Positions 1 to 64,000 of a stretch of 64,000 nt of DNA are shown here, one piece after another. This stretch comes from Actinomycetota bacterium. Its GTDB lineage: Bacteria; Actinomycetota; Thermoleophilia; Solirubrobacterales; 70-9. The notes beneath the pieces were generated by a model, which did not search any database, was not told where the DNA came from, and saw only the letters and a list, made by a program, of their open reading frames with translations. Made by a program: the position numbers and the translations under genes. The stretch covers positions 1-64,000 of the forward strand of contig JAFDWB010000032.1 of assembly GCA_018268675.1 (NCBI GenBank). The letters run 5' to 3'. How positions within the stretch are numbered: position 1 is the stretch's first letter; each line of letters opens with the position of its first letter.

Positions 1-50
1 CACCTGTCGCTGCAGCGTGTCCCGGACGTCTGAGGAAGGCGGGAGGAAGG

Positions 51-326
51 GTGACGGACCTCCCCTTCCCCGGCCGACCCCGGTCAGCTGTTCTTTTTGC
101 CGGACTGGTCGGCACAAGGAACAGCTGGAGGGAGGGGCGTCCCCCAGGCGACGGCGACGTGCCACTTCGGTGACGAAGCCGTGGCGCTCCCGTGAACCCC
201 TCGCGACCCTTCCTCCTCTCCCCGCACCCTCGGCCGTCTCGGCCACGGCCACAGCCCGCCCGGGCCGTGGCCGAGACGGCCGCGTCCCTTGCCCCATCGG
301 GCGCCAGCCGGCAAGCGCCCCGGCAC
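51..326 (+). repeat. Structured intergenic repeat element, copy A
   Basis: This non-coding stretch is homologous, in reverse complement, to 33036-33300. It contains a hairpin at 85-127 (arms CAGCTGTTC / GAACAGCTG, then an inner TGCCG / CGGCA stem). A second hairpin has a perfect 20-bp stem, CGGCCGTCTCGGCCACGGCC at 231-250 pairing with 263-282. A third potential stem near 299-322 contains GGCGCC. Mismatches in the 85-127 stem become a G-U wobble if the plus strand is the RNA. It ends about 150 bases before the permease start. I do not recognise a known RNA family; a structured RNA or a MITE/REP-type element are both possible. Confidence 0.6.
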
Positions 327-405
327 GAAGCTCGTGGGATCAGCCGCCTGGTAGCGGCGCGGCGCGCGCCTGCGGCAACACCGAAGCGGCGCTTGTAGTC
401 GCGTG

Positions 406-412
406 CGGATGG
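406..412 (+). promoter_or_regulatory. CGGATGG box upstream of the arginine deiminase operon
   Basis: CGGATGG followed by CGGGG lies about 70 bases before the permease start. The same 7-mer recurs upstream of several other genes in the first 30 kb (8901, 17934 on minus, 17973, 21491, 28918). I infer a shared promoter or activator site; the binding factor is unknown. Confidence 0.35.
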
Positions 413-477
413 CGGGGCCGGTCGATCCGCGGACGATCGTGACCGCAAACCCCGAAGTCGCAAGAGAGGAGTTCGTC

Positions 478-1923
478 ATGGCGCAGATCGCGGTCGAGGC
501 GGCCGCCCCCGAGAAGCCCAGGCTGAAGCGCAGCATGGGCGTCTGGATGGCGACGGCCCTGGTGATCGGAAACATGGTCGGGTCGGGGGTCTTCCTGCTG
601 CCGGCCTCGCTGGCCGGCGCCGCCGGCCCGATGTCGTTGGTCGGCTGGGTGTTCACCGGCGCCGGGGCGATGCTCCTCGCCTTCGTCTTCTCCCGGCTCG
701 GCCGGGCGATGCCGCGGACCGGCGGGCCCTACGCCTACGCACGGCGGGCCTTCGGCGACTTCATCGGCTTCCAGACCGCCTGGGGCTACTGGATCGCCGC
801 CTGGGCCGGCAACGCGGCGATCGCCGTCGCCTTCGTCGGCTATCTGGCGGTCTTCTGGCCGCAGGTGGGAACGAGCAACCTGCTCGGCGCCCTGGTCGGG
901 ATCGGCGTCATCTGGCTGCTCACCGCGGTCAACGTGATCGGCACGCGCGAGACCGGCATCGTCCAGATCGTCACCACGGTGCTGAAGTTCGTGCCGCTGG
1001 CGATCATCGGCGTGATCGGGCTCTTCTTCATCAAGGGCTCCAACCTCACCCCGTTCGCCCCGCACGGCACCTTCAGCGCCATCTCGGCCGCCGCGCCGCT
1101 GACGCTGTGGGCGTTCATCGGGCTCGAGTCGGCGACCGTCGCCGCGGGCGAGGTCCGCGACCCGGAGCGCAACATCCCGCGCGCCACCATCTACGGCACG
1201 CTGGCGACGACGATCGTCTACATCCTCGGCACCGTCGCGGTGATGGGCGTGATCCCGGCGACCGTGCTCGCCCACTCGACCAGCCCCTTCGCCGACGCCG
1301 CGGGGATCATGTTCGGCGGCAGCTGGAACAAGGTGATCGCGATCGTCGCCCTGATCTCCACCTTCGGCGCCCTGAACGGCTGGATCCTGCTGCAGGGGCG
1401 GGTGCCGCTGGCGGCCGCCGAAGACGGCCTCTTCCCGGAGCAGTTCGCCAAGGTCCACGGCAGGCGGGGCACGCCGGTGTTCGGCCTCGTCGTCTCCTCG
1501 GTCCTGGTGTCCGGGCTGATGCTGATGAACTACACGAAGGGCCTGGTCAGCGCCTTCACCTTCATCATCCTGCTGGCGACGCTGACCACCCTGGTCCCGT
1601 ACGCCTACTCGGCGGCGGCCCAGGTGCAGCTCTACTTCACCGAGCCCGACCTGTTCGAGGGCAAGCGCTTCATCCGCGACACGACGATCGCCGCGCTCGC
1701 CTTCGGCTACTCGGTCTGGGCGATCACCGGCTCCGGCAAGGACATCATCGCGAAGGGGTTCATCCTGCTGCTGGCGGGGATCCCGATCTACGTCGCGATG
1801 AAGTGGTGGCAGACCCGTCAGGCCGAGCGGGAGCGGGTCGCGCTCGAGGCGCCCTCGGCGGCGCCGCTCGCCGCCGGCACCCACGGCGGTCCGCTCGCCG
1901 CGATGAAAGGGGAGCGCAAATGA
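478..1923 (+). CDS. APC-superfamily amino acid antiporter (arginine/ornithine type)
   Basis: This 481-residue integral membrane transporter has about 12 hydrophobic segments. The first segment carries [15 protein letters not shown], which closely matches the AdiC/ArcD-type signature (GSGVFLLPA), and later stretches ([28 protein letters not shown]) also match that family. The following arcA and arcB genes suggest it exchanges external arginine for ornithine (or citrulline) during arginine fermentation; the exact substrates are inferred. I start at the ATG at 478 because GAGAGGAG lies six bases upstream. An in-frame ATG at 403 would add 25 polar residues and has no ribosome site. The stop overlaps the arcA start (ATGA), so translation is probably coupled. 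Confidence 0.9.
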
Positions 1924-3152
1924 GCGTCGACCTCCGCGCCGGCACCGCGACGCGGCTCGGCGTCCACTCCGAGGTCGGGACGCTGCGGCGGGTGATGCTG
2001 CACCGTCCCGACCTGGAGCTCCGCCGCCTCACCCCGGCCAACAAGGACGAGCTGCTGTTCGACGACGTCCTCTGGGTGAAGCGGGCCCGCCAGGAGCACG
2101 ACGCCTTCGCCGACGCCCTGGTCGAGCGCGGCGTCGAGGTCCTGTACCTCCACGAGCTGCTCGCCCAGACGTTGGCCGAGCCGGCTGCTCGCGCGGAGGT
2201 TCTCGCTGGCACCCTGGCCGGGGCGGGGCTCGGCACGCGGCTCGGACGGGCGGTCGGCGACTGGCTCGCCGAGGTCGACCCGGAGGAGCTGACGAGCAGG
2301 CTGATCGGCGGCATCACCTACGCGGAGCTCCCCTTCGCGAGCGACTCGCTGGTCGCCCAGGTGGCGCGCCGCGACGGCTTCGTCCTGCCGCCGCTGCCCA
2401 ACCACCTGTTCACCCGCGACACCTCGGCCTGGATCTACGGCGGCGTCACCGTCCACGCGATGGCGAAGCCGGCGCGCCGGCGCGAGGCGCTCCACCTCGC
2501 GGCGATCTACCGCCACCACCCGCTGTTCGCCGCCGAGCATCAGGTGTGGAGCGAGGATCTCGGCGGCCCGGCCAATTTCGAGGGCGGCGACATCCTGGTG
2601 ATCGGCAACGGCTGCGTGTTGATCGGGATGGGCGAGCGCTCCACCCCGGCGGGGGTCGAGCTGCTCGCCCACCGGCTCTTCGCGGCGGGCGCCGCGCGAC
2701 AGGTGATCGCGGTGGTGCTGCCCGCGCAGCGCTCCAGCATGCACCTCGACACGGTGATGACGATGGTCGACCGCGACGCCTTCACGGTCTACCCGGAGCT
2801 GCGCGACTCGATGGTCGGGTTCACCCTGACGCCCGCGGGCGACGGGGTGCGCGTGGCCCGCGAGGACGAGCTCTTCACCGCGATCGCGGCGGCGCTCGAG
2901 GTCGACTCGCTGCGCCTGTTCCCGACCGGCGGCGACAGCTTCGAGTCCCAGCGCGAGCAGTGGGACGACGGCAACAACGTCCTCGCCCTGGCGCCCGGCG
3001 TGGTGATGGCCTACGAGCGCAACGTCGACACCAACACCTGTCTGCGCCACGAGGGCATCGAGGTGATCACGATCGCCGGCTTCGAGCTCGGCCGCGGACG
3101 TGGCGGCCCCCGCTGCATGTCGTGTCCGATCGAGCGCGACGCGGTCTCGTGA
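1920..3152 (+). CDS. arcA: Arginine deiminase
   Basis: This cytoplasmic enzyme of 410 residues (the usual family length) hydrolyses arginine to citrulline and ammonia, the first step of the arginine deiminase pathway. Family motifs are intact: FTRDTS at residues 164-169, FEGGD at 220-224, HLDT at 275-278 (catalytic His and Asp), and the C-terminal CMSCPIERD, whose first Cys (residue 399) aligns with the nucleophile of characterised enzymes. The ATG overlaps the permease stop. The stop in turn overlaps the GTG of the ornithine carbamoyltransferase, giving a three-gene coupled operon. A much longer open frame starting upstream at 1107 is only a GC-rich shadow of the permease. Confidence 0.97.
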
Positions 3153-4087
3153 GCGCGCCGAGCGACTTCCTGCGGATCGCCGACCTCGACCGCGAGGGGC
3201 TCGACGGGCTGCTCGACCTCGCCGCAGGCATGAAGGAGCGCCCGACGGCGATGCTGGGCGAGCGCCGCGGCAAGACCGTCGGCTGCTACTTCAACAAGCC
3301 CTCGACCCGCACCAGGGTCTCCTTCGAGGCGGCCGCGAACCGGCTCGGGATGCTGCCGATCATGCTGCGCCCCGACGAGCTGCAGCTCGGCCGCGGCGAG
3401 CCGATCGCCGACACCGCCCGCGTCCTCTCCTCGTTCGTCGAGGCGATCGTCGTGCGGACCTTCGCCCAGGCGGACCTCGAGGAGATGGCGGCGGTCGCCG
3501 ACGTGCCGGTCGTGAACGCGCTGACCGACGAGCACCACCCCTGCCAGGCGCTGGCCGACCTGCTGACCCTGCGGGAGCGCTTCGGCGCGCTCGCCGGGCT
3601 GCGGCTCGCCTACGTCGGCGACGGCAACAACGTCGCCCACTCGCTGATCGAGGCCGGGGCGCTGGCCGGGATGCACATCTCCCTCGCCTGCCCGACGGGC
3701 TACGAGCCGGACCCCGAGATCGTCGCCGCGGCCGAGGCCCGCGCCGCCGTCGCGGAGGGCTCGGTGCGCGTCACCGACGATCCCGCCGCCGCGGTCGAGC
3801 TCGCCGACGCCGTCTACACCGACGTCTGGGTCTCGATGGGCGAGGACGCCGAGCGCGAGCGGCGCCTGCGCGACCTGGAGCCCTACCGGGTCGACGAGGC
3901 GCTGATGGCGGGAGCCGCGCCGCGCGCCGTCTTCATGCACTGTCTTCCCGCCCACCGCGGCGAGGAGGTCACCGCGACGGTGATCGACGGCCCCGCCTCG
4001 GTGGTGTTCGCCCAGGCGGCCAACCGCCTGCCGACCGAGCAGGCGGTGCTGGCGACCCTGGTCGACCCCGCGGCGACCGCCGCCTGA
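3149..4087 (+). CDS. arcB: Ornithine carbamoyltransferase (catabolic context)
   Basis: The 312-residue protein interconverts citrulline plus phosphate with ornithine plus carbamoyl phosphate. The carbamoyl-phosphate loop STRTR is at residues 52-56, HPCQ at 130-133, and the ornithine-binding Cys motif [11 protein letters not shown] lies near residue 270. The GTG start overlaps the arcA TGA (GTGA). Sequence alone cannot separate anabolic ArgF from catabolic ArcB. The operon position after arcA, and a carbamate kinase 1.4 kb downstream on the other strand, argue for the catabolic role. The paired enzymes would pass carbamoyl phosphate to carbamate kinase to make ATP. Confidence 0.95.
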
Positions 4088-4127
4088 GCGGACCCAGGTC
4101 CCCGGCCGGGCACCTCTTCACAGATAC

Positions 4128-4143
4128 ATCAATTTGAATTGAT
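4128..4143 (+). promoter_or_regulatory. ArsR-type operator
   Basis: ATCAATTTGAATTGAT is a perfect inverted repeat with 7-bp arms, preceded by ATAC. It matches the ATCAA-N6-TTGAT layout known for ArsR-family operators. It ends 15 bases before the GTG of the ArsR-ArsC gene and is AT-rich in an otherwise GC-rich context, so it probably overlaps the promoter and mediates autorepression. Confidence 0.75.
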
Positions 4144-4158
4144 GCTATTTTCGGACTC

Positions 4159-4956
4159 GTGGCCACGGCCAGACCGACCACCCCGGCGGCCCCGCCGAGC
4201 TTCCTGAGCCTCGCCGCCGACCCGCTGCGCTGGCGGTTGCTGATCGCCCTGGCGCACGGGGACCTGCGGGTCCGCGAGCTCGCCGCGCTCGTCGATCGGC
4301 CGCAGAGCCTCGTCTCCTACCACCTGTCAAAGCTGAGTGCCGCGGGGGTCCTCACCCGGCGGAAGAGCAGCGCCGACGGGCGCGATTCCTACTACGCCCT
4401 CGATCTCGCCCGTTGCGGCGACCTGCTGGCGGCGAGCGCCGGGGGGTTGCATCCCGGCCTGCGCCTCGCCGTCCCGCCCCGCGGCCCTCGCGCGGACGGC
4501 GGGCCGATCCGCGGCCGGGTGCTCTTTCTCTGCACCGGCAACAGCGGCCGCTCGCAGATCGCCGAGGCGCTGGCCGCCGACCTCAGCGGCGGCACCGTCG
4601 AGGCGCGCAGCGCCGGCAGCGATCCGAAGCCGCTCCATCCGCTCGCGGTGCGGGTGATGGGCGAGCGCGGGATCGACATCGCCGGCCGACGCTCGAAGCA
4701 CCTCGACGAGTTCGCCGGCGAGCGCTTCGACTTCGTGGTCACCCTCTGCGACCGCGTGCGCGAGGTCTGCCCCGAGTTCCCCGGCGAGCCCGACACGATC
4801 CACTGGAGCATCCCCGACCCGGCGCGGGAGGGCCGCACGAGCCGACAGTCCCTGCGCGCCTTCGAGCGGACCGCCGCGGAGCTGGCGGTCCGCATCCCCT
4901 ATCTGCTCGACCTGATCGGGTCGGCAGCATCAACCCCAGGAGGTGACCGGAGATGA
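4159..4956 (+). CDS. ArsR-ArsC fusion: arsenic-responsive repressor fused to arsenate reductase
   Basis: The 265-residue protein has two parts. Residues about 10-85 form an ArsR-family winged helix (DPLRWRLLIAL, then PQSLVSYHLSKLSAAGVL as the recognition region). Residues about 119-255 form a low-molecular-weight phosphatase-type arsenate reductase with the P-loop CTGNSGR (nucleophile Cys125), the relay pair in LCDRVREVCP, and the acid loop DPAREG. This cysteine layout is that of thioredoxin-coupled arsenate reductases. The GTG start is only 15 bases from the operator and no ribosome site is visible, so the mRNA may be leaderless. No arsenite exporter is adjacent. The stop overlaps the start of the following VOC gene. 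Confidence 0.9.
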   Translation: MATARPTTPAAPPSFLSLAADPLRWRLLIALAHGDLRVRELAALVDRPQSLVSYHLSKLSAAGVLTRRKSSADGRDSYYALDLARCGDLLAASAGGLHPGLRLAVPPRGPRADGGPIRGRVLFLCTGNSGRSQIAEALAADLSGGTVEARSAGSDPKPLHPLAVRVMGERGIDIAGRRSKHLDEFAGERFDFVVTLCDRVREVCPEFPGEPDTIHWSIPDPAREGRTSRQSLRAFERTAAELAVRIPYLLDLIGSAASTPGGDRR

Positions 4957-5342
4957 CCGACCAGGACCTGGTCAGCATCCGCTACATCGTCGACGACGTG
5001 GAGAAATCGATCGACTTCTACGCCGAGCTGTTCGGATTCGAGCTGCGCTTCAGCGCCGCCCCGGCCTTCGCCGAGGTCGTGCGCGGCAACCTGCGCCTGC
5101 TGCTCAGCGGGCCGCTGAGCTCCGCCGGCCGGCCGCTCCCCGACGGCCGCACGCCAGAGCCGGGCGGCTGGAACCGCATCCACTTCGTCGTCGAGGAGAT
5201 CGACGCCGAGGTCGAGCGCCTGCGCGCCGCCGGCGCCGGCTTCCGCAGCGACGTCATCAGCGGCCCCGGCGGCCGCCAGATCGTCCTCGATGACCCGTCC
5301 GGCAACCCGATCGAGCTCTTCGAGCCCGCGGCGGCGGAGTAG
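4953..5342 (+). CDS. VOC (glyoxalase/dioxygenase) fold protein
   Basis: The 129-residue protein has the repeated beta-alpha-beta-beta-beta pattern of the vicinal oxygen chelate family. The first module starts at SIRYIVDDVEKSIDFYAEL. The second contains IHFVVEEIDAEVERLRAAG and ends DPSGNPIELFEP, whose Glu is the usual metal ligand. The His expected in the first strand is missing, so metal binding may be partial. A strong ribosome site (AGGAGGTG) precedes the ATG, which overlaps the ArsR-ArsC stop, so it is probably co-expressed under ArsR control. It has no cysteine and so lacks the thiols of the C-As lyase ArsI; its function in arsenic response is unknown. Confidence 0.75.
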   Translation: MTDQDLVSIRYIVDDVEKSIDFYAELFGFELRFSAAPAFAEVVRGNLRLLLSGPLSSAGRPLPDGRTPEPGGWNRIHFVVEEIDAEVERLRAAGAGFRSDVISGPGGRQIVLDDPSGNPIELFEPAAAE

Positions 5343-5354
5343 GACGGAAAGGAT

Positions 5355-5394
5355 GGGGCGCCCGCAAGCTGGCGCCCGAAGGAGAAGGGACGCG
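5355..5394. repeat. Partial module of the structured intergenic repeat
   Basis: GGGGCGC, then GCTGGCGCCCGA, then AAGGGACGCG match the end of copy A (reverse complement of about 281-322) and the start of copy B (33036-33075). The module forms a hairpin with 7-bp arms GGGCGCC / GGCGCCC. The rest of the gap (to 5539) is not clearly related to the full copies. Confidence 0.45.
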
Positions 5395-5441
5395 TCCCGG
5401 TCCCTCCCGTCTTCCTCATTGGTCAGAAAGACGCGTCGAAT

Positions 5442-5466
5442 ATTGGGGCGCTCAGGGCGGCCCAAT
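5442..5466. terminator. Hairpin between convergent genes
   Basis: ATTGGG and CCCAAT arms, extended inward by CGC/GCG pairs after one G-G mismatch, form a stem-loop. It lies between the convergent VOC gene and carbamate kinase. It could serve as a bidirectional terminator; no U-tract follows. Confidence 0.35.
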
Positions 5467-5539
5467 GTGCGGCGCGCTTCCCGGGGGCTCCGATTTCGGC
5501 CTCCCGAGGGCCCGGAACCCCCGCCGTCCCTCCCCGCCC

Positions 5540-6460
5540 TCAACGAGCCCCCGCCGCCACCGGCCCGACCCGCGTCCCGGCTTCGCCGCGCACGATCGCG
5601 GCGGCGTCGGCGAGGGCGCCGATCGCGGCGATGCGGCCGGTGGCGTCGACGAAGCGGCAGGCGGCGTCGACCTTGGGGCCCATCGAGCCGGCGGCGAAGG
5701 TCATGGTGCGGAGCTGATCGGCCTCGGCCTCGCGCAGGGGGCGGTCGTGGTCGGTCCCCCACGCGAGGTGGACGGCGTCGACGTCGGTGAGCATCAGGAG
5801 CAGGTCGGCGTCGAGGCGGCGCGCGAGGAGGGCGGCGGTGAGGTCCTTGTCGACGACGCCCTCGACGCCGCGCAGGCGGCCGTCGGCGCCGAGGGTCACG
5901 GGGATCCCGCCGCCGCCGGCGCAGATCACGAGGACGCCGGCGTCGATCAGGAGGCGGAGCGGGCGCAGCTCGGAGATCGCGCGGGGCTCGGGCGAGGGGA
6001 CCACGCGGCGGTAGCGGTCGCCGTCGCGGCCGAGCACCCAGCCGCGCTCGGCGCGCAGACGGGCCGCCTCGGCGGCGGAGTAGACCGGGCCGATCGGCTT
6101 GGTCGGGTCCTCGAAGGCCGGGTCGTCGGGATCGACGACGGTCTCGGTCAGCACCGTCACCACCTCCCGGCCCGGCATCAGGTTGCGCAGCGCCAGCTCG
6201 AGCAGGTGGCCGACCATCCCCTCGCTCTCGGCGCCGAGGACGTCGAGCGGATACGGGGCGACGCTGCGGTAGCTCTCGCTCTGCAGCGCCAGCAGCCCGA
6301 CCTGGGGACCGTTGCCGTGGGTGACGACGAGCTCGTGGTCGGCGGCCAGCTCCGCCAGCCCGACGGCCGCGGCCTCGACGTTGCGCCGCTGGGTGGCCGC
6401 GTCGGCCGGCTGGCCGCGGCGAAGCAGGGCGTTGCCACCGAGGGCGACGAGAATTCTCAT
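5540..6460 (-). CDS. arcC: Carbamate kinase
   Basis: The 306-residue enzyme (normal length) transfers phosphate from carbamoyl phosphate to ADP, the ATP-yielding last step of the arginine deiminase pathway. It shows the N-terminal LVALGGNALL, VTHGNGPQVGLL near residue 50, GGGGIPV, the DKDLTAALLA segment, LLMLTDVD and GSMGPKVDAA of the amino acid kinase family. I start at MRILVALGGNALL (6460); an upstream in-frame ATG at 6565 would add an Arg-rich, non-homologous leader that overlaps the divergent response regulator. It lies apart from arcAB on the opposite strand and is divergent from the regulator gene at 6553. Confidence 0.95.
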   Translation of the reverse strand: MRILVALGGNALLRRGQPADAATQRRNVEAAAVGLAELAADHELVVTHGNGPQVGLLALQSESYRSVAPYPLDVLGAESEGMVGHLLELALRNLMPGREVVTVLTETVVDPDDPAFEDPTKPIGPVYSAAEAARLRAERGWVLGRDGDRYRRVVPSPEPRAISELRPLRLLIDAGVLVICAGGGGIPVTLGADGRLRGVEGVVDKDLTAALLARRLDADLLLMLTDVDAVHLAWGTDHDRPLREAEADQLRTMTFAAGSMGPKVDAACRFVDATGRIAAIGALADAAAIVRGEAGTRVGPVAAGAR

Positions 6461-6552
6461 GCCGCGATGCTCTCGCCGGCGGCGGCGGGCGCCATCGGTT
6501 CTCCCCCACATCGGAAGGTGCGGCGGGGCGCCCGCGCCGGCAGACTGACAGC

Positions 6553-7206
6553 GTGAGCGCCGCACCCGAGATCACCATCGTCCTCGCCGACGACCACAAC
6601 GTGATCCGCGCCGGCCTGCGGGCGATGCTGGAAGCCGAGCCCGACCTGCGGGTGATCGGCGAGGCCGCCGACGCCGCCGCGGCGGCGAAGCTGGTCGAGG
6701 ACCGCCTCCCCGCCGTGCTCGTGCTCGACCTGCAGATGCCCGGTGCCGAGCCGCGTGCCGACGTCCCCCGCCTGCGCGAGACCGCGCCGGACACGGCGAT
6801 CGTCATCCTCACCATGCAGAGCGACCCGCGCGCGGCGCGCGACCTGATGCGGGCCGGGGCGGCGGGCTTCGTCCTCAAGCAGGCCGCCGAGCGCAACCTC
6901 GGCGACGCGATCCGCACGGCGGCCGCCGGCGGCTCCTACGTCGACCCGCAGCTCGGCGGCGAGATGGCGAAGCTCGAGGCCGACCCGCTCGACGACCTCA
7001 GCGAGCGCGAGCTGGAGCTGCTGCGCCTCGTCGCTCTCGGCCACACCAACCGCGAGATCGGCGAACAGCTCTTCCTCAGCGTCCGCGCGATCGAGGTCAA
7101 CCGCGCCAAGCTGCTGGAGAAGATCGGGGTCGATTCCCGCCCCGAGCTGGTCCGCTTCGCGATCGCCAACCGCGTGATCGAGCCCTCAGCGCCCCCGCAG
7201 GGGTAG
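6553..7206 (+). CDS. NarL/LuxR-family response regulator (DevR-like)
   Basis: The 217-residue protein has a receiver domain (acidic pair DD at 13-14, phospho-acceptor Asp59 in VLVLDLQMPG, Lys in FVLKQA) and a C-terminal LuxR-type helix-turn-helix (LSERELELLRLVALGHTNREIGEQLF) at about 150-200. It probably pairs with the convergent sensor kinase at 7186-8871, whose 3' end overlaps its own by 21 bases. In a setting of arginine fermentation, phosphoketolase and universal stress proteins it resembles the DosR/DevR dormancy regulator. That role is inferred from context. The start is a GTG. Confidence 0.88.
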   Translation: MSAAPEITIVLADDHNVIRAGLRAMLEAEPDLRVIGEAADAAAAAKLVEDRLPAVLVLDLQMPGAEPRADVPRLRETAPDTAIVILTMQSDPRAARDLMRAGAAGFVLKQAAERNLGDAIRTAAAGGSYVDPQLGGEMAKLEADPLDDLSERELELLRLVALGHTNREIGEQLFLSVRAIEVNRAKLLEKIGVDSRPELVRFAIANRVIEPSAPPQG

Positions 7207-8871
7207 CGTCGCCCTGATCGTCGTGCCCGCGCCGGGGCGGGAGTCGACCTCGATCGTGCCGCCGAGCAGCTCGACCCGCTCGCGCATGCCGAGGAGGCCG
7301 CGGCCGGGGCCGAGGGCCGGGTCGAAGCCGGCGCCGTCGTCGCCGACCTCGACCTGGACGCCGCCGTCGTCGGCGCTGACGCGGACCTCCGCCCCGCCCG
7401 CGCCGGCGTGCTTGGCGACGTTGGTCAGCGCCTCCTGGACGAGGCGGTAGACGCCGCGTTCCTCGTCGCTGGTCAGTTCGGCGTCCAGCTGGATCGCGCA
7501 GGCGACCTCGAAGTCGCCGCGGTTGCCCGACTCCTCGGCGAGCGCTTCGAGAGCGGCGGCCAGGCCGAGCCGCTCCAGGGTGGCGGGGCGCAGGTCGTTG
7601 ATCAGGCGGCTGAGCTCGGTGATCTGGTCCTCCAGCCCCGCGACGGTCGCCTCGGCGGCCCTTTCGATCCGCTCGGCGCGGTCCTCCCCACCCGTCTGCA
7701 GCGACGCGGCGAGCGTGATCCGCACCGCCGCCAGCGACTGGAGGACGCCGTCGTGGAGCTCCTGCGCCCAGCGCCGGCGCTCGTCCTCGGCGACCTCGAC
7801 CTGCTGCTGCAGCCGCCCGGCCTCGACCGACTGCGCGGTGCCGACCGCGATCGCCGCCGTCGCCGCGAAGGCCTGCAGGAGCCGCAGGTCCTCGGCGTCG
7901 AAGTCGCCGCCCGCTTCGCGGTCGAGGGCGACGAGGGCGCCGACGGCGCGGCCGCGGAACAGCAGCGGGACCACCAGGGCCGTCTCGGCGCCGAGCCGCT
8001 CGCGCAGCCGCGCCTCCGAGCTCGGCGACCCGCGTTCCAGGTGCTTGGCGACCCGTTCCTGCATCGCCGCCTGGAAGATGGCGTCGTCGGTCGGGATCGT
8101 CAGCTCGTCGACCTCGGGGCCCACCCGGCCCGCCCGCGCGACGACGGCGAGCCGGTCGCGGCGGCGCAGCAGGACGAGCAGCGTGCGGGCCTCGACCAGG
8201 GCGCGCGCCCGCTTCACGATCAGGTCGAGGACCCGGTCGACGTCGGTCTCGCCGCCGACCGTGCGGGCGATGTCGGCGGAGGTCTCGGCGCGCCGCAGGG
8301 CGCGCTCCGTTTCCGCCTCGCGGGCGCGCAGCGCGGTGTAGAGCCGCGCGTTCTCGATCGCGATCGCGGCCCAGGTCGCGAGGGTCGTCGCCGCTTCCTC
8401 GTCGGCCTCGTCGAACTCCGCCCCGCCCGCTTTCTCGGTCATGTACAGGTTGCCGTAGGCCTCGCCCCGGATCGCGATCGGCACGCCGAGGAAGGTGTGC
8501 ATCGACGGGTGGCCGGGCGGGAAGCCGTAGGCGTGCGCGTGCGTTTCGACGTCGGCGAGGCGCAGCGGATGGGGGTCGCGGATCAGCTCGCCGAGCACGC
8601 CGCGACCGCGCGGGAGCGGTCCGATCTCCCGCCGCATCTCGTCGTCGATGCCGAGGTAGATGAAGCGCTCGAGCTCCCGCCGCTCCTCGTCCAGCACCCC
8701 GAGCGCCGCGTACCGGGCGCCGGTCAGATCCCGGGCCGCCTCGACGACCGAGCGGAGCACCACCTCCAGGTCGAGCTCGGAGAGGAGCGAGGATCCGACC
8801 TCGACGAGGCGCCGAAAGCGCCCGCCGCCGGGGCCGACGACTTCTTCGTCGGTGACAGACACGGGACCCAC
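7186..8871 (-). CDS. GAF-GAF sensor histidine kinase (DevS/DosT-like)
   Basis: The 561-residue soluble kinase has two GAF domains (about 30-180 and 205-350). They are followed by a HisKA_3 dimerisation region with phospho-acceptor His373 in AQELHDGVLQSL, and an HATPase domain with EALTNVAKHA, GDDGAGFD and GRGLLGMRERV. No membrane segment is seen. In GAF-1 the stretch GFPPGHPSMHTFLGVPI and GNLYMTEKAGG closely resembles the haem-binding GAF-A of mycobacterial DevS/DosT as I remember it. A haem-based oxygen or redox sensor is therefore plausible but unproven. It should phosphorylate the regulator at 6553, and the two genes converge. The GTG at 8871 is the only plausible start. Confidence 0.88.
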   Translation of the reverse strand: MGPVSVTDEEVVGPGGGRFRRLVEVGSSLLSELDLEVVLRSVVEAARDLTGARYAALGVLDEERRELERFIYLGIDDEMRREIGPLPRGRGVLGELIRDPHPLRLADVETHAHAYGFPPGHPSMHTFLGVPIAIRGEAYGNLYMTEKAGGAEFDEADEEAATTLATWAAIAIENARLYTALRAREAETERALRRAETSADIARTVGGETDVDRVLDLIVKRARALVEARTLLVLLRRRDRLAVVARAGRVGPEVDELTIPTDDAIFQAAMQERVAKHLERGSPSSEARLRERLGAETALVVPLLFRGRAVGALVALDREAGGDFDAEDLRLLQAFAATAAIAVGTAQSVEAGRLQQQVEVAEDERRRWAQELHDGVLQSLAAVRITLAASLQTGGEDRAERIERAAEATVAGLEDQITELSRLINDLRPATLERLGLAAALEALAEESGNRGDFEVACAIQLDAELTSDEERGVYRLVQEALTNVAKHAGAGGAEVRVSADDGGVQVEVGDDGAGFDPALGPGRGLLGMRERVELLGGTIEVDSRPGAGTTIRATLPLRGR

Positions 8872-8900
8872 TATGCCACCAGAATCCGTGCGGGGAAATG

Positions 8901-8907
8901 CGGATGG
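8901..8907 (+). promoter_or_regulatory. CGGATGG box upstream of tandem universal stress protein
   Basis: CGGATGG followed by CGGG; CCTAGA lies 19 bases further on. It starts 68 bases before the ATG at 8969. The same 19-base spacing to CCTAGC is seen at 14281 before another universal stress protein gene, so this may be a promoter. Confidence 0.4.
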
Positions 8908-8968
8908 CGGGTCGCACGGCCGCTCCTAGATTCGCCGAGGACGAGTTCAGCGAGTGAGAGGAGCGAGG

Positions 8969-9763
8969 ATGACCGCCACCGACAAGACGAACGACGCCGC
9001 GGTGAGCACGCCGCGCTATGAGACCGGACCGATCGTGGTCGGGTCCGACGGCAGCCCGGGCGGCGACGACGCGGTCGCCCTCGCGCACGACCTGGCCGGG
9101 GCGAGCAGCAGGCGGCTGATCGCGGAAAAGGTGCCCGGCGTGACGGCGCCGAGCCTCGGGCTGGTCGGGCTCGCCGAACGCGAAGGGGCCGGCACGCTGG
9201 TCGTCGGCTCGCCCCACCGAGGCGCGGCCGGCCGGGCGCTGCTCGGCAGCGTCGCCCACCACGTCCTCCACCACGCGCCGTGCGAGGTGGTCGTCGCGCC
9301 GCGCGGCTACGCGGGCCGCGAACGCCATCCGCGGATCGCCAAGATCGCCGTCGGCTACGACGGCACGGCGGAAGCGCGCACCGCGCTGCACCGCGCCGAA
9401 GCGCTCGCCCGCGACACCGGCGCCTCCCTGCACCTGATCGTCGCCGAAGACCCGGTGGTCGCCGGGATCGAGGGCAGCGATGAATCCAGGCCGCTGACCA
9501 ACGCGCCGGCGGTGCTGAAGGCGGCCCTGGCCACCGTCGCCCCCACGCTCGAGGCGACCGGCGAGCACCTCGATCCGGGCTGGCGCCAAGGCGGCAAGTC
9601 GATCGCCGACGCGCTCGCCGCGGCCTGCGAGGCCGACGTCGACATCCTCGTCGTCGGCACCCGCAAGCCGCTCGACCGCCTGCTGCTCGGCTCGGTCGCC
9701 GGCCACCTGATCGACGTCGCGCCGTGCGCGGTCCTCGTCGTCCCGCACGAGGACGGCGGCTGA
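8969..9763 (+). CDS. Tandem universal stress protein (UspA x2)
   Basis: The 264-residue cytoplasmic protein has two UspA domains. The first (GPIVVGSDGSPGGDDAV to CEVVVAP) is only about 90 residues and lacks the central part of the fold, though its phosphate-binding loop VVGSPHRGAAGRALLGS remains. The second (KIAVGYDGTAEARTAL to CAVLVVP) is full length and ends with VVGTRKPLDRLLLGS. Such proteins bind ATP and act in energy stress and dormancy. I use the ATG at 8969, preceded by AGGAGCGAGG; a GTG at 8954 is also in frame. It is followed after one base by another tandem universal stress protein and then phosphoketolase, probably one operon. Confidence 0.88.
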   Translation: MTATDKTNDAAVSTPRYETGPIVVGSDGSPGGDDAVALAHDLAGASSRRLIAEKVPGVTAPSLGLVGLAEREGAGTLVVGSPHRGAAGRALLGSVAHHVLHHAPCEVVVAPRGYAGRERHPRIAKIAVGYDGTAEARTALHRAEALARDTGASLHLIVAEDPVVAGIEGSDESRPLTNAPAVLKAALATVAPTLEATGEHLDPGWRQGGKSIADALAAACEADVDILVVGTRKPLDRLLLGSVAGHLIDVAPCAVLVVPHEDGG

Positions 9764-9764
9764 G

Positions 9765-10556
9765 ATGCCCGGTCGGGTCCTGGTCGGCTACCTCGACACC
9801 GAGCGCGGGCGCGACGCGCTGGCGCTCGGCCGCATCCTCGCCAAGGCGCGCGGCGCCGAGCTCGGCATCGCCACCGTCCCGGAGGGCGAGGGGCTCGCCG
9901 CGGCGGCCCGCGAGCAGGGCGCCGACCTGGTCGTCCTGGGGTCCACCCACCGCGGGCCGCTCGGCCGGATCGTGCCGGGGACGACGATGGCGCACCTGCT
10001 CGGCGAGGCGCCCTGCGCGGTCGCCGTGGCCCCGCCGGGGTTCGCCGAGCGGGCCGACGGCGAGTCGGTCTGGCAGCCGCTCGCCGGCGCCGAGGAGGAT
10101 GTCGGGATGCGGGTGGTCGGGGTCGGCTTCGACGGCTCGCCGGCCGCCCGGGCGGCACTCGACTACGCGACCGAGCTGGCCGCGGCAAACGGCGCCGCCC
10201 TGCGTGTCTACACGGTGGTCCGCAGCGTCGCGCCGATCGCCCCCGGGGCGCCGATGACCCCCAACCCGGCCGCCCCGACCGAGCTCGAGAGCCGCCGCGC
10301 CGAGCTGCACCAGGTCGTCGCCGACCTCCCGCGCGAGGTGCGCGCGCAGCCGATCCTGCTGCGCGGGTTCGCGGTCACCGAGCTGGCCAAGGCGGTCGCC
10401 CTCGGGGTGGACCTGCTGGTGGTCGGCACCCACGTCCGCGGCCGCGTCGGCCGCCTCCTGCACAAGAGCGTGGCGGGCGAAGTCGTGCTCGAGGCACCCT
10501 GCCCGGTGCTGATCTGCCCGACCCCGGTCGGCGCGCCGCTTGTGGCAACCTCCTAG
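9765..10556 (+). CDS. Tandem universal stress protein (UspA x2)
   Basis: The 263-residue protein has two UspA-like halves. The N-terminal half (RVLVGYLDTERGRDAL to CAVAVAPPG) is short, about 90 residues, like that of the preceding gene. The C-terminal half (RVVGVGFDGSPAARAAL to CPVLICPTP) is complete and carries VVGTHVRGRVGRLLHKS. The ATG lies one base after the previous stop, and phosphoketolase starts five bases after its own stop. Co-transcription with the phosphoketolase/acetate kinase pair suggests a role in the same energy-limited state. Confidence 0.87.
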   Translation: MPGRVLVGYLDTERGRDALALGRILAKARGAELGIATVPEGEGLAAAAREQGADLVVLGSTHRGPLGRIVPGTTMAHLLGEAPCAVAVAPPGFAERADGESVWQPLAGAEEDVGMRVVGVGFDGSPAARAALDYATELAAANGAALRVYTVVRSVAPIAPGAPMTPNPAAPTELESRRAELHQVVADLPREVRAQPILLRGFAVTELAKAVALGVDLLVVGTHVRGRVGRLLHKSVAGEVVLEAPCPVLICPTPVGAPLVATS

Positions 10557-10561
10557 GCACC

Positions 10562-12937
10562 GTGGGCGCCGCACCCTCGACCGATCTGGCCCCGCCGGAC
10601 GAGGCGGAGCTCGACCGTCTGCTCGCCTACTGGGAGGCGGCCAACTACCTCACCGTCGGCCAGATCTACCTGCAGGCGAACCCGCTGCTGCGCGAGCCGC
10701 TGCGCCCCGAGCACATCAAGCCACGCCTGCTCGGCCACTGGGGGACCTCGCCGGGGCTGAACCTGATCTACGCCCAGCTCGACCGGATGATCGCGGCGAC
10801 GGACGACGACGTCCTCCTCGTCGTCGGTCCGGGCCACGGCGGTCCGGCGGTGGTCGCCAACGTCTACCTCGAGGGGACCTACTCGGAGATCTACCCGGCG
10901 GTCTCCGCCGACGAGGCCGGGCTCCTGCGACTGATGCGCCAGTTCTCGACCCCGGGCGGCATCCCCAGCCACGTCAGCGTGCCGACGCCCGGCTCGATCC
11001 ACGAGGGCGGCGAGCTCGGCTACGCCCTGGTCCACGCCTTCGGCGCCGCGTTCGACCATCCCGACCTGATCGTCGCCTGCGTGATCGGCGACGGCGAGGC
11101 CGAGACCGCGCCGCTGGAGGGCTCCTGGAAGGGGATCCGGTTCCTCAACCCGGCCCGCGACGGCGCCGTACTGCCGATCCTCCACCTGAACGAATACAAG
11201 ATCTCCGGGCCGACGGTGCTCGGCCGGGCGAGCGAGGAGGAGATCGCGGCGCTGCTGGCGGGCCACGGCTACACCGCCCACTTCGTCGGCGGCTCCGATC
11301 CGCGCGCGGTCCACCACGACTTCGCCGTGGCGCTCGCCGAGTGCCGCGCGGCGATCGGGGCGATCCAGGCCGCCGCGCGCGCCGGCGGGACCTCGCGGCT
11401 GCGCCCGCCGGCGATCGTCCTGCGCACGCCGAAGGGATGGACCGGACCGCGGATCGTCGACGGCGTCCAGGTGGAGGGCACCTTCCGCGCCCACCAGGTC
11501 CCGCTCGGCCAGGTCCGCGAGAGCCCGGGGCACCTGGCGATGCTGGAGGAGTGGATGCGCTCCTACCGGCCGCAGGAGCACTTCGACGCGGCCGGGAGGC
11601 TGCGCGGCGCCGCCGCCGAGCTGGCGCCGGCGGGCGAGAAGCGGATGGGCGCGACGAGCTACGCCAACGGCGGGCGCCGACTGGTGGCGCTCGAGATCCC
11701 CGACCCGGGGCGCTACGCGATCGCGATCGACGAGCCGGGCACGGAGCGGGCCGAATCGACGCGGCGGCTCGGCGAGCTGCTGCGCGACCTCTACACCGCC
11801 AACGCCGCGGCCGCCAACTTCCGCCTCTTCTGCCCCGACGAGACGAACTCGAACCGCCTCGGGGCCGTCTTCGAGGTCGAGGACCGCTGCCTGCTCGACG
11901 CCGCGCGCGGGGACGAGCACGTCTCGCCGACCGGGCGGGTGATGGAGGTGCTCTCCGAGCACAACTGCCAGGGCTGGCTGGAGGGCTACCTGCTGAGCGG
12001 CCGGCACGGCCTCTTCGCCACCTACGAGGCCTTCGCGATGGTCTCCGCCTCGATGGCGATCCAGCACACCAAGTGGCTGGAGGAGATGCGGCGGCTCGAC
12101 TGGCGGGCGCCGGTCGCCTCGCTGAACGTGCTGCTCACCTCGACCTGCTGGCGCAACGACCACAACGGCTTCAGCCACCAGGGCCCGGGGCTGATCGACA
12201 CGATGATCAGCCTGCGGGGCGAGGTCGTTCGGGTCTACTTCCCGCCCGACGCCAACAGCCTCCTCACGGTCGCCGACCACTGCCTGCGCAGCCGCGACTA
12301 CGTCAACCTGATCGTGATCGACAAGCAGCCGCAGCTGCAGTACCTGGGCTACCGGGAGGCGGTCGAGCACGCCCGCGCCGGCGCCTCGCGCTGGGACTGG
12401 GCCGGCAACCGGGCCGACGAGCCCGACCTGGTGCTCGCCGCGGCCGGCGACATCCCGACGATGGAGATCGTCGCCGCCGCCGACCTGCTGCGCCGCCACA
12501 CCCCGGGGCTCGGCGTCCGCGTCGTCAACGTGGTCGACCTGATGGCCCTGTTCCCGCGCGAGGCGCACCCGCACGGCCTCGACGAGGAGGCCTTCGAGCG
12601 GCTCTTCGGCGCCGACCTCGAGGTCGTCTTCGCCTTCCACGGCTACGCCCGCGCCCTGCACCAGCTGATCCACGGCCGCCGCCACCCGGGCCGCTTCCAC
12701 GTCCGCGGCTTCAGCGAGCAGGGGACGACGACCACCCCGTTCGACATGGTGGTGCTGAACGGGATGAGCCGCTACCACCTGGCGCTGATGGCGCTCGAGC
12801 GGGCGCCCCGGCGCCCGGCCGGCGCCGCCGAGCTCGAGGCCCATTGCCAGGCGATGCTCGCCCGCCACCACGCCTACGTCCGCGAGCACCTCGAGGACAT
12901 GCCCGAGGTCCGCGACTGGACCCTGGCGTCGGCGTGA
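10562..12937 (+). CDS. xfp: Phosphoketolase (xylulose-5-phosphate/fructose-6-phosphate)
   Basis: The 791-residue thiamine-diphosphate enzyme (family length about 800) cleaves xylulose 5-phosphate or fructose 6-phosphate with phosphate to acetyl phosphate plus an aldose phosphate. Visible motifs are GHWGTSPGLNLIYA near the N terminus, GPGHGGPA, the diphosphate-binding GDGEAETAPLEGSWK near residue 180, HLNEYKISGPT, and the C-terminal EQGTTTTPFDMVVLN. The GTG start follows the upstream stress-protein gene by five bases. Its stop overlaps the acetate kinase GTG, so acetyl phosphate is passed directly to ATP synthesis. This is a fermentative shunt, fitting the arginine deiminase genes nearby. Confidence 0.96.
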   Translation: MGAAPSTDLAPPDEAELDRLLAYWEAANYLTVGQIYLQANPLLREPLRPEHIKPRLLGHWGTSPGLNLIYAQLDRMIAATDDDVLLVVGPGHGGPAVVANVYLEGTYSEIYPAVSADEAGLLRLMRQFSTPGGIPSHVSVPTPGSIHEGGELGYALVHAFGAAFDHPDLIVACVIGDGEAETAPLEGSWKGIRFLNPARDGAVLPILHLNEYKISGPTVLGRASEEEIAALLAGHGYTAHFVGGSDPRAVHHDFAVALAECRAAIGAIQAAARAGGTSRLRPPAIVLRTPKGWTGPRIVDGVQVEGTFRAHQVPLGQVRESPGHLAMLEEWMRSYRPQEHFDAAGRLRGAAAELAPAGEKRMGATSYANGGRRLVALEIPDPGRYAIAIDEPGTERAESTRRLGELLRDLYTANAAAANFRLFCPDETNSNRLGAVFEVEDRCLLDAARGDEHVSPTGRVMEVLSEHNCQGWLEGYLLSGRHGLFATYEAFAMVSASMAIQHTKWLEEMRRLDWRAPVASLNVLLTSTCWRNDHNGFSHQGPGLIDTMISLRGEVVRVYFPPDANSLLTVADHCLRSRDYVNLIVIDKQPQLQYLGYREAVEHARAGASRWDWAGNRADEPDLVLAAAGDIPTMEIVAAADLLRRHTPGLGVRVVNVVDLMALFPREAHPHGLDEEAFERLFGADLEVVFAFHGYARALHQLIHGRRHPGRFHVRGFSEQGTTTTPFDMVVLNGMSRYHLALMALERAPRRPAGAAELEAHCQAMLARHHAYVREHLEDMPEVRDWTLASA

Positions 12938-14046
12938 CCGGCGCCGCCCGCATCCTCACCGTCAACGCGGGCTCCACGAGCCTCAAGCTGCGGGTGCTGG
13001 GGCCCGACGACGAGGTGCTGGCGCGGCGCGACGGCGGGCCGACCGAGGACCCGGAGGGGCTGCGGGCGGCGCTGCGGGAGCTCCTCGACGCCGGGCCGGA
13101 GCCCGACGCCGCCGCCCACCGGGTGGTGCACGGCGGCGCCGCGTTCGACCGGCCGACCGTGGTCGACGCGGGCATCGAGGCGGGGCTGGAGCGCCTCGCC
13201 GACCTGGCGCCGCTGCACAACCCCCAGGCGGTGCGGGCGATGCGGGCGCTCGCGGCGCTGCGTCCCGACCTCCCCAACGTCGCCTGCTTCGACACCGCCT
13301 TCCACGCCGGGCTCCCGCCGGCGGCCCGGACCTACGCGCTTCCCGCCGCCTGGGCCGCGGGCCGCGAGCGGCTGCGGCGCTACGGGTTCCACGGGCTGTC
13401 CCACGCCTATGCGAGCCGGCGGGCCGCCGAGCTGCTCGGCGCGCGCGCCGAGGACCTGCGGCTGGTGACCGCGCACCTCGGCGGCGGCGCCTCGTTGGCG
13501 GCGGTCGCGGGCGGGCGCTCGGTCGACACGACGATGGGCTTCACGCCGCTCGAGGGCCTGGTGATGGCGACCCGCGCCGGCTCGGTCGACCCGGGCCTCC
13601 TGCTCTGGGCGCAGCGACACCTCGCGCTCGGCCCGGACGAGATGGAGCGGGCGCTCGACCGCGAGGCCGGCCTGCTCGGCCTCGCGGGGACCGCCGACAT
13701 GGAGGAGATCGTGGCGGGCGCCGCGCGCGGCGAGGACCGCCCGTCCCTGGCCCTCGACGTCTACATCCACCGCCTCACCGCCGCGATCGCCGCGATGGCG
13801 GCGGCGATGGGCGGCCTCGACGCGATCGTCTTCACCGGCGGCGTCGGCGAGAACGCCCCCGCGGTGCGGGCCCGCGCCTGCACCGGGGCCGCCTTCCTCG
13901 GCGTCGCCCTCGACCCCGCCCGCAACGAGCGCGGCGAGCCCGACACGATCCTCTCCCCGCCCGGGGCAGCCGCCGCCGCGGTCCTCGTCGCCGCCCGCGA
14001 GGACATCGAGATGGCGCGCCAGACGCGCCGCCTCCTGGCCTCCTGA
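12934..14046 (+). CDS. ackA: Acetate kinase
   Basis: The 370-residue enzyme makes ATP and acetate from acetyl phosphate. The ASKHA-fold motifs are present: NAGSTSLK near the N terminus, HRVVHGG, FDTAFH, YGFHGLSH, HLGGGASL and FTGGVGENAP near the C terminus. It is slightly shorter than the usual 400 residues, without loss of a motif. The GTG start overlaps the phosphoketolase TGA (GTGA), giving the classic xfp-ackA pair in which acetyl phosphate is converted to ATP. Confidence 0.96.
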   Translation: MTGAARILTVNAGSTSLKLRVLGPDDEVLARRDGGPTEDPEGLRAALRELLDAGPEPDAAAHRVVHGGAAFDRPTVVDAGIEAGLERLADLAPLHNPQAVRAMRALAALRPDLPNVACFDTAFHAGLPPAARTYALPAAWAAGRERLRRYGFHGLSHAYASRRAAELLGARAEDLRLVTAHLGGGASLAAVAGGRSVDTTMGFTPLEGLVMATRAGSVDPGLLLWAQRHLALGPDEMERALDREAGLLGLAGTADMEEIVAGAARGEDRPSLALDVYIHRLTAAIAAMAAAMGGLDAIVFTGGVGENAPAVRARACTGAAFLGVALDPARNERGEPDTILSPPGAAAAAVLVAAREDIEMARQTRRLLAS

Positions 14047-14054
14047 CGGGCGCG

Positions 14055-14096
14055 CTGCAAGGGTTGGTGTCGCTATGGCGACCTAAATCCTTGCAG
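14055..14096. terminator. Stem-loop after acetate kinase
   Basis: CTGCAAGG (14055-14062) pairs with CCTTGCAG (14089-14096) around an inner imperfect stem TCGC/GCGA. It starts nine bases after the ackA stop, so it may terminate or protect the long stress-protein/xfp/ackA transcript. No U-tract follows. Confidence 0.45.
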
Positions 14097-14144
14097 CGGT
14101 TCCCCGGACCTCGATCCCGGGCCTCCCGGAGCGCTCCCTCACAA

Positions 14145-14179
14145 GGGACGGTCACGAAAGTCCGACTTCGCACCGTCCC
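14145..14179. repeat. Nested hairpin related to the structured intergenic repeat
   Basis: GGGACGGT pairs perfectly with ACCGTCCC and encloses a second stem, CGAAAGT/ACTTCG. The segment ACGAAAGTCCGACTTCG and the following GC-rich tail resemble the CGAAGT-ACTTCG hairpin block of copy B (33185-33199). The gap 14047-14342 otherwise holds the terminator-like stem at 14055 and the promoter box at 14281. Confidence 0.35.
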
Positions 14180-14280
14180 TGGGCCCGCTCCCTCACTCAC
14201 CCGTCAAACCCCCGGCCGCGGCATCAACCACCGGAGCCGCTCCGCCCGGTGCCCACCACAACCGCCGCTGCGGCCCCGCA

Positions 14281-14309
14281 CGGATATCGCGCTCCCGCTC
14301 CGCGCCTAG
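14281..14309 (+). promoter_or_regulatory. Variant CGGAT promoter box upstream of stress protein
   Basis: CGGATAT followed 19 bases after CGGAT by CCTAGC mirrors the arrangement before the stress-protein gene at 8969 (CGGATGG, 19 bases, CCTAGA). The leaders also share GAGAGGAGCGA just before the start codon. The start codon lies 62 bases from the box. Confidence 0.35.
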
Positions 14310-14342
14310 CGTGGGCTCAGACCACGAGCGAGAGGAGCGACG

Positions 14343-15296
14343 GTGAGCGACAACGACTTCGAGGCGGCGCCGCGGCGCGTCCTGCTCGGCTACGACGGCA
14401 GTGCCGGGGCGGCGGATGCGATCGAGCTCTGCCGCACGATCGCGCCGCAGGGCGCCGAGGTGATCGCCGCCGACGTGCTGCCCTTCCCGGGGGCGCCGTC
14501 GGAGACCTTCCGCCTGCTCACCGGCTCCGACTTCCCCCTTCCCGCGGACCATTTCGAACCGGTCCTCGCGCGGCTCCCCGGGCGCCGGGTCGACACGCTG
14601 ACCTACGCCGGCGACTCGCCCGCGCGCGTCTTCGAAGAGATCGTGAGCGAGGTGGCGATCGACCTGATCGTGGTGGGCTCGCCCCACCGCGGCGCGATCG
14701 GCCGGGCCCTACACGGCTCGGTCGCCGAGGCGTTGCTGCACGGGTCCCCGGTGCCCGTCGCCACCGCCCCGCGCGGCTACGCCTCGCGCGCGCACGAGGG
14801 ACTGAGGACGATCGCCGTCGCCTACGACGGCGGCGCCGAGGCGCGCGCCGCCCTCGCCTACGCCGAGGCGATCGCCGGCGCCGCGGGCGGCCGGCTCAAG
14901 GTCCTCACCGTCGCCCGACCGACCGACCCGGTCGGCGGCGCGATCGCCTACACGTTCTCGCTGCCCCAGGACACCGACGACATCCAGCGCCAGGCGCTCC
15001 GCGAAGTCGACCCGGCGATCGACCTGCGCCGGCGCGTCCTGCACGGCGAGACCGCGGCGGCGATCGCCGGCGCCTGCGCGGACGCGGTCGACCTCCTGGT
15101 CGTCGGCTCCCGCGGCTACGGCACCGTCGAGCGCGTCCTGCTCGGCTCGACCTCCGCCGCGCCGATCCACGAGGCGCCCTGTCCGGTGATCGTGGTCCCG
15201 CGGCCGGCGGCGGGCGGGCGACGCCGCCGCCACGCCCGCCAGGCCTCGTCGATCCCCCAGACGACGAAGGGGAAGGTGGCGAGCAGCGCCAGCTGA
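14343..15296 (+). CDS. Tandem universal stress protein (UspA x2)
   Basis: The 317-residue protein has two full-size UspA domains: RVLLGYDGSAGAADAIEL to VPVATAPRG, and TIAVAYDGGAEARAAL to CPVIVVPRP. Phosphate-binding loops VVGSPHRGAIGRALHGS and VVGSRGYGTVERVLLGS are intact. The fold ends near residue 290. A further basic tail of about 28 residues has no stop codon to end it earlier and runs into the convergent P-type ATPase gene, so the two reading frames overlap by 181 bases. The GTG start follows GAGAGGAGCGAC. It is probably monocistronic. Confidence 0.88.
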   Translation: MSDNDFEAAPRRVLLGYDGSAGAADAIELCRTIAPQGAEVIAADVLPFPGAPSETFRLLTGSDFPLPADHFEPVLARLPGRRVDTLTYAGDSPARVFEEIVSEVAIDLIVVGSPHRGAIGRALHGSVAEALLHGSPVPVATAPRGYASRAHEGLRTIAVAYDGGAEARAALAYAEAIAGAAGGRLKVLTVARPTDPVGGAIAYTFSLPQDTDDIQRQALREVDPAIDLRRRVLHGETAAAIAGACADAVDLLVVGSRGYGTVERVLLGSTSAAPIHEAPCPVIVVPRPAAGGRRRRHARQASSIPQTTKGKVASSAS

Positions 15297-17872
15297 CCGA
15301 GGTCGAGCGCGGCGGTGTGGAAGAGGGACTGCAGCGGCGGCAGGTAGATGATCGCCGCGGCGAAGCAGACCTCGAAGACGATCCCGCGCAGCAGGTTGCG
15401 GTTGGTGAAGACGCCGATCTGCCGCAGCGAGGCGGTCGTCGTGCGGCAGGCGAAGCCCGCCCCGATCTGGCCTGCGACGATCCCCGCCCAGGTCATCGAG
15501 GTCGCCTGCAGGTAGGCGTGGTGCAGCGGCGTCCCTTCGCCGGTGGCGGCGCCCCAGCTCCAGCCCGCCGCGAGCAGGACGACGAAGAAGCCGAGCATCG
15601 CCAGGCACGCCTCGACCAACCCCATCCGCAGCCAGGCGCGGACCAGCATCGAGCGCTGGATGATCCCCGACTTGCGCGGCCGCGGTGGCCGCTCCATGAT
15701 CCCCGGTTCGCCCGGCTCGCGGCCCAGCGCCAGCGCCGGGACGGTATCGGTGCCGAGGTCGATGGCGAGGATCTGCAGCGGCAGGACCGGCAGCGGGATG
15801 CTCCCCCCGGCGAGCATGAAGATCGCGAACGGGAGGGCCTCCGCGGGGGCGTGGGTGAAGATGTAGGTGATGAACTTGCGGACGTTGTCGTAGACGACCC
15901 GCCCCTCTTCGACCGCGGCGACGATCGAGGCGAAGTTGTCGTCGGTGAGCACCATCGTCGCCGCCTCGCGCGCCACGTCGGTGCCGGAGGCGCCCATCGC
16001 GACGCCGATGTCGGCGCGGCGCAGGGCGGGCGCGTCGTTGACCCCGTCGCCGGTCATCGCCACCGTGTGGCCCTCGGCCCGCAGCGCGTCGACCAGGTGG
16101 AGCTTCGTCTCCGGGTTCGAGCGGGCGACGATCAGCTCCTCCGCCTCGTGCAGGAGGCGGTCGAGCTGGTCCTGCGGCAGCGCTTCGATCTCGGCCCCGG
16201 TGATCACGGTCGGATCGGCGCCGACGATCCCGGCCTGGCGGGCGATCGCCGCGGCGGTGAGGCCGTGGTCGCCGGTGACCATGACGATGCGGATGCCGGC
16301 CCCCCGGCAGCGGGCGACCGCCTCGACGACCTCGGGCCGCAACGGGTCCTCGAGCGCGATCAGCCCGAGGAAGGTGAGCCCGGCCTCGGCCTGCTCGCGG
16401 GTCTCCTCGGCGCCGTCGGTGGCGGGCCGCTCGGCGAACCCGAGCACCCGCAGCCCGCGCGCCGCGTAGCCGTCGCACACCGCGCGGACCTCCTCCCGCC
16501 CCTGCTCGGTGAGCGCCACCGCCTCGGCGCCGCTCAGCAGCGCCGTGCAGCGATCGAGCAGCTCCAGCGGGGCGCCCTTCACGTGCCAGGTCAGGGCGGT
16601 GCCGTCGGGCCCCGCGTCGAGCGTGCTCATCCGCTTCACGTGCGGGTCGAAGGAGAACACCCGACGGCGCGCGCGGGCGCGGGCGAGCGGCGCCGAGGCG
16701 GTGTCCTCGCCGAGCGTCGAGGCCGCTTCCAGCAGCGCGCTCTCGCTCGGGTCGCCGTGCTTCTCGGCCTTCCCGTCGAGCACGGTCAGGGTGGCGTTGC
16801 TGCAGAGGACCGCGGTCCGCGCCAGCGCGCCGAAGGCGGGCGCCCGGGGCGGCGCGCCGCCGTCCAGGGCGAACTCCTCGCCGTCCGCCCAGACGAGCCG
16901 CGCCGCCATCTTGCCCTCGGTGAGCGTGCCGGTCTTGTCGGTGCAGATCACGTCGGTGGAGCCGAGCGTCTCGACCGCGGTCAGCCGCTTGACCAGGGCG
17001 CGGCGCCGCGCCATCCGCCGCACCGCGCCGGCCAGCGAGAGGGTGATGATCGGCAGCAGGCCCTCGGGGACGTTGCCGACCAGCAACCCGATCGAGGCGA
17101 CCAGGGCGAAGCTCACCGAGAGCCCGGCGAGGCCGATCCCGACGAAGAAGAAGACGACCCCGGTGGCGACCGCGATCGCCGCGATCAGCCAGGCCGCCCG
17201 GTTCACCTGTTCCTGCAGCGGGCTGACCTCGGGCGCGACCCGCTGGGTCAGCGCCGCGATCCGGCCGAGCTGGGTGTGCATCGCGGTCGCCGTCACCACC
17301 CCCTCGGCGTCGCCCTCGGTGCAGAGGCTGCCGGCGAAGACGCGGGTCGGGTCCGCGAGCGGGTTCGGCCGCGCCCCCGGCGCCCGGCCCGCTTCGCGGG
17401 TGACCGGCTGGGACTCGCCGGTGAGCGGCGACATGTCGACCTCGAGCGCGCCGCTCGCGAGCGTCGCGTCGGCCGAGATCCGGTCGCCCTCGGCGAGCAG
17501 GACAACGTCGCCGGGGACCAGCAGCGTCGCGTCGATCGCCTCCACCCGGCCGTCGCGCCGCACCCGGACCTGCGGCGGCAGCAGCTCCCCGAGTGCCTCG
17601 GTGGCCCGCTCGGCCTGCGCCTCCTGGGCGAAGGCGAGCAGGGCGTTGAGGGCGATCACGGCGACGATCGCGATCGCCAGGGTCGCGTTCCCGGCGATCA
17701 CCGCGAGTGCCGCCGCCGCCCACAGCAGCAGCGCCAGCGGATGCGCGAACTGGCGCCCGAGCTCACGCCAGAGGCTCGGCCCGGCGGTGCGGACGACCTC
17801 GTTGCGCCCGTACTGGACAAGGCGCCGCTCGGCCTCGCGCGAGGTGAGGCCGCGCGGCGCCGGGGGTTTCAT
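15116..17872 (-). CDS. Cation-transporting P-type ATPase (type II, Na,K-ATPase-like)
   Basis: The 918-residue membrane pump shows an N-terminal cation-ATPase segment (LTSREAERRLVQYGRNEV), the actuator TGES at 151-154, and NVPEGLLP in M4 at 267-274. The phosphorylation motif DKTGT is at 312-316, with TGDGVNDAP and M5/M6 features IDLGTDTVPALALG. The PEGLL and IDLGTDTVPA patterns are typical of P2C (Na,K/H,K) pumps rather than Ca pumps; the transported ion is not known. The ATG at 17872 follows GAGAGGAG; a longer frame to 17968 has no support. Homology ends near WRAWRRRR, and the last ~33 residues overlap the stress-protein gene. Such pumps accompany dormancy regulons (CtpF in mycobacteria). Confidence 0.92.
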   Translation of the reverse strand: MKPPAPRGLTSREAERRLVQYGRNEVVRTAGPSLWRELGRQFAHPLALLLWAAAALAVIAGNATLAIAIVAVIALNALLAFAQEAQAERATEALGELLPPQVRVRRDGRVEAIDATLLVPGDVVLLAEGDRISADATLASGALEVDMSPLTGESQPVTREAGRAPGARPNPLADPTRVFAGSLCTEGDAEGVVTATAMHTQLGRIAALTQRVAPEVSPLQEQVNRAAWLIAAIAVATGVVFFFVGIGLAGLSVSFALVASIGLLVGNVPEGLLPIITLSLAGAVRRMARRRALVKRLTAVETLGSTDVICTDKTGTLTEGKMAARLVWADGEEFALDGGAPPRAPAFGALARTAVLCSNATLTVLDGKAEKHGDPSESALLEAASTLGEDTASAPLARARARRRVFSFDPHVKRMSTLDAGPDGTALTWHVKGAPLELLDRCTALLSGAEAVALTEQGREEVRAVCDGYAARGLRVLGFAERPATDGAEETREQAEAGLTFLGLIALEDPLRPEVVEAVARCRGAGIRIVMVTGDHGLTAAAIARQAGIVGADPTVITGAEIEALPQDQLDRLLHEAEELIVARSNPETKLHLVDALRAEGHTVAMTGDGVNDAPALRRADIGVAMGASGTDVAREAATMVLTDDNFASIVAAVEEGRVVYDNVRKFITYIFTHAPAEALPFAIFMLAGGSIPLPVLPLQILAIDLGTDTVPALALGREPGEPGIMERPPRPRKSGIIQRSMLVRAWLRMGLVEACLAMLGFFVVLLAAGWSWGAATGEGTPLHHAYLQATSMTWAGIVAGQIGAGFACRTTTASLRQIGVFTNRNLLRGIVFEVCFAAAIIYLPPLQSLFHTAALDLGQLALLATFPFVVWGIDEAWRAWRRRRPPAAGRGTTITGQGASWIGAAEVEPSRTRSTVP

Positions 17873-17933
17873 CGGACGGTCTCCTCTCGGCACGGGATCT
17901 CGGTTGCGATCCCACCAGCGCCCGGCGCCGGTG

Positions 17934-17940
17934 CCATCCG
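17934..17940 (-). promoter_or_regulatory. CGGATGG box upstream of P-type ATPase
   Basis: CGGATGG on the minus strand, preceded by GGTCCCA, lies 62 bases before the ATPase start. It forms a divergent pair with the plus-strand copy at 17973. Confidence 0.4.
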
Positions 17941-17972
17941 TGGGACCGCGACCCCGAGCCGTGGGCAAACAC

Positions 17973-17979
17973 CGGATGG
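17973..17979 (+). promoter_or_regulatory. CGGATGG box upstream of ABC exporter
   Basis: CGGATGGAGCGGCGC is shared for 15 bases with the box at 21491. It lies 86 bases before the ATP-binding protein start and faces away from the minus-strand copy at 17934. Confidence 0.4.
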
Positions 17980-18058
17980 AGCGGCGCGCCGGCGCTGAGA
18001 CGTTTGCGACGCCAATCCGGAATCCGCGCCGCCGGCCGGCGGCAGACAGGAGCCAGAG

Positions 18059-18841
18059 ATGTCAAGCACGAGCGTCCGCCCCGACCCGGCCCCGCTGCTG
18101 GAGGCGCGCGGCCTGACCCGCGCCTTCGGCGCCGGCGCCACCGCGGTGCAGGCGCTGCGGGGCGTCGACCTCACCGTCGGCGAGGGCGAGTTGGTCGCGA
18201 TCATGGGACCGTCGGGATCCGGCAAGAGCACCCTGCTCCACATCCTCGGCGCCCTCGACCGGCCGGACGCGGGCTCGGTCTCGATCGACGGCCGCCGCTA
18301 CGACGACCTCTCCGACCGCGAGCTGACCCGCCTGCGCGGCGAGGTATTCGGCTTCGTCTTCCAGTTCTTCAACCTGCTGCCGACCCTGAGCGCCGCCGAG
18401 AACGTGCTGCTGCCGGCGCTGGTCAACGGCGAACGGCCGGCCGGCTACGCCGCCCGGGTCGACGCCCTGCTCGGCCGCGTCGGCCTCGGCGACCGGGCCG
18501 CGCACCTGCCGACCGAGCTCTCCGGCGGCGAGCAGCAACGGGTCGCGATCGCCCGCGCCCTGCTCCGCCACCCGCGCCTGGTGCTCGCCGATGAGCCGAC
18601 CGGCAACCTCGACTCGAAGGCGGGCGGCAGCGTGATGCGGCTGCTGCGCTCGGTCGTCGACGACGGCCAGACGGTCGTGATGGTCACCCACGACCCCGGC
18701 GCCGCGGCGCTCGCCGACCGCGTCGTCTTCCTCCGCGACGGCGAGATCTCCGGTGAGGTCGAAGGCGGTGACACGGCCCGTGTGATCGACGCCTTCCGCG
18801 AGATCGAGGCGGGCGCCCAGCCCGAGCGGGCGGCCGCATGA
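18059..18841 (+). CDS. ABC transporter ATP-binding protein, MacB/LolD type
   Basis: The 260-residue ATPase has Walker A GPSGSGKST near residue 50, the Q-loop in FVFQFFNLLPTLSA, signature LSGGEQQRVAIARAL, Walker B LVLADEPTGNLDS and the switch VTHDP. The FQFFNLLPTLSA and EPTGNLDSK patterns are typical of the MacB/LolD/FtsE group, which drives mechanotransmission permeases rather than classic channels. The ATG follows AGGAGCCAGAG. Its stop overlaps the ATG of the permease gene, giving a two-gene exporter. Confidence 0.93.
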   Translation: MSSTSVRPDPAPLLEARGLTRAFGAGATAVQALRGVDLTVGEGELVAIMGPSGSGKSTLLHILGALDRPDAGSVSIDGRRYDDLSDRELTRLRGEVFGFVFQFFNLLPTLSAAENVLLPALVNGERPAGYAARVDALLGRVGLGDRAAHLPTELSGGEQQRVAIARALLRHPRLVLADEPTGNLDSKAGGSVMRLLRSVVDDGQTVVMVTHDPGAAALADRVVFLRDGEISGEVEGGDTARVIDAFREIEAGAQPERAAA

Positions 18842-21435
18842 TCGCCTCGGCCCGCCCCGCGGGAGTCCGGCTGCGCAGCTTCGCCGGCCTCGGCGGCCGC
18901 TCGCTGCGGGCGCGGCCGCTGCGCTCGGGGCTGACCGCCGCCGGGATCGTCCTCGGGGTCGGGATGGCGTTCGGCGTCCTCGTCCTCGTCGCCACCATCC
19001 ACTCCAGCTTCGGCAGCCTCTTCAACACGATCTACGGCAACACCGACGTGATCGTCTCCGGCAAGGCCTCGGTCGGCGAGGTGCCGCAGCGGACGCTCGG
19101 CCAGGTCCGCCGGGTCGAAGGGGTGAAGGCGGCCTCCGGCCAGGTGATGGGCCTCTTCCGTGTGATCGGCACCGAAGGGAAGGCCCAGACGGGCGCCGCG
19201 GCGACGCTCTTCGTCGCCGGCACCAACCTGAGGGGCCCGGACACGGCCGGCGCCACCCTGGTCGAAGGGACCAAGCCCCGCGGTCCGCGCCAGATCGAGC
19301 TCGAGGAAGCGTGGGCGAGGTCCCACGGCCTCACCCGCGGCGACACGATCCGGCTGGCGACGCCGACCGGCGAAGCGGCGCTCCTGGTCTCCGGCATCTT
19401 CCGCTTCGGGACGGCGCTCGATCTGGGCGGCTACGGCACCGCCGCGGCGCCGCTCGGCTCGGTCCGCCGGATGACCGGCAAAGCGACCGGTTGGGACGGG
19501 ATCGACGTGATCGCGGCGAGCGGGGTCTCCGCCGCGGAACTGAGCCGGCGGATCCGCGCCGTCGTCGGCCCGGGGATCGAAGTCGCGACCCCCGCGGCGA
19601 AGAGCGAAGAAGTGAACGAAGCGATGTCGAGCCTCGACATCGTCCTCTACTTCTTCTCCGGGATGGCGATCTTCGTCAGCGTCTTCCTGATCCTCAACTC
19701 CTTCAACATGACCGTGCTGCAGCGGATCCGGGAGATCGGGACGCTGCGGGCGCTGGGCGCCTCGCGGCGGCGGATCGCCACCTCGGTGCTGGGCGAAGCG
19801 CTCTTCCTCGCGATCCCCGGCTGCGCGCTCGGGCTGGCGCTCGGGATCGGCCTGGCCGAACTGCTGGCGGCGGCGATGCGGAGCTTCTTCGGGCTGCCGA
19901 TCGCCGCACTCGACGTGACCCCGGGCGCACTCGTCGCGGCGGTCGCCATCGGCCTCCTGGCGACGACCGCGGGAGCCCTCTACCCCTCGCTCCGCGCCGG
20001 CCGGATCGCCCCGGTCCGAGCGCTGACCGGGGCGGTCGGCAGCGAGCGCCGGCCCGGCCTGCCGCGGGCGCTGCTCGGCGCCGCGCTCTTCCTCCCCGGG
20101 ATGGCGATCGGCGGCCTCTTCTGGTTCTCGAACGCGAGCGGCACGACCACCGCGGCGATCGTCGGGGTCGGCTCGACGCTGATGATGTTCGTCGGCATGG
20201 TGCTGCTGGCGCCGTTCCTGGTGATGCCGCTGATCGACCTGCTCGCGCGGCCGGTGCGGGCGCTGATGCCGTCGGAGGGGAGGCTCGCCACCGACTCGCT
20301 GCGGATGAACCCGTTGCGCACCTCGGCCACCGCCGCGGCGCTCGTCGTGACCCTCTCGGTGGTCGTGGTCAACGCGACGATGAGCGCCAGCTTCCTCGGT
20401 TCGATCTCCAGCCAGCTCGACGCCCACTTCGCCCGCGACCTCACCGTGCAGCCGCTCGGCTACAGCAGCTACGGCCCGCCGGTGAGCGCGATCGCCCCCT
20501 CGCTGCGGCGCCAGATCGCGGCGCTGCCCGCGGTCGGCACCGTCACCCCGGAGCGGATCGTCTACATGCGCAAGCTGCCGGGTTCGCGCGAACCGGGCCT
20601 GCTCGAGGCGGTCGAACCGAGCCGGTGGCCGCGCGTCGACAAGAGCGAATACGAAGGCGCGAGCACCGCCGCGGCGATGGCCGGGCTCGGCGCCGGGGGC
20701 GCCGTGGTCGGCAGGCGCTTCGCCGAAGCCACCGGGCTCGGGGTCGGCGACACGGTGGCGCTGCGCGGCGCGGGCGGCGTGGTGCGCGCCCCGATCGTCG
20801 CCACCACCGACACCTTCGAAGCGAACGGCAACGTGGTGATGGTGTCGCTGGCGACGCTGCGGCGGGCCTACGGGATCACCTCGGACTCGACCCTCGCCCT
20901 CACCGCCGTCTCGCCCGATCGCCGGGCGGCGCTCGCCCGCCAGGTCGGCGCGCTGCTCGAACGCCGCTACCCCGGCTTCGAAGCGGTCTCCGACGCCGAA
21001 GTGAAGAAGCAGTACGAAAGCGCGATCAACCAGCAGTTCTCCTTCTTCGACGCGATCGTCGGCATCGCCGTGATCGTCGGCTTGTTGGGGATCATCAACA
21101 CCCTCTCGATGGCGGTGATCGAGCGGACCCGCGAGATCGGCGTGCTGCGCGCGCTGGGCGGCTCGCGCTGGCGCATCCGCCGCACGATGCTGACCGAGAG
21201 CGTCCTCATCTCGGTTGCCGGGAGCCTGGTCGGGATCGGCCTCGGCCTGCTCGTCGGGATCGTCTGGATCATCTCGATACGCGAAAGCACCCTGGTCGGG
21301 CTGAAGCTGGGGATCCCCACCTCGATGCTGATCGCGATCGCCGTGCTCGGCGTCCTGATCGGCGTCCTGGCGGCGATCGTCCCGGCCCGCCGCGCCGCCC
21401 GACTCGATCCGCTGAAGGCCCTCACCTACGAGTGA
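18838..21435 (+). CDS. FtsX/MacB-family ABC permease
   Basis: The 865-residue membrane protein has a first membrane segment near residue 35 (GIVLGVGMAFGVLVLVATI), a large extracytoplasmic MacB-type domain, and a three-helix FtsX block around 265-385. A second extracytoplasmic domain and a second FtsX block near 730-855 (IVGLLGIINTLSMAVIERT; LGGSRWRIRRTMLTE) follow. This two-block layout is usual for Gram-positive lipid or peptide exporters and lipoprotein-handling machines; the cargo is unknown. It overlaps the ATPase gene by ATGA. Glu is encoded largely by GAA here, unlike most neighbours. Confidence 0.9.
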   Translation: MIASARPAGVRLRSFAGLGGRSLRARPLRSGLTAAGIVLGVGMAFGVLVLVATIHSSFGSLFNTIYGNTDVIVSGKASVGEVPQRTLGQVRRVEGVKAASGQVMGLFRVIGTEGKAQTGAAATLFVAGTNLRGPDTAGATLVEGTKPRGPRQIELEEAWARSHGLTRGDTIRLATPTGEAALLVSGIFRFGTALDLGGYGTAAAPLGSVRRMTGKATGWDGIDVIAASGVSAAELSRRIRAVVGPGIEVATPAAKSEEVNEAMSSLDIVLYFFSGMAIFVSVFLILNSFNMTVLQRIREIGTLRALGASRRRIATSVLGEALFLAIPGCALGLALGIGLAELLAAAMRSFFGLPIAALDVTPGALVAAVAIGLLATTAGALYPSLRAGRIAPVRALTGAVGSERRPGLPRALLGAALFLPGMAIGGLFWFSNASGTTTAAIVGVGSTLMMFVGMVLLAPFLVMPLIDLLARPVRALMPSEGRLATDSLRMNPLRTSATAAALVVTLSVVVVNATMSASFLGSISSQLDAHFARDLTVQPLGYSSYGPPVSAIAPSLRRQIAALPAVGTVTPERIVYMRKLPGSREPGLLEAVEPSRWPRVDKSEYEGASTAAAMAGLGAGGAVVGRRFAEATGLGVGDTVALRGAGGVVRAPIVATTDTFEANGNVVMVSLATLRRAYGITSDSTLALTAVSPDRRAALARQVGALLERRYPGFEAVSDAEVKKQYESAINQQFSFFDAIVGIAVIVGLLGIINTLSMAVIERTREIGVLRALGGSRWRIRRTMLTESVLISVAGSLVGIGLGLLVGIVWIISIRESTLVGLKLGIPTSMLIAIAVLGVLIGVLAAIVPARRAARLDPLKALTYE

Positions 21436-21490
21436 ATCGCCGCCCCGGGGCCGGTCCGCAGGATGCCCCTCGAAGCCGTGCGGTCCCACC

Positions 21491-21497
21491 CGGATGG
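21491..21497 (+). promoter_or_regulatory. CGGATGG box upstream of cupredoxin
   Basis: CGGATGGAGCGGCGC is identical to the box at 17973, is preceded by GGTCCCACC, and is followed by TCTACG at the same 19-base spacing seen at 8901. The cupredoxin start is about 72 bases downstream. Confidence 0.4.
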
Positions 21498-21568
21498 AGC
21501 GGCGCCCACCTCGATCTACGGTCCGGTCGTAAACCGAGAGAGCTCCGACGACACAGGAGAACGGAACG

Positions 21569-22156
21569 ATGTCAGCCAACGATCACACCCAAGCGCCGCC
21601 CGTGCCGCCCCGATCCGGCTTCGTCCTGATGGTGGCGACGATGGCCCTGCTCTTCTCCTTGGTCGCGGTGCTCGCCGTGGCCTTCCGGATGCAGAACTCG
21701 AACAGCACCGTCCCCGCCCACTACGGGTCCACGATGATGAACGGCTCGACCGTCCACGGCCCGGCCTCGATGATGGGCGCCGGCACCGGCACCGGCGGCG
21801 GCGCCGGCGTCGAAACCGTCGACGTGGTGATCAAGAGCGACGAAGAGCACGCTCGCCGCGGCCCCGAAGGCACCTGGCACGACGCCTTCCTGCCCGCCAG
21901 CTTCACGGTGCGGCCGGGAGCCACGGTCAAGGTGACGTTCCACAACTACGACGAAGGCGAACACACCTTCACCTCGATGCCGCTGGGACTGAACTTCAAG
22001 ATCCCGGGTGGCTCCGCCCGGCACCCGAAGAGCACCACCTTCACCTTCCGGGCGCCGGACCACCGCGGCACCTTCCTCTGGTACTGCGCGATGCCGTGCG
22101 ACCCGTGGGCGATGAGCCACGTCGGCTACATGCGCGGCTACGTCACCGTCGCCTGA
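21569..22156 (+). CDS. Membrane-anchored cupredoxin-domain protein
   Basis: The 195-residue protein has a cytoplasmic tail of about 16 residues, one membrane helix (FVLMVATMALLFSLVAVLAVAF), and a Met/His-containing linker (residues 40-75). A C-terminal cupredoxin domain follows. Likely copper ligands are the His in GEHTFTS and the cysteines in WYCAMPCDPWAM plus a following His/Met. The C-x3-C spacing recalls the CuA site of cytochrome oxidase subunit II, but the expected His four residues after the second Cys is Ala. It may therefore be an atypical mono- or binuclear site in an extracytoplasmic electron carrier. AGGAGA precedes the ATG. It is convergent with the ferredoxin operon. Confidence 0.82.
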   Translation: MSANDHTQAPPVPPRSGFVLMVATMALLFSLVAVLAVAFRMQNSNSTVPAHYGSTMMNGSTVHGPASMMGAGTGTGGGAGVETVDVVIKSDEEHARRGPEGTWHDAFLPASFTVRPGATVKVTFHNYDEGEHTFTSMPLGLNFKIPGGSARHPKSTTFTFRAPDHRGTFLWYCAMPCDPWAMSHVGYMRGYVTVA

Positions 22157-22171
22157 GCGCGGCGGCCCGGC

Positions 22172-22195
22172 CGGTGCGCTACGGGTAGCGCACCG
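22172..22195. terminator. Bidirectional terminator hairpin
   Basis: CGGTGCGCTA and TAGCGCACCG form a perfect 10-bp stem with a CGGG tetraloop. It lies between the convergent cupredoxin and ferredoxin genes and contains the ferredoxin stop codon. Confidence 0.65.
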
Positions 22196-22385
22196 CGCCG
22201 GTCTCCTCGTCGACGATCGAGATCGCGGCCGCCGGGCAGGCTTCCGCCGCCGCCAGCAGCAGCTCAAGCGGGGCGGCGCCGATCACCACGGCGACGTCGT
22301 CGAGGCGGAACACCTCGGGCGCCACCTCGACGCAGTCGCCATGGGCCATGCACTCGTCAGGGTCGACCACCGGTACGTAGCTCAT
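22179..22385 (-). CDS. Ferredoxin, single [3Fe-4S]-type cluster
   Basis: The 68-residue soluble electron carrier has ligands in DECMAHGDC and EACPAAAI. A His replaces the second Cys of the usual CxxCxxC, which is the pattern of small [3Fe-4S] ferredoxins that serve cytochromes P450 and related oxidoreductases in actinobacteria. The start MSYVPVVDPDEC at 22385 overlaps the stop of the reductase gene (ATGA); longer upstream frames are shadows. It is the last gene of the minus-strand operon that also encodes its likely reductase. Confidence 0.92.
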   Translation of the reverse strand: MSYVPVVDPDECMAHGDCVEVAPEVFRLDDVAVVIGAAPLELLLAAAEACPAAAISIVDEETGAVRYP

Positions 22386-23563
22386 ACGGCGAGCTCCTCT
22401 CTCTCGACGGCGCGGGCGCCGTCTTGGATCTGTCTGCGAAGGGTGCGGATCGCGGCGGGCCTGCCGACCGCGAGCCCCGCGACCGGGACGCCGCCGCGGG
22501 TGAAGAGGACCTCGAAATCGCGGCCCGCCGGATCGCCGTCGAGCTGCGTGGCGTCGGCGCCGCGCGGGTCGCCGACGCACTGCACGCGGAGGCCGAACTG
22601 GTCGCTCCAGAAGGCAGGCGGCGGCGGCGTCCCCGGGTCCTCGCCGAGCATCGTCCTGGCCGCCGCGGCGCCCTGCCAGGCGGCCGCCTCCCAGTGCTCG
22701 GTGCGGTGGTGGCGGCCGCTCGCCGGATCGAGGGACAGGGCCGAGTCGCCCGCGGCGAACACGTCGGGCAGCGGCGAGCGGCCGCCGGCGTCGATCGGGA
22801 TGCCGGCGGCGAAACCGTGCTCGGCGAGCCAGGCCGTCGCCGCGACGGTCCCGATCCCGACCACGACGACGTCGCAGCCGATCCGCTCGCCGTCGGCGAG
22901 CACCAGCTCCTCGACCGCGGCGCCGCCGCGGGCCTCGGCCAGGGCCGCGCCGAGCCGCACGTCGACGCCCTCCTCGCGGTGCAGGTCGGCGAACCAGCCG
23001 CCGATCTCCTCGCCGAGGATCGGCGCGAGCGGGGCCGGCAGCGCCTCGATCAGCGTCACCTCGGCGCCGAGGCCGCGGGCAGTCGCCGCGACCTCCTGGC
23101 CGATGAAGCCGGCGCCGACGATCGCCAGGCGCACCCCGGGCGCGAGCGCCGCGCGCAGGGCCCGCGCGTCGGCGAGGTCGCGGAGCACATGCACGTTGCG
23201 GTGGGTGAGGAAGGGCAGCCGGCGGGCCGCGCCGCCGGTCGCGATCAGCAGGCGGTCGTACCGGTAGCGGGCGCCGGACTCGCAGCGCACGGTGTGCCCG
23301 CGCGGGTCGAGCGCGGTGGCGCGCTCGCCGAGCGCCAGCTCGACCTCGTTCTCGCGGTACCAGTCGCGCGGCCGGTAGGCGAGCGTCTCCTCCCCCACCT
23401 CGCCCGCCAGCACCCGCTTCGAGAGCGGCGGCCGGTCGTAGGGCGCGAACGGCTCGGCGCCGCAGATCCGCAGCGCTCCCTCGTAGCCGCGCCGGCGCAG
23501 GGTCTCGGCCGCCCGCTGGCCCGCCAGGCCGCCGCCGACGATCAACACTCCTCGCTTTTTCAT
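22382..23563 (-). CDS. FAD-dependent ferredoxin reductase
   Basis: The 393-residue protein has an N-terminal FAD Rossmann motif VLIVGGGLAGQRAAETL, DRPPLSKRVLAG, a second dinucleotide motif LAIVGAGFIGQEVAATA for NAD(P)H, and PDVFAAGDSA. These are the signatures of rubredoxin/putidaredoxin-type reductases. It should transfer electrons from NAD(P)H to the ferredoxin encoded immediately downstream. GGAGGAGG precedes the ATG at 23563, which overlaps the stop of the membrane-protein gene. The longer frame extending to 24241 is a shadow. Confidence 0.92.
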   Translation of the reverse strand: MKKRGVLIVGGGLAGQRAAETLRRRGYEGALRICGAEPFAPYDRPPLSKRVLAGEVGEETLAYRPRDWYRENEVELALGERATALDPRGHTVRCESGARYRYDRLLIATGGAARRLPFLTHRNVHVLRDLADARALRAALAPGVRLAIVGAGFIGQEVAATARGLGAEVTLIEALPAPLAPILGEEIGGWFADLHREEGVDVRLGAALAEARGGAAVEELVLADGERIGCDVVVVGIGTVAATAWLAEHGFAAGIPIDAGGRSPLPDVFAAGDSALSLDPASGRHHRTEHWEAAAWQGAAAARTMLGEDPGTPPPPAFWSDQFGLRVQCVGDPRGADATQLDGDPAGRDFEVLFTRGGVPVAGLAVGRPAAIRTLRRQIQDGARAVEREELAV

Positions 23564-24213
23564 CCTGCCTCCTCCACGACGTCGGGGATGGGACGCGGCC
23601 GGGCGCGTCGCGGGCCGGCGGCGTGCGGCAGGGCCTCGCGGACCCTGCCGCCGACCGCCCGGGGGCCGCGCCGACCCAGCAGTCGGTAGACGAAGAGGCC
23701 GCCGATCACCGGCGCGGTGAGGATCACCCACCAGCGGAACCAGACCGCGGTCGCGTCGGTGCCCGCGCCGAGCGCGTGCACCAGGCCGAGGACGTAGACG
23801 ACGACCGTCGCCCGGTGGGCCTTGCGCCAGAGGCGGGCCCCGATCCGCTTGCGGACGTAGAAGCTGAGGCCGAGCAGCGCCGCCAGGTAGCCGGCGAGGA
23901 TGCCGAGGCCGGTGAAGATCGTCCGGTAGCCCATCGCGAACGGCACCGTGACGCCGGCGACGCCCGGGTTCAGCCACGGGTCGCCAAGCAGCGTGATGCC
24001 GTGGACGGCGATCGCCACGAGCGCCGCCAGCGCGGTGTGCTCGTGGACCGAGACCAGCTTGCGCGAGAGGCCGGGGCGCCGCATCACCTTCCCCGCCATC
24101 GCCAGGCCGATGCCGACCGAGATCGTGATCAGGGCGAAGGCGACGAGGCCCGAGGCGCGCGAGGCGAGCCACCAGCCGTGGCTCTGCAGGGTGGTCGAGA
24201 TGCCGCCGCTCAT
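23560..24213 (-). CDS. Ferric-reductase-like transmembrane protein
   Basis: The 217-residue protein has about six hydrophobic segments and haem-ligand-type histidines in VHEHTALAALVAIAVHG and in RKAHRATVVVYVLGLVHALG. This is the ferric reductase-like / MsrQ haem b domain pattern, moving electrons across the membrane. The tail after residue 175 is basic and Pro/Arg-rich. It overlaps the ApbE gene upstream and the ferredoxin reductase downstream by ATGA. The likely chain is NAD(P)H, ferredoxin reductase, membrane haem protein, and an extracytoplasmic flavoprotein. The final acceptor is not visible. Confidence 0.85.
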   Translation of the reverse strand: MSGGISTTLQSHGWWLASRASGLVAFALITISVGIGLAMAGKVMRRPGLSRKLVSVHEHTALAALVAIAVHGITLLGDPWLNPGVAGVTVPFAMGYRTIFTGLGILAGYLAALLGLSFYVRKRIGARLWRKAHRATVVVYVLGLVHALGAGTDATAVWFRWWVILTAPVIGGLFVYRLLGRRGPRAVGGRVREALPHAAGPRRARPRPIPDVVEEAG

Positions 24214-25205
24214 GCGGCCGCCCCGAGCGCCTCGAGCTCATCGCCGGCCGGCGTCGTGCGGGCCGCGGCGATCGGGCCGACGGACTCCACGGCGCCGTCG
24301 TCGTGGACCATCAGCCCGCCTTTGGTGGCCAGCAGGCGCCGCCCCCCGACCGGCCCCGAGAGCAGCGCCGCCTTGGCCAGCGTCTCCGCCTCCAGCGCGG
24401 TGTCGCCCAGCGCGGTGGCGCCGACCAGGCCGGTCCAGGCCGGCTCCCCGGTCGCCGGGTCGAGCAGGTGGTGGCGGTGGCGGCCGTCCTCGTCGCGCCA
24501 GATCCTCACGTTGAGGCCAGAGGTGGCGATGCCGCCGAAACCGAGCCGGATCCGGTGCGAGCGCTCGCCGCTCAGCGGGTGCTCGACGAAGACCTCGTAG
24601 GGCCAGATCAGCGCCCCGGCGCCGCCGATCCGGATGTCGCCGCCGCAATCGACGACGAAGCGGGGATAGCCGCGCAGACTGGCGGCGACGAGGTCGGCGG
24701 CAAGCCCCTTGCCGGAGCCGCCGGTGTCGAACCCGAGGCCGGGGGGACGGACCACCTCGCCCGCCTCCTCGTCGGTACCGAGCTCGCGCCAGCGGGCGTC
24801 GGGGCGGGGGCGCGCGGGGCGCCGGGCGGGGGCCGTGGCCAGCGCGTCGGCCAGCGGCTCGCCCGCCAGCCCGGCGCGCGAGGAGACGTAGCCGACCCGC
24901 TCGATCTCGCCGAGCAGGGTCGGGTCGACCAGGCCGCCGCTCAGCTCCGCGGCCCAGGTCCCGGCCCGCACGGCGCGCCGCAGGAGCGGCGAGGCCGGCA
25001 CGCGCTCGCGCGGGTCCTCGTTCAAGGCGCTGAGCTCGCTCGCCGGCTTGAAGCGCGAGAGGGCGGCGTCGAAGTCTTCGACGAAGCGGCGCCCGGCGGC
25101 GGCGGCCTCGGCGGCCGGCGGCAGGTGCGATTCGGGACCGGGCTCGCCGATCAGGAGCCTGACGTGGCTGCCCATCGCTTCGAAGGTGAGGTCGTGTTCG
25201 TTCAT
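24210..25205 (-). CDS. apbE: FAD:protein FMN transferase (ApbE family)
   Basis: The 331-residue enzyme attaches FMN from FAD to a Thr/Ser of extracytoplasmic redox proteins. Family features are AMGSHVRLLI at the N terminus, SRFKPASELSALN, FDTGGSGKGLAADLVA near residue 160, VDCGGDIRIGG, and HHLLDPATGEPAWTGL. No signal peptide is obvious, so it may act inside the cell or be exported by another route. It overlaps the ferric-reductase-like gene. No canonical FMN-binding substrate domain is encoded nearby; the small membrane-anchored proteins at 25238, 25518 and 28530 are the only visible candidates. Confidence 0.93.
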   Translation of the reverse strand: MNEHDLTFEAMGSHVRLLIGEPGPESHLPPAAEAAAAGRRFVEDFDAALSRFKPASELSALNEDPRERVPASPLLRRAVRAGTWAAELSGGLVDPTLLGEIERVGYVSSRAGLAGEPLADALATAPARRPARPRPDARWRELGTDEEAGEVVRPPGLGFDTGGSGKGLAADLVAASLRGYPRFVVDCGGDIRIGGAGALIWPYEVFVEHPLSGERSHRIRLGFGGIATSGLNVRIWRDEDGRHRHHLLDPATGEPAWTGLVGATALGDTALEAETLAKAALLSGPVGGRRLLATKGGLMVHDDGAVESVGPIAAARTTPAGDELEALGAAA

Positions 25206-25237
25206 CGTCTTGTCCGTTCGTTCGGGGTCGGCGCCGC

Positions 25238-25525
25238 TCAGGAGGTCGAGGTGACGATCGGTTCGGTCGGCACCGCCGCGGCGGCGGTGGTCGCCGGGCC
25301 GCTGCTGACCTTGTTGACGCCGGGGCTGGGGACGACGGTGGTGACGATCCGTCGCTTCAGCACCTTGCGCACCTGGACCGGGCGGGTGGCGGTGGCACTG
25401 CCGTAGCCGGTGCCGCCGGCGCTGAGCTGGAAGGTAAGGAGCGCGAAGAGCACCGCGAAGAGGGCGGCGGAGGACCAGAAGACGGCCGCGCCGCCGGGGC
25501 GCCGCGTCGGGCGGGGCTCAGTCAT
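25238..25525 (-). CDS. Small single-pass membrane protein, unknown
   Basis: The 95-residue protein has a basic N terminus (MTEPRPTRRPGG), one membrane helix (AVFWSSAALFAVLFALLTF) and an outside tail rich in Val/Thr/Ala/Ser. The tail ends in EPIVTSTS and contains SSGPATTAA. The PIVTS stretch is shared with the small protein at 28530-28802. Its start overlaps the stop of the gene at 25518 by eight bases, and the ApbE gene follows after 32 bases. I do not recognise a family. Position suggests a part of, or flavinylation target of, the ApbE/ferric-reductase-like system, which is inference. Confidence 0.7.
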   Translation of the reverse strand: MTEPRPTRRPGGAAVFWSSAALFAVLFALLTFQLSAGGTGYGSATATRPVQVRKVLKRRIVTTVVPSPGVNKVSSGPATTAAAAVPTEPIVTSTS

Positions 25526-25964
25526 CGTGGCCCCCTTCGTGCTCGGACCCGTCGCCGCCGGCGCCGGACCCGCTGGTCGCCGTGCTGACCGGCGGCGCGC
25601 CGGACCCGCTGGTCGCCGTGCTGACCGGCGGCGCGCCGCCCCCGCTGGTCGCGGTGGCGAGCGGGACCGCGGCGGTCGAGGAGCTGCCCGAGCTGCCGGT
25701 CGCCACCGGCGGGGCGCCGGTCGCCGCGGTGGCGCCCGCCGGGGCGGTGCCCGGGACGGTGCCGCCGGCGGCCGCCGGATGCTTCGGCTTGGCGTGCTTG
25801 GTCACGTGGATCGTCTGCCGGATCACCTTGGTGTGGACCAACGGGTGGGCGGCGACCGTCGATTGGGTCGGCTGTCCGTGGTTCTGGCCGAGGGCGAATC
25901 CGGCGATGCCTCCGAGGCCGAGCACGGTCGCGGCGGCGGCGATTCTGGAGTTCAGTCTGGTCAC
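25518..25964 (-). CDS. Small exported His- and Thr/Ala-rich protein, unknown
   Basis: The 148-residue protein starts with a signal or anchor (RIAAAATVLGLGGIAGFALG) followed by NHGQPTQSTV. It then has a His/Lys-rich segment (HPLVHTKVIRQTIHVTKHAK) and a low-complexity Gly/Ala/Thr/Ser tail containing repeated ATSGSGAPPVST units, ending EHEGGHDD. The helix-LG-NHG pattern and acidic DD ending recur in the protein at 28530. I use the GTG at 25964, close behind GAGGAG; an upstream ATG at 25997 lacks a ribosome site. It heads the minus-strand ApbE operon and diverges from the OmpR-type regulator gene. Confidence 0.7.
   Translation of the reverse strand: MTRLNSRIAAAATVLGLGGIAGFALGQNHGQPTQSTVAAHPLVHTKVIRQTIHVTKHAKPKHPAAAGGTVPGTAPAGATAATGAPPVATGSSGSSSTAAVPLATATSGGGAPPVSTATSGSGAPPVSTATSGSGAGGDGSEHEGGHDD
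25561..25668. repeat. Three tandem 36-bp repeats inside a coding region
   Basis: Two exact 36-bp units (25561-25596 and 25597-25632) and one diverged unit (25633-25668) encode the repeated 12-residue GSGAPPVSTATS-type unit of the small exported protein. Being a multiple of three, copy-number change keeps the frame. Confidence 0.9.
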
Positions 25965-26101
25965 GTCGTCTCCTCGTCGAAGCGGGTGTGGCGCCATCTT
26001 GCGAGGGGGCCCTCAAAGGGCCGGCCAGGTACGGGTAAAGCCACGGCAAAATCTGCGGTTAAACCCCCGGATTCGGCTCTGCGGCGGGCTATCGTCGGCA
26101 T

Positions 26102-26821
26102 ATGAGCGCGGTCCGGAAGACCCCCCGCATCCTCGTCGTCGAGGACGAGCAGTCGATCGCCCGCCCGTTCGCCGAGGCGCTCCGCCGGGCCGGCTTCGAA
26201 CCCTTGCTCACCGGCACCGCCCACGGGGCGCTGCGGCTCGCCGAGTCCACCTCCCCCGACCTCGTGATGCTCGACCTGGCGCTCCCCGACGGCGACGGCC
26301 GCGACGTCTGCCGGGACCTGCGCCGGCGCTCGGACGTCCCGATCGTGATGCTCACCGCGCGGGGCACCGAGACCGACAAGATCGTCGGCCTCGAGCTCGG
26401 CGCCGACGACTACGTGGTCAAGCCGTTCAGCGCCGCCGAGGTGATCTCGCGGATCCGCGCCGTCCTGCGCCGCAGCGCCCCGGTCGAGGCGGCGCCGCGC
26501 GGGCCGCTGCGCGCCGCGGGCGGGCTCGAGCTCGACCCCGCCGCCCGCACCGTCGTCCTCGCCGGGCACGACCTCGACCTCTCCCGCAAGGAGTTCGACC
26601 TGCTCGCCGAGCTGATGCGCCACCGCGGCGAGGTGGTCACCCGCGAGGATCTGATGTCGCGGGTCTGGGACACCAACTGGTTCGGCTCGACCAAGACCCT
26701 CGACGTCCACATCGGCTGGCTGCGGCGCAAGCTCGGCGACGACGCCGCCGAGCCCACCTATATCGAGACGGTGCGCGGGGTCGGTTTCCGCTTCGTCGCC
26801 CCGGAGGGCGAGGAGCCGTAA
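26102..26821 (+). CDS. OmpR/PhoB-family response regulator
   Basis: The 239-residue protein has a receiver domain (DE at 15-16, phospho-acceptor Asp58 in VMLDLALPDGDG, Lys in YVVKPFSAAEV) and a C-terminal winged helix ending YIETVRGVGFRFV. It is paired with the histidine kinase gene that begins at its stop codon. It diverges from the ApbE operon and probably controls it or the flanking small-protein genes. The ATG lies right after CTATCGTCGGCAT with no ribosome site, so a leaderless message is possible. Confidence 0.93.
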   Translation: MSAVRKTPRILVVEDEQSIARPFAEALRRAGFEPLLTGTAHGALRLAESTSPDLVMLDLALPDGDGRDVCRDLRRRSDVPIVMLTARGTETDKIVGLELGADDYVVKPFSAAEVISRIRAVLRRSAPVEAAPRGPLRAAGGLELDPAARTVVLAGHDLDLSRKEFDLLAELMRHRGEVVTREDLMSRVWDTNWFGSTKTLDVHIGWLRRKLGDDAAEPTYIETVRGVGFRFVAPEGEEP

Positions 26822-26856
26822 GCCTCCGTGCGCTCCTACTACTGGCCCTGGCCTAC

Positions 26857-28185
26857 GTGCTGCTGCTGGCGCTGATCGCGCTCGGCGTGCCGTTGGCGCT
26901 GAGCCTGCGGGACCGGGTCAACTCGGAGGTGCGCAGCCAGGCCCAGAGCCAGGCGCAGGTGGTGGCCACCTCGGCGGCCGAGCTGATCGAACCGCCCCAG
27001 ACCCGCGTCCTCTCCCGCCTCGCGCGCACCTCGGCGGCGAGCGTCCGGGGACGGGTGATCGTGGTGAACGCACGCGGCCGGCTGCTCGCCGACTCGGCCG
27101 GCGTGCCGCTCGGCGTGAGCTACGCGGACCGGCCCGAGGTGCGGGCCGCCCTCGGCGGGCACGGGGTCCAGATCACCCGCGACAGCAAGACCCTCGGCGC
27201 CGAAATCCTCGCCACCTCGGTGCCGGTGTTCGAGCACGGCAGGCCGCGCGGGGCGGTGCGGATCACGCAGAGCGTCGAAGCCGTCAACCGGGCGATCCGC
27301 ACCTCGATCCTCGACGTCGTCGCGCTGGCGGCGATCGTGCTCGCGATGGGCCTGGTCGTCGGCTGGCTGATCGCCGCCCAGATCGCCCGGCCGATCCACC
27401 GCCTCGACCAGGCCGCGCGGCGGGTCGCGGGCGGCGACCTCGAGGTGGAGGCGGCGGTCGAGGGCAGCTCCGAGCAGCGCTCGCTCGCCCGCACCTTCAA
27501 CGAGATGACCGGCCGGGTGCGCCGGCTGCTCCGCGTCCAGCAGGATTTCGTCGCCGACGCCTCCCACCAGCTGCGCACGCCGCTGACCGGGCTGCGCCTG
27601 CGCCTCGAGGCGCTCGGCGAAAGGTTCCGCGCCGACCCGGAGGCGGTGGAGGAGGTCGACGCGGCGATGCTCGAGATCGACCGGCTCTCCCACATGGTCG
27701 ACGAGCTGCTGATCCTGAGCCGGGCAGGCGAGCACGACCGCCCCGGCGAGCCCGTCGACCTCGGCGACGTCGCCCGCCGCGGGGCAGCGCGCTGGCATGC
27801 CGCGGCGGCGGCCCACGGGGTCGAGCTTGAGCTGGGCCGCGACGGTGGCCCGGCGAGCGCCTGGATCGCGCCGCCGGACATCGACCGGGCGCTCGACGCC
27901 GTGGTCGAGAACGCGCTGCTCTACTCCCCCGCCGGCTCGACCGTGACGATCGACCACGGCCCCGGCTCGATCGCCGTCCTCGACCGCGGCCCGGGGCTCG
28001 CGAGCGGCGAGGAGGAGGCGGTCTTCGAGCGCTTCCGCCGCGGCAGCGCCGGGCGCGGCGGTCCCGCCGGGACCGGGCTCGGGCTGGCGATCGCCCGCGA
28101 GCTCACCCGGCAGTGGGGCGGCGACGTCAGGCTGGAGCCGCGCGATGGTGGCGGGCTGCGCGCCGTGATCGAGGTGGGCGGATGA
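26857..28185 (+). CDS. Membrane sensor histidine kinase (HAMP-HisKA-HATPase)
   Basis: This kinase has an N-terminal membrane helix, an extracytoplasmic domain of about 115 residues, a second helix (VVALAAIVLAMGLVVGWLI) and HAMP (RPIHRLDQAARRVAGGDLEV). The H-box is FVADASHQLRTPLTGLRL, and the HATPase domain has VVENALLYSP and GTGLGLAIAREL. The start is uncertain. Homology and the first helix run back to 26818, where the codon is GTA overlapping the regulator stop (GTAA). The GTG at 26857 is the first conventional start but cuts the helix. A former GTGA overlap mutated to GTAA would explain this. It partners the regulator at 26102. Confidence 0.88.
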   Translation: MLLLALIALGVPLALSLRDRVNSEVRSQAQSQAQVVATSAAELIEPPQTRVLSRLARTSAASVRGRVIVVNARGRLLADSAGVPLGVSYADRPEVRAALGGHGVQITRDSKTLGAEILATSVPVFEHGRPRGAVRITQSVEAVNRAIRTSILDVVALAAIVLAMGLVVGWLIAAQIARPIHRLDQAARRVAGGDLEVEAAVEGSSEQRSLARTFNEMTGRVRRLLRVQQDFVADASHQLRTPLTGLRLRLEALGERFRADPEAVEEVDAAMLEIDRLSHMVDELLILSRAGEHDRPGEPVDLGDVARRGAARWHAAAAAHGVELELGRDGGPASAWIAPPDIDRALDAVVENALLYSPAGSTVTIDHGPGSIAVLDRGPGLASGEEEAVFERFRRGSAGRGGPAGTGLGLAIARELTRQWGGDVRLEPRDGGGLRAVIEVGG

Positions 28186-28529
28186 GGGTGCCGACCAGCC
28201 TCCGCTGGGTCGCCTTGGCACTGCTCGGCCTGGTGATCGCGATCGCGATCGCGATCGCCGCGAGCAGCCTGGCGAGCCAGCAGATCGGGATCGCCTCCGA
28301 ATCGGTCTCCGCCGGGGACACGCTGGCGCCGCCGATCACCCCGACCCACGCGCGGCGGCACCCGGGGGCCGGCGGTGCCGCCGAACGGACCGAACCGACC
28401 GAACGAACCGAACCGATCAAACCGCACGAACGGACCGAACCGACCGAAGCCGTCGAACCAGAACTGCGCTCCTACAACGGCGGCGAAGACGGCGGACAAA
28501 CCCAGGGCGGCGGCGGTCCCGACGACTGA
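28182..28529 (+). CDS. Small single-pass membrane protein with ERTEP repeats, unknown
   Basis: The 115-residue protein overlaps the kinase stop (ATGA). It has one N-terminal helix (WVALALLGLVIAIAIAIAAS), then an outside tail with charged repeats (ERTEPTERTEP, then HERTEPTEAVEP) and a Gly-rich acidic end GGGGPDD. That ending resembles GGGQDD of the convergent small protein at 28530 and GGHDD of the protein at 25518. The family is unknown. As the third gene of the two-component operon it could be a sensor accessory or a target protein. Confidence 0.7.
   Translation: MRVPTSLRWVALALLGLVIAIAIAIAASSLASQQIGIASESVSAGDTLAPPITPTHARRHPGAGGAAERTEPTERTEPIKPHERTEPTEAVEPELRSYNGGEDGGQTQGGGGPDD
28235..28258. 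repeat. Four tandem GATCGC hexamers
   Basis: Four exact copies of GATCGC encode the Ile-Ala alternation of the membrane helix in the small protein. The six-base unit keeps the frame, so slippage would only change helix length. Confidence 0.85.
28382..28448. repeat. Imperfect coding repeat (ERTEP units)
   Basis: A 22-bp sequence occurs exactly at 28382-28403 and again at 28427-28448, with related units between, encoding ERTEPTE stretches of the small membrane protein. Confidence 0.8.
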
Positions 28530-28802
28530 TCAGTCGTCCTGGCCGCCGCCGCTGCTCGTCCGGGTGACGATCGGGCTGTGGTGGATCACGCCGTTCGGTC
28601 CGACCGTCGTCGCGATGGTGGCGCCGCTGGCGCTGGTCACGATCGGGGCGCGACCGGGGGCCTGGCCACCGGCCTGGACGCCGGCGACCGTGGCCACCGG
28701 GGCCGTCAGCCCGTGGTTCGACCCGAGGGCGGCGGCGCCGAGGGCGGCGAGGCCGACGACCGTCACCGCGGCGGCGGCCTGGGCACGTCGATCGCTCTTC
28801 AT
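28530..28802 (-). CDS. Small exported protein with SGAT motif, unknown
   Basis: The 90-residue protein has a signal or anchor (AAAAVTVVGLAALGAAALG), NHG, then an outside tail containing PIVTSASGATIATT, HHSPIVTRTSS and a GGGQDD end. The SGATIAT segment resembles the SGAT-x-T/S sequence that ApbE flavinylates in NqrB, NqrC and RnfG, but the surrounding FMN_bind domain is absent. AGGAGG lies eight bases before the ATG at 28802. Its stop abuts that of the plus-strand gene (TGATCA junction). It shares PIVTS, NHG and the DD end with the other small proteins around the ApbE operon. Confidence 0.72.
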   Translation of the reverse strand: MKSDRRAQAAAAVTVVGLAALGAAALGSNHGLTAPVATVAGVQAGGQAPGRAPIVTSASGATIATTVGPNGVIHHSPIVTRTSSGGGQDD

Positions 28803-28917
28803 CTCATGCCTCCTGTCGAAGGATTGGTGGTGCGGCCGATTCTGCGCGGTGGCGGGCAAAGAGCAGGCAAGCCGCGGGACAAGCTTCCGTGCACCACCGC
28901 GACGATGTGGCGGGCTA

Positions 28918-28924
28918 CGGATGG
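28918..28924 (+). promoter_or_regulatory. CGGATGG box upstream of the cytochrome b module
   Basis: CGGATGG followed by CCCCGCC lies 38 bases before the GTG of the small membrane protein that leads the cytochrome b operon. This is closer to the start than the other boxes. Confidence 0.3.
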
Positions 28925-28955
28925 CCCCGCCGCCCGGCCGAAGGAGGTTTGTCCC

Positions 28956-29129
28956 GTGACCGGAACGACCCCCCTCGGCGCGATCTTCGACCTGAACGTC
29001 CCGGCCCACTACCTGAGCTGGCACTTCATCCAGATCTCGGTGCCGAACTTCGTCGTGATCGTGCTGATGATCGTCGTCTTCGTCGCCGCGCTCCTGATCC
29101 CCTTCCCGAAGCGGGAGCGGGAACCATGA
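28956..29129 (+). CDS. Small membrane protein preceding cytochrome b
   Basis: The 57-residue protein has one strongly hydrophobic helix (NFVVIVLMIVVFVAALLI) and a short basic cytoplasmic end (PFPKREREP). AAGGAGG lies eight bases before the GTG. Its stop overlaps the cytochrome b ATG (ATGA). The tight coupling suggests a structural subunit of the cytochrome b complex; I cannot assign a family by sequence. Confidence 0.75.
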   Translation: MTGTTPLGAIFDLNVPAHYLSWHFIQISVPNFVVIVLMIVVFVAALLIPFPKREREP

Positions 29130-29821
29130 GCGCCCCGGCGCACCGCCCGGCGAAGGCGGAGCGGACGATGTGGACGACCAGGGTGCGGGAACGCGCCGTG
29201 CGCGAGATGCCGCCGGAGAAGCTCCTCCCCGACCGCCAGCCCTCCTACGTCTCCTCCTGGATCTACGTCTTCGGCGTGGTGACGATCGCCGCCTTCGCCG
29301 TCGTCGTCGCCTCCGGCGTGATCCTCGGCCTGAAGGGGCCGGAATGGTGGCACCTCACCGGCCTCGGGCACTTCGTCAACAGCATGCACCTGTGGGCGGT
29401 GGAGATCTTCTTCTTCGCGATGGTCGTCCACCTCTGGGGGAAATTCTTCATGGGCGCCTGGCGGGGCGGCCGGAGCCGCACCTGGGTGACCGGCGCGATC
29501 ACCTTCCTGGTCGCGATCGGCGCCGCCTTCACCGGCTACGTATCGCAGCAGAACTTCGACTCGCAGTGGATCGCCTTCGAGGCCAAGGACGGGTTGAACG
29601 CGGTCGGTATCGGCTCCTTCTTCAACGTCGCGAACTTCGGCCAGATGTACACCTGGCACGTGATCCTGCTGCCGACGGTGGTCGTCCTGCTGATCGTCGG
29701 CCACGTCCTCCTCGTCCGCCGCACCGGCGTCGTCCCTCCCTACGCGGCCCGCCTGGCGAAGGCGCCGCCCGCCGCGACCGCGACGGCCGCCGGGGCCGCG
29801 ACGGGAGCCGAAGATGCCTGA
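29126..29821 (+). CDS. Cytochrome b, N-terminal (haem-binding) domain protein
   Basis: The 231-residue integral membrane protein carries two haem-ligand His pairs with 13 residues between them. One is in HLWAVEIFFFAMVVHLW and the other in HVILLPTVVVLLIVGH. With FTGYVSQQNF these match the N-terminal half of cytochrome b/b6 of quinol-oxidising complexes. The C-terminal quinone-site domain is not in this polypeptide; it is either absent or replaced by the next protein. The tail is Ala-rich. It overlaps the preceding gene and the next one, whose ATG (29814) lies inside its last codons. Confidence 0.88.
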   Translation: MSAPAHRPAKAERTMWTTRVRERAVREMPPEKLLPDRQPSYVSSWIYVFGVVTIAAFAVVVASGVILGLKGPEWWHLTGLGHFVNSMHLWAVEIFFFAMVVHLWGKFFMGAWRGGRSRTWVTGAITFLVAIGAAFTGYVSQQNFDSQWIAFEAKDGLNAVGIGSFFNVANFGQMYTWHVILLPTVVVLLIVGHVLLVRRTGVVPPYAARLAKAPPAATATAAGAATGAEDA

Positions 29822-30776
29822 TCCGGTCAAGCCGCCCGCCTTCCCCGACGAGCGCGCCCCGTGGCCGGGCCCCTTCGTCCGCTACGACCTCGTCAAAGAG
29901 CTGGTCGTGGCGCTCGGCGTGGTGCTCGCGGTGGTGGTGGCGCTGACCGTCCTCTTCTCCTCGCCCGACGAACCGCCGGTGACGATCCAGAGCTGGTCGA
30001 AGGCCGCCCCGGCCGACTTCCTCGGCGTCGCGGTGAGCGAGCTGAATCGCACCAGCGGCGTCGCCACCTATGGCCCGCCCTACAACGAAGGGACCGGCTC
30101 GGTCCAGAAGATCGGCCCGATCTCCCTGCAGGAAGCCGCAGGAGTCAAGGTGCCGATCGAAACGGCCAAGGACTACGTGCTCGAACCGCTGCACGAGGTC
30201 CCCGGGGCGCCGCGCCTGCGGGCCGCCCTCGCCGCCTACGAACAGGCGCCCGCGGCGCTCCAGGAAAAGTGGGCGGCGAACTACGAAAAGGCGCTGCCGG
30301 AAGCCCGCTTCGTCGCCGGCGTCCCGGTCCTGCCGCCCGGTCGCTACGGCCCGGTGGCACCGATGATGGCCTCGCTCCTGGCGATGGGCCAGTCGGGGGC
30401 GCTGGACGGCGCCCTGCTCGCCGGCGGCCACCACTTCTACGCGACCGACTACACCAAGCCGCTGCTCTTCGTCTCGGCGGGCGAATACTTCGAAAAGCTC
30501 GCCGAACACCAGCACCTGCTGGGGACCCAGTGGGGGATGATGAACGAGACCGGCAGCTACCCCGGCCAGGTCTGGCTCTGGCTCTTCAGCTTCTGGTACC
30601 AGGTCGAACCGTTCAAGTCCTCGTCCAACGCCGACGCCTTGATCTTCATGGTGATGGGGGTCCTGAGCCTGGCCTTCATCTGCATCCCCTTCATCCCCGG
30701 GCTCAACCGCCTGCCCCGCCGGCTCGGCGTGTACCGGCTGATCTGGCGCGACCACTACCGCGAAGTCGAATCCTGA
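29814..30776 (+). CDS. Cytochrome b-associated membrane protein, unknown
   Basis: The 320-residue protein has one membrane helix near the N terminus (VVALGVVLAVVVALTVLF) and a large extracytoplasmic region (about 50-265) with no CxxCH haem or Rieske motif. A C-terminal helix (IFMVMGVLSLAFICIPFIPG) is followed by a basic end. The PFIPGLNRLPRRLGVYRLIW ending recalls C-terminal parts of bc-complex subunits. Overlap with the cytochrome b gene suggests a permanent partner, perhaps the C-terminal subunit or a docking domain. Glu is mostly GAA. It is convergent with the heavy-metal ATPase gene. Confidence 0.7.
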   Translation: MPDPVKPPAFPDERAPWPGPFVRYDLVKELVVALGVVLAVVVALTVLFSSPDEPPVTIQSWSKAAPADFLGVAVSELNRTSGVATYGPPYNEGTGSVQKIGPISLQEAAGVKVPIETAKDYVLEPLHEVPGAPRLRAALAAYEQAPAALQEKWAANYEKALPEARFVAGVPVLPPGRYGPVAPMMASLLAMGQSGALDGALLAGGHHFYATDYTKPLLFVSAGEYFEKLAEHQHLLGTQWGMMNETGSYPGQVWLWLFSFWYQVEPFKSSSNADALIFMVMGVLSLAFICIPFIPGLNRLPRRLGVYRLIWRDHYREVES

Positions 30777-30792
30777 CGCGGCGGGGGCGCGG

Positions 30793-30810
30793 GCGGGCGC
30801 GGTCGCCCGC
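30793..30810. terminator. GC-rich hairpin between convergent genes
   Basis: GCGGGCG and CGCCCGC form a perfect 7-bp stem with a CGGT loop directly before the stop codon of the heavy-metal ATPase. A bidirectional terminator is likely. Confidence 0.5.
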
Positions 30811-32664
30811 TCAGACCCGCAGGGCGCGGAGCGCGTTGAGGATCACCGCGAGGTCGATCCCCTCCTGCAGCAGGGCGCCGGCGAGCGGGGGCAGGTAGCC
30901 GAACGCGGCGACGCCCATCGCGACGATGCTCAGGCCCATGCCGACGACGACGCTCTGGCGGGCGATCCGCAGGGCGCCGCGGCCGGCGTGGACGGCGTCG
31001 GCCACCCGGTCGACGCGGTCGACGGTGATCACCGCGTCGGCGGTCTCCGAGGAGACGGTCGCGCCGGCCGCGCCCATCGCGACGCCGACGTCGGCGAGGG
31101 CGAGGGCCGGGGCGTCGTTGACGCCGTCGCCGACCATCATCACCGGGCCCTGCCCGCGGTCCTCGCGCAGCCGGCGGATGACCTCGAGCTTGTCCTCGGG
31201 CGCCTGTTCGGCGTAGACGCGATCGACGCCGAGCTGGCGGCCGATCCGCTCGGCCACCGAGCGCCGGTCGCCGGAGACGAGCGCCACCTGGCGGACCCCC
31301 TCCTCGCGCAGGCGCTCGACGATGCCGACGGCATCCGGGCGCAGGTCGTCGGCCATCACGATCACCCCGGCGACGGCACCGTCGACGCCGACCATCACCC
31401 GCGCCTCGCCTGAGCCCAGCCCGTCGACGACCGCCGCCGCCTCGAGCTCCTCTCGGGGGATCCCGCGGGCGGCGAGGAAGTCGCGGCTGCCGACCGCGAC
31501 CAGATGCCCGTCGACCCTCCCGGCGATGCCCTGGCCCGGGTCCTCCTCGATCTCCCGCGGCTCCGCCAGGGTCAGCCCCGCCTCGGCGGCCGCCGCGGTC
31601 AGCGCGGTGCCGAGCACGTGCGCGGACATGCGGTCGACCGAGGCCGCGAGCGAGAGGACCTCGGCCTGCCCGCGCCCGCCGCGGGGCACGATCTCGCGCA
31701 CCTCGGGGGTCCCGATCGTCAGCGTGCCGGTCTTGTCGAAGAGCACCGTGCGGACCTGGCCCAGGGTCTCGATCGCGCCGGTGCCCTTGACGATGACCCC
31801 CGCCGCGGCCGCCCGCGAGAGCCCCGAGAAGAGCGCGATCGGCGCCGCCAGGATCAGCGGGCAGGGCGTCGCCACCACGACCACCGCCAGCGCCCGCACC
31901 GGGTCGCCGCTGAGCGCCCAGGCGAGCCCGGCTATGAGGAGCGTCGTGGGCAGGAAGAAGCCCGCGTAGCGGTCCGCCATCCGCACCAACGGCGCCCGCT
32001 CCGTCTCGGCCTGCGAGACCAGCCGCACGAGCGCCGCGTAGGCGCTGTCGACGGCCTGGCGCTCGGCGCGGACCTCGAACGGCGTGCCCGCGTTCGAGGT
32101 GCCGCTGAGGACCGCCATGCCCTCGCCGACGGTGATCGGCAGGGGCTCGCCGGTGAGCGTGCTGGTGTCGATCACCGCCTGCTCGCCGACCAGCGTCCCG
32201 TCGACCGGGATCAGCTCGCCGGTCCGCACGACGACGATGTCGCCGACCCCGACCTCCTCGACCGGGACGTCCCGCAGCTCCCCGCCGGCCCGGATCCGGG
32301 CCCGCTTCGGCGCCCGTTCGACCAGCGCCGTCAGCTCCCGCCGCGCCCGCGCCGAGGCCAGTTCCTCGAGCGCCAGGCCGCCGGAGAACATCAGGCCGAT
32401 CACGACCCCGGCCAGCAGTTCGCCGAGGGCGAGGGCGCCGACCATCGCGACCAGGGCGATCGTGTCGACCCCCATGTGGCGTTCGACCACCACCGTCCGC
32501 GCGACTTCGAGCGCCAGCACCGTCGCGAGCAGGGCCAGAACCGCCGTCCAGATCGCGTCGCCGACCCCGGCCTCGCCGACCAGATGGAAGGCTCCACCGA
32601 CGACGATCGCGCCGAGGGCGGTCGCCGCGAGGATCCGGGCGCGGTGTCCGATCAGCCAGGCCAC
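30811..32664 (-). CDS. Heavy-metal translocating P-type ATPase (P1B)
   Basis: The 617-residue pump lacks any N-terminal metal-binding domain. It has about six to eight membrane helices, TGEP in the actuator, the P1B transport motif TPCPLILAAP, phosphorylation loop DKTGTLT, and VGDGVNDAPALA. A TPCP rather than CPC motif places it away from the classic Cu+ exporters; the metal is uncertain (Zn/Cd/Co-like or other). The ATG at 32664 begins MAWLIGHRARIL without a clear ribosome site. It is convergent with the cytochrome b module and separated from it by a hairpin. Confidence 0.92.
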   Translation of the reverse strand: MAWLIGHRARILAATALGAIVVGGAFHLVGEAGVGDAIWTAVLALLATVLALEVARTVVVERHMGVDTIALVAMVGALALGELLAGVVIGLMFSGGLALEELASARARRELTALVERAPKRARIRAGGELRDVPVEEVGVGDIVVVRTGELIPVDGTLVGEQAVIDTSTLTGEPLPITVGEGMAVLSGTSNAGTPFEVRAERQAVDSAYAALVRLVSQAETERAPLVRMADRYAGFFLPTTLLIAGLAWALSGDPVRALAVVVVATPCPLILAAPIALFSGLSRAAAAGVIVKGTGAIETLGQVRTVLFDKTGTLTIGTPEVREIVPRGGRGQAEVLSLAASVDRMSAHVLGTALTAAAAEAGLTLAEPREIEEDPGQGIAGRVDGHLVAVGSRDFLAARGIPREELEAAAVVDGLGSGEARVMVGVDGAVAGVIVMADDLRPDAVGIVERLREEGVRQVALVSGDRRSVAERIGRQLGVDRVYAEQAPEDKLEVIRRLREDRGQGPVMMVGDGVNDAPALALADVGVAMGAAGATVSSETADAVITVDRVDRVADAVHAGRGALRIARQSVVVGMGLSIVAMGVAAFGYLPPLAGALLQEGIDLAVILNALRALRV

Positions 32665-32717
32665 GCCCCGATCATCCTCCCGCGAGCCGAGCGCCGCCTG
32701 CCCGCGCTCCTCTGCTG

Positions 32718-33026
32718 GTGGCTCCTCTCGATCGGCGGCTGGGCCGGCTTCGGGCTCGCCGCGGAGAAGGTGATGGCCCCGGCATCTTCGCCGCCCATGT
32801 CGAAGACCCCGACGCCACCCTCCTCGTCACCGACGCTCTGGTGGTCCTGGCGGGCAGGACGATCGGCCGGGTCTTCATGGTCGAGGTCGAACGGCCACCG
32901 CCCCGCATGCCCCGCGTCGCGGCGGCCTTCCGCGCCGACCCCCGCCTCGCCCCCACCCTGGTCGCCGGCCGAGTCGAGCTCGCGATGCGCGGCGGCAGGG
33001 CCTACCTGGTCGTCGTCCGGGACTAG
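32718..33026 (+). pseudogene. Short ORF, possibly a frameshifted membrane protein
   Basis: From about 32765 the frame reads plausibly (GPGIFAAHVEDPDATLLVTD, then LVVLAGRTIGRVFM) to the stop at 33026. Upstream in this frame the residues are Arg-rich. In the adjacent frame the DNA before 32765 encodes a convincing membrane segment (LLCWWLLSIGGWAGFGLAA). A single-base frameshift near 32765 would join them into one protein of about 110 residues. I cannot tell a real mutation from a sequencing error, and no family is recognised. Confidence 0.35.
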
Positions 33027-33035
33027 CCCGGGGGG

Positions 33036-33300
33036 CTCGGGGCCGGCAGGCTGGCGCCTGGGGACAAGGGACGGGCCGTCTCGTCCACGACCCTGGCGAG
33101 CTGTGGCCGTGGCCGAGACGGCCGGGTCTGTGGGGAGAGGGGAAGGGTCGTGGGGGAGTCACGGGACTGGCACGGGTCCGTGACCGAAGTGGAACTTCGT
33201 CCTCGTCAGGAGGACGCCCTCCGTCCAGCTGTTCCTTATGCCGGTATATCGACCATAAGGAACAGCTGGACGAGGAAGGCGTGGTCCGTCACCTTGCCGG
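33036..33300 (-). repeat. Structured intergenic repeat element, copy B
   Basis: This copy is homologous over about 265 bases to the reverse complement of 51-326. Its hairpins are 33226-33268 (15-bp arms starting CAGCTGTTCCTTATG), 33074-33123 (arms GGCCGTCTCG... / ...CGAGACGGCC with two mismatches) and CGAAGT-GGA-ACTTCG at 33185-33199. Conserved single-stranded blocks include GGCTGGCGCC, CAAGGGACG, GGGGAGAGG, GAAGGGTCG and GTCCGTCAC. It fills the gap between the ORF ending at 33026 and the reductase ending at 33364. Confidence 0.6.
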
Positions 33301-33363
33301 CTTCCCACGCACACCGCCCGGGGCACCTCGGACGGCCGCCCGGGCCCAGGCCCAACAACCGCG

Positions 33364-33954
33364 CTAGCGCCCGTAGACGAGATGGGTGACGTGAGGCGTG
33401 GTGCGGCTCGAGACCGGGGTCAGCTCGAGGGCGCCGACGCGGTCGAAGAGGCGCTCGCCGCCGCCGGCGAGGAAGGGGACGATGTGGAGGCGCAGCTCGT
33501 CGACGAGGGCGGCGGCCAGGTACTGGTTGATCGTGCCGGGGCCGCCGGCGATCCAGACGTCCTCTTCGCCCGCCGCCTCGCGGGCCTGGGCGAGCGCGGC
33601 GTCGATCCCCGCGGTGACGAAGTGGAAGGTGGTGCCGCCTTCCATCTCGACGCTCGGGCGCCGGCGGTGGCAGAGCACGAAGACCGGTACGTGGAAGGGC
33701 GGGTCGGCCCCCCACCAGCCGTGCCAGTCGAGGTCCCACTCGCCGCGGTCGGGGCCGAACATGTTGCGGCCCATCAGGACGGCCCCGGCGGCGCCCATCG
33801 CCTCTCTCTCCGCGACGTTTTCGTCACCGTGGTCGAACATCCAGGCGTGCAGGCGCTCGCCGTCGAGGTCGCCGAACGGGCGCTCGGCGCTCTGGCCCCT
33901 TCCGGACCCGTAGCCGTCGAGGGTGATCGTCATGTCCGCGATGAGCTTGGCCAT
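33364..33954 (-). CDS. Dihydrofolate reductase / RibD C-terminal-like protein
   Basis: The 196-residue protein of the DHFR fold starts MAKLIADMTITLDGYGSG, with VLMGRNMFGP, DVWIAGGPGTINQYL and DELRLHIVPFLAGGG, the pattern of the RibD C-terminal reductase-like family. The physiological substrate is not known. Many such genes are small accessory NAD(P)H reductases. The ATG at 33954 follows AGGAGG. Its first 25 bases overlap the end of the LysR regulator gene, so the two are likely co-transcribed with the membrane protein upstream. Confidence 0.85.
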   Translation of the reverse strand: MAKLIADMTITLDGYGSGRGQSAERPFGDLDGERLHAWMFDHGDENVAEREAMGAAGAVLMGRNMFGPDRGEWDLDWHGWWGADPPFHVPVFVLCHRRRPSVEMEGGTTFHFVTAGIDAALAQAREAAGEEDVWIAGGPGTINQYLAAALVDELRLHIVPFLAGGGERLFDRVGALELTPVSSRTTPHVTHLVYGR

Positions 33955-34916
33955 CTCTGCCTCCTGTGTTCGTCGTGTCCCGTCTGATCTTCCATGTGAC
34001 CAGATCGGTAGCGCCCGCATGCCCGCGCCATCGCGTCGAGGAAGGGGACCAGATCGTCGGTGTCGCGGTCGGCCGCCCAGTAACAGACGATGGTCCGCGC
34101 GGGCAGCGAGTCCGCGAGGTCGAGCACGGTGATGCCGGGACGGTCGAGGTCGACCTCGAGGCGGGGCGCGATCGCGACCCCGGCGCCGGCGGCGACGAGG
34201 GCCTCCGCCACGGTGCTTCGCGTGGTCCGGAAGCGGGCCTCGATCTCCAACCCGGCGACCGCCAGCTCGGCTTCGACCAGGCCGAACATGCGCCAGGTCG
34301 AGTCGACGACGAACGGGAGCCGGGCCAGCTCGGCGAGGCTCGGCGCGACCGGGGAGGCGGCGAGCGGCGAGTCGCTGGGGACCAGGGCGACGAGCGGGTC
34401 GTTCAGGATCGCGCGCGCCTCGAACGGACCGCCTTCGAGCGGCAGTTCGGCGAGCCCGACGTCGAGCTCGCCGGTCGCCACCGCGGCGAACAGCTCGCGA
34501 TCGGCGCCCGCCTCGCGCAGCTCGACGCGGGGTCGCGAGCGGCCGCCGCCGAGGCCGCGCAGGGCCGCCGGGACGAGCCGCGCCGCCGGCCCGCCGGAGG
34601 CGCCGATCCGGAGTCGAGGCCCGCGTCGCTCGCCGGCGAGCTCGTCGATCTCCAGCCGGGCGGCTCCCAACTGGGCCTCGATCCGCTCGGCGTGGCGGAG
34701 CAGCGACCTGCCCGCCTCGGTGAGCCCGACGTCCTTGTGGCCTCGGGCCCGGTCGACCAGCCGCACGCCGACCGCACCCTCGAGCTGCGCGATCCGCTGG
34801 CTCACCGCCGACTGCACGTAGCCGAGGCGATCGGCGGCGCCGCGGAACGAGCGCTCCTCGGCGACCGCCCCCAGCGCCGCGAGGTGGCGGAACTCGACCC
34901 CGACCCAGCCGCTCAC
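33930..34916 (-). CDS. LysR-family transcriptional regulator
   Basis: The 328-residue protein has an N-terminal helix-turn-helix (FRHLAALGAVAEERSFRGAADRL, then QSAVSQRIAQLEGAVGVRLV) and a substrate-binding domain (ELREAGADRELFAAVATGELDVGL). The GTG at 34916 overlaps the stop of the membrane-protein gene (GTGA). The C-terminal ~25 residues are polar and overlap the next gene. It probably controls its own operon with the flanking membrane protein and DHFR-like reductase; the effector is unknown. Confidence 0.9.
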   Translation of the reverse strand: MSGWVGVEFRHLAALGAVAEERSFRGAADRLGYVQSAVSQRIAQLEGAVGVRLVDRARGHKDVGLTEAGRSLLRHAERIEAQLGAARLEIDELAGERRGPRLRIGASGGPAARLVPAALRGLGGGRSRPRVELREAGADRELFAAVATGELDVGLAELPLEGGPFEARAILNDPLVALVPSDSPLAASPVAPSLAELARLPFVVDSTWRMFGLVEAELAVAGLEIEARFRTTRSTVAEALVAAGAGVAIAPRLEVDLDRPGITVLDLADSLPARTIVCYWAADRDTDDLVPFLDAMARACGRYRSGHMEDQTGHDEHRRQRWPSSSRT

Positions 34917-35389
34917 AGCGCGACCTCGGGCCGACGCTTGTCCTCCATACGTGGACAAGGGTCGGGGGTCGGGGCGTGGTGGGAGTACTCGCGCGGGCGA
35001 GCGGCCATCGCGACGAACATCGCCGCGAACATCGCCACGTGCTCGATCGTCATCGGGAGCGCCACGCTCTCGACCAGGCCCGCCTCCACCAGCGCGACGA
35101 CGCCCGCGGCGGGGAGGAGCATCGCCGCCGCCATCTCCAGGCACGGCGCCCAGGCATGGCCTCGCCACCGCATCCAGGGGAGCATCGGCACGGTCATGAT
35201 CACCGCCATCCGGGCGACCATCAGGCCCGGATCGTCGGGGTCGAGCGAGGGGAGCAGGGCGCCGCTCGCCAGCCGGGCGGGGACGGCCAGCACCCCCATG
35301 CCAACCAGCATCACGATCGCCATCTCGGCGTAGTGGCGGGCGAAATCGCGCGTCAGCGCGCCCTTGAGGCCTTCGAATCGCCGGGTCAT
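34913..35389 (-). CDS. Multi-pass membrane protein, unknown
   Basis: The 158-residue protein has about four hydrophobic helices (MAIVMLVGMGVLAVPARLA; MVARMAVIMTVPMLPWM; MAAAMLLPAAGVVALVEAG; HVAMFAAMFVAMAA) and is Met-rich. A conserved-looking HAW is in the middle loop. GAGGAG precedes the ATG. It is the first gene of a three-gene minus-strand operon (membrane protein, LysR, DHFR-like) and diverges from the TetR gene at 35491, which may regulate it. I do not recognise the family. Confidence 0.7.
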   Translation of the reverse strand: MTRRFEGLKGALTRDFARHYAEMAIVMLVGMGVLAVPARLASGALLPSLDPDDPGLMVARMAVIMTVPMLPWMRWRGHAWAPCLEMAAAMLLPAAGVVALVEAGLVESVALPMTIEHVAMFAAMFVAMAARPREYSHHAPTPDPCPRMEDKRRPEVAL

Positions 35390-35455
35390 AGTGCTCCTCT
35401 TCTGTCACGTTAAAGCAACTATCTTCGCTTTTGATGACGCTACACGAAATCTCAC

Positions 35456-35477
35456 AAACGCGCAAGTCTTCGCGTTT
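35456..35477. promoter_or_regulatory. Probable TetR operator
   Basis: AAACGCG and CGCGTTT arms separated by eight bases form an inverted repeat 14 bases before the TetR start, in the divergent promoter region. A second, looser repeat (AAAGC ... GCTTT) lies at 35412-35431. AT-rich sequence around both fits a divergent promoter under TetR autorepression. Confidence 0.55.
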
Positions 35478-35490
35478 AGAATGGCGGCCG

Positions 35491-36063
35491 ATGGATGACG
35501 TAGGCGCGAAGAAGAGGCGGCCGGGCGGGCGCTCGGCACAGGTGCGGGCCCGAGTGCAGGCGGCGGTGATCGAGCTGCTGGCCGACAGCCGGCTCGAGGA
35601 GGTGACGATCCCCCGCGTCGCCGAGCGGGCGGGCGTCCACCAGGCGACCCTCTACCGGCGCTGGGGGAACATCGCGGGCCTCGTCGACGACATCGTCGCC
35701 GAGCGCGTCGGCGAGCTCGCGCCGATCCCCGACACCGGCACCCTGCGCGGCGACCTCGAGCTGGCGGCAGTCCGCTTCGCCGAGGTGATCGCCCCGCTCG
35801 GCGGCATCATGATCCGCGCCGCCGCGCTCGCCACCCCGGACGCCGACTCCTCGGTCACCTTCCACACGCGGGCGACCCAGCTGCAGGCGATGCTCGACCG
35901 CGCCGCCGCCCGCGGCGAGAAGGCGCCGACCCTGACCGAGCTGCTCGAGGGCATCACCGCGCCGCTCTACTTCCACGAGCTCTTCTTCGGCCGGCCCGCC
36001 GACGCCGAGCACGCCCGGACGCTCGTCGACCGCCTGCTGATCTACGTCGAGGCCTCGAGGTGA
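35491..36063 (+). CDS. TetR-family transcriptional regulator
   Basis: The 190-residue protein has an N-terminal helix-turn-helix (ELLADSRLEEVTIPRVAERAG, then VHQATLYRRWGN) and a helical ligand domain (ELLEGITAPLYFHELFFGRP). The LYRRW pattern is common in TetR proteins that repress efflux or reductase genes. The ATG at 35491 is the start; an ATG at 35481 is closed by a stop after five codons. It diverges from the membrane protein/LysR operon, and an inverted repeat lies just upstream. Confidence 0.9.
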   Translation: MDDVGAKKRRPGGRSAQVRARVQAAVIELLADSRLEEVTIPRVAERAGVHQATLYRRWGNIAGLVDDIVAERVGELAPIPDTGTLRGDLELAAVRFAEVIAPLGGIMIRAAALATPDADSSVTFHTRATQLQAMLDRAAARGEKAPTLTELLEGITAPLYFHELFFGRPADAEHARTLVDRLLIYVEASR

Positions 36064-36156
36064 TCGCCGCGGACCACGCATAGTTCTCCGATTCGCATTG
36101 GCCGGCGGCCGGGCCGCGTCCACAATCGGTCCGGTGAACCGACGAAAGGACGCGAC

Positions 36157-36705
36157 ATGCGACGCATCGTGAATTCCACCTACATCTCCCTCGACGGCGT
36201 GATCGAGAACCCGCAGAACTGGCCGTCCGGGCGCCACGAGGACGACGGCCGCGGCCAGGAGATCCAGGCCGAGCTGACCGCAAGCTCCGAGGTCCTGTTG
36301 ATGGGACGGCGCACCTACGAGGTGTTCGCGCCGGTGTGGTCGGCAAAATCCGGCGACCCGGTCAGCGACAGGTTCAACTCGATGGAGAAGTGGGTCGCGT
36401 CGACGACCCTGACCGCGCCCGAGTGGCACAACACCACCGTGCTCGGCGGCGACGCGGTCGACGAGATTCGCAGGCGCAAGGAGGAGCCGGGCGGCGACAT
36501 CGTCCAGTTCGGCTTCGGCGAGCTCTCCTACGCCCTGATGGAAGGGGACCTGATCGACGAGCTGCGGCTCTGGGTCCACCCCTTCTTCGTCGGCGAGGCC
36601 GCCCCCCTGGACCTGCTCTTCCGCCCGGGGCGACAGACCGTCTTCGACCTCGCCGAGACGACGCCGCTCGCCTCCGGCATTGTCGTGCTCACGTACCGGA
36701 GGTGA
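36157..36705 (+). CDS. Dihydrofolate reductase / RibD C-terminal-like protein
   Basis: The 182-residue DHFR-fold protein has NSTYISLDGVIENPQNW at the N terminus, LLMGRRTYEVFAPVW, and LIDELRLWVHPFFVGE. It is a distant relative of the protein at 33364 but not a recent duplicate. The substrate is unknown. AAAGGA lies upstream of the ATG. It follows the TetR gene after 93 bases on the same strand and may be under its control. Confidence 0.85.
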   Translation: MRRIVNSTYISLDGVIENPQNWPSGRHEDDGRGQEIQAELTASSEVLLMGRRTYEVFAPVWSAKSGDPVSDRFNSMEKWVASTTLTAPEWHNTTVLGGDAVDEIRRRKEEPGGDIVQFGFGELSYALMEGDLIDELRLWVHPFFVGEAAPLDLLFRPGRQTVFDLAETTPLASGIVVLTYRR

Positions 36706-36706
36706 G

Positions 36707-36731
36707 CGAGATCGAGGGGCCGAGGATCTCG
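36707..36731. terminator. Possible hairpin terminator between convergent genes
   Basis: CGAGATC and GATCTCG arms enclose a G-rich loop directly after the DHFR-like stop and before the convergent acetyltransferase stop. Confidence 0.3.
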
Positions 36732-36746
36732 ACCCCCTGACCCGGA

Positions 36747-37454
36747 TCACCCGCCGTCGGCCGTGGGGAGGAACTCGGCAAGCGGGCGACGCTGCGCGCC
36801 CTCGGCGTCGAAGTTGGCGGGGTCGAGGAAGGCGGCGAAGCCGGCGCCGATCGCGGGCCACTCGGCGTCGATGATCGAGAACCAGGCGGTGTCGCGGTTG
36901 CGGCCCTTGATCACCATGTGGTTGCGGAAGATGCCCTCGAAGCGGAAGCCGAACCGCGCCGCCGCGCGCCGCGAGGCCGCGTTCAGCGAGTCGCACTTCC
37001 ACTCCAGGCGCCGGTACCCGAGGTCCTCGAAGGCGTGGCGGGCGAGCAGGTAGATCGCCTCGGTCGCCGCCGTGGTCCGCCGCAGCCGCGGCCCGAACCA
37101 GATGTTCCCGATCTCGATCGTCCCCATCGCCGGCTCGATCCGCAGGTAGGTGGCCCGTCCCGCCGCGACCCCCTCCTCGCGCGGCACGATGCTGAACCAG
37201 AGCGGGTCTGCGCTCGCCGCGTCCGCCACGATCTTCGCCCGCATCTCCTCGACGTCCCCGTAGGGCCCCTCGGCGAGGTAGGTCCAGATCGAGGGGTCGC
37301 CGTCGGGCGGGTGCGATTCGCGGAAGAGCGACCCGACGTCGCCCGCCGGATCGACCGGCCGCAGCACCACCGTCCGCCCCCCGAGCTCCACCTTCTCCGG
37401 CACCTTCGCGCCGCGCCAGTCCACCCCCTCGCCCACCGGCTTTCCGTCCGCCAT
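36747..37454 (-). CDS. GNAT-family N-acetyltransferase (RimJ/RimL-like)
   Basis: The 235-residue protein has the GNAT fold of ribosomal-protein-type acetyltransferases: VVLRPVDPAGD near residue 30, GTIEIGNIWFGPRLRRTTAATEA as the acetyl-CoA-binding beta4/alpha3 region, and LGYRRLEWKCDSLNAASRRAA, GFRFEGIFRNHMV near the C terminus. The acceptor (amino acid, protein or small amine) cannot be told from sequence. The ATG is at 37454. It diverges from the MBL-fold gene at 37496. Confidence 0.88.
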   Translation of the reverse strand: MADGKPVGEGVDWRGAKVPEKVELGGRTVVLRPVDPAGDVGSLFRESHPPDGDPSIWTYLAEGPYGDVEEMRAKIVADAASADPLWFSIVPREEGVAAGRATYLRIEPAMGTIEIGNIWFGPRLRRTTAATEAIYLLARHAFEDLGYRRLEWKCDSLNAASRRAAARFGFRFEGIFRNHMVIKGRNRDTAWFSIIDAEWPAIGAGFAAFLDPANFDAEGAQRRPLAEFLPTADGG

Positions 37455-37495
37455 GCCGCGATGACTATCAAAGAGATATCTGGGAGGGTGGAGCG

Positions 37496-38248
37496 ATGCT
37501 GGAGCAGGTTGCCGACGGGGTCTGGGTCCGCCAGAGCGGGTGGGTCTGGACCAACTCGATCGTGGTGCGCGGGGACGACGGGTTGGTCGTGGTCGACCCC
37601 GGCATCGACGGGGTCGAGCTGGCGGATCTCGCCGACGAGGTCGACCGGCTCGGCATCCCGGTGGTCGCCGGGTTCTCCACCCATCCCCACTGGGACCACC
37701 TGCTCTGGCACGCCCGGTTCGGCGACGTGCCGCGCTACGCCACCGCCGCCGGGGCGAGGGTCGCGGGCGAGGCCCGCGAGCGGGCGCAGGCGATGGCGGC
37801 GGAGAGCGCGGCGGACGTCCCGCTCGAGCTGGTCGCGCTCCTCACCCCGTTGCCCGCCGACGGCGGGCCGGTGCCAGGCGAGCTCCTCGAGCACCGGGCG
37901 CACGCGGTCGGCCACGCCGCGATCCTGCTCGCCGACCGTCGCGTCCTGCTCGCCGGCGACATGCTCTCCGACGTCCTGATCCCGCTCTTCGACCCTCGCC
38001 AGGACGACCAGGTGGGCGCCTACGAGGTGGCGCTCGACCTCCTGGCCGAGGCGATCGGGCAGGTCGACGTCGTGGTCCCCGGCCACGGCGCCGTCGCGAC
38101 GGGCCCCGAGGTCGCCGCCCGCCTCGCCGCCGATCGCGCCTACGTCGACGCGCTGCGGCGCGGCGAGGAGCCGGCCGACGCGCGCCTGGAGGCCGCCGAG
38201 TGGCTCGCCGGCCCCCACCGGTCGAACCTGGAGCTGGCGCGACGGTAG
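37496..38248 (+). CDS. MBL-fold metallo-hydrolase
   Basis: The 250-residue protein is of the metallo-beta-lactamase fold. Zn ligands are in THPHWDHLLWH (the H-x-H-x-D-H motif) near residue 62, with a later His in HAVGHAAILL, the Asp in LLAGDMLSD, and a last His in VVPGHGAV. It starts at the ATG preceded by GGAGGGTGG. The substrate is unknown; candidates include thioesters, lactones or phosphodiesters. It stands alone, divergent from the acetyltransferase and followed by the SGNH genes after 42 bases. Confidence 0.87.
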   Translation: MLEQVADGVWVRQSGWVWTNSIVVRGDDGLVVVDPGIDGVELADLADEVDRLGIPVVAGFSTHPHWDHLLWHARFGDVPRYATAAGARVAGEARERAQAMAAESAADVPLELVALLTPLPADGGPVPGELLEHRAHAVGHAAILLADRRVLLAGDMLSDVLIPLFDPRQDDQVGAYEVALDLLAEAIGQVDVVVPGHGAVATGPEVAARLAADRAYVDALRRGEEPADARLEAAEWLAGPHRSNLELARR

Positions 38249-38290
38249 CGATCGGGACCGCCGGCAAGTGGAGGGTCGTAACGTTCCTAC

Positions 38291-39202
38291 ATGGGCTTCG
38301 GGGGCTCGCTCATCGCACGCCTGGCAAACGTCGCGGCGACCGCGATCGTGGCGCTCCTCGCCGTCACCCAACCGCCGCCGCGGGCGGAAGCGAGCGCCAT
38401 CCGACCGAGCCCCGGCACCGCCCACGCCGACAAGCCCGCGCCCTTCTACCAGGGCTGCCTGATCGGGGTCCGCGGCACCCGCTCCAACGCCTGCGTATAT
38501 GGCGACCAGCGCGGCAAGCGCGTCCTCTTCCTCCTCGGCGACTCCCACGCGATGCAGGCCTTCCCCGCCCTGCTGGTCGACGCCCGCCGGCGCCACTGGC
38601 GCCTCGTGGTGCTGACCAAGCGGGACTGCACGCCGGCGCTGACGACGATCCGCAACCCGAAGACCGGCAGCGAATACCGCACCTGCGACACGTGGCGGCG
38701 GCACGTGCTCCGGCGGATCGAGAGCGCCGGGCACACGGGCATCGTCGCGATGAGCGGCGACAGCGGGTACACCGCCTACGGCCGCGGCGGGCAGGTGCTC
38801 TACGGGACCGAAAACGCCGCCGCGTTGGAGGCCGGATATCTCGCCACCCTGCGGCGGGTCCGCGCCGCCGGCCTCGGCGCGATCGTGATCCGCAACACGC
38901 CGGAAGCGCCGTTCGACGTGCCCGACTGCGTCGCTGCGAACAGGGCCGATCCGGCCGCCTGCGACTTCCCCCTCCCCAACGGCACGGCGCTCGCATTCGA
39001 CGTCCGCGCCGCCCACCGCGCGGGGGTCCCGCTGGTCGACCTGACGCCGCGGATCTGCCACCACGGCATCTGCGACGCGGTGATCGGCGGCATCCTCGTC
39101 TACCGCGACAATGCCCACCTGACCGCGACCTTCGCCCGCACCCTCGGCGGGGCCTTCGAAGCGGCGCTCGGGCGCGCGGCGCGGGCCGGGCGCGCGGGGT
39201 GA
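38291..39202 (+). CDS. Exported SGNH-hydrolase-like protein
   Basis: The 303-residue protein has an N-terminal signal or anchor (ANVAATAIVALLAVT, then Pro-rich and RAEASA) and an SGNH domain as found at the C terminus of cell-envelope acyltransferases. It has the nucleophile motif LLGDSHAMQ and the catalytic DNAHLT. Paired cysteines (CLIGVRG...NACVYGD, CTP, TCDTW, CDF, CHHGIC) suggest disulfides outside the cell. It is a clear paralogue of the C-terminal domain of the next protein, which starts three bases after its stop. Probable role: O-acyl transfer or removal on wall polysaccharide. Glu is mainly GAA. Confidence 0.82.
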   Translation: MGFGGSLIARLANVAATAIVALLAVTQPPPRAEASAIRPSPGTAHADKPAPFYQGCLIGVRGTRSNACVYGDQRGKRVLFLLGDSHAMQAFPALLVDARRRHWRLVVLTKRDCTPALTTIRNPKTGSEYRTCDTWRRHVLRRIESAGHTGIVAMSGDSGYTAYGRGGQVLYGTENAAALEAGYLATLRRVRAAGLGAIVIRNTPEAPFDVPDCVAANRADPAACDFPLPNGTALAFDVRAAHRAGVPLVDLTPRICHHGICDAVIGGILVYRDNAHLTATFARTLGGAFEAALGRAARAGRAG

Positions 39203-39205
39203 CCA

Positions 39206-41287
39206 ATGTTCCTGCAGACGAAGAAGCCCCCCGAGACCCACTCCCGCGCCGGCGGCGAGGGCTTCCGCCCCGACATCGAGGGCCTGCGCGCGGTGGCGAT
39301 CCTCGCCGTCCTCCTCTGCCACGCCGGGATCGCCGTCTTCGCCGGCGGCTACGTCGGGGTCGACGTCTTCTTCGTCGTCTCCGGCTACCTGATCACGCGC
39401 CTCCTGCTCGGCGAGTACGAGCGCCGCGGCTCGATCTCGATCCCCCAGTTCTACGCCCGCCGCGCGCGCCGGATCCTGCCGCTCTGCGCGGTGCTCCTCC
39501 TCTTCGTCGCGGCGATGTCGCTGGCCCTGCTCTCGCCGCTGCGCGCGACCGAAGTGTCCGGGGACATCGTCAGCTCCGCCCTCTACGTCGCCAACTGGCA
39601 CTTCGCCGCGCAGTCGGTGAACTACTTCCAGCTCGGCGTCGAACCGAGCCCGCTGCTCCACCTCTGGTCGCTGGGGATCGAGGAGCAGTTCTACCTCGTC
39701 TGGCCGACCCTGCTGATCGCCCTCACCTGGCTCGGGCGGCGCGCCGGGGGCCGCGAGCGGCAGGTGCTCTGGACCGCCCTGACGCTGCTCTTCGCCGGCT
39801 CGCTGGCGCTCGGCATCGGCGAGACCGCCGCCAACCCGGCCTGGGCCTATTTCTCCACCTTCGCCCGCGGCTGGGAGCTGGCGCTGGGCGGCGCCCTCGC
39901 CCTGCTCGGGCCGGTGCGGCTGCCGTGGCCGGCCGCTCAGGGGCTCGGCTGGGCGGGGCTCGGGGCGATCGTCTTCGCCGTCCTCTCCTTCGACGCGCAG
40001 ACCGCCTTCCCGGGCGCCGCGGCGCTGGTGCCGACGGTCGGGACGGCGGCGCTGATCCTCGCTGGCCCCTCCCTGCTGGCCCGGCGGGGGCCCTCGCCCG
40101 CCGCGACGCTGTCGCTCTCGCCGGTCCGCTACGTCGGCCGCATCTCCTACTCCTGGTACCTCTGGCACTGGCCGTTCCTGATCTTCGGGGCGGTGATCCT
40201 CGGCCCGCTCTCGACCCTCGCCGCCTGCGCGATGGTCGCCCTCTCGGCGATCCCGACGGTGCTGTCCCACCACCTGATCGAGGAGCCGGCCCGCCGCGCC
40301 AAGGGCCTCGTCGCCAAGCCCGCCCGCGGCCTCGCGCTCGGCGCCTGTTGCATGGCCGCCGGGGTGCTCGCCGGCGTGGGGCTGACCCGGGTCCAGCCGA
40401 CCCTGCCGACGCTGGCGGCGGCGCGGGCGGCGGGCGCCGGGGCGCTGGCGCGCGAACCGCGCCCCGAGCAGCGGGCGAGGGCGATCCGGCCGACCCCGCT
40501 GCAGGCGCCCGAAGACATCCCGCGGCCGGCCCTCGAAGGCTGCCTGGAGGGGATCGAAGGGACGGTCTCGCACGCCTGCGTGTACGGCGATCCGACGGGC
40601 GAACGGACGCTCGTCCTCTTCGGCGACTCGCACGCGATGCAGTACTTCCCGGCGCTCGAGCAGATCGCGATCGCCCAGCACCGGCGGCTGGTGGTGCTGA
40701 CCAAGCGCGAATGCTCCCCGGTCATGGTCCCGACGCTGAACGTGGCCGAAAGCCGCGAATACCCGGCCTGCACGGCGTGGCGGGCGAGCTCGCTGCGCCG
40801 GATCGCCCGCGAGGCCGGCAGGGGCCAGGTCACGGTCGCGCTCAGCGGCGACAGCAAAACCAGAGCCTACGGACCGGGAGGCGAACTGCTGACCGGCGCC
40901 GCGAACGCCGCCGCCCTCGAAGCCGGCTTCGCCTCGACCCTCGAAAAGATCGCCGCCGCGGGCGCCGCCGCGGTCGTGATCCGCGACGACCCCGAAGCCC
41001 CCTTCGACGTCCCCAGTTGCGTCTCCGAACACCTCCACGACTTCGGCGCCTGCGGATTCCCCGAACACGCCGCCCCCAACCGCGAATTCGAACGCCGCGC
41101 CGCCCACACCCTTGGCATCCCCACCGTCGACCTGACGCCGGAGATCTGCCCCAACGGCCTCTGCCGCGCGGTGATCGGCAGCGTCCTCGTCTACCGCGAC
41201 AACGCCCACCTGACCGCCACCTTCGCCCGCACCCTCGCCCCGTGGCTGGAAGCCCCCTTGCTCCACGCGGGCGGCGCCGGGGGGTAA
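39206..41287 (+). CDS. Acyltransferase 3 membrane protein with C-terminal SGNH domain
   Basis: The 693-residue protein starts with RPDIEGLRAVAILAVLLCH and GVDVFFVVSGYLIT, the acyltransferase-3 (OafA/OatA) signature. About ten to eleven membrane helices end near residue 390. An extracytoplasmic SGNH domain follows, with LFGDSHAMQYFPAL and DNAHLT. Such proteins move acetyl groups from the cytoplasm onto surface polysaccharide or peptidoglycan. The SGNH half is strongly similar to the preceding stand-alone protein, pointing to a domain duplication. The two genes form an operon. Confidence 0.9.
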   Translation: MFLQTKKPPETHSRAGGEGFRPDIEGLRAVAILAVLLCHAGIAVFAGGYVGVDVFFVVSGYLITRLLLGEYERRGSISIPQFYARRARRILPLCAVLLLFVAAMSLALLSPLRATEVSGDIVSSALYVANWHFAAQSVNYFQLGVEPSPLLHLWSLGIEEQFYLVWPTLLIALTWLGRRAGGRERQVLWTALTLLFAGSLALGIGETAANPAWAYFSTFARGWELALGGALALLGPVRLPWPAAQGLGWAGLGAIVFAVLSFDAQTAFPGAAALVPTVGTAALILAGPSLLARRGPSPAATLSLSPVRYVGRISYSWYLWHWPFLIFGAVILGPLSTLAACAMVALSAIPTVLSHHLIEEPARRAKGLVAKPARGLALGACCMAAGVLAGVGLTRVQPTLPTLAAARAAGAGALAREPRPEQRARAIRPTPLQAPEDIPRPALEGCLEGIEGTVSHACVYGDPTGERTLVLFGDSHAMQYFPALEQIAIAQHRRLVVLTKRECSPVMVPTLNVAESREYPACTAWRASSLRRIAREAGRGQVTVALSGDSKTRAYGPGGELLTGAANAAALEAGFASTLEKIAAAGAAAVVIRDDPEAPFDVPSCVSEHLHDFGACGFPEHAAPNREFERRAAHTLGIPTVDLTPEICPNGLCRAVIGSVLVYRDNAHLTATFARTLAPWLEAPLLHAGGAGG

Positions 41288-41316
41288 TTCGCACCGCCCC
41301 GAGCCCTTGGGTGGTG

Positions 41317-41901
41317 GTGTCCACCTCCCTCCACCTCTGGCAGGGCCCCGCCCAGGAAGTCTTCGCCGAGCTCGAGCTGGCGCATCGGGCGGTTCGTAGG
41401 TTGGGCCGCGAGCGCCGTCTCCTGAGCCGGCAGATCGTCTACGCGTACGTGACCGCGCTCTCGGCTCAGTTCCAGCTCTACTGCCGGGCCGTCCACACGG
41501 AGACGGCGCAGGCACTCGCCGCGAGTGTCCCCAACCCCGCCGTCGGGCGGGTGCTCGAAGCCCGGCTGATCAATGGCCGGTGGCTGGACCGCGGCAACGC
41601 CAACGTCCCGAACCTCGGCTCGGACTTCGGCCGATTCGACTTACGTTTCTGGGATGCCGTGCTCGAGCATCAGGAGTCGAACCGCTCGCGCAAGGAGAAG
41701 CTCGAAGCCCTGATCGTGTGGCGAAACGCGATCGGCCATGGGGACATCGCCCACAAGCGCGCCGAAGACAAGCTGGTCCCGGCCGAGGTCGGGCTGGCTG
41801 TGTGCCGCGAGTGGAAGGACGCGCTCGGCAATCTCGTGGCGTCGATCGACGTCGTGCTGGCCGCGCAGTACGAGAACCTGGGACTGTCCCGAGCCTCGTG
41901 A
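41317..41901 (+). CDS. HEPN-like protein (RiboL-PSP-HEPN type)
   Basis: The 194-residue, all-helical soluble protein has the R-x4-H motif RNAIGH (Arg136, His141) in LIVWRNAIGHGDIAH, the catalytic motif of HEPN ribonucleases. The first helices (IVYAYVTALSAQFQLYCRAV) fit the HEPN four-helix bundle. It resembles RiboL-PSP-HEPN-type proteins found in toxin or anti-phage systems. The start is uncertain among GTG codons at 41311, 41314 and 41317. A 69-residue protein follows after 14 bases and could be its partner. Base composition is slightly less GC-biased than in the neighbours. RNase activity is inferred. Confidence 0.65.
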   Translation: MSTSLHLWQGPAQEVFAELELAHRAVRRLGRERRLLSRQIVYAYVTALSAQFQLYCRAVHTETAQALAASVPNPAVGRVLEARLINGRWLDRGNANVPNLGSDFGRFDLRFWDAVLEHQESNRSRKEKLEALIVWRNAIGHGDIAHKRAEDKLVPAEVGLAVCREWKDALGNLVASIDVVLAAQYENLGLSRAS

Positions 41902-41915
41902 TACGTTCGATTCCG

Positions 41916-42125
41916 ATGGCTCCTAGGACCACCAACCAGCGCATCGAGGTCGGCGACGACGTGGTGCTGCCGGTCGGGCGGCTCCGTCTGCCCAGCCGAG
42001 TCATCGAGGACCGGGGGAACCTCGGGGTCAACGGCGAACGCATCCTGCGGATCGTCACCGACCTGGGCGAGGGCGCTCACGACATCGAGCGTGAGGTTCC
42101 CGAAGACGTGCTCGAGCTTCCCTAG
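41916..42125 (+). CDS. Small protein downstream of HEPN gene, unknown
   Basis: The 69-residue, acidic, probably beta-rich protein begins MAPRTTNQRIEVGDDVVLPVG and ends EVPEDVLELP. The EVGDDVVLPVGRLRLPSRVI segment suggests a small SH3-like barrel. It follows the HEPN gene by 14 bases on the same strand, then meets the convergent ABC permease gene. Pairing with the HEPN protein as antitoxin or effector is an inference from position only. Confidence 0.55.
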   Translation: MAPRTTNQRIEVGDDVVLPVGRLRLPSRVIEDRGNLGVNGERILRIVTDLGEGAHDIEREVPEDVLELP

Positions 42126-42136
42126 CCGGCCCCGCC

Positions 42137-42928
42137 TCAGAGGCTGAGGTCGCGGCGTTCGACCAGCGCCGCGCCGAGCAGGACCAGCAGCGCCGCAAGG
42201 GCGAGGAGGCCGAGGAAGGCGGGCGCTTCGATGCCTTCTTCGATCGCGTTGCCGTAGTAGCGGAAGATCGAGGCGTAGCGGATGCCGGAGAGGTTGGTGT
42301 CGAGCTTGCCGATCAGGTCGACCACGTACATCGCGACCAGGAAGCCGGCCACCACCCCGGTCACGACGCTGGTCTTGAGGGAGAAGCCGGAGACGACGAT
42401 CGCGAGGCCGGCGCCGACCAGGGCCAGGGGCCAGACCGCGGCGAAGCCGGCCAGGGCGTGGCCGACGCCGAGCCCGGCGCCGGCGACGAGGCTGCCGAGC
42501 AGGCTGAGGACCAGGGTGAGGAGGAGGACCGCGGCGACCTCGACCGCGGCGGCGAGGAAGGCCCCGACGCAGACCGCCCGGCGGGTCACCGGCGCCGAGA
42601 GGACCACCTCCAGGCGACCGCTTTCAGCCGCCCCGCTGAGGTTGCTCGCCACCGCCCGGGCGGCCAGGTAGCCGACCGCCAGCGGCACGATCAGGCTCAG
42701 CATCTCGCCGTGCAGGTACTGCTCGACGGAGGAGAGCTGGCCGATCCCGAAGGCCTGCTTGAGGCCTTCCGGGTACTGGGCGACGACCTTGGTCAACGCC
42801 CCCTGCACGGAGGGGTAGATGGCCACGATGAACGCCGACATCGCCCCCAGCGGCAGGCCCCAGGCGAGCGGCGAGCGGCGGCGCTCGCGCAGGTGGAAGC
42901 CGACCAGGGAGGCGAGCGGGGACCTCAA
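42137..42928 (-). CDS. ABC-2-type transporter permease
   Basis: The 263-residue protein has six hydrophobic segments, a soluble loop after the first helix (ALTKVVAQYPEGLKQAFGIG) and GRLEVVLSAPVTRRAV before the third, the pattern of ABC-2 exporter permeases. It starts with TTG overlapping the ATP-binding protein stop (TTGA). It works with the ATPase encoded immediately upstream; the exported substrate (drug, lipid or peptide) is unknown. Confidence 0.88.
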   Translation of the reverse strand: MRSPLASLVGFHLRERRRSPLAWGLPLGAMSAFIVAIYPSVQGALTKVVAQYPEGLKQAFGIGQLSSVEQYLHGEMLSLIVPLAVGYLAARAVASNLSGAAESGRLEVVLSAPVTRRAVCVGAFLAAAVEVAAVLLLTLVLSLLGSLVAGAGLGVGHALAGFAAVWPLALVGAGLAIVVSGFSLKTSVVTGVVAGFLVAMYVVDLIGKLDTNLSGIRYASIFRYYGNAIEEGIEAPAFLGLLALAALLVLLGAALVERRDLSL

Positions 42929-43821
42929 CCCGCCCCCTCCTCGCCCTCGTAGTAGCCGAGGAAGACCTCCTCGAGCGTCGGCCGCGAGACCTCGAGGTCG
43001 GCGACGTGGTGGGCGGCCAGCGCCTTCACCACCGGGTCGAGGTCGCCGCCGAAGTGGAAGCTGACCGCGCCGTCGGCCGCCTCGACGTCGCTCACCCCGG
43101 CGAGCCGGCGCAGCTCCTCCGCCCCGCCCGGATCGGCGAAGCGGACGGTGACCTTGCGGCGCGCACGCCCGAGCAGCTCGGGGACGCGCTCGACCGCGAT
43201 CAGGCGCCCGGCACGGACGATCCCGACCCGGTCGCAGATCCGCTCGACCTCGTCGAGCTCATGGGAGGAGAGGAAGACGGTCGCGCCGCGGTCCCGTTCC
43301 TCGCCGACCAGGGCGAGGAACTCCTCCTGCATCATCGGGTCGAGGCCGCCGGTCGGCTCGTCGAGGACGAGGAGGTCGGGACGGTGGAAGGAGGCCAGGA
43401 TCAGGCCGACCTTCTGCCGGTTGCCGCGCGAGAGCTCGCCCAACGGCCGGTCGAGGTCGGCGCGGAAGCGCCCGGCGAGCTCGGCGGCGCGCTCGGTCCC
43501 GGCGCCGCGGAGCCGCGCCAGCAGCTCCAGCGCGCGCCGGCCGGTCGTCTCGCGGCCGAAGCCGAAGTCGCCGGGCAGGTTGCCGACCCGCCGGCGGATC
43601 GCGACGCTGTCGCGGCGGCTGTCGAGGCCGAGCAGGCGCGCCGACCCCGAGGTCGGGTGGATCAGGTCGAGCAACGTGCGGATCGTCGTCGTCTTGCCCG
43701 CCCCGTTCGGCCCGAGGAAGCCGAAGACCTCGCCGCTCGGCACCGTCATCGTCAGCTCGGCGATCCCGTGCCCGCCGGGGTAGAGCTTGCTCAGTCGCTC
43801 GGTCTCGATCGCCGCCGCCAC
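42925..43821 (-). CDS. ABC transporter ATP-binding protein (DrrA/CcmA-like)
   Basis: The 298-residue ATPase has Walker A GPNGAGKTTT near residue 38, a signature-like LSRGNRQKVGLILA, Walker B LLVLDEPTGGLDP and the switch SSHELDE. A C-terminal domain of about 80 residues follows, as in DrrA-type exporters (RRKVTVRFADPGGAEEL). The start is a GTG. With the ABC-2 permease that overlaps its end it forms a two-gene exporter. It diverges from the DUF1269-type gene at 43892. Confidence 0.92.
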   Translation of the reverse strand: MAAAIETERLSKLYPGGHGIAELTMTVPSGEVFGFLGPNGAGKTTTIRTLLDLIHPTSGSARLLGLDSRRDSVAIRRRVGNLPGDFGFGRETTGRRALELLARLRGAGTERAAELAGRFRADLDRPLGELSRGNRQKVGLILASFHRPDLLVLDEPTGGLDPMMQEEFLALVGEERDRGATVFLSSHELDEVERICDRVGIVRAGRLIAVERVPELLGRARRKVTVRFADPGGAEELRRLAGVSDVEAADGAVSFHFGGDLDPVVKALAAHHVADLEVSRPTLEEVFLGYYEGEEGAG

Positions 43822-43891
43822 CGGTCCAGGCTAACTCCCGCGCCCGCCGCCGACGTAGCCTTAGCTCGTCAACTTCTCGAAAGGAGTCCCC

Positions 43892-44398
43892 GTGAGCGAC
43901 AAGCCGGTGTTTCTGTACGCAGCGATCTACGACGACATCCCCAGCGCCGAGGCCGACTACGAGGCGGTCGGCGACCTGCACGCGGCCGGGCTGATCGGGA
44001 CCTTCGACGCCGCCGTGATCGAGAAGGAGGACGGCGAGGTCCACGTCCACAAGACGGAGAAGCCGACCCAGCACGGCGCCTGGACCGGGATCGCCGTCGG
44101 CGCCGTCGCCGGGATCCTCTTCCCGCCCTCGATCATCGGCAGCGCGATCGTCGGCGGTGCCGCGGGCGGGGTGATCGGCCACCTCTGGCGCGGCATGTCG
44201 CGCTCCGACCTCAAGGACCTCGGCGAGGAACTGGACGACGGCGCCGCCGCCCTGGTCGTCGTCGGCGAGTCGCGGATCGGCGAGCAGATCGAAAAGGCCG
44301 TGACCCGCTCGCGCAAGGTGGTCGAAAAGGAAATCGACGCCGAAGCCGAGGAGCTGAAGCGGGAGCTGCGCGAGGCGGAGCGGGCCGCGACGAGCTGA
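43892..44398 (+). CDS. DUF1269-type (glycine-zipper) membrane-associated protein
   Basis: The 168-residue protein has an N-terminal alpha/beta segment (YAAIYDDIPSAEADYEAVGDL), a conserved DAAVIEKEDGEVHVHKTEKPTQ stretch, and a Gly/Ala-rich hydrophobic hairpin (GIAVGAVAGILFPPSIIGSA, then GGAAGGVIG). A C-terminal Glu-rich helix follows. This is the DUF1269 pattern, often induced by stress. AAAGGAG precedes the GTG. The function is unknown. Confidence 0.78.
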   Translation: MSDKPVFLYAAIYDDIPSAEADYEAVGDLHAAGLIGTFDAAVIEKEDGEVHVHKTEKPTQHGAWTGIAVGAVAGILFPPSIIGSAIVGGAAGGVIGHLWRGMSRSDLKDLGEELDDGAAALVVVGESRIGEQIEKAVTRSRKVVEKEIDAEAEELKRELREAERAATS

Positions 44399-44516
44399 GC
44401 GCGGCGGGAGATCGCGAGCCCCGAGTAGCCTCGGTCCCGGGCCGCCAGACCGTGGCGATCCGCGGTCGCCGAATCCCGCCCGCCGGTCAAGTTTCGCGCG
44501 GCCCGGCACGATAGGT

Positions 44517-46520
44517 GTGGGGATGGCGAAGCTGACGCCCAGACGACGCAACGCCATGCGGGCGGCGGGCGCCCTGGTCGTGCTCGGCTTCTGCGCCTTC
44601 GTCGTCCACGCGGCCACCGGCTGGGGCGGCGACACGCTGTTCGGGACCTGGATCTACTGCGGCGTCATGCTCGGCGCGGCCGGCTCCTGCCTCACCCGGG
44701 CGGTCCTGGTCCGGCGCGAGCGCACCGCCTGGCTGCTGATCGGCGGCGGCCTCATCATCTGGACCGGCGGGGAAATCTATTACGAGGCGGCGATCTCGAT
44801 CGCCGGTTCGATCCCGATCCCCTCGCCCGCCGACGCCGGCTACCTGCTCTTCTACCCGCTGACCTATGCCGGGCTGATCGTGCTCCTGCGCGAGCGGATC
44901 GGCTCGCTTCCCTTCACCCGCGGGCTTGACGGCCTGATCGCCGGGCTCGCGGTCGCCGCGCTGGTGGCGGCGCTGGCGCTCGGGCCGATCGCCGCCGCGA
45001 GCCGCACCGACTCGACCCTCGAAACCGCGACCAACCTCGCCTACCCGATCTGTGACCTGACCCTGCTGACCCTGGTCGTCACCGCTACCGCCTTCACCGG
45101 CTGGCGCCCCGGCGCGACCTGGACGCTGCTCGGCGCCGGGATGATCGTCCTCGCCGCCTCCGACGTCGCCTTCCTGTTCGAGTCCGCCCAGGGCACCTAC
45201 GTCGAAGGGGGGATGCTCGACGCCGCCTGGCCGCTCGGCGCGCTGCTGATCGGGGCGGCGGCCTGGGTGCGCCCGCCGAAGATCCGCCGGGTGGTGCCGC
45301 GCGGCATGCGCGTCGCCGCCGTGCCGGTGACCGCCTCCCTCCTCGCGATGGGCGTGTTGGCCGCCGAACGGACCGCCCAGCTCCCCGCCGCCGCGGAAGT
45401 GCTGGCGTTCGCGACCCTCCTCCTGGTGATCGCCCGCCTCGCGCTGGCGCTCCGCCGCGCCGGGCAGAGCCTCGCGACCTCCGAGCGCGAGGCGACGACC
45501 GACGAGCTGACCGGGCTCGCCAACCGCCGGGCGCTGATGGCAGACCTCGGCGCCGCGGCGGAGCGGGCGCCCGCGCCGGGCAACTCACACCTCCTGGTGA
45601 TGTTCGACCTCGACGGCTTCAAGCTCTACAACGACACCTTCGGCCACCCGACCGGCGACGCGCTGCTGGCCCGCCTCGGCGCCCGGCTCGACCGGTTCGC
45701 CGGCGCCGACGGCCGCGCCTACCGGCTCGGCGGGGACGAGTTCTGCCTGCTGGCGGAGTGCAGCCCGGCCGCGGTCGACTCGCTCATCGCCGGTGCGCTG
45801 GGGGCGCTCGCCGAGCAGGGTGAGGGCTTCGACATCTCCGCCTCGCAGGGGAGCGTCCTGCTGCCGAGCGAGGCGCGGACGGTCCGCGACGCGATGCAGC
45901 TGGCCGACCGCCGGATGTACGCCGACAAGGTCAGCGAGCGGACCTCGGCCGGGTCCCAGTCGCGCGACGTCCTGCTGACGGCGCTGCGCGAACGGCGGCC
46001 GCAGCTCCTCGAGCAGGCCCTCGACCTCGGCGACCTGGCGCTCGCCGTCGCCGGGCAGCTCGGGATGTCGGCGGAGGAGCGCGACGAGACCTCCCGCGCG
46101 GCGCAGCTTCACGAGGTCGGGAAGATGGCGATCCCGGACGCGATCCTGAACAAGGCCGCGCCGCTCGAGGAGTCGGAGTGGGAGTTCATCCGCCGCCACC
46201 CGCTGATCGGCGAGCGGATCATCGGCTCCGCCGCGGCGCTGGTGCCGGTGGCGCGCCTGGTGCGCTCGGTCGGCGAGCGCTGGGACGGCGGCGGCTACCC
46301 CGACGCGCTGGCGGGCGAGCAGATCCCGCTCGGCTCCCGCGTGGTCGCGGTCTGCGTGGCCTACGCGGCGATGGTCTCCGAGCGCCCCCACTCGGTCGGC
46401 ATGCGCCCGGCCCGGGCGCTCGAGGAGCTGCGCCGCGGGGCCGGGAGCCAGTTCGACCCGCACGTGGTCGAGGCGTTCGAGCGGGTCGCCGCGGAGCGCG
46501 ACCTGCTGACCGCGGCCTGA
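44517..46520 (+). CDS. Membrane GGDEF protein with degenerate HD-GYP domain
   Basis: The 667-residue protein has an N-terminal sensor region of about eight to nine membrane helices (to about residue 320), then a GGDEF domain with an intact GGDEF active site at 405-409 and no RxxD inhibitory site. An HD-GYP-like domain follows. In the latter the catalytic HD is HE (HEVGK at 532-536), and the HHE before the GYP-type loop is SVGE (SVGERWDGGGYP), so phosphodiesterase activity is probably lost. It is expected to make cyclic di-GMP, with the degenerate domain as a sensor. Start is GTG 44517 or ATG 44523; no clear ribosome site. Confidence 0.88.
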   Translation: MGMAKLTPRRRNAMRAAGALVVLGFCAFVVHAATGWGGDTLFGTWIYCGVMLGAAGSCLTRAVLVRRERTAWLLIGGGLIIWTGGEIYYEAAISIAGSIPIPSPADAGYLLFYPLTYAGLIVLLRERIGSLPFTRGLDGLIAGLAVAALVAALALGPIAAASRTDSTLETATNLAYPICDLTLLTLVVTATAFTGWRPGATWTLLGAGMIVLAASDVAFLFESAQGTYVEGGMLDAAWPLGALLIGAAAWVRPPKIRRVVPRGMRVAAVPVTASLLAMGVLAAERTAQLPAAAEVLAFATLLLVIARLALALRRAGQSLATSEREATTDELTGLANRRALMADLGAAAERAPAPGNSHLLVMFDLDGFKLYNDTFGHPTGDALLARLGARLDRFAGADGRAYRLGGDEFCLLAECSPAAVDSLIAGALGALAEQGEGFDISASQGSVLLPSEARTVRDAMQLADRRMYADKVSERTSAGSQSRDVLLTALRERRPQLLEQALDLGDLALAVAGQLGMSAEERDETSRAAQLHEVGKMAIPDAILNKAAPLEESEWEFIRRHPLIGERIIGSAAALVPVARLVRSVGERWDGGGYPDALAGEQIPLGSRVVAVCVAYAAMVSERPHSVGMRPARALEELRRGAGSQFDPHVVEAFERVAAERDLLTAA

Positions 46521-46542
46521 CCGCGGGGACGGGGCGCTCGAA

Positions 46543-46851
46543 TCAGCGCGGGGTCGACCGGCGGCGCTCGGCCTCGGCGAAGAACTCGGCCAACGCCGGT
46601 TCCTCGGTCGCCGGGACTTCGTACCGCCATACGCGCCAGATGCCGCTGATCTGCGGCTGCAGGAGCGGCCGGTCGAGGGCGCCGCCGTCGTCGACATAGA
46701 TCTCGAGCATCCCGTCCTTCTTCGGCGTGAGCGAAGCCTGGGCAAAGTTCACGTGGAGGCGGAGGACTCCCTTGATCTCCGCGCCCATCACCTCGAGGAT
46801 CGGCCCGTCGAGGCGGAGGACGAACTTCTCGTAGAGGAGTTCCGGGTCCAA
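46543..46851 (-). CDS. Conserved-looking hypothetical protein
   Basis: The 102-residue soluble protein has alternating beta-type segments (KFVLRLDGPILEVMGAEIKG, LEIYVDDGGAL) and a C-terminal amphipathic helix (ALAEFFAEAERRRS). The TTG at 46851 is the only start, since an in-frame TAG lies five codons upstream. The product is not recognised. It lies between the GGDEF gene (convergent) and the decarboxylase gene (divergent, 35 bases). Confidence 0.6.
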   Translation of the reverse strand: MDPELLYEKFVLRLDGPILEVMGAEIKGVLRLHVNFAQASLTPKKDGMLEIYVDDGGALDRPLLQPQISGIWRVWRYEVPATEEPALAEFFAEAERRRSTPR

Positions 46852-46886
46852 GGCAGCGCGATCCTACGGGAGGCGCAGGCCGTACC

Positions 46887-48320
46887 TTGTCGACGAGACC
46901 GTTGGCCGCCGACCAGACAAGCAGCGACGAGCCGGCGCGCGCCCGCGGCGATGCCGATCCGCTCGGCCTCGATCCGGGGACCATGCGGGACCTCGGTCAC
47001 TGGCTGGTCGACCGCGTCGTCGACCATTTCGAGCGCGGCGGCGAGGGTCCGGCGATCCGGACCGGGACGCCGCAGGACCTGATGGCGGCGCTCGGCGGGC
47101 CGGTCCCGAGAGCGCCGGGGGACCCGCTCGCCGAGCTGCGGACCCTGGCCGACGTCGCGCTGTCGCACATGCAGCACGGCGATCACCCGCGCTACTTCGC
47201 CCGCGTGCCGGGGCCGTCCTCGTTCGCCGGCGTGCTCGGCGACTGGCTCGGCACCGGCTTCAACGCGATCGCCACCTCCTGGGCCGGAGGGTCGGGGCCG
47301 GCGGCCGTGGAGCTCGTCGTGCTCGGCTGGCTCGGCTCGCTGCTCGGGCTCTCCCCCGCGGCCGACGGGGTGATCACGAGCGGCGGCTCGATCGCGAACC
47401 TGACCGCGCTGGTGGCGGCACGAGACGCGACCGGGCCCGGCGTCTTCTACCTCTCCGACCAGGCGCACGAGTCGATCGATCGGGCGCTGCGCGCGATCGG
47501 CGTTCCGGAGCACGACGTCCGGGTGCTGGCGAGCGACCGCGACCTGCGCCTCCCTCCCGACGCGGTGGCCGCCGCGGTGAGCGAGGACCGCGCGCGCGGC
47601 AGGCGGCCGGGCTTCGTCGTCGCGACCGCGGGCACGGTGAACGCCGGCGCCGTCGATCCGCTGCCCGCGCTCGCCGAGCTCTGCCGTCGCGAGGACCTGT
47701 GGCTCCACGTGGACGGCGCCTACGGTGCCCCGGCGGCGCTCTGCGACGCCGGCCGCGCGGCGCTGCGCGGGCTCGAGCTCGCCGACTCGCTGACGCTCGA
47801 TCCCCACAAGTGGCTCTTCCAGCCCTACGACGCAGGCTGTCTGTTCGTGCAGCGACCCGGCGCCCTCGAAGCGGCCTTCGCCTTCAACCCCGAGTACCTG
47901 GTCGACACCGTCGCCGGCGCCGGCGAGGTCAACTTTCGTGACCGCAGCCTCGAGCTGACCCGCCGCTCCCGCGCGCTGAAGCTCTGGCTCACCTTCCGCA
48001 CCTACGGCGCCGACCGGATCGCGACCGCGATCGCCCGCGGGCTCGCCCTCGCCGAGCACGCCGAGCAACGCCTCCACGCCGACGACCGCTGGCGCGTCGT
48101 GACCCCGGCCCAGCTCGGCATCGTCACCTTCGAGCTCCCCGGAGCCACCCCCACCGAGCACCGCCGCCGAGCCGCCGCCCTCGCCGCCGACGGCCACGCC
48201 GTGGTGACCAGCACCGAGGTCCACGGCCGCCCCGTCCTCCGACTCTGCACGATCAACCCGCGGACGACCGAGGCGGACATCGACTCGACCATCGAGCGGC
48301 TGGCGACGGTGCGGGCGTAG
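46887..48320 (+). CDS. PLP-dependent group II decarboxylase (aromatic amino acid / glutamate type)
   Basis: The 477-residue protein is of the group II decarboxylase family. The PLP Lys is in LTLDPHKWLFQPYD, with a cofactor-ring stacking His in DQAHESIDRAL, the Asp in LHVDGAYGAPA, and TSGGSIANLTAL. The substrate-binding region HMQHGDHPRYFARVPGPSS is near residue 95. Sequence alone does not separate aromatic amino acid, glutamate and aspartate decarboxylases. The TTG start at 46887 is tentative; the first ~25 residues look disordered. It stands alone and may contribute to acid or amine metabolism. Confidence 0.88.
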   Translation: MSTRPLAADQTSSDEPARARGDADPLGLDPGTMRDLGHWLVDRVVDHFERGGEGPAIRTGTPQDLMAALGGPVPRAPGDPLAELRTLADVALSHMQHGDHPRYFARVPGPSSFAGVLGDWLGTGFNAIATSWAGGSGPAAVELVVLGWLGSLLGLSPAADGVITSGGSIANLTALVAARDATGPGVFYLSDQAHESIDRALRAIGVPEHDVRVLASDRDLRLPPDAVAAAVSEDRARGRRPGFVVATAGTVNAGAVDPLPALAELCRREDLWLHVDGAYGAPAALCDAGRAALRGLELADSLTLDPHKWLFQPYDAGCLFVQRPGALEAAFAFNPEYLVDTVAGAGEVNFRDRSLELTRRSRALKLWLTFRTYGADRIATAIARGLALAEHAEQRLHADDRWRVVTPAQLGIVTFELPGATPTEHRRRAAALAADGHAVVTSTEVHGRPVLRLCTINPRTTEADIDSTIERLATVRA

Positions 48321-48346
48321 CAGGCGCCGGGTGGAACGACTCAAGT

Positions 48347-48366
48347 CCTTTACGCTAAAGTAAAGG
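48347..48366. promoter_or_regulatory. VapB operator palindrome
   Basis: CCTTTAC-GCTAAA-GTAAAGG is a perfect inverted repeat with 7-bp arms, ending one base before the vapB ATG. It is AT-rich in this genome and fits autoregulation by the VapBC complex. Confidence 0.7.
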
Positions 48367-48367
48367 C

Positions 48368-48586
48368 ATGCCACGTATCTCCACGAAGCATCAGGTGACC
48401 CTGCCGGTCGAGAGCCTCGAGGCCGCGGGCCTGCGGCCGGGGGACGAGGTCGTGATCGAGGCCGAGGGCGTCGACCGCATCGTCGTGCACCGCGCGGCCC
48501 CCGACCTGGCATCCGCGCTGGGGGTCTTCGACGGGCTGTACGAGCCGGGTTACCTCGAGAAGCTCCGGTCCGAAGAGCGCAGCTGA
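48368..48586 (+). CDS. vapB: VapB-type antitoxin (AbrB swapped-hairpin fold)
   Basis: The 72-residue protein has the AbrB/MazE-like N-terminal DNA-binding fold (STKHQVTLPVESLEAAGLRPGD, then VVIEAEGVDRIVV). A C-terminal toxin-binding tail contains YEPGYLEKLRSEE. It neutralises the PIN toxin encoded 14 bases downstream and should bind the palindrome just upstream of its start. Confidence 0.85.
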   Translation: MPRISTKHQVTLPVESLEAAGLRPGDEVVIEAEGVDRIVVHRAAPDLASALGVFDGLYEPGYLEKLRSEERS

Positions 48587-48600
48587 GCCCGGGGCCGTCG

Positions 48601-49008
48601 GTGACGATCTGCGTCCTCGACACCGATGTCGTGATCGCCGCGCTCGATCGTGCCGACGCGCATCATCCCGCCGCGCGGGATGCCTTCGCGCGGTTCGCCT
48701 CCACGGGGACCGAGCTCGTGATCTGCACGGTCAACTACGCCGAGGCGCTGGTGCGCCCGGCAGGGGAGGAGGCCAACCTCCGTGCCGCGGTCGGCGCCAT
48801 GGCCTCGCTGGGCATCCGAACGTCCTCTCCCGACGCCGCGGCTGCACGCCTCGCGGCCCGACGTCGGGCCCTCGGTGTCAGCCTCGCCGACGGTTTCGCC
48901 ATCGCCACCGCCGAGCGGCTGGAAGCGGACCTGGCGAGCTTCGACCGGCGGGTGCGCCGCGCCCTCGAAGGAGTCGGGCTGCAGCTGAGCGCCGCCCTGT
49001 CGAACTGA
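48601..49008 (+). CDS. vapC: VapC-type PIN-domain toxin
   Basis: The 135-residue PIN nuclease has conserved acids: Asp7 (VLDTDV), Glu48 (NYAEALV), Asp97 (LADGFAIATA) and Asp115 (LASFDRRV). These chelate Mg for RNA cleavage, typically of tRNA or rRNA. The GTG starts 14 bases after the vapB stop, so the pair is one operon under the upstream palindrome. Confidence 0.87.
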   Translation: MTICVLDTDVVIAALDRADAHHPAARDAFARFASTGTELVICTVNYAEALVRPAGEEANLRAAVGAMASLGIRTSSPDAAAARLAARRRALGVSLADGFAIATAERLEADLASFDRRVRRALEGVGLQLSAALSN

Positions 49009-49072
49009 GCCGACTACCGAGGCAGGCGATTCGAATCGGCCCGTCCGCGGCCTCGGCGGACTCGCGCACGGT

Positions 49073-50578
49073 TCACACGGCCGGCAGCGCGATCTCACGC
49101 TTCAGGATCTTTCCGCTCGGTCCCTTCGGCAGCTCGTGGACGAACCAGACGTGGCGTGGATATTTGTAGGCCGCCAGGCGGGTCCTGACGAAGTCGACAA
49201 GCTCCGCGGGGTCGGGCTCCGATCCCGGGGTGGGCACGACCGCGGCGCCGACCTCTTCCCCGAGGCGCGCGTCCGGCAGGCCGACGACCGCCGCTTCGCG
49301 TACTCCTGGGTGCTCGTAGAGCACCTCCTCCACCTCACGCGGGTAGACGTTGTAACCGCCGCGGATGATCATCTCCTTCTTCCGGTCGACGATGAAGAAG
49401 TAACCGTCTCCGTCCACTCGCCCCATATCGCCGGTGTGCAACCAGCCGCCGCGAAGCGCCGCGGCGGTCTCCTCCGGCAGCCCCCAGTAACCCTTCATCA
49501 CGTTGTGACCGCGGACGACGATCTCGCCGGTCTCCCCCCGTGGGACCTCCCGGTCGTGCTCGTCGAAGATCTTCATCTCCACACCCCTCAGCGGGGTCCC
49601 GATCGAGCCGATCTTGCTCGGACGGCCAGGGTGGTTGAAGCTTGCCAGGGGCGATGCCTCCGACAGGCCGTACCCCTCGAACAGCTCGCAGTCGAACGCC
49701 TCACCGAACTCGCGCAGGACCTCCGCCGGAGTCGACGCGGCCCCGATGACGCAATTTCGGAGCGAAGAGACATCGAACTTCTCCCGTTCGGGGTGATTCA
49801 GCAAGGCGATGTACATCGTCGGCACCCCCTGCAGGTGCGTCACGCGGTCCCGCTCGATGATCCTCAAGGCGCCACCGGGATCGAATCTCGGCAACATCGT
49901 CAGGCACGCCCCGCCGGAGATCGCGGCGTTCATGCTCAGCGTCTGCCCGGACGCGTGGAAGAGCGGCAGCACCCCGAGGACGACGCTCTCGGGATCGAGC
50001 ATCAAGATCTCCTCCGCGGAGATGCGGGCATTTTCGAGCAGGTTGCCGTGGCTGAGGGTCGCCCCCTTCGGCCGGCCCGTGGTACCCGACGTGTAGAGGA
50101 TCTCGGCCGTGTCGGCCGGCTCCACGGGGTGCGGGCCACGGGGGCCCTGATCGCCGAGGAGCGCGTCGAACGCCTCCGGCTCCACCTCGATCGCCGGGCA
50201 TCCGGCGTCCGCGGCGGCGGCCGTCGCCTCGGCGGCGCATCGGTGCCAGTAGAGCATGAGCTCGGCGCCCGAGTCGGCGAGGTAGAAGGTGGCCTCGCGG
50301 CGTTTGAGCATCACGTTCATCGGGACGACGACCGCGCCCGCCCTCAGCACGCCGTGGTAGAGGACCAGGAACTCCGGCACGTTGGGGACCATGACGGCGA
50401 CCCGCGCACCGGGCTCGATGCCCGCCGCCGCCAGCAGGCCGGCCACCCGGGCCGCGCGGTCATCCAGGCCGGCGAAGTCCAGGACCCGGTCGTCCAACTT
50501 GACGGCCGGGCGATCGGGATGTCTGGCCGCGACTCCGGCGACCAGGGACGCGAGGGTCGACGCGACCATCGCCCTCAT
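49073..50578 (-). CDS. AMP-dependent acyl-CoA ligase
   Basis: The 501-residue ANL-superfamily enzyme activates a carboxylic acid to its CoA thioester. The phosphate loop is YTSGTTGRPKGA, with GYGLSEASPLASFN, the hinge VDRKKEMIIRGGYNVYPREVE, and the C-terminal catalytic Lys in PKGPSGKILKRE. The acid chain type is not determined. The ATG at 50578 lies inside the palindrome that is probably the TetR operator, directly downstream of the TetR gene. It is the last gene of the long minus-strand catabolic cluster. Confidence 0.92.
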   Translation of the reverse strand: MRAMVASTLASLVAGVAARHPDRPAVKLDDRVLDFAGLDDRAARVAGLLAAAGIEPGARVAVMVPNVPEFLVLYHGVLRAGAVVVPMNVMLKRREATFYLADSGAELMLYWHRCAAEATAAAADAGCPAIEVEPEAFDALLGDQGPRGPHPVEPADTAEILYTSGTTGRPKGATLSHGNLLENARISAEEILMLDPESVVLGVLPLFHASGQTLSMNAAISGGACLTMLPRFDPGGALRIIERDRVTHLQGVPTMYIALLNHPEREKFDVSSLRNCVIGAASTPAEVLREFGEAFDCELFEGYGLSEASPLASFNHPGRPSKIGSIGTPLRGVEMKIFDEHDREVPRGETGEIVVRGHNVMKGYWGLPEETAAALRGGWLHTGDMGRVDGDGYFFIVDRKKEMIIRGGYNVYPREVEEVLYEHPGVREAAVVGLPDARLGEEVGAAVVPTPGSEPDPAELVDFVRTRLAAYKYPRHVWFVHELPKGPSGKILKREIALPAV

Positions 50579-50595
50579 GCTAGCAAGCGCTAGCT
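50578..50595. promoter_or_regulatory. Probable TetR operator, site 1
   Basis: TGCTAGCAAGCGCTAGCT differs at two positions from the perfect palindrome at 62624-62641. It spans the ligase start codon and the TetR stop codon, so bound repressor would block initiation or elongation into the ligase gene. Confidence 0.7.
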
Positions 50596-51273
50596 AACAG
50601 CCTTACGTCGTTTCCCGGCTTTCGGCGCTGCCTTCGGCTTCTTCGGCGCGGCGGCGCGGGGCGGCTTCGCCGGGCTGCCGGCGCGGATCCCGTCGATGAT
50701 CACGTCCATGAACTTGTCGGCGATCTGCGCCGGATTTCGCGGCCCCTCGTGGGAGTACCACTCGACTGCCCAGTTGCAGGCCGAGAGGATGACGAGGACC
50801 GCCCAGGGGACATCGACCGAACCGAAGGTGCCTTCCGCGATCCCCTCCTCCACCACCGCCGTGAACCGGTTCCGGTAGGAATTCCGCAGCGTCGCGATCT
50901 GCTTCCGGGCCTTAGGGCTGAGACGATGCCACTCGTCGTAGTACACGCGGACCGCAAGGCCGTGATCGTCGATGACTTCGAGGTGCGCTCGGCACATCGC
51001 CCGCAGCTTCTCTTCCGGGTTGCCGGTCGCCTCGCTGGCCTCCCTGACCGCCTCGAAGAACGCGTCGGCCACGGTCATCACGATCAGGTGCAGAACCTCG
51101 TCCTTGCTCTTGATATGGCTATAGAGGCTGCCGCTCTGGACCCCAAGCTCGTCGGCGATCATCCGCACGGTGGTCCCCTCGAAGCCGTGTTCGCCGAAGA
51201 GCCGGGTGGAAACCTCGACCAGCGCGTCGTAGCGCGGTCGCGCCCTCTTCCTGTCTTTTCCTGCCGTCGCCAC
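50590..51273 (-). CDS. TetR-family regulator of the catabolic cluster
   Basis: The 227-residue protein has an N-terminal helix-turn-helix (RLFGEHGFEGTTVRMIADELG, then VQSGSLYSHIKSKDEVL), a ligand domain resembling those of acyl-CoA-responsive KstR/FadR-type TetR proteins, and a Lys/Pro/Ala-rich basic tail (residues ~200-227). It starts at a GTG. It is encoded within the cluster, and matching palindromes occur at its 3' end and 11 kb away at the head of the operon. This makes it the likely repressor, released by a CoA thioester or other pathway intermediate (inferred). Confidence 0.9.
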   Translation of the reverse strand: MATAGKDRKRARPRYDALVEVSTRLFGEHGFEGTTVRMIADELGVQSGSLYSHIKSKDEVLHLIVMTVADAFFEAVREASEATGNPEEKLRAMCRAHLEVIDDHGLAVRVYYDEWHRLSPKARKQIATLRNSYRNRFTAVVEEGIAEGTFGSVDVPWAVLVILSACNWAVEWYSHEGPRNPAQIADKFMDVIIDGIRAGSPAKPPRAAAPKKPKAAPKAGKRRKAVS

Positions 51274-51317
51274 CGTTCACCCCTTCTATCAAGCTGCCTC
51301 AGGCGAGCGCCGGTCGC

Positions 51318-51770
51318 CTACCACTCGCCGACGGCCCGCTCGAACCCCGGCGCCTGCCTCGACTCGTGGTAGTGGGCGAGCTTCCACTCCTCGCCGCGCC
51401 GCTTCAAGATGAACGACTGGCGGATCTGCCCGTCGACCGTCTCCGGGACCTTCGCGAAGGCGATCCGACACCAGAACCTGACGTAGACCATCGCCACATC
51501 CCCCTCGACGTCGATCTCGAAGTCGATCACCCGGATATCGTGCATCCTCCGCACCACGTTCGGGACGTTGTCGAAGTACTCCCGCAGGGCGGACAGGCTC
51601 AGGATCGGGAAGCGCAACTCCTCCGGCTGGTAGACGATCTTCTCGGCGGTCTCGTCCCACGTCGACATGAAGCTGTCGGTGTCGTGACTGTTGAAGGCCG
51701 CGGAGAATCGGCGCAGCACGGTCACGATCTCCTCGTTCCGCTCTTTGGTACCACTTGCCGTCTGGGTCAT
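51318..51770 (-). CDS. SnoaL-like / NTF2-fold protein
   Basis: The 150-residue protein of the cone-shaped NTF2/SnoaL fold has VLRRFSAAFNSHDTDSFMSTW in the N-terminal helices, FPILSLSALREYFDNV in the middle, and strands MVYVRFWCRIAF and IRQSFILKRRGEEWKLAHYH at the end. Members act as hydrolases, isomerases, dehydratases or ligand-binding proteins. AAAGGA precedes the ATG at 51770; a longer frame to 51854 is unlikely. It sits between an acyl-CoA ligase gene and the TetR gene, so a catabolic role on the same substrate is likely. Confidence 0.82.
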   Translation of the reverse strand: MTQTASGTKERNEEIVTVLRRFSAAFNSHDTDSFMSTWDETAEKIVYQPEELRFPILSLSALREYFDNVPNVVRRMHDIRVIDFEIDVEGDVAMVYVRFWCRIAFAKVPETVDGQIRQSFILKRRGEEWKLAHYHESRQAPGFERAVGEW

Positions 51771-51801
51771 CGTCACAGTCCTTTCTGTTGGTCTCGGGTC
51801 G

Positions 51802-53385
51802 TCAGACCCCACCGGGCGACTTCGCCTGGCTGTCCCAGGTCTTCTCTCCGACACCGCGCTCGCGGAGGCCTGCCTTGCGGATCTTCTGCGTCGGGGTCTT
51901 CGGCAGTTCGTCGACGAACTCGAGGAAGCGCGGCAGCATGAACCGGGGCATCCGCGGCCCGAGGTAGGCGAGGAGTTCCTCCTCGGTCAGCGCGCTCCCC
52001 TCCTTGAGGACCGCGCACACCATGATCTCCTCCTCCGTCCACTCCGAGGCGACCGGGACCGCCGCACACTCGAGCACCTCCTCGTGCGTGCACACGGCGA
52101 TCTCGACCTCGACCGAAGAGACGTTCTCACCGCGCCTGCGGATCACATCCTTGAGGCGATCGACGAAGTAGTAGTTGCCGTCGGCGTCCCGCCTGAACGC
52201 GTCGCCGGTGTGAAGCCACTGGTTGCGCCAGCTCTCCACCGTCTTCTCCGGCATCCCGATGTAGCCGGACATCATCGTCCACGGTTCGTCGGCGCGGACG
52301 ACCAGTTCGCCGACCTCCCCGACCGGGGCCTCGACGTCGTCGGCATCGACGATCCGCACCTGGTAACCGTCACGGAGGCGGCCACAGCTCGTGTAATGGC
52401 CGGTGGTGAACCCGTCCGAGACGATCGGGCAACTGATCTCGGTCTGGTTGTAGATGGTGTGCACCCGCACGCCGAAGCGCTCGCGAAACTCGTCGAGATA
52501 GTCGGGGAGAGGAAGCAGGAGGACCTTGTCGAGGCTGTGTCCGGCGTCGTCCGGCCGCTCGGGCGCGGCCATCAGAAAGCCGGCCATCGCACCCATGATG
52601 CAGGCGTTGGTGGCTCCGGTGGTGTCGATGTCGGACCAGAACTCATCGGTCTTGAAGCGCTCGCGGACGGCCACCTGTCCGCCGGCCAGGAGCATCGAGT
52701 CGACCGCCACCTTGCCGCTGATGTGGTAGCCGGGCAGGACCAGATAGTTGGTGTCCTCGGCGGTCATCAGCGCGCTCGGCCACGCCCCCTCGGTCGAGGC
52801 CCGGAGATGGGCAAAGGGCATGAGGACGCCCTTCGAGGCGCCGGTGGTACCGGAGGTGAAGAGAACGCTGGCGATGTCCCGCGGACGCAGGCCGTCGACC
52901 GGCTCGCGAGGATCGGCGGCGGCCAGAAGGTCGGCGGCGCCGAGCACCTCGAACGGCAGCCCTGCCGGCAGGTCGGCGGAGCCCACGACGATCGCGGTGC
53001 GGAGGCCGGGCAGATCGCCGGCCACATCGACGAGCCGCTCGAGGTAGCGCGACTCGATCACCACCGCCTTCACCCCGGCGGTGTTCAGCACGTGCGAGAG
53101 GAAGGTACCGCGGTACTCGGTATGGACGGGCACCTCGACCGCGCCGAGCGAGTTGATCCCGAAGAACAACTCGATCGCGGCGATCCCCGTCGGCATCATC
53201 GAGCCGACGTAGTCGCCGCGGCCGACCCCGAGGGCGGCGAGCGCACCCGCCCAAAGGCGCGCGGCATCCCCGCTTTCACCGAGGCTGCGCGGGGGACCGT
53301 CGACCTCGCGGAGAAATGGACGGGCGGGATCTTCCCGCTCGCGGGTCTGGAGGAGGTAGGGAAGGACGATCTCGTCTGCGGACAT
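51802..53385 (-). CDS. AMP-dependent acyl-CoA ligase (CaiC-like)
   Basis: The 527-residue ANL enzyme has phosphate loop FTSGTTGASKGVLMP, IYNQTEISCPIV as the A5 motif, the hinge VDRLKDVIRRRGENVSSVEVE, and a C-terminal PKTPTQKIRK carrying the catalytic Lys. The RRRGENVSS stretch is typical of crotonobetaine/carnitine-CoA ligase-like members. The ATG at 53385 follows GAGG, and the longer upstream frame is a shadow. It lies ten bases after the aldehyde dehydrogenase gene, so it may activate the acid that enzyme makes. Confidence 0.9.
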   Translation of the reverse strand: MSADEIVLPYLLQTREREDPARPFLREVDGPPRSLGESGDAARLWAGALAALGVGRGDYVGSMMPTGIAAIELFFGINSLGAVEVPVHTEYRGTFLSHVLNTAGVKAVVIESRYLERLVDVAGDLPGLRTAIVVGSADLPAGLPFEVLGAADLLAAADPREPVDGLRPRDIASVLFTSGTTGASKGVLMPFAHLRASTEGAWPSALMTAEDTNYLVLPGYHISGKVAVDSMLLAGGQVAVRERFKTDEFWSDIDTTGATNACIMGAMAGFLMAAPERPDDAGHSLDKVLLLPLPDYLDEFRERFGVRVHTIYNQTEISCPIVSDGFTTGHYTSCGRLRDGYQVRIVDADDVEAPVGEVGELVVRADEPWTMMSGYIGMPEKTVESWRNQWLHTGDAFRRDADGNYYFVDRLKDVIRRRGENVSSVEVEIAVCTHEEVLECAAVPVASEWTEEEIMVCAVLKEGSALTEEELLAYLGPRMPRFMLPRFLEFVDELPKTPTQKIRKAGLRERGVGEKTWDSQAKSPGGV

Positions 53386-53395
53386 CGGAACCTCG

Positions 53396-54862
53396 CTAGT
53401 CGATCGGGGTAGGAGACTTCTTGCCGGTCCAGAGAACCACGCTCTTCGTCTCCAGGTAGTCGTCGAGGGTCTCCAACGCGAACTCTCGACCGAAGCCGGA
53501 CTGCTTGAAGCCACCGAACGGCACGCCGGGGAACGACGTGTACGGCATGTTGACGCCGATCGTGCCCGATTCGATCCGCCTGGCCAGGCGCGGGCCGCGG
53601 GCGGGATCGCCCGTCCACACCGTGGCCATCAGCCCGTAGCGCACGTCGTTGGCAAGCCGCACCGCCTCGTCCTCGCCGTCGAAGGGGACCACCGTCGCCA
53701 CCGGGCCGAACACCTCCGCCTGCTCGATCGCCAGGCCGTGGTCGGGGTCGGAGATCGTGGTCGGGGGGTAGAACGCACCATCTCCTGAGGGCACCTCGCC
53801 GCCGCAGTGCACCTGCGCACCTTGGTCCCTGGCGGCCTCGACGAGCTCGTGCACCCGGTCACGGTGTCGGGTCGAGATCAGGGACCCGATCTGGGTGTCC
53901 TCGGCGAGCGGATCGCCGACCCGCAGAAGGGCCGCCCGCTCGACGAACCGGGTGAGGAACTCGTCGTGGATCTCGCGCTCGACCAACACCCGGGAGCGGG
54001 CCTCGCAGCTCTGCCCGGCGGCGCTGTATACGGACCACACGCATCCCTTGACCGCCTCGCCGAGATCGGCATCGGCGAAGACCAGGCTCGGGCTCTTCCC
54101 GCCGAGCTCGAGGGTCAGGCGCTTGACCAGCGGAGCGCCGGCCTTCATCACCTCCGCCCCGGTCGCCGTGGAGCCGGTGAACGACACCTTCCGAACCTCG
54201 GGGTGCGCGACCAGGTGCCCGCCGATGGTCGGGCCGTCACCGGGGACCACGTTCAGGGCGCCGGGCGGGATCCCGGCCTCGAGCGCGAGGCGCCCGAGCC
54301 GCAGGGCCGAGAGCGGGGTGAGCGCGTCGGGCTTCAGCACCACCGAGCAGCCCGCGGCGAGCGCCGGCGCGACCTTCGCGACAGCCATCGAGAGCGGGTA
54401 GTTCCAGGGGACGATCTGGCCGCAGACCCCGACCGACTCCCGCAGCGTGTATGCGGTGAGCGAGCCGCCGATCGGATTCGCGCTGCCCTCGATCGACCCG
54501 GCGACCGAGGCGTAGTAGCGCAGCACGGCGGCCGCCGCGCCGACCTCTCCGCGGACCGCCGTGACCGCCTTGCCCACGTTGCGGGTCTCGATCTCGACCA
54601 GTTTCTCCGCGTCGGCCTCGATCGCATCGGCGAGACCGTGCAGCAGCCGGGATCGCTGCGGCGCCGACGTCCTCCCCCACCGTCCGGCGAGCGCGGCGGC
54701 GGCGGCGCGCACGGCGTCATCGACGTCGGCGGTCGAGGCGAGCCGCAGGGCGGTGACCTCCACACCGGTCGCCGGCTCGAAGATCGTCTGCTCCTCGCCG
54801 CGGCCCTCTCGTGCCTCTCCGGCGACCAGCACCCCGGCTGTATCGAGTGCGGCAGTGGTCAT
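53396..54862 (-). CDS. NAD(P)-dependent aldehyde dehydrogenase
   Basis: The 488-residue enzyme is of the ALDH superfamily. It has the Rossmann segment IVPWNYPLSMAVAKVAPALA, FTGSTATGAEVM, the general base Glu in LELGGKSPSLVF, the nucleophile Cys in AAGQSCEARSRV, and EVFGPVATVVPF near the C terminus. It oxidises an aldehyde to the acid. Its ATG overlaps the amidase stop (ATGA). Between an amidase and an acyl-CoA ligase it fits a chain from amide/amine-derived aldehyde to acid to CoA ester. Confidence 0.94.
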   Translation of the reverse strand: MTTAALDTAGVLVAGEAREGRGEEQTIFEPATGVEVTALRLASTADVDDAVRAAAAALAGRWGRTSAPQRSRLLHGLADAIEADAEKLVEIETRNVGKAVTAVRGEVGAAAAVLRYYASVAGSIEGSANPIGGSLTAYTLRESVGVCGQIVPWNYPLSMAVAKVAPALAAGCSVVLKPDALTPLSALRLGRLALEAGIPPGALNVVPGDGPTIGGHLVAHPEVRKVSFTGSTATGAEVMKAGAPLVKRLTLELGGKSPSLVFADADLGEAVKGCVWSVYSAAGQSCEARSRVLVEREIHDEFLTRFVERAALLRVGDPLAEDTQIGSLISTRHRDRVHELVEAARDQGAQVHCGGEVPSGDGAFYPPTTISDPDHGLAIEQAEVFGPVATVVPFDGEDEAVRLANDVRYGLMATVWTGDPARGPRLARRIESGTIGVNMPYTSFPGVPFGGFKQSGFGREFALETLDDYLETKSVVLWTGKKSPTPID

Positions 54863-56232
54863 CGGGTAGTCCTCTCTGGAAAGCGCGCGGCGAGGTTCGC
54901 CGGCGCGAGATACGAGCCATCGGTCAACCGCTCGAACTGCTCAGCCAGGTCGAGCAGCAGGTCCTCCCGCCCCCAGGCAGCGTGCAGCGAGATCCCGACC
55001 GGAAGCCCGGCCGCGTCGAGGCCGCAGGGGATCGAGATCGCCGGGATCCCGGTCAGGTTCGCCAGGGAGGAGAAATGGAGCGCGGCGGCGTCGGCGGAGG
55101 CCGAGCCGGACGGCAACTCGGCGCGCGGACGGTCGACCAGAGGGGGAGATGCGGGCGCGGTCGGCATCGCGATGACATCGACATGGCGGAAGGCGCCGGC
55201 GAGCGCATGACGAAGCAGCGAGCGAAAGCGCAGCACGCGTTGGAGCAGGTTGGCGCTGAGGTCGAAGCGCGTCTTGATGATCGCCCGGACCGAGGGGTGA
55301 AGGCGCGGGAGGACCGTCACCATCCACCGGCGGTCCAGTTGAGGCAGGCGCTCGGTCCCGGTCGTGACCATCGCCGCGAGGGCAAGGTGGCCCGCGCCGG
55401 GGATCTCGGTCTCGCTCACCTCGGCGCTCGCCGCGGCGAAGATGTCGACCGCGCTCTCGCAGCGGGCGCGCACGCCGGGATCGACATCGGTCCAATGGCT
55501 CGCGCGGGGCAGCCCGATCCGCAGGCGCTCGCGCCTCTCGACCCTCAGATCGACGCCGAGGAGCGCCGCGGCGAGGGCACGACAATCGCGCGCGTCACGG
55601 GCCATCGGTCCGACCACGCCCATGCTGGAGTAGGAGCCGGTGTACCCACCGACCGGGACCGTTCCCCAGGTCGGCTTCAGACCGACGATCCCACAGTAGG
55701 AAGCCGGGATCCGGATCGAGCCGGCGGCGTCCGTCCCCACCGCCCCGGCGACGACGCGGGCGGCGACGGCGACGGCGGACCCTCCCGAAGAACCACCGGC
55801 GCAGCGGTGAAGGTCCCAGGGGTTCCGAATCGGCCCGAGGGCGGTGATGTGACTGGTCGTGCCGATCCCGAGCTGGTGCAGGTTGGTCGCCAGCAGCGGA
55901 AGGGCTCCCGCGCGGCGGAGCGCGGTCACCGCGTCGGCCTCCCCGCTGCCGCCGGTATGGGCGGGAAGCGGCGTTCCGTCCTCGGGAACCCGCCAATCGA
56001 TCGCGAACATGTCCTTCACCCCGCACGGCACCCCGAAGAGCGGGCCACGCCGGGCGGCCTCCAACTGCGCGGAGAGATCGCCCTCGAAGACCGCGCTCAC
56101 CGCGTTGGTCTCGCGGTGGACGGCGGCGGCGCGGCGGCTCGCGGCGGCGAAGAGCTCCTCCGGGGTGAGCGCCCCCGCGGCGATCGCCGCCGCCTGGTCG
56201 ATCAGGCCGAGGTCCTGCGGTGAAGAGGTCAC
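54859..56232 (-). CDS. Amidase (amidase-signature family)
   Basis: The 457-residue protein is of the amidase-signature family with the Ser-cisSer-Lys triad. Lys is in GVPCGVKDMFA near residue 73. The Gly/Ser motif is CAGGSSGGSAVAVAARVV near 145, and the nucleophile Ser is in GTDAAGSIRIPASYCGIVGLKPT. It hydrolyses an amide to acid plus ammonia or amine; the substrate is unknown. The GTG start overlaps the stop of a 62-residue protein that looks like a GatC/AtzG-type partner. Downstream it overlaps the aldehyde dehydrogenase gene. Confidence 0.93.
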   Translation of the reverse strand: MTSSPQDLGLIDQAAAIAAGALTPEELFAAASRRAAAVHRETNAVSAVFEGDLSAQLEAARRGPLFGVPCGVKDMFAIDWRVPEDGTPLPAHTGGSGEADAVTALRRAGALPLLATNLHQLGIGTTSHITALGPIRNPWDLHRCAGGSSGGSAVAVAARVVAGAVGTDAAGSIRIPASYCGIVGLKPTWGTVPVGGYTGSYSSMGVVGPMARDARDCRALAAALLGVDLRVERRERLRIGLPRASHWTDVDPGVRARCESAVDIFAAASAEVSETEIPGAGHLALAAMVTTGTERLPQLDRRWMVTVLPRLHPSVRAIIKTRFDLSANLLQRVLRFRSLLRHALAGAFRHVDVIAMPTAPASPPLVDRPRAELPSGSASADAAALHFSSLANLTGIPAISIPCGLDAAGLPVGISLHAAWGREDLLLDLAEQFERLTDGSYLAPANLAARFPERTTR

Positions 56233-56417
56233 GCGTCGGGCCTCTCGCCGTATGGCATCCGGTCGATCGGCACCTCGGTCAGATCGAAGGCGAGGAACTC
56301 CTCGATCAAAGGGGCGAGCATCGCCCGCGCGGTCCGCGCGATGCTCGCCTCCTCGGCGTCGAACGCGGCCGCGCCCGACGCGACGGCCTCGTGCCCGGTT
56401 GCCACCGTCTCCTCCAT
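56229..56417 (-). CDS. Small AtzG/GatC-like amidase partner
   Basis: The 62-residue, acidic, mostly helical protein runs IARTARAMLAPLIEEFLAFD and ends IDRMPYGERPDA. Its size and location, with its stop overlapping the amidase start (GTGA), match the small subunits AtzG or GatC that wrap around amidase-signature enzymes. The sequence match is weak and the assignment rests mostly on position. It starts two bases after the monooxygenase gene's stop. Confidence 0.6.
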   Translation of the reverse strand: MEETVATGHEAVASGAAAFDAEEASIARTARAMLAPLIEEFLAFDLTEVPIDRMPYGERPDA

Positions 56418-56419
56418 CC

Positions 56420-57577
56420 TCAGGTGGCCACCGCGATCTCCGGGCCCTTCACGCCGAACGCGGGCAGGACCTCGGCGGCGAACATCTCCAGCATCTCGGT
56501 CGCGACCTCACGCCCGTGAGGCGCCGGGAAGGCGTTGATCAGGAGGACCTCGTCGACCCCGAGGCGCTCGTTCATCCCACCGATCTGGTCGATGATCTGC
56601 TCCGGCGTCCCGTTCATCTGCAGCGGGTGGGGCAGGTTGTAGGGCGGGACCCCGTAGAGCATCGAGTCCCACTCCGCCATCACCTCCCCGCGCGCCCTCG
56701 CCGTCGCCTCGTCGGCGGCGATCGAGAAGTTGCCGCCCATCATGATGCCCTCCCCGCGGCGCACCTCGCGACCGGTACCGGCAGCCTCCTTGGAGTAGAT
56801 GTCCAGCATTCCCTGGACGAGGTCCTCACGCGGGGTCAGGCACATGATCGTCGCCCCCTCGCGGGCCCAGAAACGCACCGTCGAGGCGCGCCCCGACATC
56901 GGCGCGAAGATTCGGGGGTGGGGGTCCTGGTAGGGCCCCGGGGCGATGCCGACGGCCAGCAGGTTGTCGTCGTCGTCGACCGCCGTCCCCCACTCCTTGG
57001 TCGGCGGGTAGGTCCACTTGGTGCCGGGGACCGGGAACTTCCAGAACTCCCCGTCGAACGAGAACACTTCCTCGGTCCAGGCGAGCTTGATGATTTCCCA
57101 GGCCTCGATCAGCGCCCGCATGTTGCGCTCGTCGTGCTCGGACTTGTCGGAGCGGGTCGCCCCCATCGGGATGTGCTGGCCGTACTGGTCGGCCCAACGC
57201 GGCGTGTTGCCCCTGGCGAAACCCACCAGCGCCCGACCTTTGGTCAGCTGATCGAGGTGGGCCACCTGGTCCGCCACGGCGAGGGGGTTGTTGACGGTGA
57301 TGGTGTTCCCCAGCTGCCCGACCATGATGTTCTCGGTGTGTCCGGCGAGGAACATGTCCCAGAGGATCGGGTTGTCGGTGACCTCCGGGACCCCCTCGAT
57401 GTTGCCGTGCTGTTCGGAGAAGAAGAGGCCCGCGAACCCGGCGCGATCGGCGATCTGGGCGTGCTCGACGGCGACCTCCACCATGTCCTGATAAAGGTCC
57501 GTTCGCCGCCCCCCCATCTTCACCGGTGTGTCCTTGTCAGGCCACGTGTACGGGTTGAACATCAGATAGAACTTCAT
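56420..57577 (-). CDS. LLM-class flavin-dependent monooxygenase
   Basis: The 385-residue TIM-barrel protein is of the bacterial luciferase-like family. It has AVEHAQIADRAGFAGLFFSEQHG at the N terminus, ILWDMFLAGHTENIMVGQLG, RALVGFARGNTPRWADQYGQ, and a phosphate-binding Arg/Ser region around FAPMSGRAST. It uses FMNH2 (or F420) to oxygenate an organic substrate. No flavin reductase is encoded nearby, so reduced flavin must come from elsewhere. It overlaps the LivF-like gene upstream (stop/start, ATGA type) and is followed at once by the amidase partner. Confidence 0.88.
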   Translation of the reverse strand: MKFYLMFNPYTWPDKDTPVKMGGRRTDLYQDMVEVAVEHAQIADRAGFAGLFFSEQHGNIEGVPEVTDNPILWDMFLAGHTENIMVGQLGNTITVNNPLAVADQVAHLDQLTKGRALVGFARGNTPRWADQYGQHIPMGATRSDKSEHDERNMRALIEAWEIIKLAWTEEVFSFDGEFWKFPVPGTKWTYPPTKEWGTAVDDDDNLLAVGIAPGPYQDPHPRIFAPMSGRASTVRFWAREGATIMCLTPREDLVQGMLDIYSKEAAGTGREVRRGEGIMMGGNFSIAADEATARARGEVMAEWDSMLYGVPPYNLPHPLQMNGTPEQIIDQIGGMNERLGVDEVLLINAFPAPHGREVATEMLEMFAAEVLPAFGVKGPEIAVAT

Positions 57578-58335
57578 TGCGGCGATTCCTTTCCATTTGA
57601 CGTGCTTGAAGTCGTTCCCTGGCCGCCGAGGTAGAGCCGCCGCATCTCCTCGGTCCCGACCAGCTCCCCGGTCGGGCCGGAGAGGACGATCCGGCCCCCG
57701 TCCATCAGGTGCATCTCCTCCGCGACCCGCAAGGTCAGGTCGGCGCTCTCCTCGACGAGCAGGATCGAGGTCCCTTCGGCGCTGAGCTGTTCGATCAGTT
57801 CGCGGATGACACCGACGACGATCGGCGCCAGCCCCATCGTCGGCTCGTCGAGGAGGAGGAGCGAGGGACCCGTCATCAGGGCTCGGGCCATCGCCAGCAT
57901 CTGCTGCTCGCCCCCGCTCAGGGTTCCCGCGCTCTGCGCCAACCGTTCGCCGAGAACCGGGAACCGCGCGACCATCCGCGCTTCCCGCTCCGCGGCGAGG
58001 CGACGGTCCTTGACCAGGTGGGCGCCCACCTGCAGGTTCTCCCTGACGGTCATCAGCGGGAAGACCTGGCGTCCCTCCGGGGAGTGGGCGATGCCGGCGT
58101 CGAGCACCGCCCGGGCCGAGGTCTTCAAGGGCGAGCCCTCGACCAGGATGGTGCCGCTCCCTCGCGCGTGCATCCCGGAGATCGCCCGCAGCGTGGTGGT
58201 CTTCCCGGCCCCGTTCGCCCCGACCAGGGCGACGACCTGGCCGCGGCCGACCGCGAACGACACTCCATTCACGGCCGCCACCGAGCCGTAGCTCACATGA
58301 AGGTCACGGACCTCGAGCAGCGGTGCCCCGGTCAC
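57574..58335 (-). CDS. livF: Branched-chain-type ABC transporter ATP-binding protein LivF
   Basis: The 253-residue ATPase has Walker A VGANGAGKTTTLRA, IAHSPEGRQVFPLMTVRENL (the LivF-typical segment), signature LSGGEQQMLAMARAL and Walker B LLLLDEPTMGLAP. The GTG start overlaps the stop of the LivM-LivG fusion. It forms a high-affinity uptake system with the two membrane proteins and the lipoprotein upstream. Given the catabolic enzymes downstream, the solute is probably the pathway substrate rather than an amino acid. Confidence 0.94.
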   Translation of the reverse strand: MTGAPLLEVRDLHVSYGSVAAVNGVSFAVGRGQVVALVGANGAGKTTTLRAISGMHARGSGTILVEGSPLKTSARAVLDAGIAHSPEGRQVFPLMTVRENLQVGAHLVKDRRLAAEREARMVARFPVLGERLAQSAGTLSGGEQQMLAMARALMTGPSLLLLDEPTMGLAPIVVGVIRELIEQLSAEGTSILLVEESADLTLRVAEEMHLMDGGRIVLSGPTGELVGTEEMRRLYLGGQGTTSSTSNGKESPQ

Positions 58336-60164
58336 TCCGCGCTCCCCCCCAGGAACGCCTCGGCGACCTCGGGCGAGTCGAGGACCGTCTCCGCGTCGCC
58401 CTCGGAGATCACTTCCCCCGCGCGGAGGGCGACGACCCGGTCGCAGAGGGTGCGGATCACGGCAAGGCGGTGCTCGATCACGATGATCGCGATCTGCCGC
58501 GTCGAACGAAGGTGTTCGAGGACCGCGATCAGGTGCGCGATCTCCGCCTCGGTCATCCCGGTGGCCGGCTCGTCGAGGCAGATCACGTCAGGGTCGGTCG
58601 CGAGCGCGATGGCGATCCCGAGGACCTTCTTGTGACCGTACGGGAGATCCTCGGCGAGGGCCCCCGCCGAGGCGGCGAGCCCGAGTTCATCGAGAATGCC
58701 CTCGGCGATCCGGCGCTCGCGCCGTGACCGCCTCACCGGCAGCAGCAACCGGCGGAGCGGGTTGCGCCTGGTGTGCGCCCCGGCCGCGAGCAGCACGTTC
58801 TCGAAGACGGTCATGCCGGTGAAGACCGAGGTGGCCTGGAAGGTACGGGCGAGGCCACCGCGGACCACCCGATGCGGGCTGTGCGCGAGCGCGGCGCCGT
58901 TGACCTTCACCTCGCCCCCGTCGGGTCGGCGGAAGCCGCTGATCAGATCGAAGGTGGTGGTCTTGCCGGAACCGTTGGGGCCGATCAGACCGAGGGTCTC
59001 GCCGGCGCAGAGTTGGAAGGAGACGCCGCGGACCGCGTGGACCCCGCCGAACGATTTGGCGATGCCGCGAACCTCGAGCACGTGGTTCGCGCCGATCGGG
59101 AGCCGCGTCGGGATCGGGCCGCCGTCGAGATTCCCCAGCGCCCCTCCGACCGGCACACTGGCCGTCGGCGCCGACCCGAACCGGCGGCGGCAGTAGGCGA
59201 CGAGTTCGGTGACGATCCCATGCCGCATCGCGAACAGGACCACGATCACGCTCACCGCCCCGAAGATCGCTTCCCAGGATCCGCCGAAATTGAAGAGCAG
59301 CGGGACCAGCGTGATGAACGCCGCCCCGATCACCCCGCCCCAGACGTACCTCACACCACCGACGATCACCGAGGTGAGGATGCTCACCGAGAGCCAGAGG
59401 CTGAAGCTCTGTGGCGCGATGAAGCCGATGAAGCTCGCGTATATGCCGCCCAGGATCCCGGCGAAGAGAGCGCCGATCGCGAAGGCCAACAACAGCGCAC
59501 CGGTGCGCCCGATCCCGATCGACTCGGCGAGGTCCGACGAGGACCCGATGCCCCGCAGCTCCAGCCCCCAGCGCGAGCGATCGAGCAGGATGAACACGGC
59601 GACCGTGACCGCCACCACCACGAGCGACAGGTAGAAGAAATCGTCTTCGGTTTTGACCCCGGGTGGGTATGGAATGCCGGCGATGCCGGCGAACCCTCCG
59701 GTCAGGGATTCGGTGTTCTGGATCAAGGAGATCACCACCACCGAGAAGGCGAACGTGATCAGGAGGAAGTAGGCGTCGCTGGTCCGCAGCGACGGGATCC
59801 CGATGACGATCGAGGCGGCGACCGCGAAGACGCCGCCGGCCGCGATCGCCAACCAGAAGCTGACCCCGTGGTCGACCCCGAGGATCGCGAAGCCGTACGC
59901 CCCGATCGCGTACAGGGCTCCATGGGCGAGCGACACCTGGTGGGCGAGCAGGAGCGGTCGGTAGCTGACCGCGAGGCCGATCGCGAGCAGGGTCAGGATC
60001 AGCAGGTGCGTTTCATAAGCCCCGACCATCCCCGGGAGCAGGGCCAGGACCGCGACCAGGGCGAGCGGGATCGCGACCGAGGCGAAGGTCGCACCACGCC
60101 GCGTCACGGTGAGCCTTTCTCCATTTCCCTCAGGCCGCGGCGGGGCCACGGTGACGCTACTCAT
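58332..60164 (-). CDS. LivM-LivG fusion: ABC permease joined to ATP-binding domain
   Basis: The 610-residue protein joins two usually separate parts. Residues about 25-330 are a LivM-type permease with about nine to ten helices (QVSLAHGALYAIGAYGFAIL, SLRTSDAYFLLITFAFSVVV). Residues about 365-608 are a LivG-type ATPase with Walker A GPNGSGKTTTFDLI, FQATSVFTGMTVFENVL and CLDEPATGMTEAE. The signature loop is EDLPYGHKKVLGIA. A linker of about 35 residues joins them. The ATG overlaps the end of the LivH gene, and the stop overlaps livF. The fusion fixes 1:1 stoichiometry; its heterodimer partners are LivH and LivF. Confidence 0.93.
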   Translation of the reverse strand: MSSVTVAPPRPEGNGERLTVTRRGATFASVAIPLALVAVLALLPGMVGAYETHLLILTLLAIGLAVSYRPLLLAHQVSLAHGALYAIGAYGFAILGVDHGVSFWLAIAAGGVFAVAASIVIGIPSLRTSDAYFLLITFAFSVVVISLIQNTESLTGGFAGIAGIPYPPGVKTEDDFFYLSLVVVAVTVAVFILLDRSRWGLELRGIGSSSDLAESIGIGRTGALLLAFAIGALFAGILGGIYASFIGFIAPQSFSLWLSVSILTSVIVGGVRYVWGGVIGAAFITLVPLLFNFGGSWEAIFGAVSVIVVLFAMRHGIVTELVAYCRRRFGSAPTASVPVGGALGNLDGGPIPTRLPIGANHVLEVRGIAKSFGGVHAVRGVSFQLCAGETLGLIGPNGSGKTTTFDLISGFRRPDGGEVKVNGAALAHSPHRVVRGGLARTFQATSVFTGMTVFENVLLAAGAHTRRNPLRRLLLPVRRSRRERRIAEGILDELGLAASAGALAEDLPYGHKKVLGIAIALATDPDVICLDEPATGMTEAEIAHLIAVLEHLRSTRQIAIIVIEHRLAVIRTLCDRVVALRAGEVISEGDAETVLDSPEVAEAFLGGSAE

Positions 60165-61002
60165 TGCCCAACAGCCCCTGCGGGCGGACGACGAGGACGG
60201 CGATCGCGATCAGGAAGCTGACGGCGATCGATGCGGGCTCGGTCCAGTAGGTGGTGGTGGCGCTTTGCGCGAGCCCGATCAGCATCGCCGCGATCAGGGT
60301 GCCCTCGACGCTGCCGAGGCCGCCGAGGACCACCACCACGAACGAGTCGAGCAGCGGCCCTTCCCCGATCGTCGGCAGCAGCTGCTGGACGGGGACGATC
60401 AGGCCCCCTGCCAGGCCGGCGAGCGTGGCGCCCACGCCGAAGACGAGCGGCGCGACCAGGTCGGGGCGGATCCCCTGCAGTTCGGCGGCCTGGGGGTTCT
60501 GCTGGAGCGCCCGCACCGAGCGCCCGAACCGGCTGCGTTTGATGAACAGGGACAGCCCGGCGATCAAGACCACCGCGACGACGACGATGAAGATCCGCTG
60601 CCAGGCGATGTACACGCCGCCGAGGTGCGCGGTGCCTTCGAACGGGGTGGGAACGGACTGCGGGGACAGCGGGATCACCTGCAAGGCCAGGTTCTGCAAC
60701 AGGATCGCGAGCGCGATCGCCACCACCGCGCCCTCGATCAGCAGCCCGCGGAACCGGCGCAGCACGACGATCTCCAAGAGCACTCCGAACAGGCCGACCG
60801 AGAGCCCGCCGAGCGCGACGGCGACGAGATACGGCGCCCCCTGCTTGTTCAGATACCAGGTCGCGTAGGCACCCAGCATGAACATCACACCGTGGGTGAA
60901 GTTCACGACCCGGAGGACGCCGAAGATCAGCGTGAGCCCGACGGCCATCAGGGAGAAGAAGGCCCCGAGGACCATTCCGTTGACGACTACTTGGGAGAGC
61001 AT
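60157..61002 (-). CDS. livH: Branched-chain-type ABC transporter permease LivH
   Basis: The 281-residue protein has about eight hydrophobic segments. VVNGMVLGAFFSLMAVGLTL and RVVNFTHGVMFMLGAYATW are typical of LivH, and the EAA-like loop region VRALQQNPQAAELQGI follows. GIGEGPLLDSFVVVVLGGLG is near the C terminus. It overlaps the LivM-LivG gene by eight bases and follows the binding-protein gene by 42 bases. Confidence 0.95.
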   Translation of the reverse strand: MLSQVVVNGMVLGAFFSLMAVGLTLIFGVLRVVNFTHGVMFMLGAYATWYLNKQGAPYLVAVALGGLSVGLFGVLLEIVVLRRFRGLLIEGAVVAIALAILLQNLALQVIPLSPQSVPTPFEGTAHLGGVYIAWQRIFIVVVAVVLIAGLSLFIKRSRFGRSVRALQQNPQAAELQGIRPDLVAPLVFGVGATLAGLAGGLIVPVQQLLPTIGEGPLLDSFVVVVLGGLGSVEGTLIAAMLIGLAQSATTTYWTEPASIAVSFLIAIAVLVVRPQGLLGNE

Positions 61003-61044
61003 GAGGATGAGGGGCGCCCGACCGAAGCCGGGCGCCCGATCGGA

Positions 61045-62271
61045 TCAACCCTTGGTGACCTGCTTCTGCTTGCCGTTGACCACTTCGCAGACCGGGTAGG
61101 GAACCTTGAATATCTGCGGTGGGCCACCTGCTTCGGCCGGTCCGTAATGGACTTCGCCACCACCTGCGGTCGCGCCCTGGATCGACACTTCGCCGAGCGC
61201 CTTGGCGACCGCTTCCGGTTCGATGCTCCCGGCCTTTTCCATCGCCGCGGCGACGAGCATCCAGTTGTCGTGGAGCTGTGCCGACCACCACTGTGGTTCT
61301 TCGCCGCCAGTCTTCTTTTCGTAGCCGGCGGCCCACGCCTTCGCCGCCGGCGTCCGCGCCGACAGGTTGCACGGCGACGCGATCGAACGCTCCAGCGCTC
61401 CCTGCGGGACCGCTTTCAGCGTCGGATCGAATTCCAGCGTGTCGGGGAAGATGTACCGACCCTTGTAGCCGAGCTGGAAGGCCTGCTTGACGACGGTCTG
61501 GTAGGTCCCCGAATCGTTGGGCCCGAAATTGATCACGTCAGGATTGCCCTGGAGCACCTTGGTGAGGGTCGCCGAGTAGTCGGATTCACCGCGGGGGATG
61601 AACACCGTTTCGTTTTCCAGGCCTGCTTCTGACACCACTTCTTCGAATTCCGGGGCGGTTTCGTGACCGATGCTTTCGTCGGGCAGCAGGTTCACGATCC
61701 GCTTGACGCCCGGTTCCACCGTCTTCAGGTACGCGAGCGACGCCGCGAGGGATTCCGGGTCGCCGAAGTAGGGCCGGAAGGTGAGTGGATGCGCCTTGCC
61801 GACGAAGCTGACGCCGGCGCACATGCAGAAGAGGAGGGAGCCGGCGCGTTCGGTGATCGGCTGGACCGCCTGCACCGTTCCGCCGCCCAGGTTGGAGACG
61901 AACTGGAGGCCGTCCTGTTGGACCGCCTTGGTCGCCGCGGTGGCCGCCTTGGTCGGATCGTAGGCCTGGTCGTAGAAGGCCAGCTTGACCTTGTACGTAT
62001 TCCCACCGGCCTTGATGCCGCCCTTGGCGTTGATTTCTTCCGCGGCGATCTCGGCGCTGACTTTTTCCGCTTCCCCGTAGGCCGCGGCAGATCCCGACAG
62101 CGCAGTGAGGACGCCGAAGGTGAGTTCGCCACCTTCGGCGCTCCCACCCCCCGACTGTGACCCGCTCGAGCTGCTCGAGCTGCCGCAGCCCGCCACCGCC
62201 AGGCTCGCAGCGAGGAGCAACACCAGACCTACCGATACCGCGAACCACCGTGACACTCTTCTCAGATGCAT
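61045..62271 (-). CDS. ABC transporter substrate-binding lipoprotein
   Basis: The 408-residue protein has a lipoprotein signal with lipobox LAVAGC (Cys28), a Ser/Gly linker, and a type I periplasmic-binding fold of the branched-chain amino acid (LivJ-like) family: LTFGVLTALSGSAAAYGEAEK, AAEEINAKGGIKAGGNTYKV, VKRIVNLLPDESIGHETAPE. A FCMCAG segment and SPCNLS add unusual cysteines. The ligand is unknown; it should capture the substrate for the LivH/LivM-LivG/LivF transporter and the catabolic enzymes. Glu is frequently GAA, unlike the cytoplasmic neighbours. Confidence 0.93.
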   Translation of the reverse strand: MHLRRVSRWFAVSVGLVLLLAASLAVAGCGSSSSSSGSQSGGGSAEGGELTFGVLTALSGSAAAYGEAEKVSAEIAAEEINAKGGIKAGGNTYKVKLAFYDQAYDPTKAATAATKAVQQDGLQFVSNLGGGTVQAVQPITERAGSLLFCMCAGVSFVGKAHPLTFRPYFGDPESLAASLAYLKTVEPGVKRIVNLLPDESIGHETAPEFEEVVSEAGLENETVFIPRGESDYSATLTKVLQGNPDVINFGPNDSGTYQTVVKQAFQLGYKGRYIFPDTLEFDPTLKAVPQGALERSIASPCNLSARTPAAKAWAAGYEKKTGGEEPQWWSAQLHDNWMLVAAAMEKAGSIEPEAVAKALGEVSIQGATAGGGEVHYGPAEAGGPPQIFKVPYPVCEVVNGKQKQVTKG

Positions 62272-62326
62272 CGACGCTCCTTCTCGAATCGAGCAAGCGA
62301 GTGGCTTGCCTTGCCTGCCTTCGTCT

Positions 62327-62530
62327 TCATGGCGCAGCCTCCCGAGACGGAATGGCCCTCCCGCCGACCGCCCACCGCCGCGGCGGGACGGGATCGACGA
62401 TCACCCAGGTGAATCGGCGGAGGTCCTCTCCGTAGACCGACACGACGGCATCGGTGAGGGCCTCGAGCAACGCCCCCTCCTTGTCTGCCGTCAGCAGCTC
62501 TTCGTTGATTCGCAGATTGACGAACGGCAA
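62327..62530 (-). CDS. Tautomerase-like (4-oxalocrotonate tautomerase family) protein
   Basis: The 67-residue protein starts MPFVNLRINEELLTADKEG (after Met removal, Pro1 would be the catalytic base), then ALLEALTDAVVSVYGEDLR and FTWVIVDPVPPRRWAVGG. These match the 4-oxalocrotonate tautomerase family in length and layout. TTG start preceded by GAGGAG. It is the first gene after the palindromic operator at 62624, so it leads the catabolic operon and may isomerise a keto-enol intermediate. Confidence 0.83.
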   Translation of the reverse strand: MPFVNLRINEELLTADKEGALLEALTDAVVSVYGEDLRRFTWVIVDPVPPRRWAVGGRAIPSREAAP

Positions 62531-62623
62531 CTGTCACTCCTCGATCTCTGACCAGCTTCCGAAGCCCCGGCGTTCGGCCTCACGGCCGCGAACGAAGTGC
62601 TCCCCTCCATGCGCCGCGAGAAT

Positions 62624-62641
62624 AGCTAGCGAGCGCTAGCT
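62624..62641. promoter_or_regulatory. Probable TetR operator, site 2
   Basis: AGCTAGCGAGCGCTAGCT is a perfect inverted repeat with 8-bp arms. It sits between the minus-strand operon (first start 62530) and the divergent ligase (62677), so one site could control both. It nearly matches the site at 50578. Confidence 0.8.
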
Positions 62642-62676
62642 AGTCAACTGGAAATTTCGGCGCTACGATCCTCGCC

Positions 62677-64000
62677 ATGGAGAGACCTGAGCCGGGGGCG
62701 AGGTCGATGAGCTTCGATCCCCTCACGCCGACCAGCTTTCTGCGCCGCTCGGCGCTCGTCTACCGCGACCGACCGGCGGTCGTGGACGGCGATCTCGATT
62801 GGAGTTATCTGGAGCTGTGGGAGCGGTCCGGCAGGCTCGCCGGCCTCCTCCGGGCCGCTGGGGTCGGCGGGGGCGATCGCGTCGCCGCGCTCGGATCGAA
62901 CTCACAGCTGATGCTGCTGGCCCACCACGGGGTACCGCTGGCGGGCGCGATCCTGGTCCCGATGAACGTGCGGCTCTCGGCGGTCGAGCTCGCCTACATC
63001 GTCCGCCACAGCGGCGCGCGGGTGCTCCTCTGCGACCGGGAGCTTTCAGCCCTCGGGGCCGAGATCGCGGCCGCGACCGGCATCTCACTGTTGACCGAGG
63101 ACGAGGTGGAGGCCGGTCTGCCGGATTCACCCGCCTTCGAGAACCCGGTGGCCGACGAGCGGCTGCCGCTCTCGATCAACTACACGAGCGGCACGACCGG
63201 GAGGCCCAAGGGGGTCGTCTACCACCACCGCGGCGCCTACCTGCAGTCCCTGGCGATGGCGTTTCACCTGGGGCTCCGGGCCGACAGCGTGCTGTTGTGG
63301 ATCGTCCCGATGTTCCATTGCCACGGCTGGTGCCTGACCTGGGGAGCCACGGCGGCGGGCAGCCTGCACGTGTGCCAGAGGCAGGTGGACGCAGGCGAGA
63401 TCTGGCGACTGATCCGCGAGCGCGGGGTCTCCCACGCGGCGGCGGCGCCGACCGTGCTCACCGCGATCGCGGCCCACCCGGATGCCGTGGCCGACCCGAT
63501 GCGCCGGCCGATCAGGATCGCCACCGGTGGATCGCCCCCGTCGCCGACCTTGCTCGCGCGGATGGCGGAGTTGAACGTCGACATCACCCACGCCTACGGG
63601 CTGACCGAGACCTTCGGACCGGTGATGCTCTGCGACTGGCACCCGGAGTGGGACCGGCTCGACGGCCAGACGCGCGCCAAGCTGAAAGCGCGGCAGGGCG
63701 TCGGGAACGTGATCGCGGAACAGCCGAGGATCGTCGACGAGGACGGGGTCGACGTGCCCGCCGACGGGGAGACGAGCGGCGAACTGGTACTGCGGGGGAA
63801 CGACGTGATGCTCGGATACTTCGAGGATCCCGAGGCCTCCGCGGCGGCGCAGCTCGAGGGCTGGTTCCGGACCGGCGACGTCGGCGTCATGCACCCCGAC
63901 AACTATGTGGAGCTCCGCGACCGAAGCAAGGACGTGATCATCTCCGGCGGCGAGAACATCGCCTCGGTCGAGGTCGAGCAGGCGATCGCCAGCTTCCCCG
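62677..64000 (+). CDS. AMP-dependent acyl-CoA ligase (medium/long-chain type), partial
   Basis: The frame stays open to the window edge, giving about 441 residues of an ANL ligase. The phosphate loop is INYTSGTTGRPKGVVYHH, with PMFHCHGWCLTWG (typical of AlkK-like medium-chain acyl-CoA ligases), AYGLTETFGPVMLC, and the hinge LRDRSKDVIISGGENIASVEVE. The C-terminal catalytic domain is cut off. Start is ATG 62677, or ATG 62707 after GCGAGG. TACGAT just before the first ATG could be a -10 box, favouring the second start or a leaderless message. The TetR palindrome lies 36 bases upstream. Confidence 0.92.
   Translation, partial: MERPEPGARSMSFDPLTPTSFLRRSALVYRDRPAVVDGDLDWSYLELWERSGRLAGLLRAAGVGGGDRVAALGSNSQLMLLAHHGVPLAGAILVPMNVRLSAVELAYIVRHSGARVLLCDRELSALGAEIAAATGISLLTEDEVEAGLPDSPAFENPVADERLPLSINYTSGTTGRPKGVVYHHRGAYLQSLAMAFHLGLRADSVLLWIVPMFHCHGWCLTWGATAAGSLHVCQRQVDAGEIWRLIRERGVSHAAAAPTVLTAIAAHPDAVADPMRRPIRIATGGSPPSPTLLARMAELNVDITHAYGLTETFGPVMLCDWHPEWDRLDGQTRAKLKARQGVGNVIAEQPRIVDEDGVDVPADGETSGELVLRGNDVMLGYFEDPEASAAAQLEGWFRTGDVGVMHPDNYVELRDRSKDVIISGGENIASVEVEQAIASFP

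What the first reader, a model, noticed from the sequence alone, without database searches (positions are those of the whole stretch)
51..326. A long, multi-hairpin intergenic element present in two near-complete copies
Reverse complement of 51-326 aligns over about 265-275 bases with 33036-33300. The shared blocks include GGCTGGCGCC, CAAGGGACG, GGCCGTCTCG, a run starting CTGTGGCCGTGGCCGAGACG, GGGGAGAGG, GAAGGGTCG, CCGAAGTGG, CCAGCTGTTCCTT and GTCCGTCAC. Stems are preserved while loops differ: the 85-127 hairpin has loop GACTGGT, and the 33226-33268 hairpin has a different loop with a longer stem. Pairing preserved with diverged loops suggests selection on structure. No reading frame is shared. 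I know no RNA family with this layout.
Basis: partly seen in the sequence, partly recalled or inferred. Interest (0 to 1): 0.75.

Follow-up and report, generated by a model that had tools for sequence, protein, structure and literature searches.

The report
Dispersed hairpin repeat after bacterial genes
The two similar stretches are copies of a non-coding, hairpin-built DNA repeat found dozens of times in this bacterium and in five relatives, almost always just after genes; it resembles known REP/BIME repeats but is much larger, and the enzyme that usually spreads such repeats was not found.

Summary
Window 51-326 and 33036-33300 (inverted) belong to a dispersed, non-coding repeat with at least 40 places in the host genome. 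The full unit is about 0.55 kb here and up to about 1 kb in relatives. Copy 1 is cut by the contig start. Two more degenerate copies lie at 5363-5580 and 14048-14206.

The unit is bounded by two inverted hairpins (H1, H6) that share a loop, CACAGCCTGCCMGG, but not stems. Copies sit at gene 3' ends, mostly between convergent genes, almost never in divergent gaps. A covariance model finds the end only in 6 of 12 genomes of one genus, nowhere else among 232 genomes of the order.

Best reading: a BIME/REP-like mosaic palindromic repeat, non-autonomous, spread at the DNA level, probably a hairpin 3' boundary for transcripts (inferred). It is not a standard REP: stems are 20-24 bp, no Y1/RAYT transposase or target duplication was found. 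Copies are recombined mosaics. New variant of a known kind; mobiliser unknown.

The parts
1..313 (+). Copy 1 of the element, left part missing (contig starts here); right end at about 313, up to about 345 in a three-copy subset
   Evidence: 92-96% to full-length copies L002, L003, L009 over window 1-308; flank alignment
1..17 (+). 3' arm remnant of hairpin H3 (CGACACCTGTCGCTGCAGCG)
   Evidence: alignment with full copies
85..127 (+). Inner hairpin H4: stem CAGCTGTTCYTT conserved, loop varies between copies
   Evidence: fold -26.3 kcal/mol, z -7.3
229..284 (+). End hairpin H6: 20-bp stem, loop ACAGCCCGCCCG; conserved end of the element
   Evidence: fold -48.2 kcal/mol; covariance model R1 hit at 224-289, 81.8 bits
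283..313 (+). Tail: CGTCCCTTG followed by terminal motif CGGGCGCCAGCCGGC (inverted GCCGGCTGGCGCCCG), repeated as a 32-38 bp array in SZAS-9
   Evidence: motif scan; tail arrays
5363..5580 (-). Degenerate copy between convergent genes (glyoxalase-like gene ending 5342, amino-acid-kinase gene ending 5540), with terminal motif at 5364
   Evidence: 63-66%, best E 1.8e-9; motif; Pfam
14048..14206 (-). Truncated copy with an H3-type hairpin, directly after the acetate kinase gene (stop at 14046)
   Evidence: 81% over 160 bp to L026, E 2e-34; sequence; Pfam
33046..33352 (-). Copy 2, complete on the H6 side, H1 region lost; lies between two convergent genes (stops at 33026 and 33364)
   Evidence: 78-85% to full copies; gene calls
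33074..33123 (-). End hairpin H6 of copy 2
   Evidence: R1 hit 33066-33131(-), 77.8 bits; fold -32.3 kcal/mol
33222..33272 (-). Inner hairpin H4 of copy 2 (stem extended, different loop)
   Evidence: fold -34.6 kcal/mol, z -9.6

Best explanation
It is a non-autonomous, BIME/REP-like mosaic palindromic DNA repeat family confined to one clade of a Solirubrobacterales genus. SHOWN: each full copy has two inverted end hairpins (H1, H6) with a common loop CACAGCCTGCCMGG and stems that coevolve. AAGGGACG lies outside each, and inner hairpins lie between them. The right end carries a terminal motif (GCCGGCTGGCGCCCG). Copies are dispersed, non-coding, species-specific in sequence, recombined among themselves, and placed at gene 3' ends. 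INFERRED: the end hairpins with their constant loop are what a trans-acting nuclease or recombinase recognises when the DNA is single-stranded or cruciform. Arms are kept complementary by hairpin-templated correction and/or selection. Copies homogenise by short-tract gene conversion. Insertions survive mainly downstream of stop codons, where the hairpins act as a roadblock or stabilising 3' end for transcripts arriving from one or both sides. The enzyme that moves the element is not identified.
For: At least 40 places in the own genome, several at contig ends. Inverted H1/H6 pairs with the same loop 240-850 bp apart in G000, SZAS-9, SZAS-14, SZAS-15, RYN_247 and 70-9; the H6 model also recognises H1 at about 50 bits. 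Covariation: 8 of 20 H6 pairs and 24 cells with two-sided changes against 5.5 cells in shuffles, 0/500; H1 25 extra pair types against 11.5, 0/1000. Position, own genome: repeat-bearing gaps of the connected family 20/46 convergent, 22/147 tandem, 3/85 divergent (Fisher 2e-8 convergent against divergent). Other genomes: 22, 15 and 1 copies against 42, 124 and 70 gaps (Fisher 8e-11). Within-genome copies are more alike than orthologous-slot copies between species. Linkage between sites decays to the unlinked value: 0.17 at 10 bp or less, 0.62 above 100 bp, expectation 0.62; same trend in SZAS-9. The fumC slot holds one hairpin in 73 bp in non-carrier G004, about 600 bp of element in G000 and 1249 bp in G006. 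No coding signal: no excess of changes at one codon position, and 1-nt indels.
Against: No Y1_Tnp/RAYT in any of 12 genus genomes. No autonomous partner and no target duplication found. Stems of 20-24 bp and a unit of 0.5-1 kb are outside the published REP ranges (PMC3733652). At the acn and fumC slots, G000 and G006 (and G007 at acn) carry an element in the same orientation, so some copies may be old and vertically inherited rather than recently inserted. Transcription or termination effects are not tested.
Confidence: 0.7

Rival explanations
1. MITE: a non-autonomous derivative of a DDE transposon, with GCCGGCTGGCGCCCG as terminal inverted repeat, moved by a classical transposase now absent or on an unassembled contig.
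For: Terminal motif facing inwards at both ends of several composites, at or near stop codons; inverted end hairpins; high within-genome identity of the young group.
Against: No target duplication: longest shared word between the two flanks averages 6.6 within a copy against 6.9 between copies. The left end of the 0.55-kb form has no good copy of the motif. No copy encloses a transposase gene in 764 kb.
Confidence: 0.15
2. Structured non-coding RNA family: the element is transcribed and works as a folded RNA.
For: Very stable folds, covariation, 3'-end position where read-through transcripts would include it. G-T mismatches outnumber A-C (69:7 in H6, 33:8 in H1).
Against: Most H6 G-T cells come from one position (58 of 69), after which G-T and A-C are close. 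The excess in H1 and H6 falls on opposite strands, so no single transcript benefits. Whole-element alignment gives a poor covariation term (+3.6). No Rfam family at gathering score. Inner modules differ between copies and species.
Confidence: 0.1
3. Host bidirectional terminators that became alike by gene conversion, not a mobile element.
For: Location at 3' ends and between convergent genes; a single long hairpin fills the fumC slot in the non-carrier G004; mosaicism.
Against: The same 0.5-1 kb multi-hairpin unit recurs at unrelated loci; 0 of 24 element-adjacent genes in 764 kb had an ortholog beside an element in the sampled relatives (small sample); no T-tract terminators at copy 2.
Confidence: 0.05

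Closest known systems
BIME (bacterial interspersed mosaic elements: REP/PU pairs in inverted orientation with fixed spacer modules)
   Same: Inverted hairpin ends, mosaic inner modules, dispersed at gene 3' ends and convergent gaps, non-coding, tens of copies or more
   Different: Hairpins of 20-24 bp with a constant loop, unit 0.5-1 kb with several different inner hairpins, no RAYT gene found in carriers
GTAG and CGTC REP superfamilies (2013, PMC3733652)
   Same: Palindromes located predominantly between convergent or unidirectional genes, often under 20 bp from the stop codons; CGTC families are also listed without a transposase association; CGTCCC follows the hairpin here too
   Different: Published stems 5-13 bp (CGTC: 8-9) and CGTC loops 4-5 nt; here stem 20-24 bp and loop 10-12 nt; the word Actinobacteria does not occur in that paper's main text
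REPINs
   Same: Two inverted hairpins as one replicating unit
   Different: REPINs are short and tied to a RAYT gene; here the unit is 0.5-1 kb and no RAYT was found
MITEs
   Same: Short non-autonomous repeat with an inverted terminal motif
   Different: No target duplication, no related autonomous element found

Membership tests
BIME | Palindromic units in alternating (inverted) orientation with recurring spacer modules | tested here: met
   H1/H6 inverted pairs in G000 and in SZAS-9, SZAS-14, SZAS-15, RYN_247 and 70-9; recurring and shuffled inner hairpins
BIME | Extragenic, at gene 3' ends, many copies | tested here: met
REP (GTAG/CGTC) | 20-40 bp palindrome, stem 5-13 bp, loop 2-20 nt (CGTC: 8-9 bp, 4-5 nt) | tested here: not met
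   stems 20-24 bp, total 50-60 bp against Table 1 of PMC3733652
REP (GTAG/CGTC) | Unpaired GTAG or CGTC tag at one end | tested here: inconclusive
   CGTCCCTT follows H6 in many copies, but CATCCCTT, GTGCTCG and others occur
REP/REPIN mobilised by RAYT | RAYT (Y1_Tnp, PF01797) gene in the genome | tested here: not met
   0 of 12 genus genomes; 5 of 14 control genomes ring; caveat: draft genomes of 78-100% completeness
MITE | Terminal inverted repeats plus target-site duplication | tested here: not met
   terminal motif present but no duplication
MITE | Related autonomous element | tested here: inconclusive
   none in 764 kb of own genome; whole genome not available as a file
Known structured RNA (Rfam 15) | Score above gathering threshold | tested here: not met
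   no match on the window; only matches below gathering score in three loci
Intrinsic (T-tract) terminator | Stem-loop followed by a T run | tested here: not met
   0 sites at copy 2

The most novel reading that the evidence does not exclude
A class of large, structured, non-autonomous bacterial repeats that spreads and stays homogeneous without any HUH/RAYT or DDE transposase, through hairpin- or cruciform-templated copying and short-tract gene conversion, so that its copies form a freely recombining population inside one genome.
Probability: 0.15. Interest if true: 0.75.

Novelty: new variant of a known kind. Interest (0 to 1): 0.5.

Why it matters
It extends BIME-like mosaic repeats to Solirubrobacterales, with much larger hairpins and a constant loop, in genomes where the usual mobilising enzyme was not found. 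It raises a testable question: which nuclease, if any, recognises the shared loop. Loss of linkage within about 100 bp between dispersed copies is an unusually clear record of recombination among repeats. The repeats also coincide with many contig ends in these MAGs.

Tried and rejected
Y1 transposase/RAYT: none. IS91 Y2 transposase: none, but the control genomes were silent too, so uninformative. IS110 and reverse transcriptase: occur without correlation to element presence. Rfam: no match at gathering score; at permissive E-value only sub-threshold matches, mostly eukaryotic microRNA models, to GC-rich hairpins, rejected as chance. Phage, plasmid and viral collections: no match. The hit in another family, G159, has no element anatomy around it and reads like coding sequence; rejected as chance. 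Hidden protein: a reverse-strand frame is open over the full length in most young copies, but changes are not concentrated at one codon position and 1-nt indels occur. Target duplications: none. Systematic sharing of slots with relatives: 0 of 24, small sample. My first gene caller mislabelled antisense ORFs and was replaced.

Full report
OBSERVATION. The inverted similarity between 51-326 and 33036-33300 is real and its hairpins fold far better than dinucleotide shuffles. The window is the first 64 kb of contig C25 of a 4.2-Mb, 95-contig genome. A search of that genome with window 40-340 gave at least 40 places, from 71 to 100% identity; only 40 candidates were scored, so this is a lower bound. 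Several places lie at contig ends. The left half of the unit gave a similar number. Two further, degenerate copies are in the window at about 5363-5580 and 14048-14206.

ANATOMY. Oriented copies with flanks show a unit of about 550 bp, of which copy 1 holds only the right 313 bp because the contig begins inside it. H1 and H6 carry the same loop in opposite orientation and different stems, so they form an inverted pair. One copy (L012) has the H1 loop flipped. In SZAS-9 and G006 the unit is about 0.9-1 kb, and the tail is repeated in 32-38 bp steps up to 6-9 times.

RELATIVES. In all of them the H1/H6 inverted pair recurs, 240-850 bp apart. A covariance model of H6 finds the end in 6 of 12 genomes of the genus and in no other of 232 genomes of the order; the single weak hit elsewhere, in G159, looks like coding sequence and is taken as chance. 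The carriers are the 3.8-4.7 Mb members of the genus; the non-carriers are 2.4-3.4 Mb. By fumC identity the carriers are the closest to the window genome.

STRUCTURE AND COVARIATION. On 22 diverse H6 sequences, 94.5% of cells pair, with two-sided changes in 8 pairs and 24 cells (shuffles 3.9 and 5.5; 0/500), and every slid register is far lower. H1 gives the same picture. Example: GGCCGTCTCGGCCACGGC in G000 against GGCCTTCTCGGAGGCGGC in SZAS-14, each with a complementary 3' arm and the same loop. The search pattern fixed part of the 3' arm but left the covarying positions free. G-T mismatches exceed A-C mismatches mainly because of one H6 position, and the preferred strands of H1 and H6 are opposite; I find no case for a single functional transcript.

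LOCATION. In 764 kb of the own genome, repeat-bearing gaps are 20 of 46 convergent, 22 of 147 tandem and 3 of 85 divergent. In tandem gaps the repeat is mostly near the stop of the upstream gene. In several convergent gaps it abuts both stop codons. The connected repeat family in that count includes a related class of shorter composites as well as the unit itself. In other genomes, copies away from contig ends are 22 convergent, 15 tandem, 1 divergent, against 42, 124 and 70 gaps (Fisher tests). Long near-perfect hairpins occur at 139 per 100 kb in convergent gaps, 83 in tandem, 21 in divergent and 4 in genes.

HISTORY. The fumC-aldehyde dehydrogenase gap is 73 bp with one hairpin in a non-carrier (G004), 158 bp in carrier G008, about 600 bp with the element in G000 and 1249 bp with a longer element in G006. 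At acn, G000, G006 and G007 have an element; G008, G011 and G001 do not. Copies resemble others of their own genome more than the copy in the orthologous slot. Between the ten youngest copies, incompatible site pairs rise from 0.17 (10 bp or less) to 0.62 (over 100 bp), equal to the unlinked expectation 0.62; SZAS-9 shows the same trend, SZAS-14 more weakly. The copies are thus mosaics of short tracts. Assembly chimeras are a conceivable but weaker cause, since tracts are shorter than usual k-mers while copies differ about every 12 bp (inference).

MECHANISM. Shown: dispersed DNA repeat, inverted hairpin ends with constant loop, coevolving stems, 3'-end location, recombination among copies. 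Inferred: recognition of the end hairpins by an unidentified host or element nuclease; arm matching by hairpin-templated correction or selection; a role as transcript 3' boundary. No RAYT/Y1 transposase is found in the genus; IS110 and reverse transcriptase do not track the element; no target duplication.

COMPARISON. It works like, and is located like, BIME/REP repeats; in PMC3733652, REPs lie predominantly between convergent and unidirectional genes, in the REP-rich genomes shown there most convergent ones lie under 20 bp from both stops, and CGTC families have no known transposase. It fails the REP size criterion and the RAYT criterion. Literature searches gave no description of such repeats in Solirubrobacterales; only openly licensed PMC papers were searchable. 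I file it as a new variant of a known kind.

Noticed in passing
C87 and C82 of own genome (L165-L200), e.g. C87:222270-222529, C87:108599-109069: A second, shorter composite class with the same terminal motif GCCGGCTGNCGCCCG and end hairpins GGCGCGSCCRTCCCCCTCAT with loop AACCAGCCGAAGC; the same inner site is filled by different hairpins (GGTGTTCCTTACTTG.., GGTGAGTTCGCA..), as if hairpins were swapped.
   Followed up: partly
L165-L200; L205 after fumC; L225 after acn: Several further dispersed hairpin families near gene ends, e.g. GTTGAYGGGCCGAAAASCGCTC-TATAT-..., CCCCTCGACGCTTGTC..., GCTTCCGAGCTTTCCCGCCA-TATA-...; the first is shared between G000 and G001 with compensatory changes.
   Followed up: partly
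A1 alignment (L002-L010, L015), window copy 1 group: Copies of the element are mosaics: linkage between variable sites is lost within about 100 bp.
   Followed up: yes
L012 around 1282-1330: The H1 loop is inverted relative to the other aligned copies, consistent with inversion between the hairpin arms.
   Followed up: no
genus genomes G000-G011: Carriers have 3.8-4.7 Mb genomes, non-carriers 2.4-3.4 Mb.
   Followed up: no
L226 2409-2701 (G006, after acn): Array of about nine 32-35 bp units (AGCTGTCGCCCGGGAAGGGATGGGGCCCC) outside the H6 end, iteron-like.
   Followed up: partly
L023 and C82:28946-29611: A hairpin insert (GAGTTCGCA type) lies inside the element between direct repeats of CCCTTCCTC / GACCCTTCCTC; it looks like a nested insertion with a target duplication, propagated as a subfamily.
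   Followed up: partly
window 28373-28459 and 25561-25668: 9-bp tandem array (CGAACCGAC type) and a 36-bp tandem repeat (2 exact copies plus one at 75%).
   Followed up: no

What the first reader, a model, noticed from the sequence alone, without database searches (positions are those of the whole stretch)
22179..25964. ApbE / ferric-reductase-like electron-transfer operon without a visible FMN-binding substrate
Ferredoxin, ferredoxin reductase, a haem membrane protein and an FMN transferase overlap in one operon. That should deliver NAD(P)H electrons to a flavinylated extracytoplasmic protein. ApbE systems normally include an FMN_bind domain protein, and none is here. Instead the operon begins with two unknown small exported proteins. 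This could be a new type of flavin-based extracytoplasmic electron transfer.
Basis: partly seen in the sequence, partly recalled or inferred. Interest (0 to 1): 0.6.

Follow-up and report, generated by a model that had tools for sequence, protein, structure and literature searches.

The report
Natural C-terminal flavin tags on tethers
This actinobacterium appears to hang an electron-carrying vitamin-B2 derivative (FMN) on the very tip of small, floppy membrane-anchored proteins instead of on the usual folded flavin-binding domain; relatives carry the same arrangement, so the missing partner of a common enzyme may have been hiding among unknown small proteins.

Summary
The six-gene operon is real: ferredoxin, ferredoxin reductase, two-haem Ferric_reduct membrane protein, ApbE and two small single-TM proteins. 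The genome has no FMN_bind domain and two ApbE genes, both next to small TM proteins. In the class, 105 of 133 ApbE genomes lack FMN_bind, and 97 of those 105 carry the Ferric_reduct protein. Directly upstream of such ApbE genes lies a single-TM protein with a low-complexity tail ending in [ST]-x-x-S-COOH: 111 of 127 tag-blind picks, against 8 of 236 control ORFs and 0 of 18 FMN_bind loci. The motif peaks at the last residue (112 of 132) and has the spacing of the known motif [ST]-G-A-[ST]. ApbE of the two locus types split on one fully supported branch; FMN_bind genomes also carry tag loci; other actinobacterial classes show similar tags. Best reading: a natural C-terminal flavin tag replacing FMN_bind, plus a multi-tag relative. 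Covalent FMN is inferred, not shown. Weak points: the motif's Asp is missing, Gly-Ala is relaxed, and no ApbE has a signal peptide although the tail is predicted extracytoplasmic.

The parts
22179..22385 (-). ferredoxin, 68 aa, single cluster (C12-x5-C18 ... C50-P)
   Evidence: Fer4_13 E 2.3e-10; Cys pattern read from the translation
22382..23563 (-). NAD(P)H-dependent ferredoxin reductase (FAD), 393 aa
   Evidence: Pyr_redox_2 8.6e-58, Reductase_C 1.1e-14; nearest NCBIfam models are dioxygenase ferredoxin reductases, below their cut-offs
23560..24213 (-). Ferric_reduct (MsrQ-like) membrane haem protein, 217 aa, His57/59-His71 and His133-His146
   Evidence: PF01794 32.1 bits over cut-off; two separated H-x12-14-H pairs in 80 of 80 distinct homologues
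24210..25205 (-). ApbE, FAD:protein FMN transferase, 331 aa, no signal peptide
   Evidence: PF02424 2.6e-36; aligns with solved FMN transferases; K166, D171, D190, S229, H245 conserved
25238..25525 (-). protein B: one TM helix, low-complexity tail, C-terminal tag ...EPIVTSTS; predicted FMN acceptor
   Evidence: no Pfam family over cut-off; AlphaFold shows helix 13-35 only; tag statistics
25241..25261 (-). the tag itself, P-I-V-T-S-T-S-COOH; predicted FMN on the last Ser
   Evidence: profile; spacing of D-x-x-[ST]-G-A-[ST] (PMC12052999)
25518..25964 (-). protein A: N-terminal TM, four internal P-[VL]-x-T-x-x-S-G repeats, acidic end ..HDD
   Evidence: 6 T..SG matches (4 of them [VILMP]-x-T-x-x-S-G) vs 0.33 (0.07) expected by shuffling
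25569..25709 (-). the four-repeat multi-tag stretch of protein A
   Evidence: position computed by hand from the translation
26102..26821 (+). response regulator, divergent from the operon
   Evidence: Response_reg, Trans_reg_C
26803..28185 (+). sensor histidine kinase
   Evidence: HisKA, HATPase_c, HAMP
28182..28529 (+). small single-TM protein ending ..GGPDD, no T..SG tag
   Evidence: ORF, no Pfam family; DD-ending relatives in neighbour loci
28530..28802 (-). protein A2: small TM protein with PIVTSASGAT and PIVTRTSSGG, ending ..QDD
   Evidence: ORF; one T..SG, not significant alone (P about 0.13)

Best explanation
The operon encodes a transmembrane electron relay whose extracytoplasmic flavin is carried by a peptide tag, not by an FMN_bind domain. 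Supported by sequence: NAD(P)H reductase, single-cluster ferredoxin, two-haem membrane protein, ApbE, and a single-TM protein (B) with a flexible low-complexity tail ending in [ST]-x-x-S-COOH. Inferred: ApbE transfers FMN from FAD to the C-terminal Ser of B; the FMN then swings on its tether between the outer haem and further acceptors. Protein A, with four internal T-x-x-S-G tags, would be a multi-flavin strand that passes electrons on, as multi-FMN_bind proteins are thought to do. Path: NAD(P)H -> FAD -> Fe-S -> inner haem -> outer haem -> tethered FMN (B) -> FMNs of A -> unknown outside acceptor. The two-component system beside it presumably controls expression.
For: No FMN_bind in the genome. 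ApbE without FMN_bind in 105 of 133 ApbE genomes; Ferric_reduct without ApbE in only 2 of 113. Tag-blind picks: 111 of 127 upstream TM-ORFs end [ST]..SG?, against 8 of 236 at other gene starts; 0.08 expected from shuffled tails. Motif peak at the last residue, 112 of 132; [ST]G[GA]S 21 of 132 at the end against 15 of 11,146 places eight or more residues before it. Tag rule written down before fetching L184-L223: 0 of 18 FMN_bind-locus ApbE against 16 of 21 others. FMN_bind genomes: 9 of 16 ApbE in 14 loci carry a strict tag. ApbE of the two locus types on opposite sides of one branch, SH-aLRT 100. Last residue Ser in 112 of 132, Thr in none. Review PMC12052999 (passages): 7 residues suffice, FMN goes to the last Ser/Thr, flavin-tags work best at N or C termini, and Asp to Ala has minor effect.
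Against: No chemistry was shown. The Asp of the motif is Pro or other here and Gly-Ala is relaxed (S, R, Q, T); Gly and Ala changes lowered flavinylation to about half in one enzyme, and Ser is a poorer acceptor than Thr (PMC12052999). No ApbE of 177 has an N-terminal hydrophobic stretch, yet 114 of 118 tails are predicted outside by charge; in the window's own clade a basic patch about 18 residues after the TM makes topology less clear, and with 40-residue flanks only 90 of 118 agree. 29 of 147 non-FMN_bind ApbE gave no strict tag ORF. Outside the class the strict end motif fits only 15 of 32. The tag of A2 is not significant, and T..SG-bearing A proteins occur in 11 of 100 loci.
Confidence: 0.72

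Rival explanations
1. The C-terminal tag is a docking or processing signal (for ApbE, the haem protein or a protease) and is not itself flavinylated; ApbE modifies another protein.
For: The motif departs from D-x-x-[ST]-G-A-[ST]; the tag protein lies near Ferric_reduct as well as ApbE in most loci, so either could be the partner.
Against: Conserved hydroxyl residues at the spacing of the flavinylation motif, including exact [ST]GAS ends in 6 of 118 and [ST]G.S in 29; no other candidate: Ferric_reduct has [ST]GA[ST] in 2 of 80; FMN_bind proteins take the same gene position in the other loci.
Confidence: 0.17
2. A canonical FMN_bind or other known substrate elsewhere in the genome serves this ApbE.
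For: The genome is 96.65% complete, so a gene could be missing; divergent domains can escape a profile; DUF3570 was not searched.
Against: 0 matches in the genome and in 105 of 133 ApbE genomes; DUF2271 0 of 249 over cut-off; NQR2_RnfD 0 here and 15 of 249 over cut-off; FMN_bind has its own ApbE clade.
Confidence: 0.04
3. Flavin carrier as proposed, but the tail lies in the cytosol (C-in), so that the tethered FMN connects ferredoxin with the inner haem rather than carrying electrons outside.
For: ApbE lacks a signal peptide in all 177; a K/R-rich patch follows the TM in the window's clade.
Against: K/R excess on the N side in 114 of 118 with 15- or 20-residue flanks; canonical FMN_bind proteins with an N-terminal TM in this class also have signal-less ApbE.
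Confidence: 0.12

Closest known systems
MsrQ-like flavinylated systems (PF01794 with ApbE and FMN_bind; Meheust et al. 2021, PMC8238504, section read)
   Same: Actinobacterial Ferric_reduct haem protein next to ApbE; NAD(P)H presumed donor
   Different: No FMN_bind protein; donor is separate ferredoxin plus reductase rather than a fused NAD domain; ApbE lacks a signal peptide, and that survey dropped genes without a signal peptide or lipidation site
Flavin-tag (engineered 7-residue ApbE tag; Tong et al. 2021, seen only as described in review PMC12052999)
   Same: Short linear motif, best at a terminus, last Ser/Thr accepts FMN
   Different: Engineered; here natural, with P instead of D and relaxed Gly-Ala
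DUF2271 and DUF3570 ApbE substrates (PMC8238504, section read)
   Same: Found as substrates of ApbE in genomes without FMN_bind
   Different: Folded domains with internal [ST]GA[ST]; here no domain and a C-terminal site
Multi-flavinylated FMN_bind proteins (PMC11334425, sections read)
   Same: Several flavins on one extracytoplasmic chain, proposed for longer-range transfer
   Different: Beads of folded domains; protein A has short repeats in a low-complexity tail

Membership tests
MsrQ-like ApbE electron-transfer system | ApbE FMN transferase | tested here: met
   PF02424 2.6e-36; key positions conserved
MsrQ-like ApbE electron-transfer system | Ferric_reduct membrane protein with two haem sites | tested here: met
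   PF01794, His pairs 80 of 80
MsrQ-like ApbE electron-transfer system | FMN_bind substrate protein | tested here: not met
   0 in genome; none in the operon
MsrQ-like ApbE electron-transfer system | cytosolic NAD(P)H donor module | tested here: met
   separate reductase and ferredoxin genes; such genes in only 15 and 17 of 100 related loci
[quoted passage not shown]
   none on ApbE; substrate candidates have a signal-anchor-like TM
ApbE flavinylation substrate | motif D-x-x-[ST]-G-A-[ST] | tested here: inconclusive
   window tag PIVTSTS keeps the hydroxyl spacing, not D, G or A; exact [ST]GAS in 6 of 118 relatives
ApbE flavinylation substrate | covalent FMN | not testable with these tools
   needs co-expression and mass spectrometry
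FMN_bind protein | PF04205 domain | tested here: not met
   no match in A, B or A2

The most novel reading that the evidence does not exclude
Actinomycetota use a widespread, unrecognised class of domain-free flavoproteins: single-pass membrane tethers whose last residue, a serine, carries FMN attached by a dedicated ApbE clade, forming a swinging flavin arm for a two-haem transmembrane reductase, with multi-tag relatives acting as flexible flavin wires. They would account for most ApbE genomes without FMN_bind in this class.
Probability: 0.62. Interest if true: 0.86.

Novelty: new variant of a known kind. Interest (0 to 1): 0.77.

Why it matters
The 2021 survey left 4% of its ApbE genomes without any known substrate and said that unidentified substrates remain (PMC8238504). 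Here one is named, with one residue to mutate. It would show that flavin-based electron transfer needs no flavin-binding fold, only an ApbE-readable tail, and that nature uses at protein ends what engineers made as the flavin-tag. It would also give a function to a large set of tiny, fast-evolving proteins that domain searches miss, and supply new tag and enzyme pairs for labelling.

Tried and rejected
FMN_bind, DUF2271 and NQR2_RnfD as hidden substrates: absent here. Ferric_reduct itself as substrate: [ST]GA[ST] in only 2 of 80. Class-I PDZ-type C-terminal motif: the end is Ser, not hydrophobic (the PDZ rule is recalled). The strict 7-mer P..[ST]..S was too narrow: 24 of 178 near-upstream ORFs against 20 of 4907 others, so it was relaxed to [ST]..SG?. 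A protein as a general feature: only 28 of 100 loci have a DD-ending TM protein and 11 have T..SG. Conservation of the whole six-gene block: not general. Rfam on the window: nothing. Papers: six searches listed nothing on natural C-terminal flavin tags; the library lacks most subscription papers and bioRxiv preprints.

Known soft spots in counts: the gene calls are my own ORF rules. The 127 and 132 tag-blind picks differ because the hydrophobicity and composition thresholds differ. Among the 118 greedy tags at least 5 (L004, L005, L017, L079, L177; ends such as SKQS, SRWS, SRHS) look like another, larger protein and may be chance. Among the 29 without a tag, several have near-tags dropped by the filters (L058, L066, L100, L142, L171, L174), and in L053 and L056 a tag ORF (ending APLTTSQS) lies elsewhere than directly upstream of ApbE. 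12 truncated ApbE were dropped before the counts. Species are related, so loci are not independent.
Full report
Observation. The minus-strand genes at 25964-22179 are: A (148 aa), B (95 aa), ApbE (331 aa), Ferric_reduct membrane protein (217 aa), ferredoxin reductase (393 aa) and ferredoxin (68 aa), nearly all overlapping. The two small proteins match no Pfam or NCBIfam family over cut-off. A divergent response regulator and histidine kinase follow at 26102-28185. The genome (96.65% complete) has no FMN_bind and two ApbE genes. The second ApbE (L003) also has a small TM protein directly upstream and a regulator/kinase pair nearby.

First lead. B ends EPIVTSTS, the L003 small protein ends EPLVTSQS, and the window proteins A and A2 hold PVSTATSG and PIVTSASG repeats (note). 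ApbE is known to put FMN on the last residue of D-x-x-[ST]-G-A-[ST], seven residues suffice, and engineered tags work best at protein ends (review PMC12052999, passages only).

Distribution. In 249 genomes of the class, ApbE is in 133, FMN_bind in 28 and homologues of the window's Ferric_reduct in 113. All 28 FMN_bind genomes have ApbE; 105 ApbE genomes lack FMN_bind; 97 of these have Ferric_reduct; 111 of 113 Ferric_reduct genomes have ApbE. DUF2271 is over cut-off in 0 of 249 and NQR2_RnfD in 15 of 249.

The tag. From 177 distinct ApbE (own ORF calls, deduplicated), 12 truncated ones were dropped, leaving 165: 18 with FMN_bind in the locus and 147 without. Choosing the upstream ORF without looking at its end, 127 of 147 gave a TM-ORF and 111 of these end [ST]..SG? 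(108 [ST]..S, 47 P..[ST]..S). The same choice at 958 other gene starts gave 236 TM-ORFs, 8 with the motif. Shuffling the last 25 residues gives 0.08. FMN_bind loci: 9 TM-ORFs, 0 with the motif; also 0 of 18 with tag-favouring choice. Within the tails, [ST]..S sits on the last residue in 112 of 132, against 0.01-0.09 at each of the seven positions before it and 0.03-0.06 further in. Position profile (115 sequences): P or A at -6 to -8, then mainly V/A/P/L, T/V/S/Q, [T69/S46], S/G/R/A, Q/A/S/G/T, S. The last residue is Ser in 112 of 132 and never Thr. The rule was written down before L184-L223 were fetched; there 16 of 21 ApbE without FMN_bind have it (tag-favouring choice) and 0 of 18 with FMN_bind (L202 holds one ApbE of each clade, both counted in the FMN_bind set).

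Same genomes, two systems. In FMN_bind genomes, 14 further ApbE loci (16 ApbE) gave 9 strict tags, many with VVSGGS- or VISGGS-like ends. ApbE from 52 tag loci (a sample of 118) and 17 FMN_bind loci fall on opposite sides of one branch (SH-aLRT 100; quick tree).

Wider. 40 regions from other classes of the phylum, chosen mostly for ApbE without FMN_bind, show the same kind of ORF with ends such as PPSTGGS, VTRSGGS, VTRSDGS, AVSQGS, or an SGGS-like motif a few residues before the end (VTTGGSTPPP, VATSGASGAYR). With the strict end motif 15 of 32 TM-ORFs match at the last residue, so the rule is looser there. Isolates with the tag include Solirubrobacter soli, Svornostia abyssi and Patulibacter medicamentivorans; Paraconexibacter antarcticus has none by my rules.

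Protein B as a tether. One TM in 106 of 118, tail median 86 aa, N side more basic in 114 of 118 (90 of 118 with 40-residue flanks). AlphaFold of the window B gives helix 13-35 (block pLDDT up to 86) and mostly 45-54 for the tail (alignment of only four sequences). Nine B proteins of other loci and the L003 membrane protein match no Pfam family over cut-off.

Protein A. T..SG occurs 6 times against 0.33 expected in the window, 3 against 0.08 in L126, 4 against 0.52 in L109, 4 against 0.35 in one L127 protein; A2 has 1 against 0.13. The repeats resemble the B tag of the same operon (L109: B ends PVTRTS, A has VRTRSSG), as two substrates of one enzyme would. Canonical FMN_bind proteins of this class have a similar N-terminal TM and in some a GGDD-like end, so A may be an FMN_bind-type protein without its domain; this is by eye.

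ApbE. It aligns with solved FMN transferases (best E 1.9e-41). K166, D171, D190, S229 and H245 are conserved in tag loci. The residue matching the known Asp of A-D-x-L-A-T is Glu in 95 of 118 and the Thr is Lys in 85 (the motif is read from the alignment and recalled). No ApbE has an N-terminal hydrophobic stretch, FMN_bind-linked ones included. So in this class TM-anchored FMN_bind proteins also meet a signal-less ApbE; how flavinylation and export are ordered is open.

Mechanism. Shown: gene content, likely haem ligands (two H-x12-14-H pairs in 80 of 80), tag conservation, ApbE partition. Inferred: FMN on the C-terminal Ser, electron order, outside acceptor.

Comparison. The MsrQ-like systems of PMC8238504 (sections 7 and 10 read) are the closest kind; this lacks their FMN_bind protein. 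That survey removed genes without signal peptide or lipidation site, which would remove these ApbE. No listing for natural C-terminal flavin tags came up. Verdict: new variant of a known kind, with high interest because a single mutation and a mass measurement decide it.

Noticed in passing
L003 8805-10857 (own genome, contig 67): A second, differently built tag locus in the same genome: tag protein EPLVTSQS, ApbE, a 209-aa membrane protein without Pfam match, regulator/kinase pair; a Ferric_reduct homologue downstream.
   Followed up: partly
28530-28802 and 29087-30776: A2, a small tag-bearing TM protein, sits next to a cytochrome b (Cytochrom_B_N_2) gene and its partner, which may link the flavin strand to the quinol branch.
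   Followed up: no
L182, L282, L279, L291: In some Acidimicrobiia and other classes the upstream small protein ends in a Cys-flanked stretch (such as CYTTPSGSTVCS), perhaps another acceptor form.
   Followed up: no
L004, L005, L017, L079, L177, L183, L211: ApbE genes preceded by a larger exported protein with a different Ser-rich end; a possible further substrate class.
   Followed up: no
25238-25525 and 25518-25964: A and B share a basic, beta-like stretch after the TM (VQVRKVLKRRIVTTVV and LVHTKVIRQTIHVTKH); a loose pattern finds it in 22 of 118 B. It could dock to the haem protein.
   Followed up: partly
21569-22156: A membrane-anchored cupredoxin-like protein (PF13473, below cut-off) is encoded convergently beside the operon and could be an electron acceptor.
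   Followed up: no
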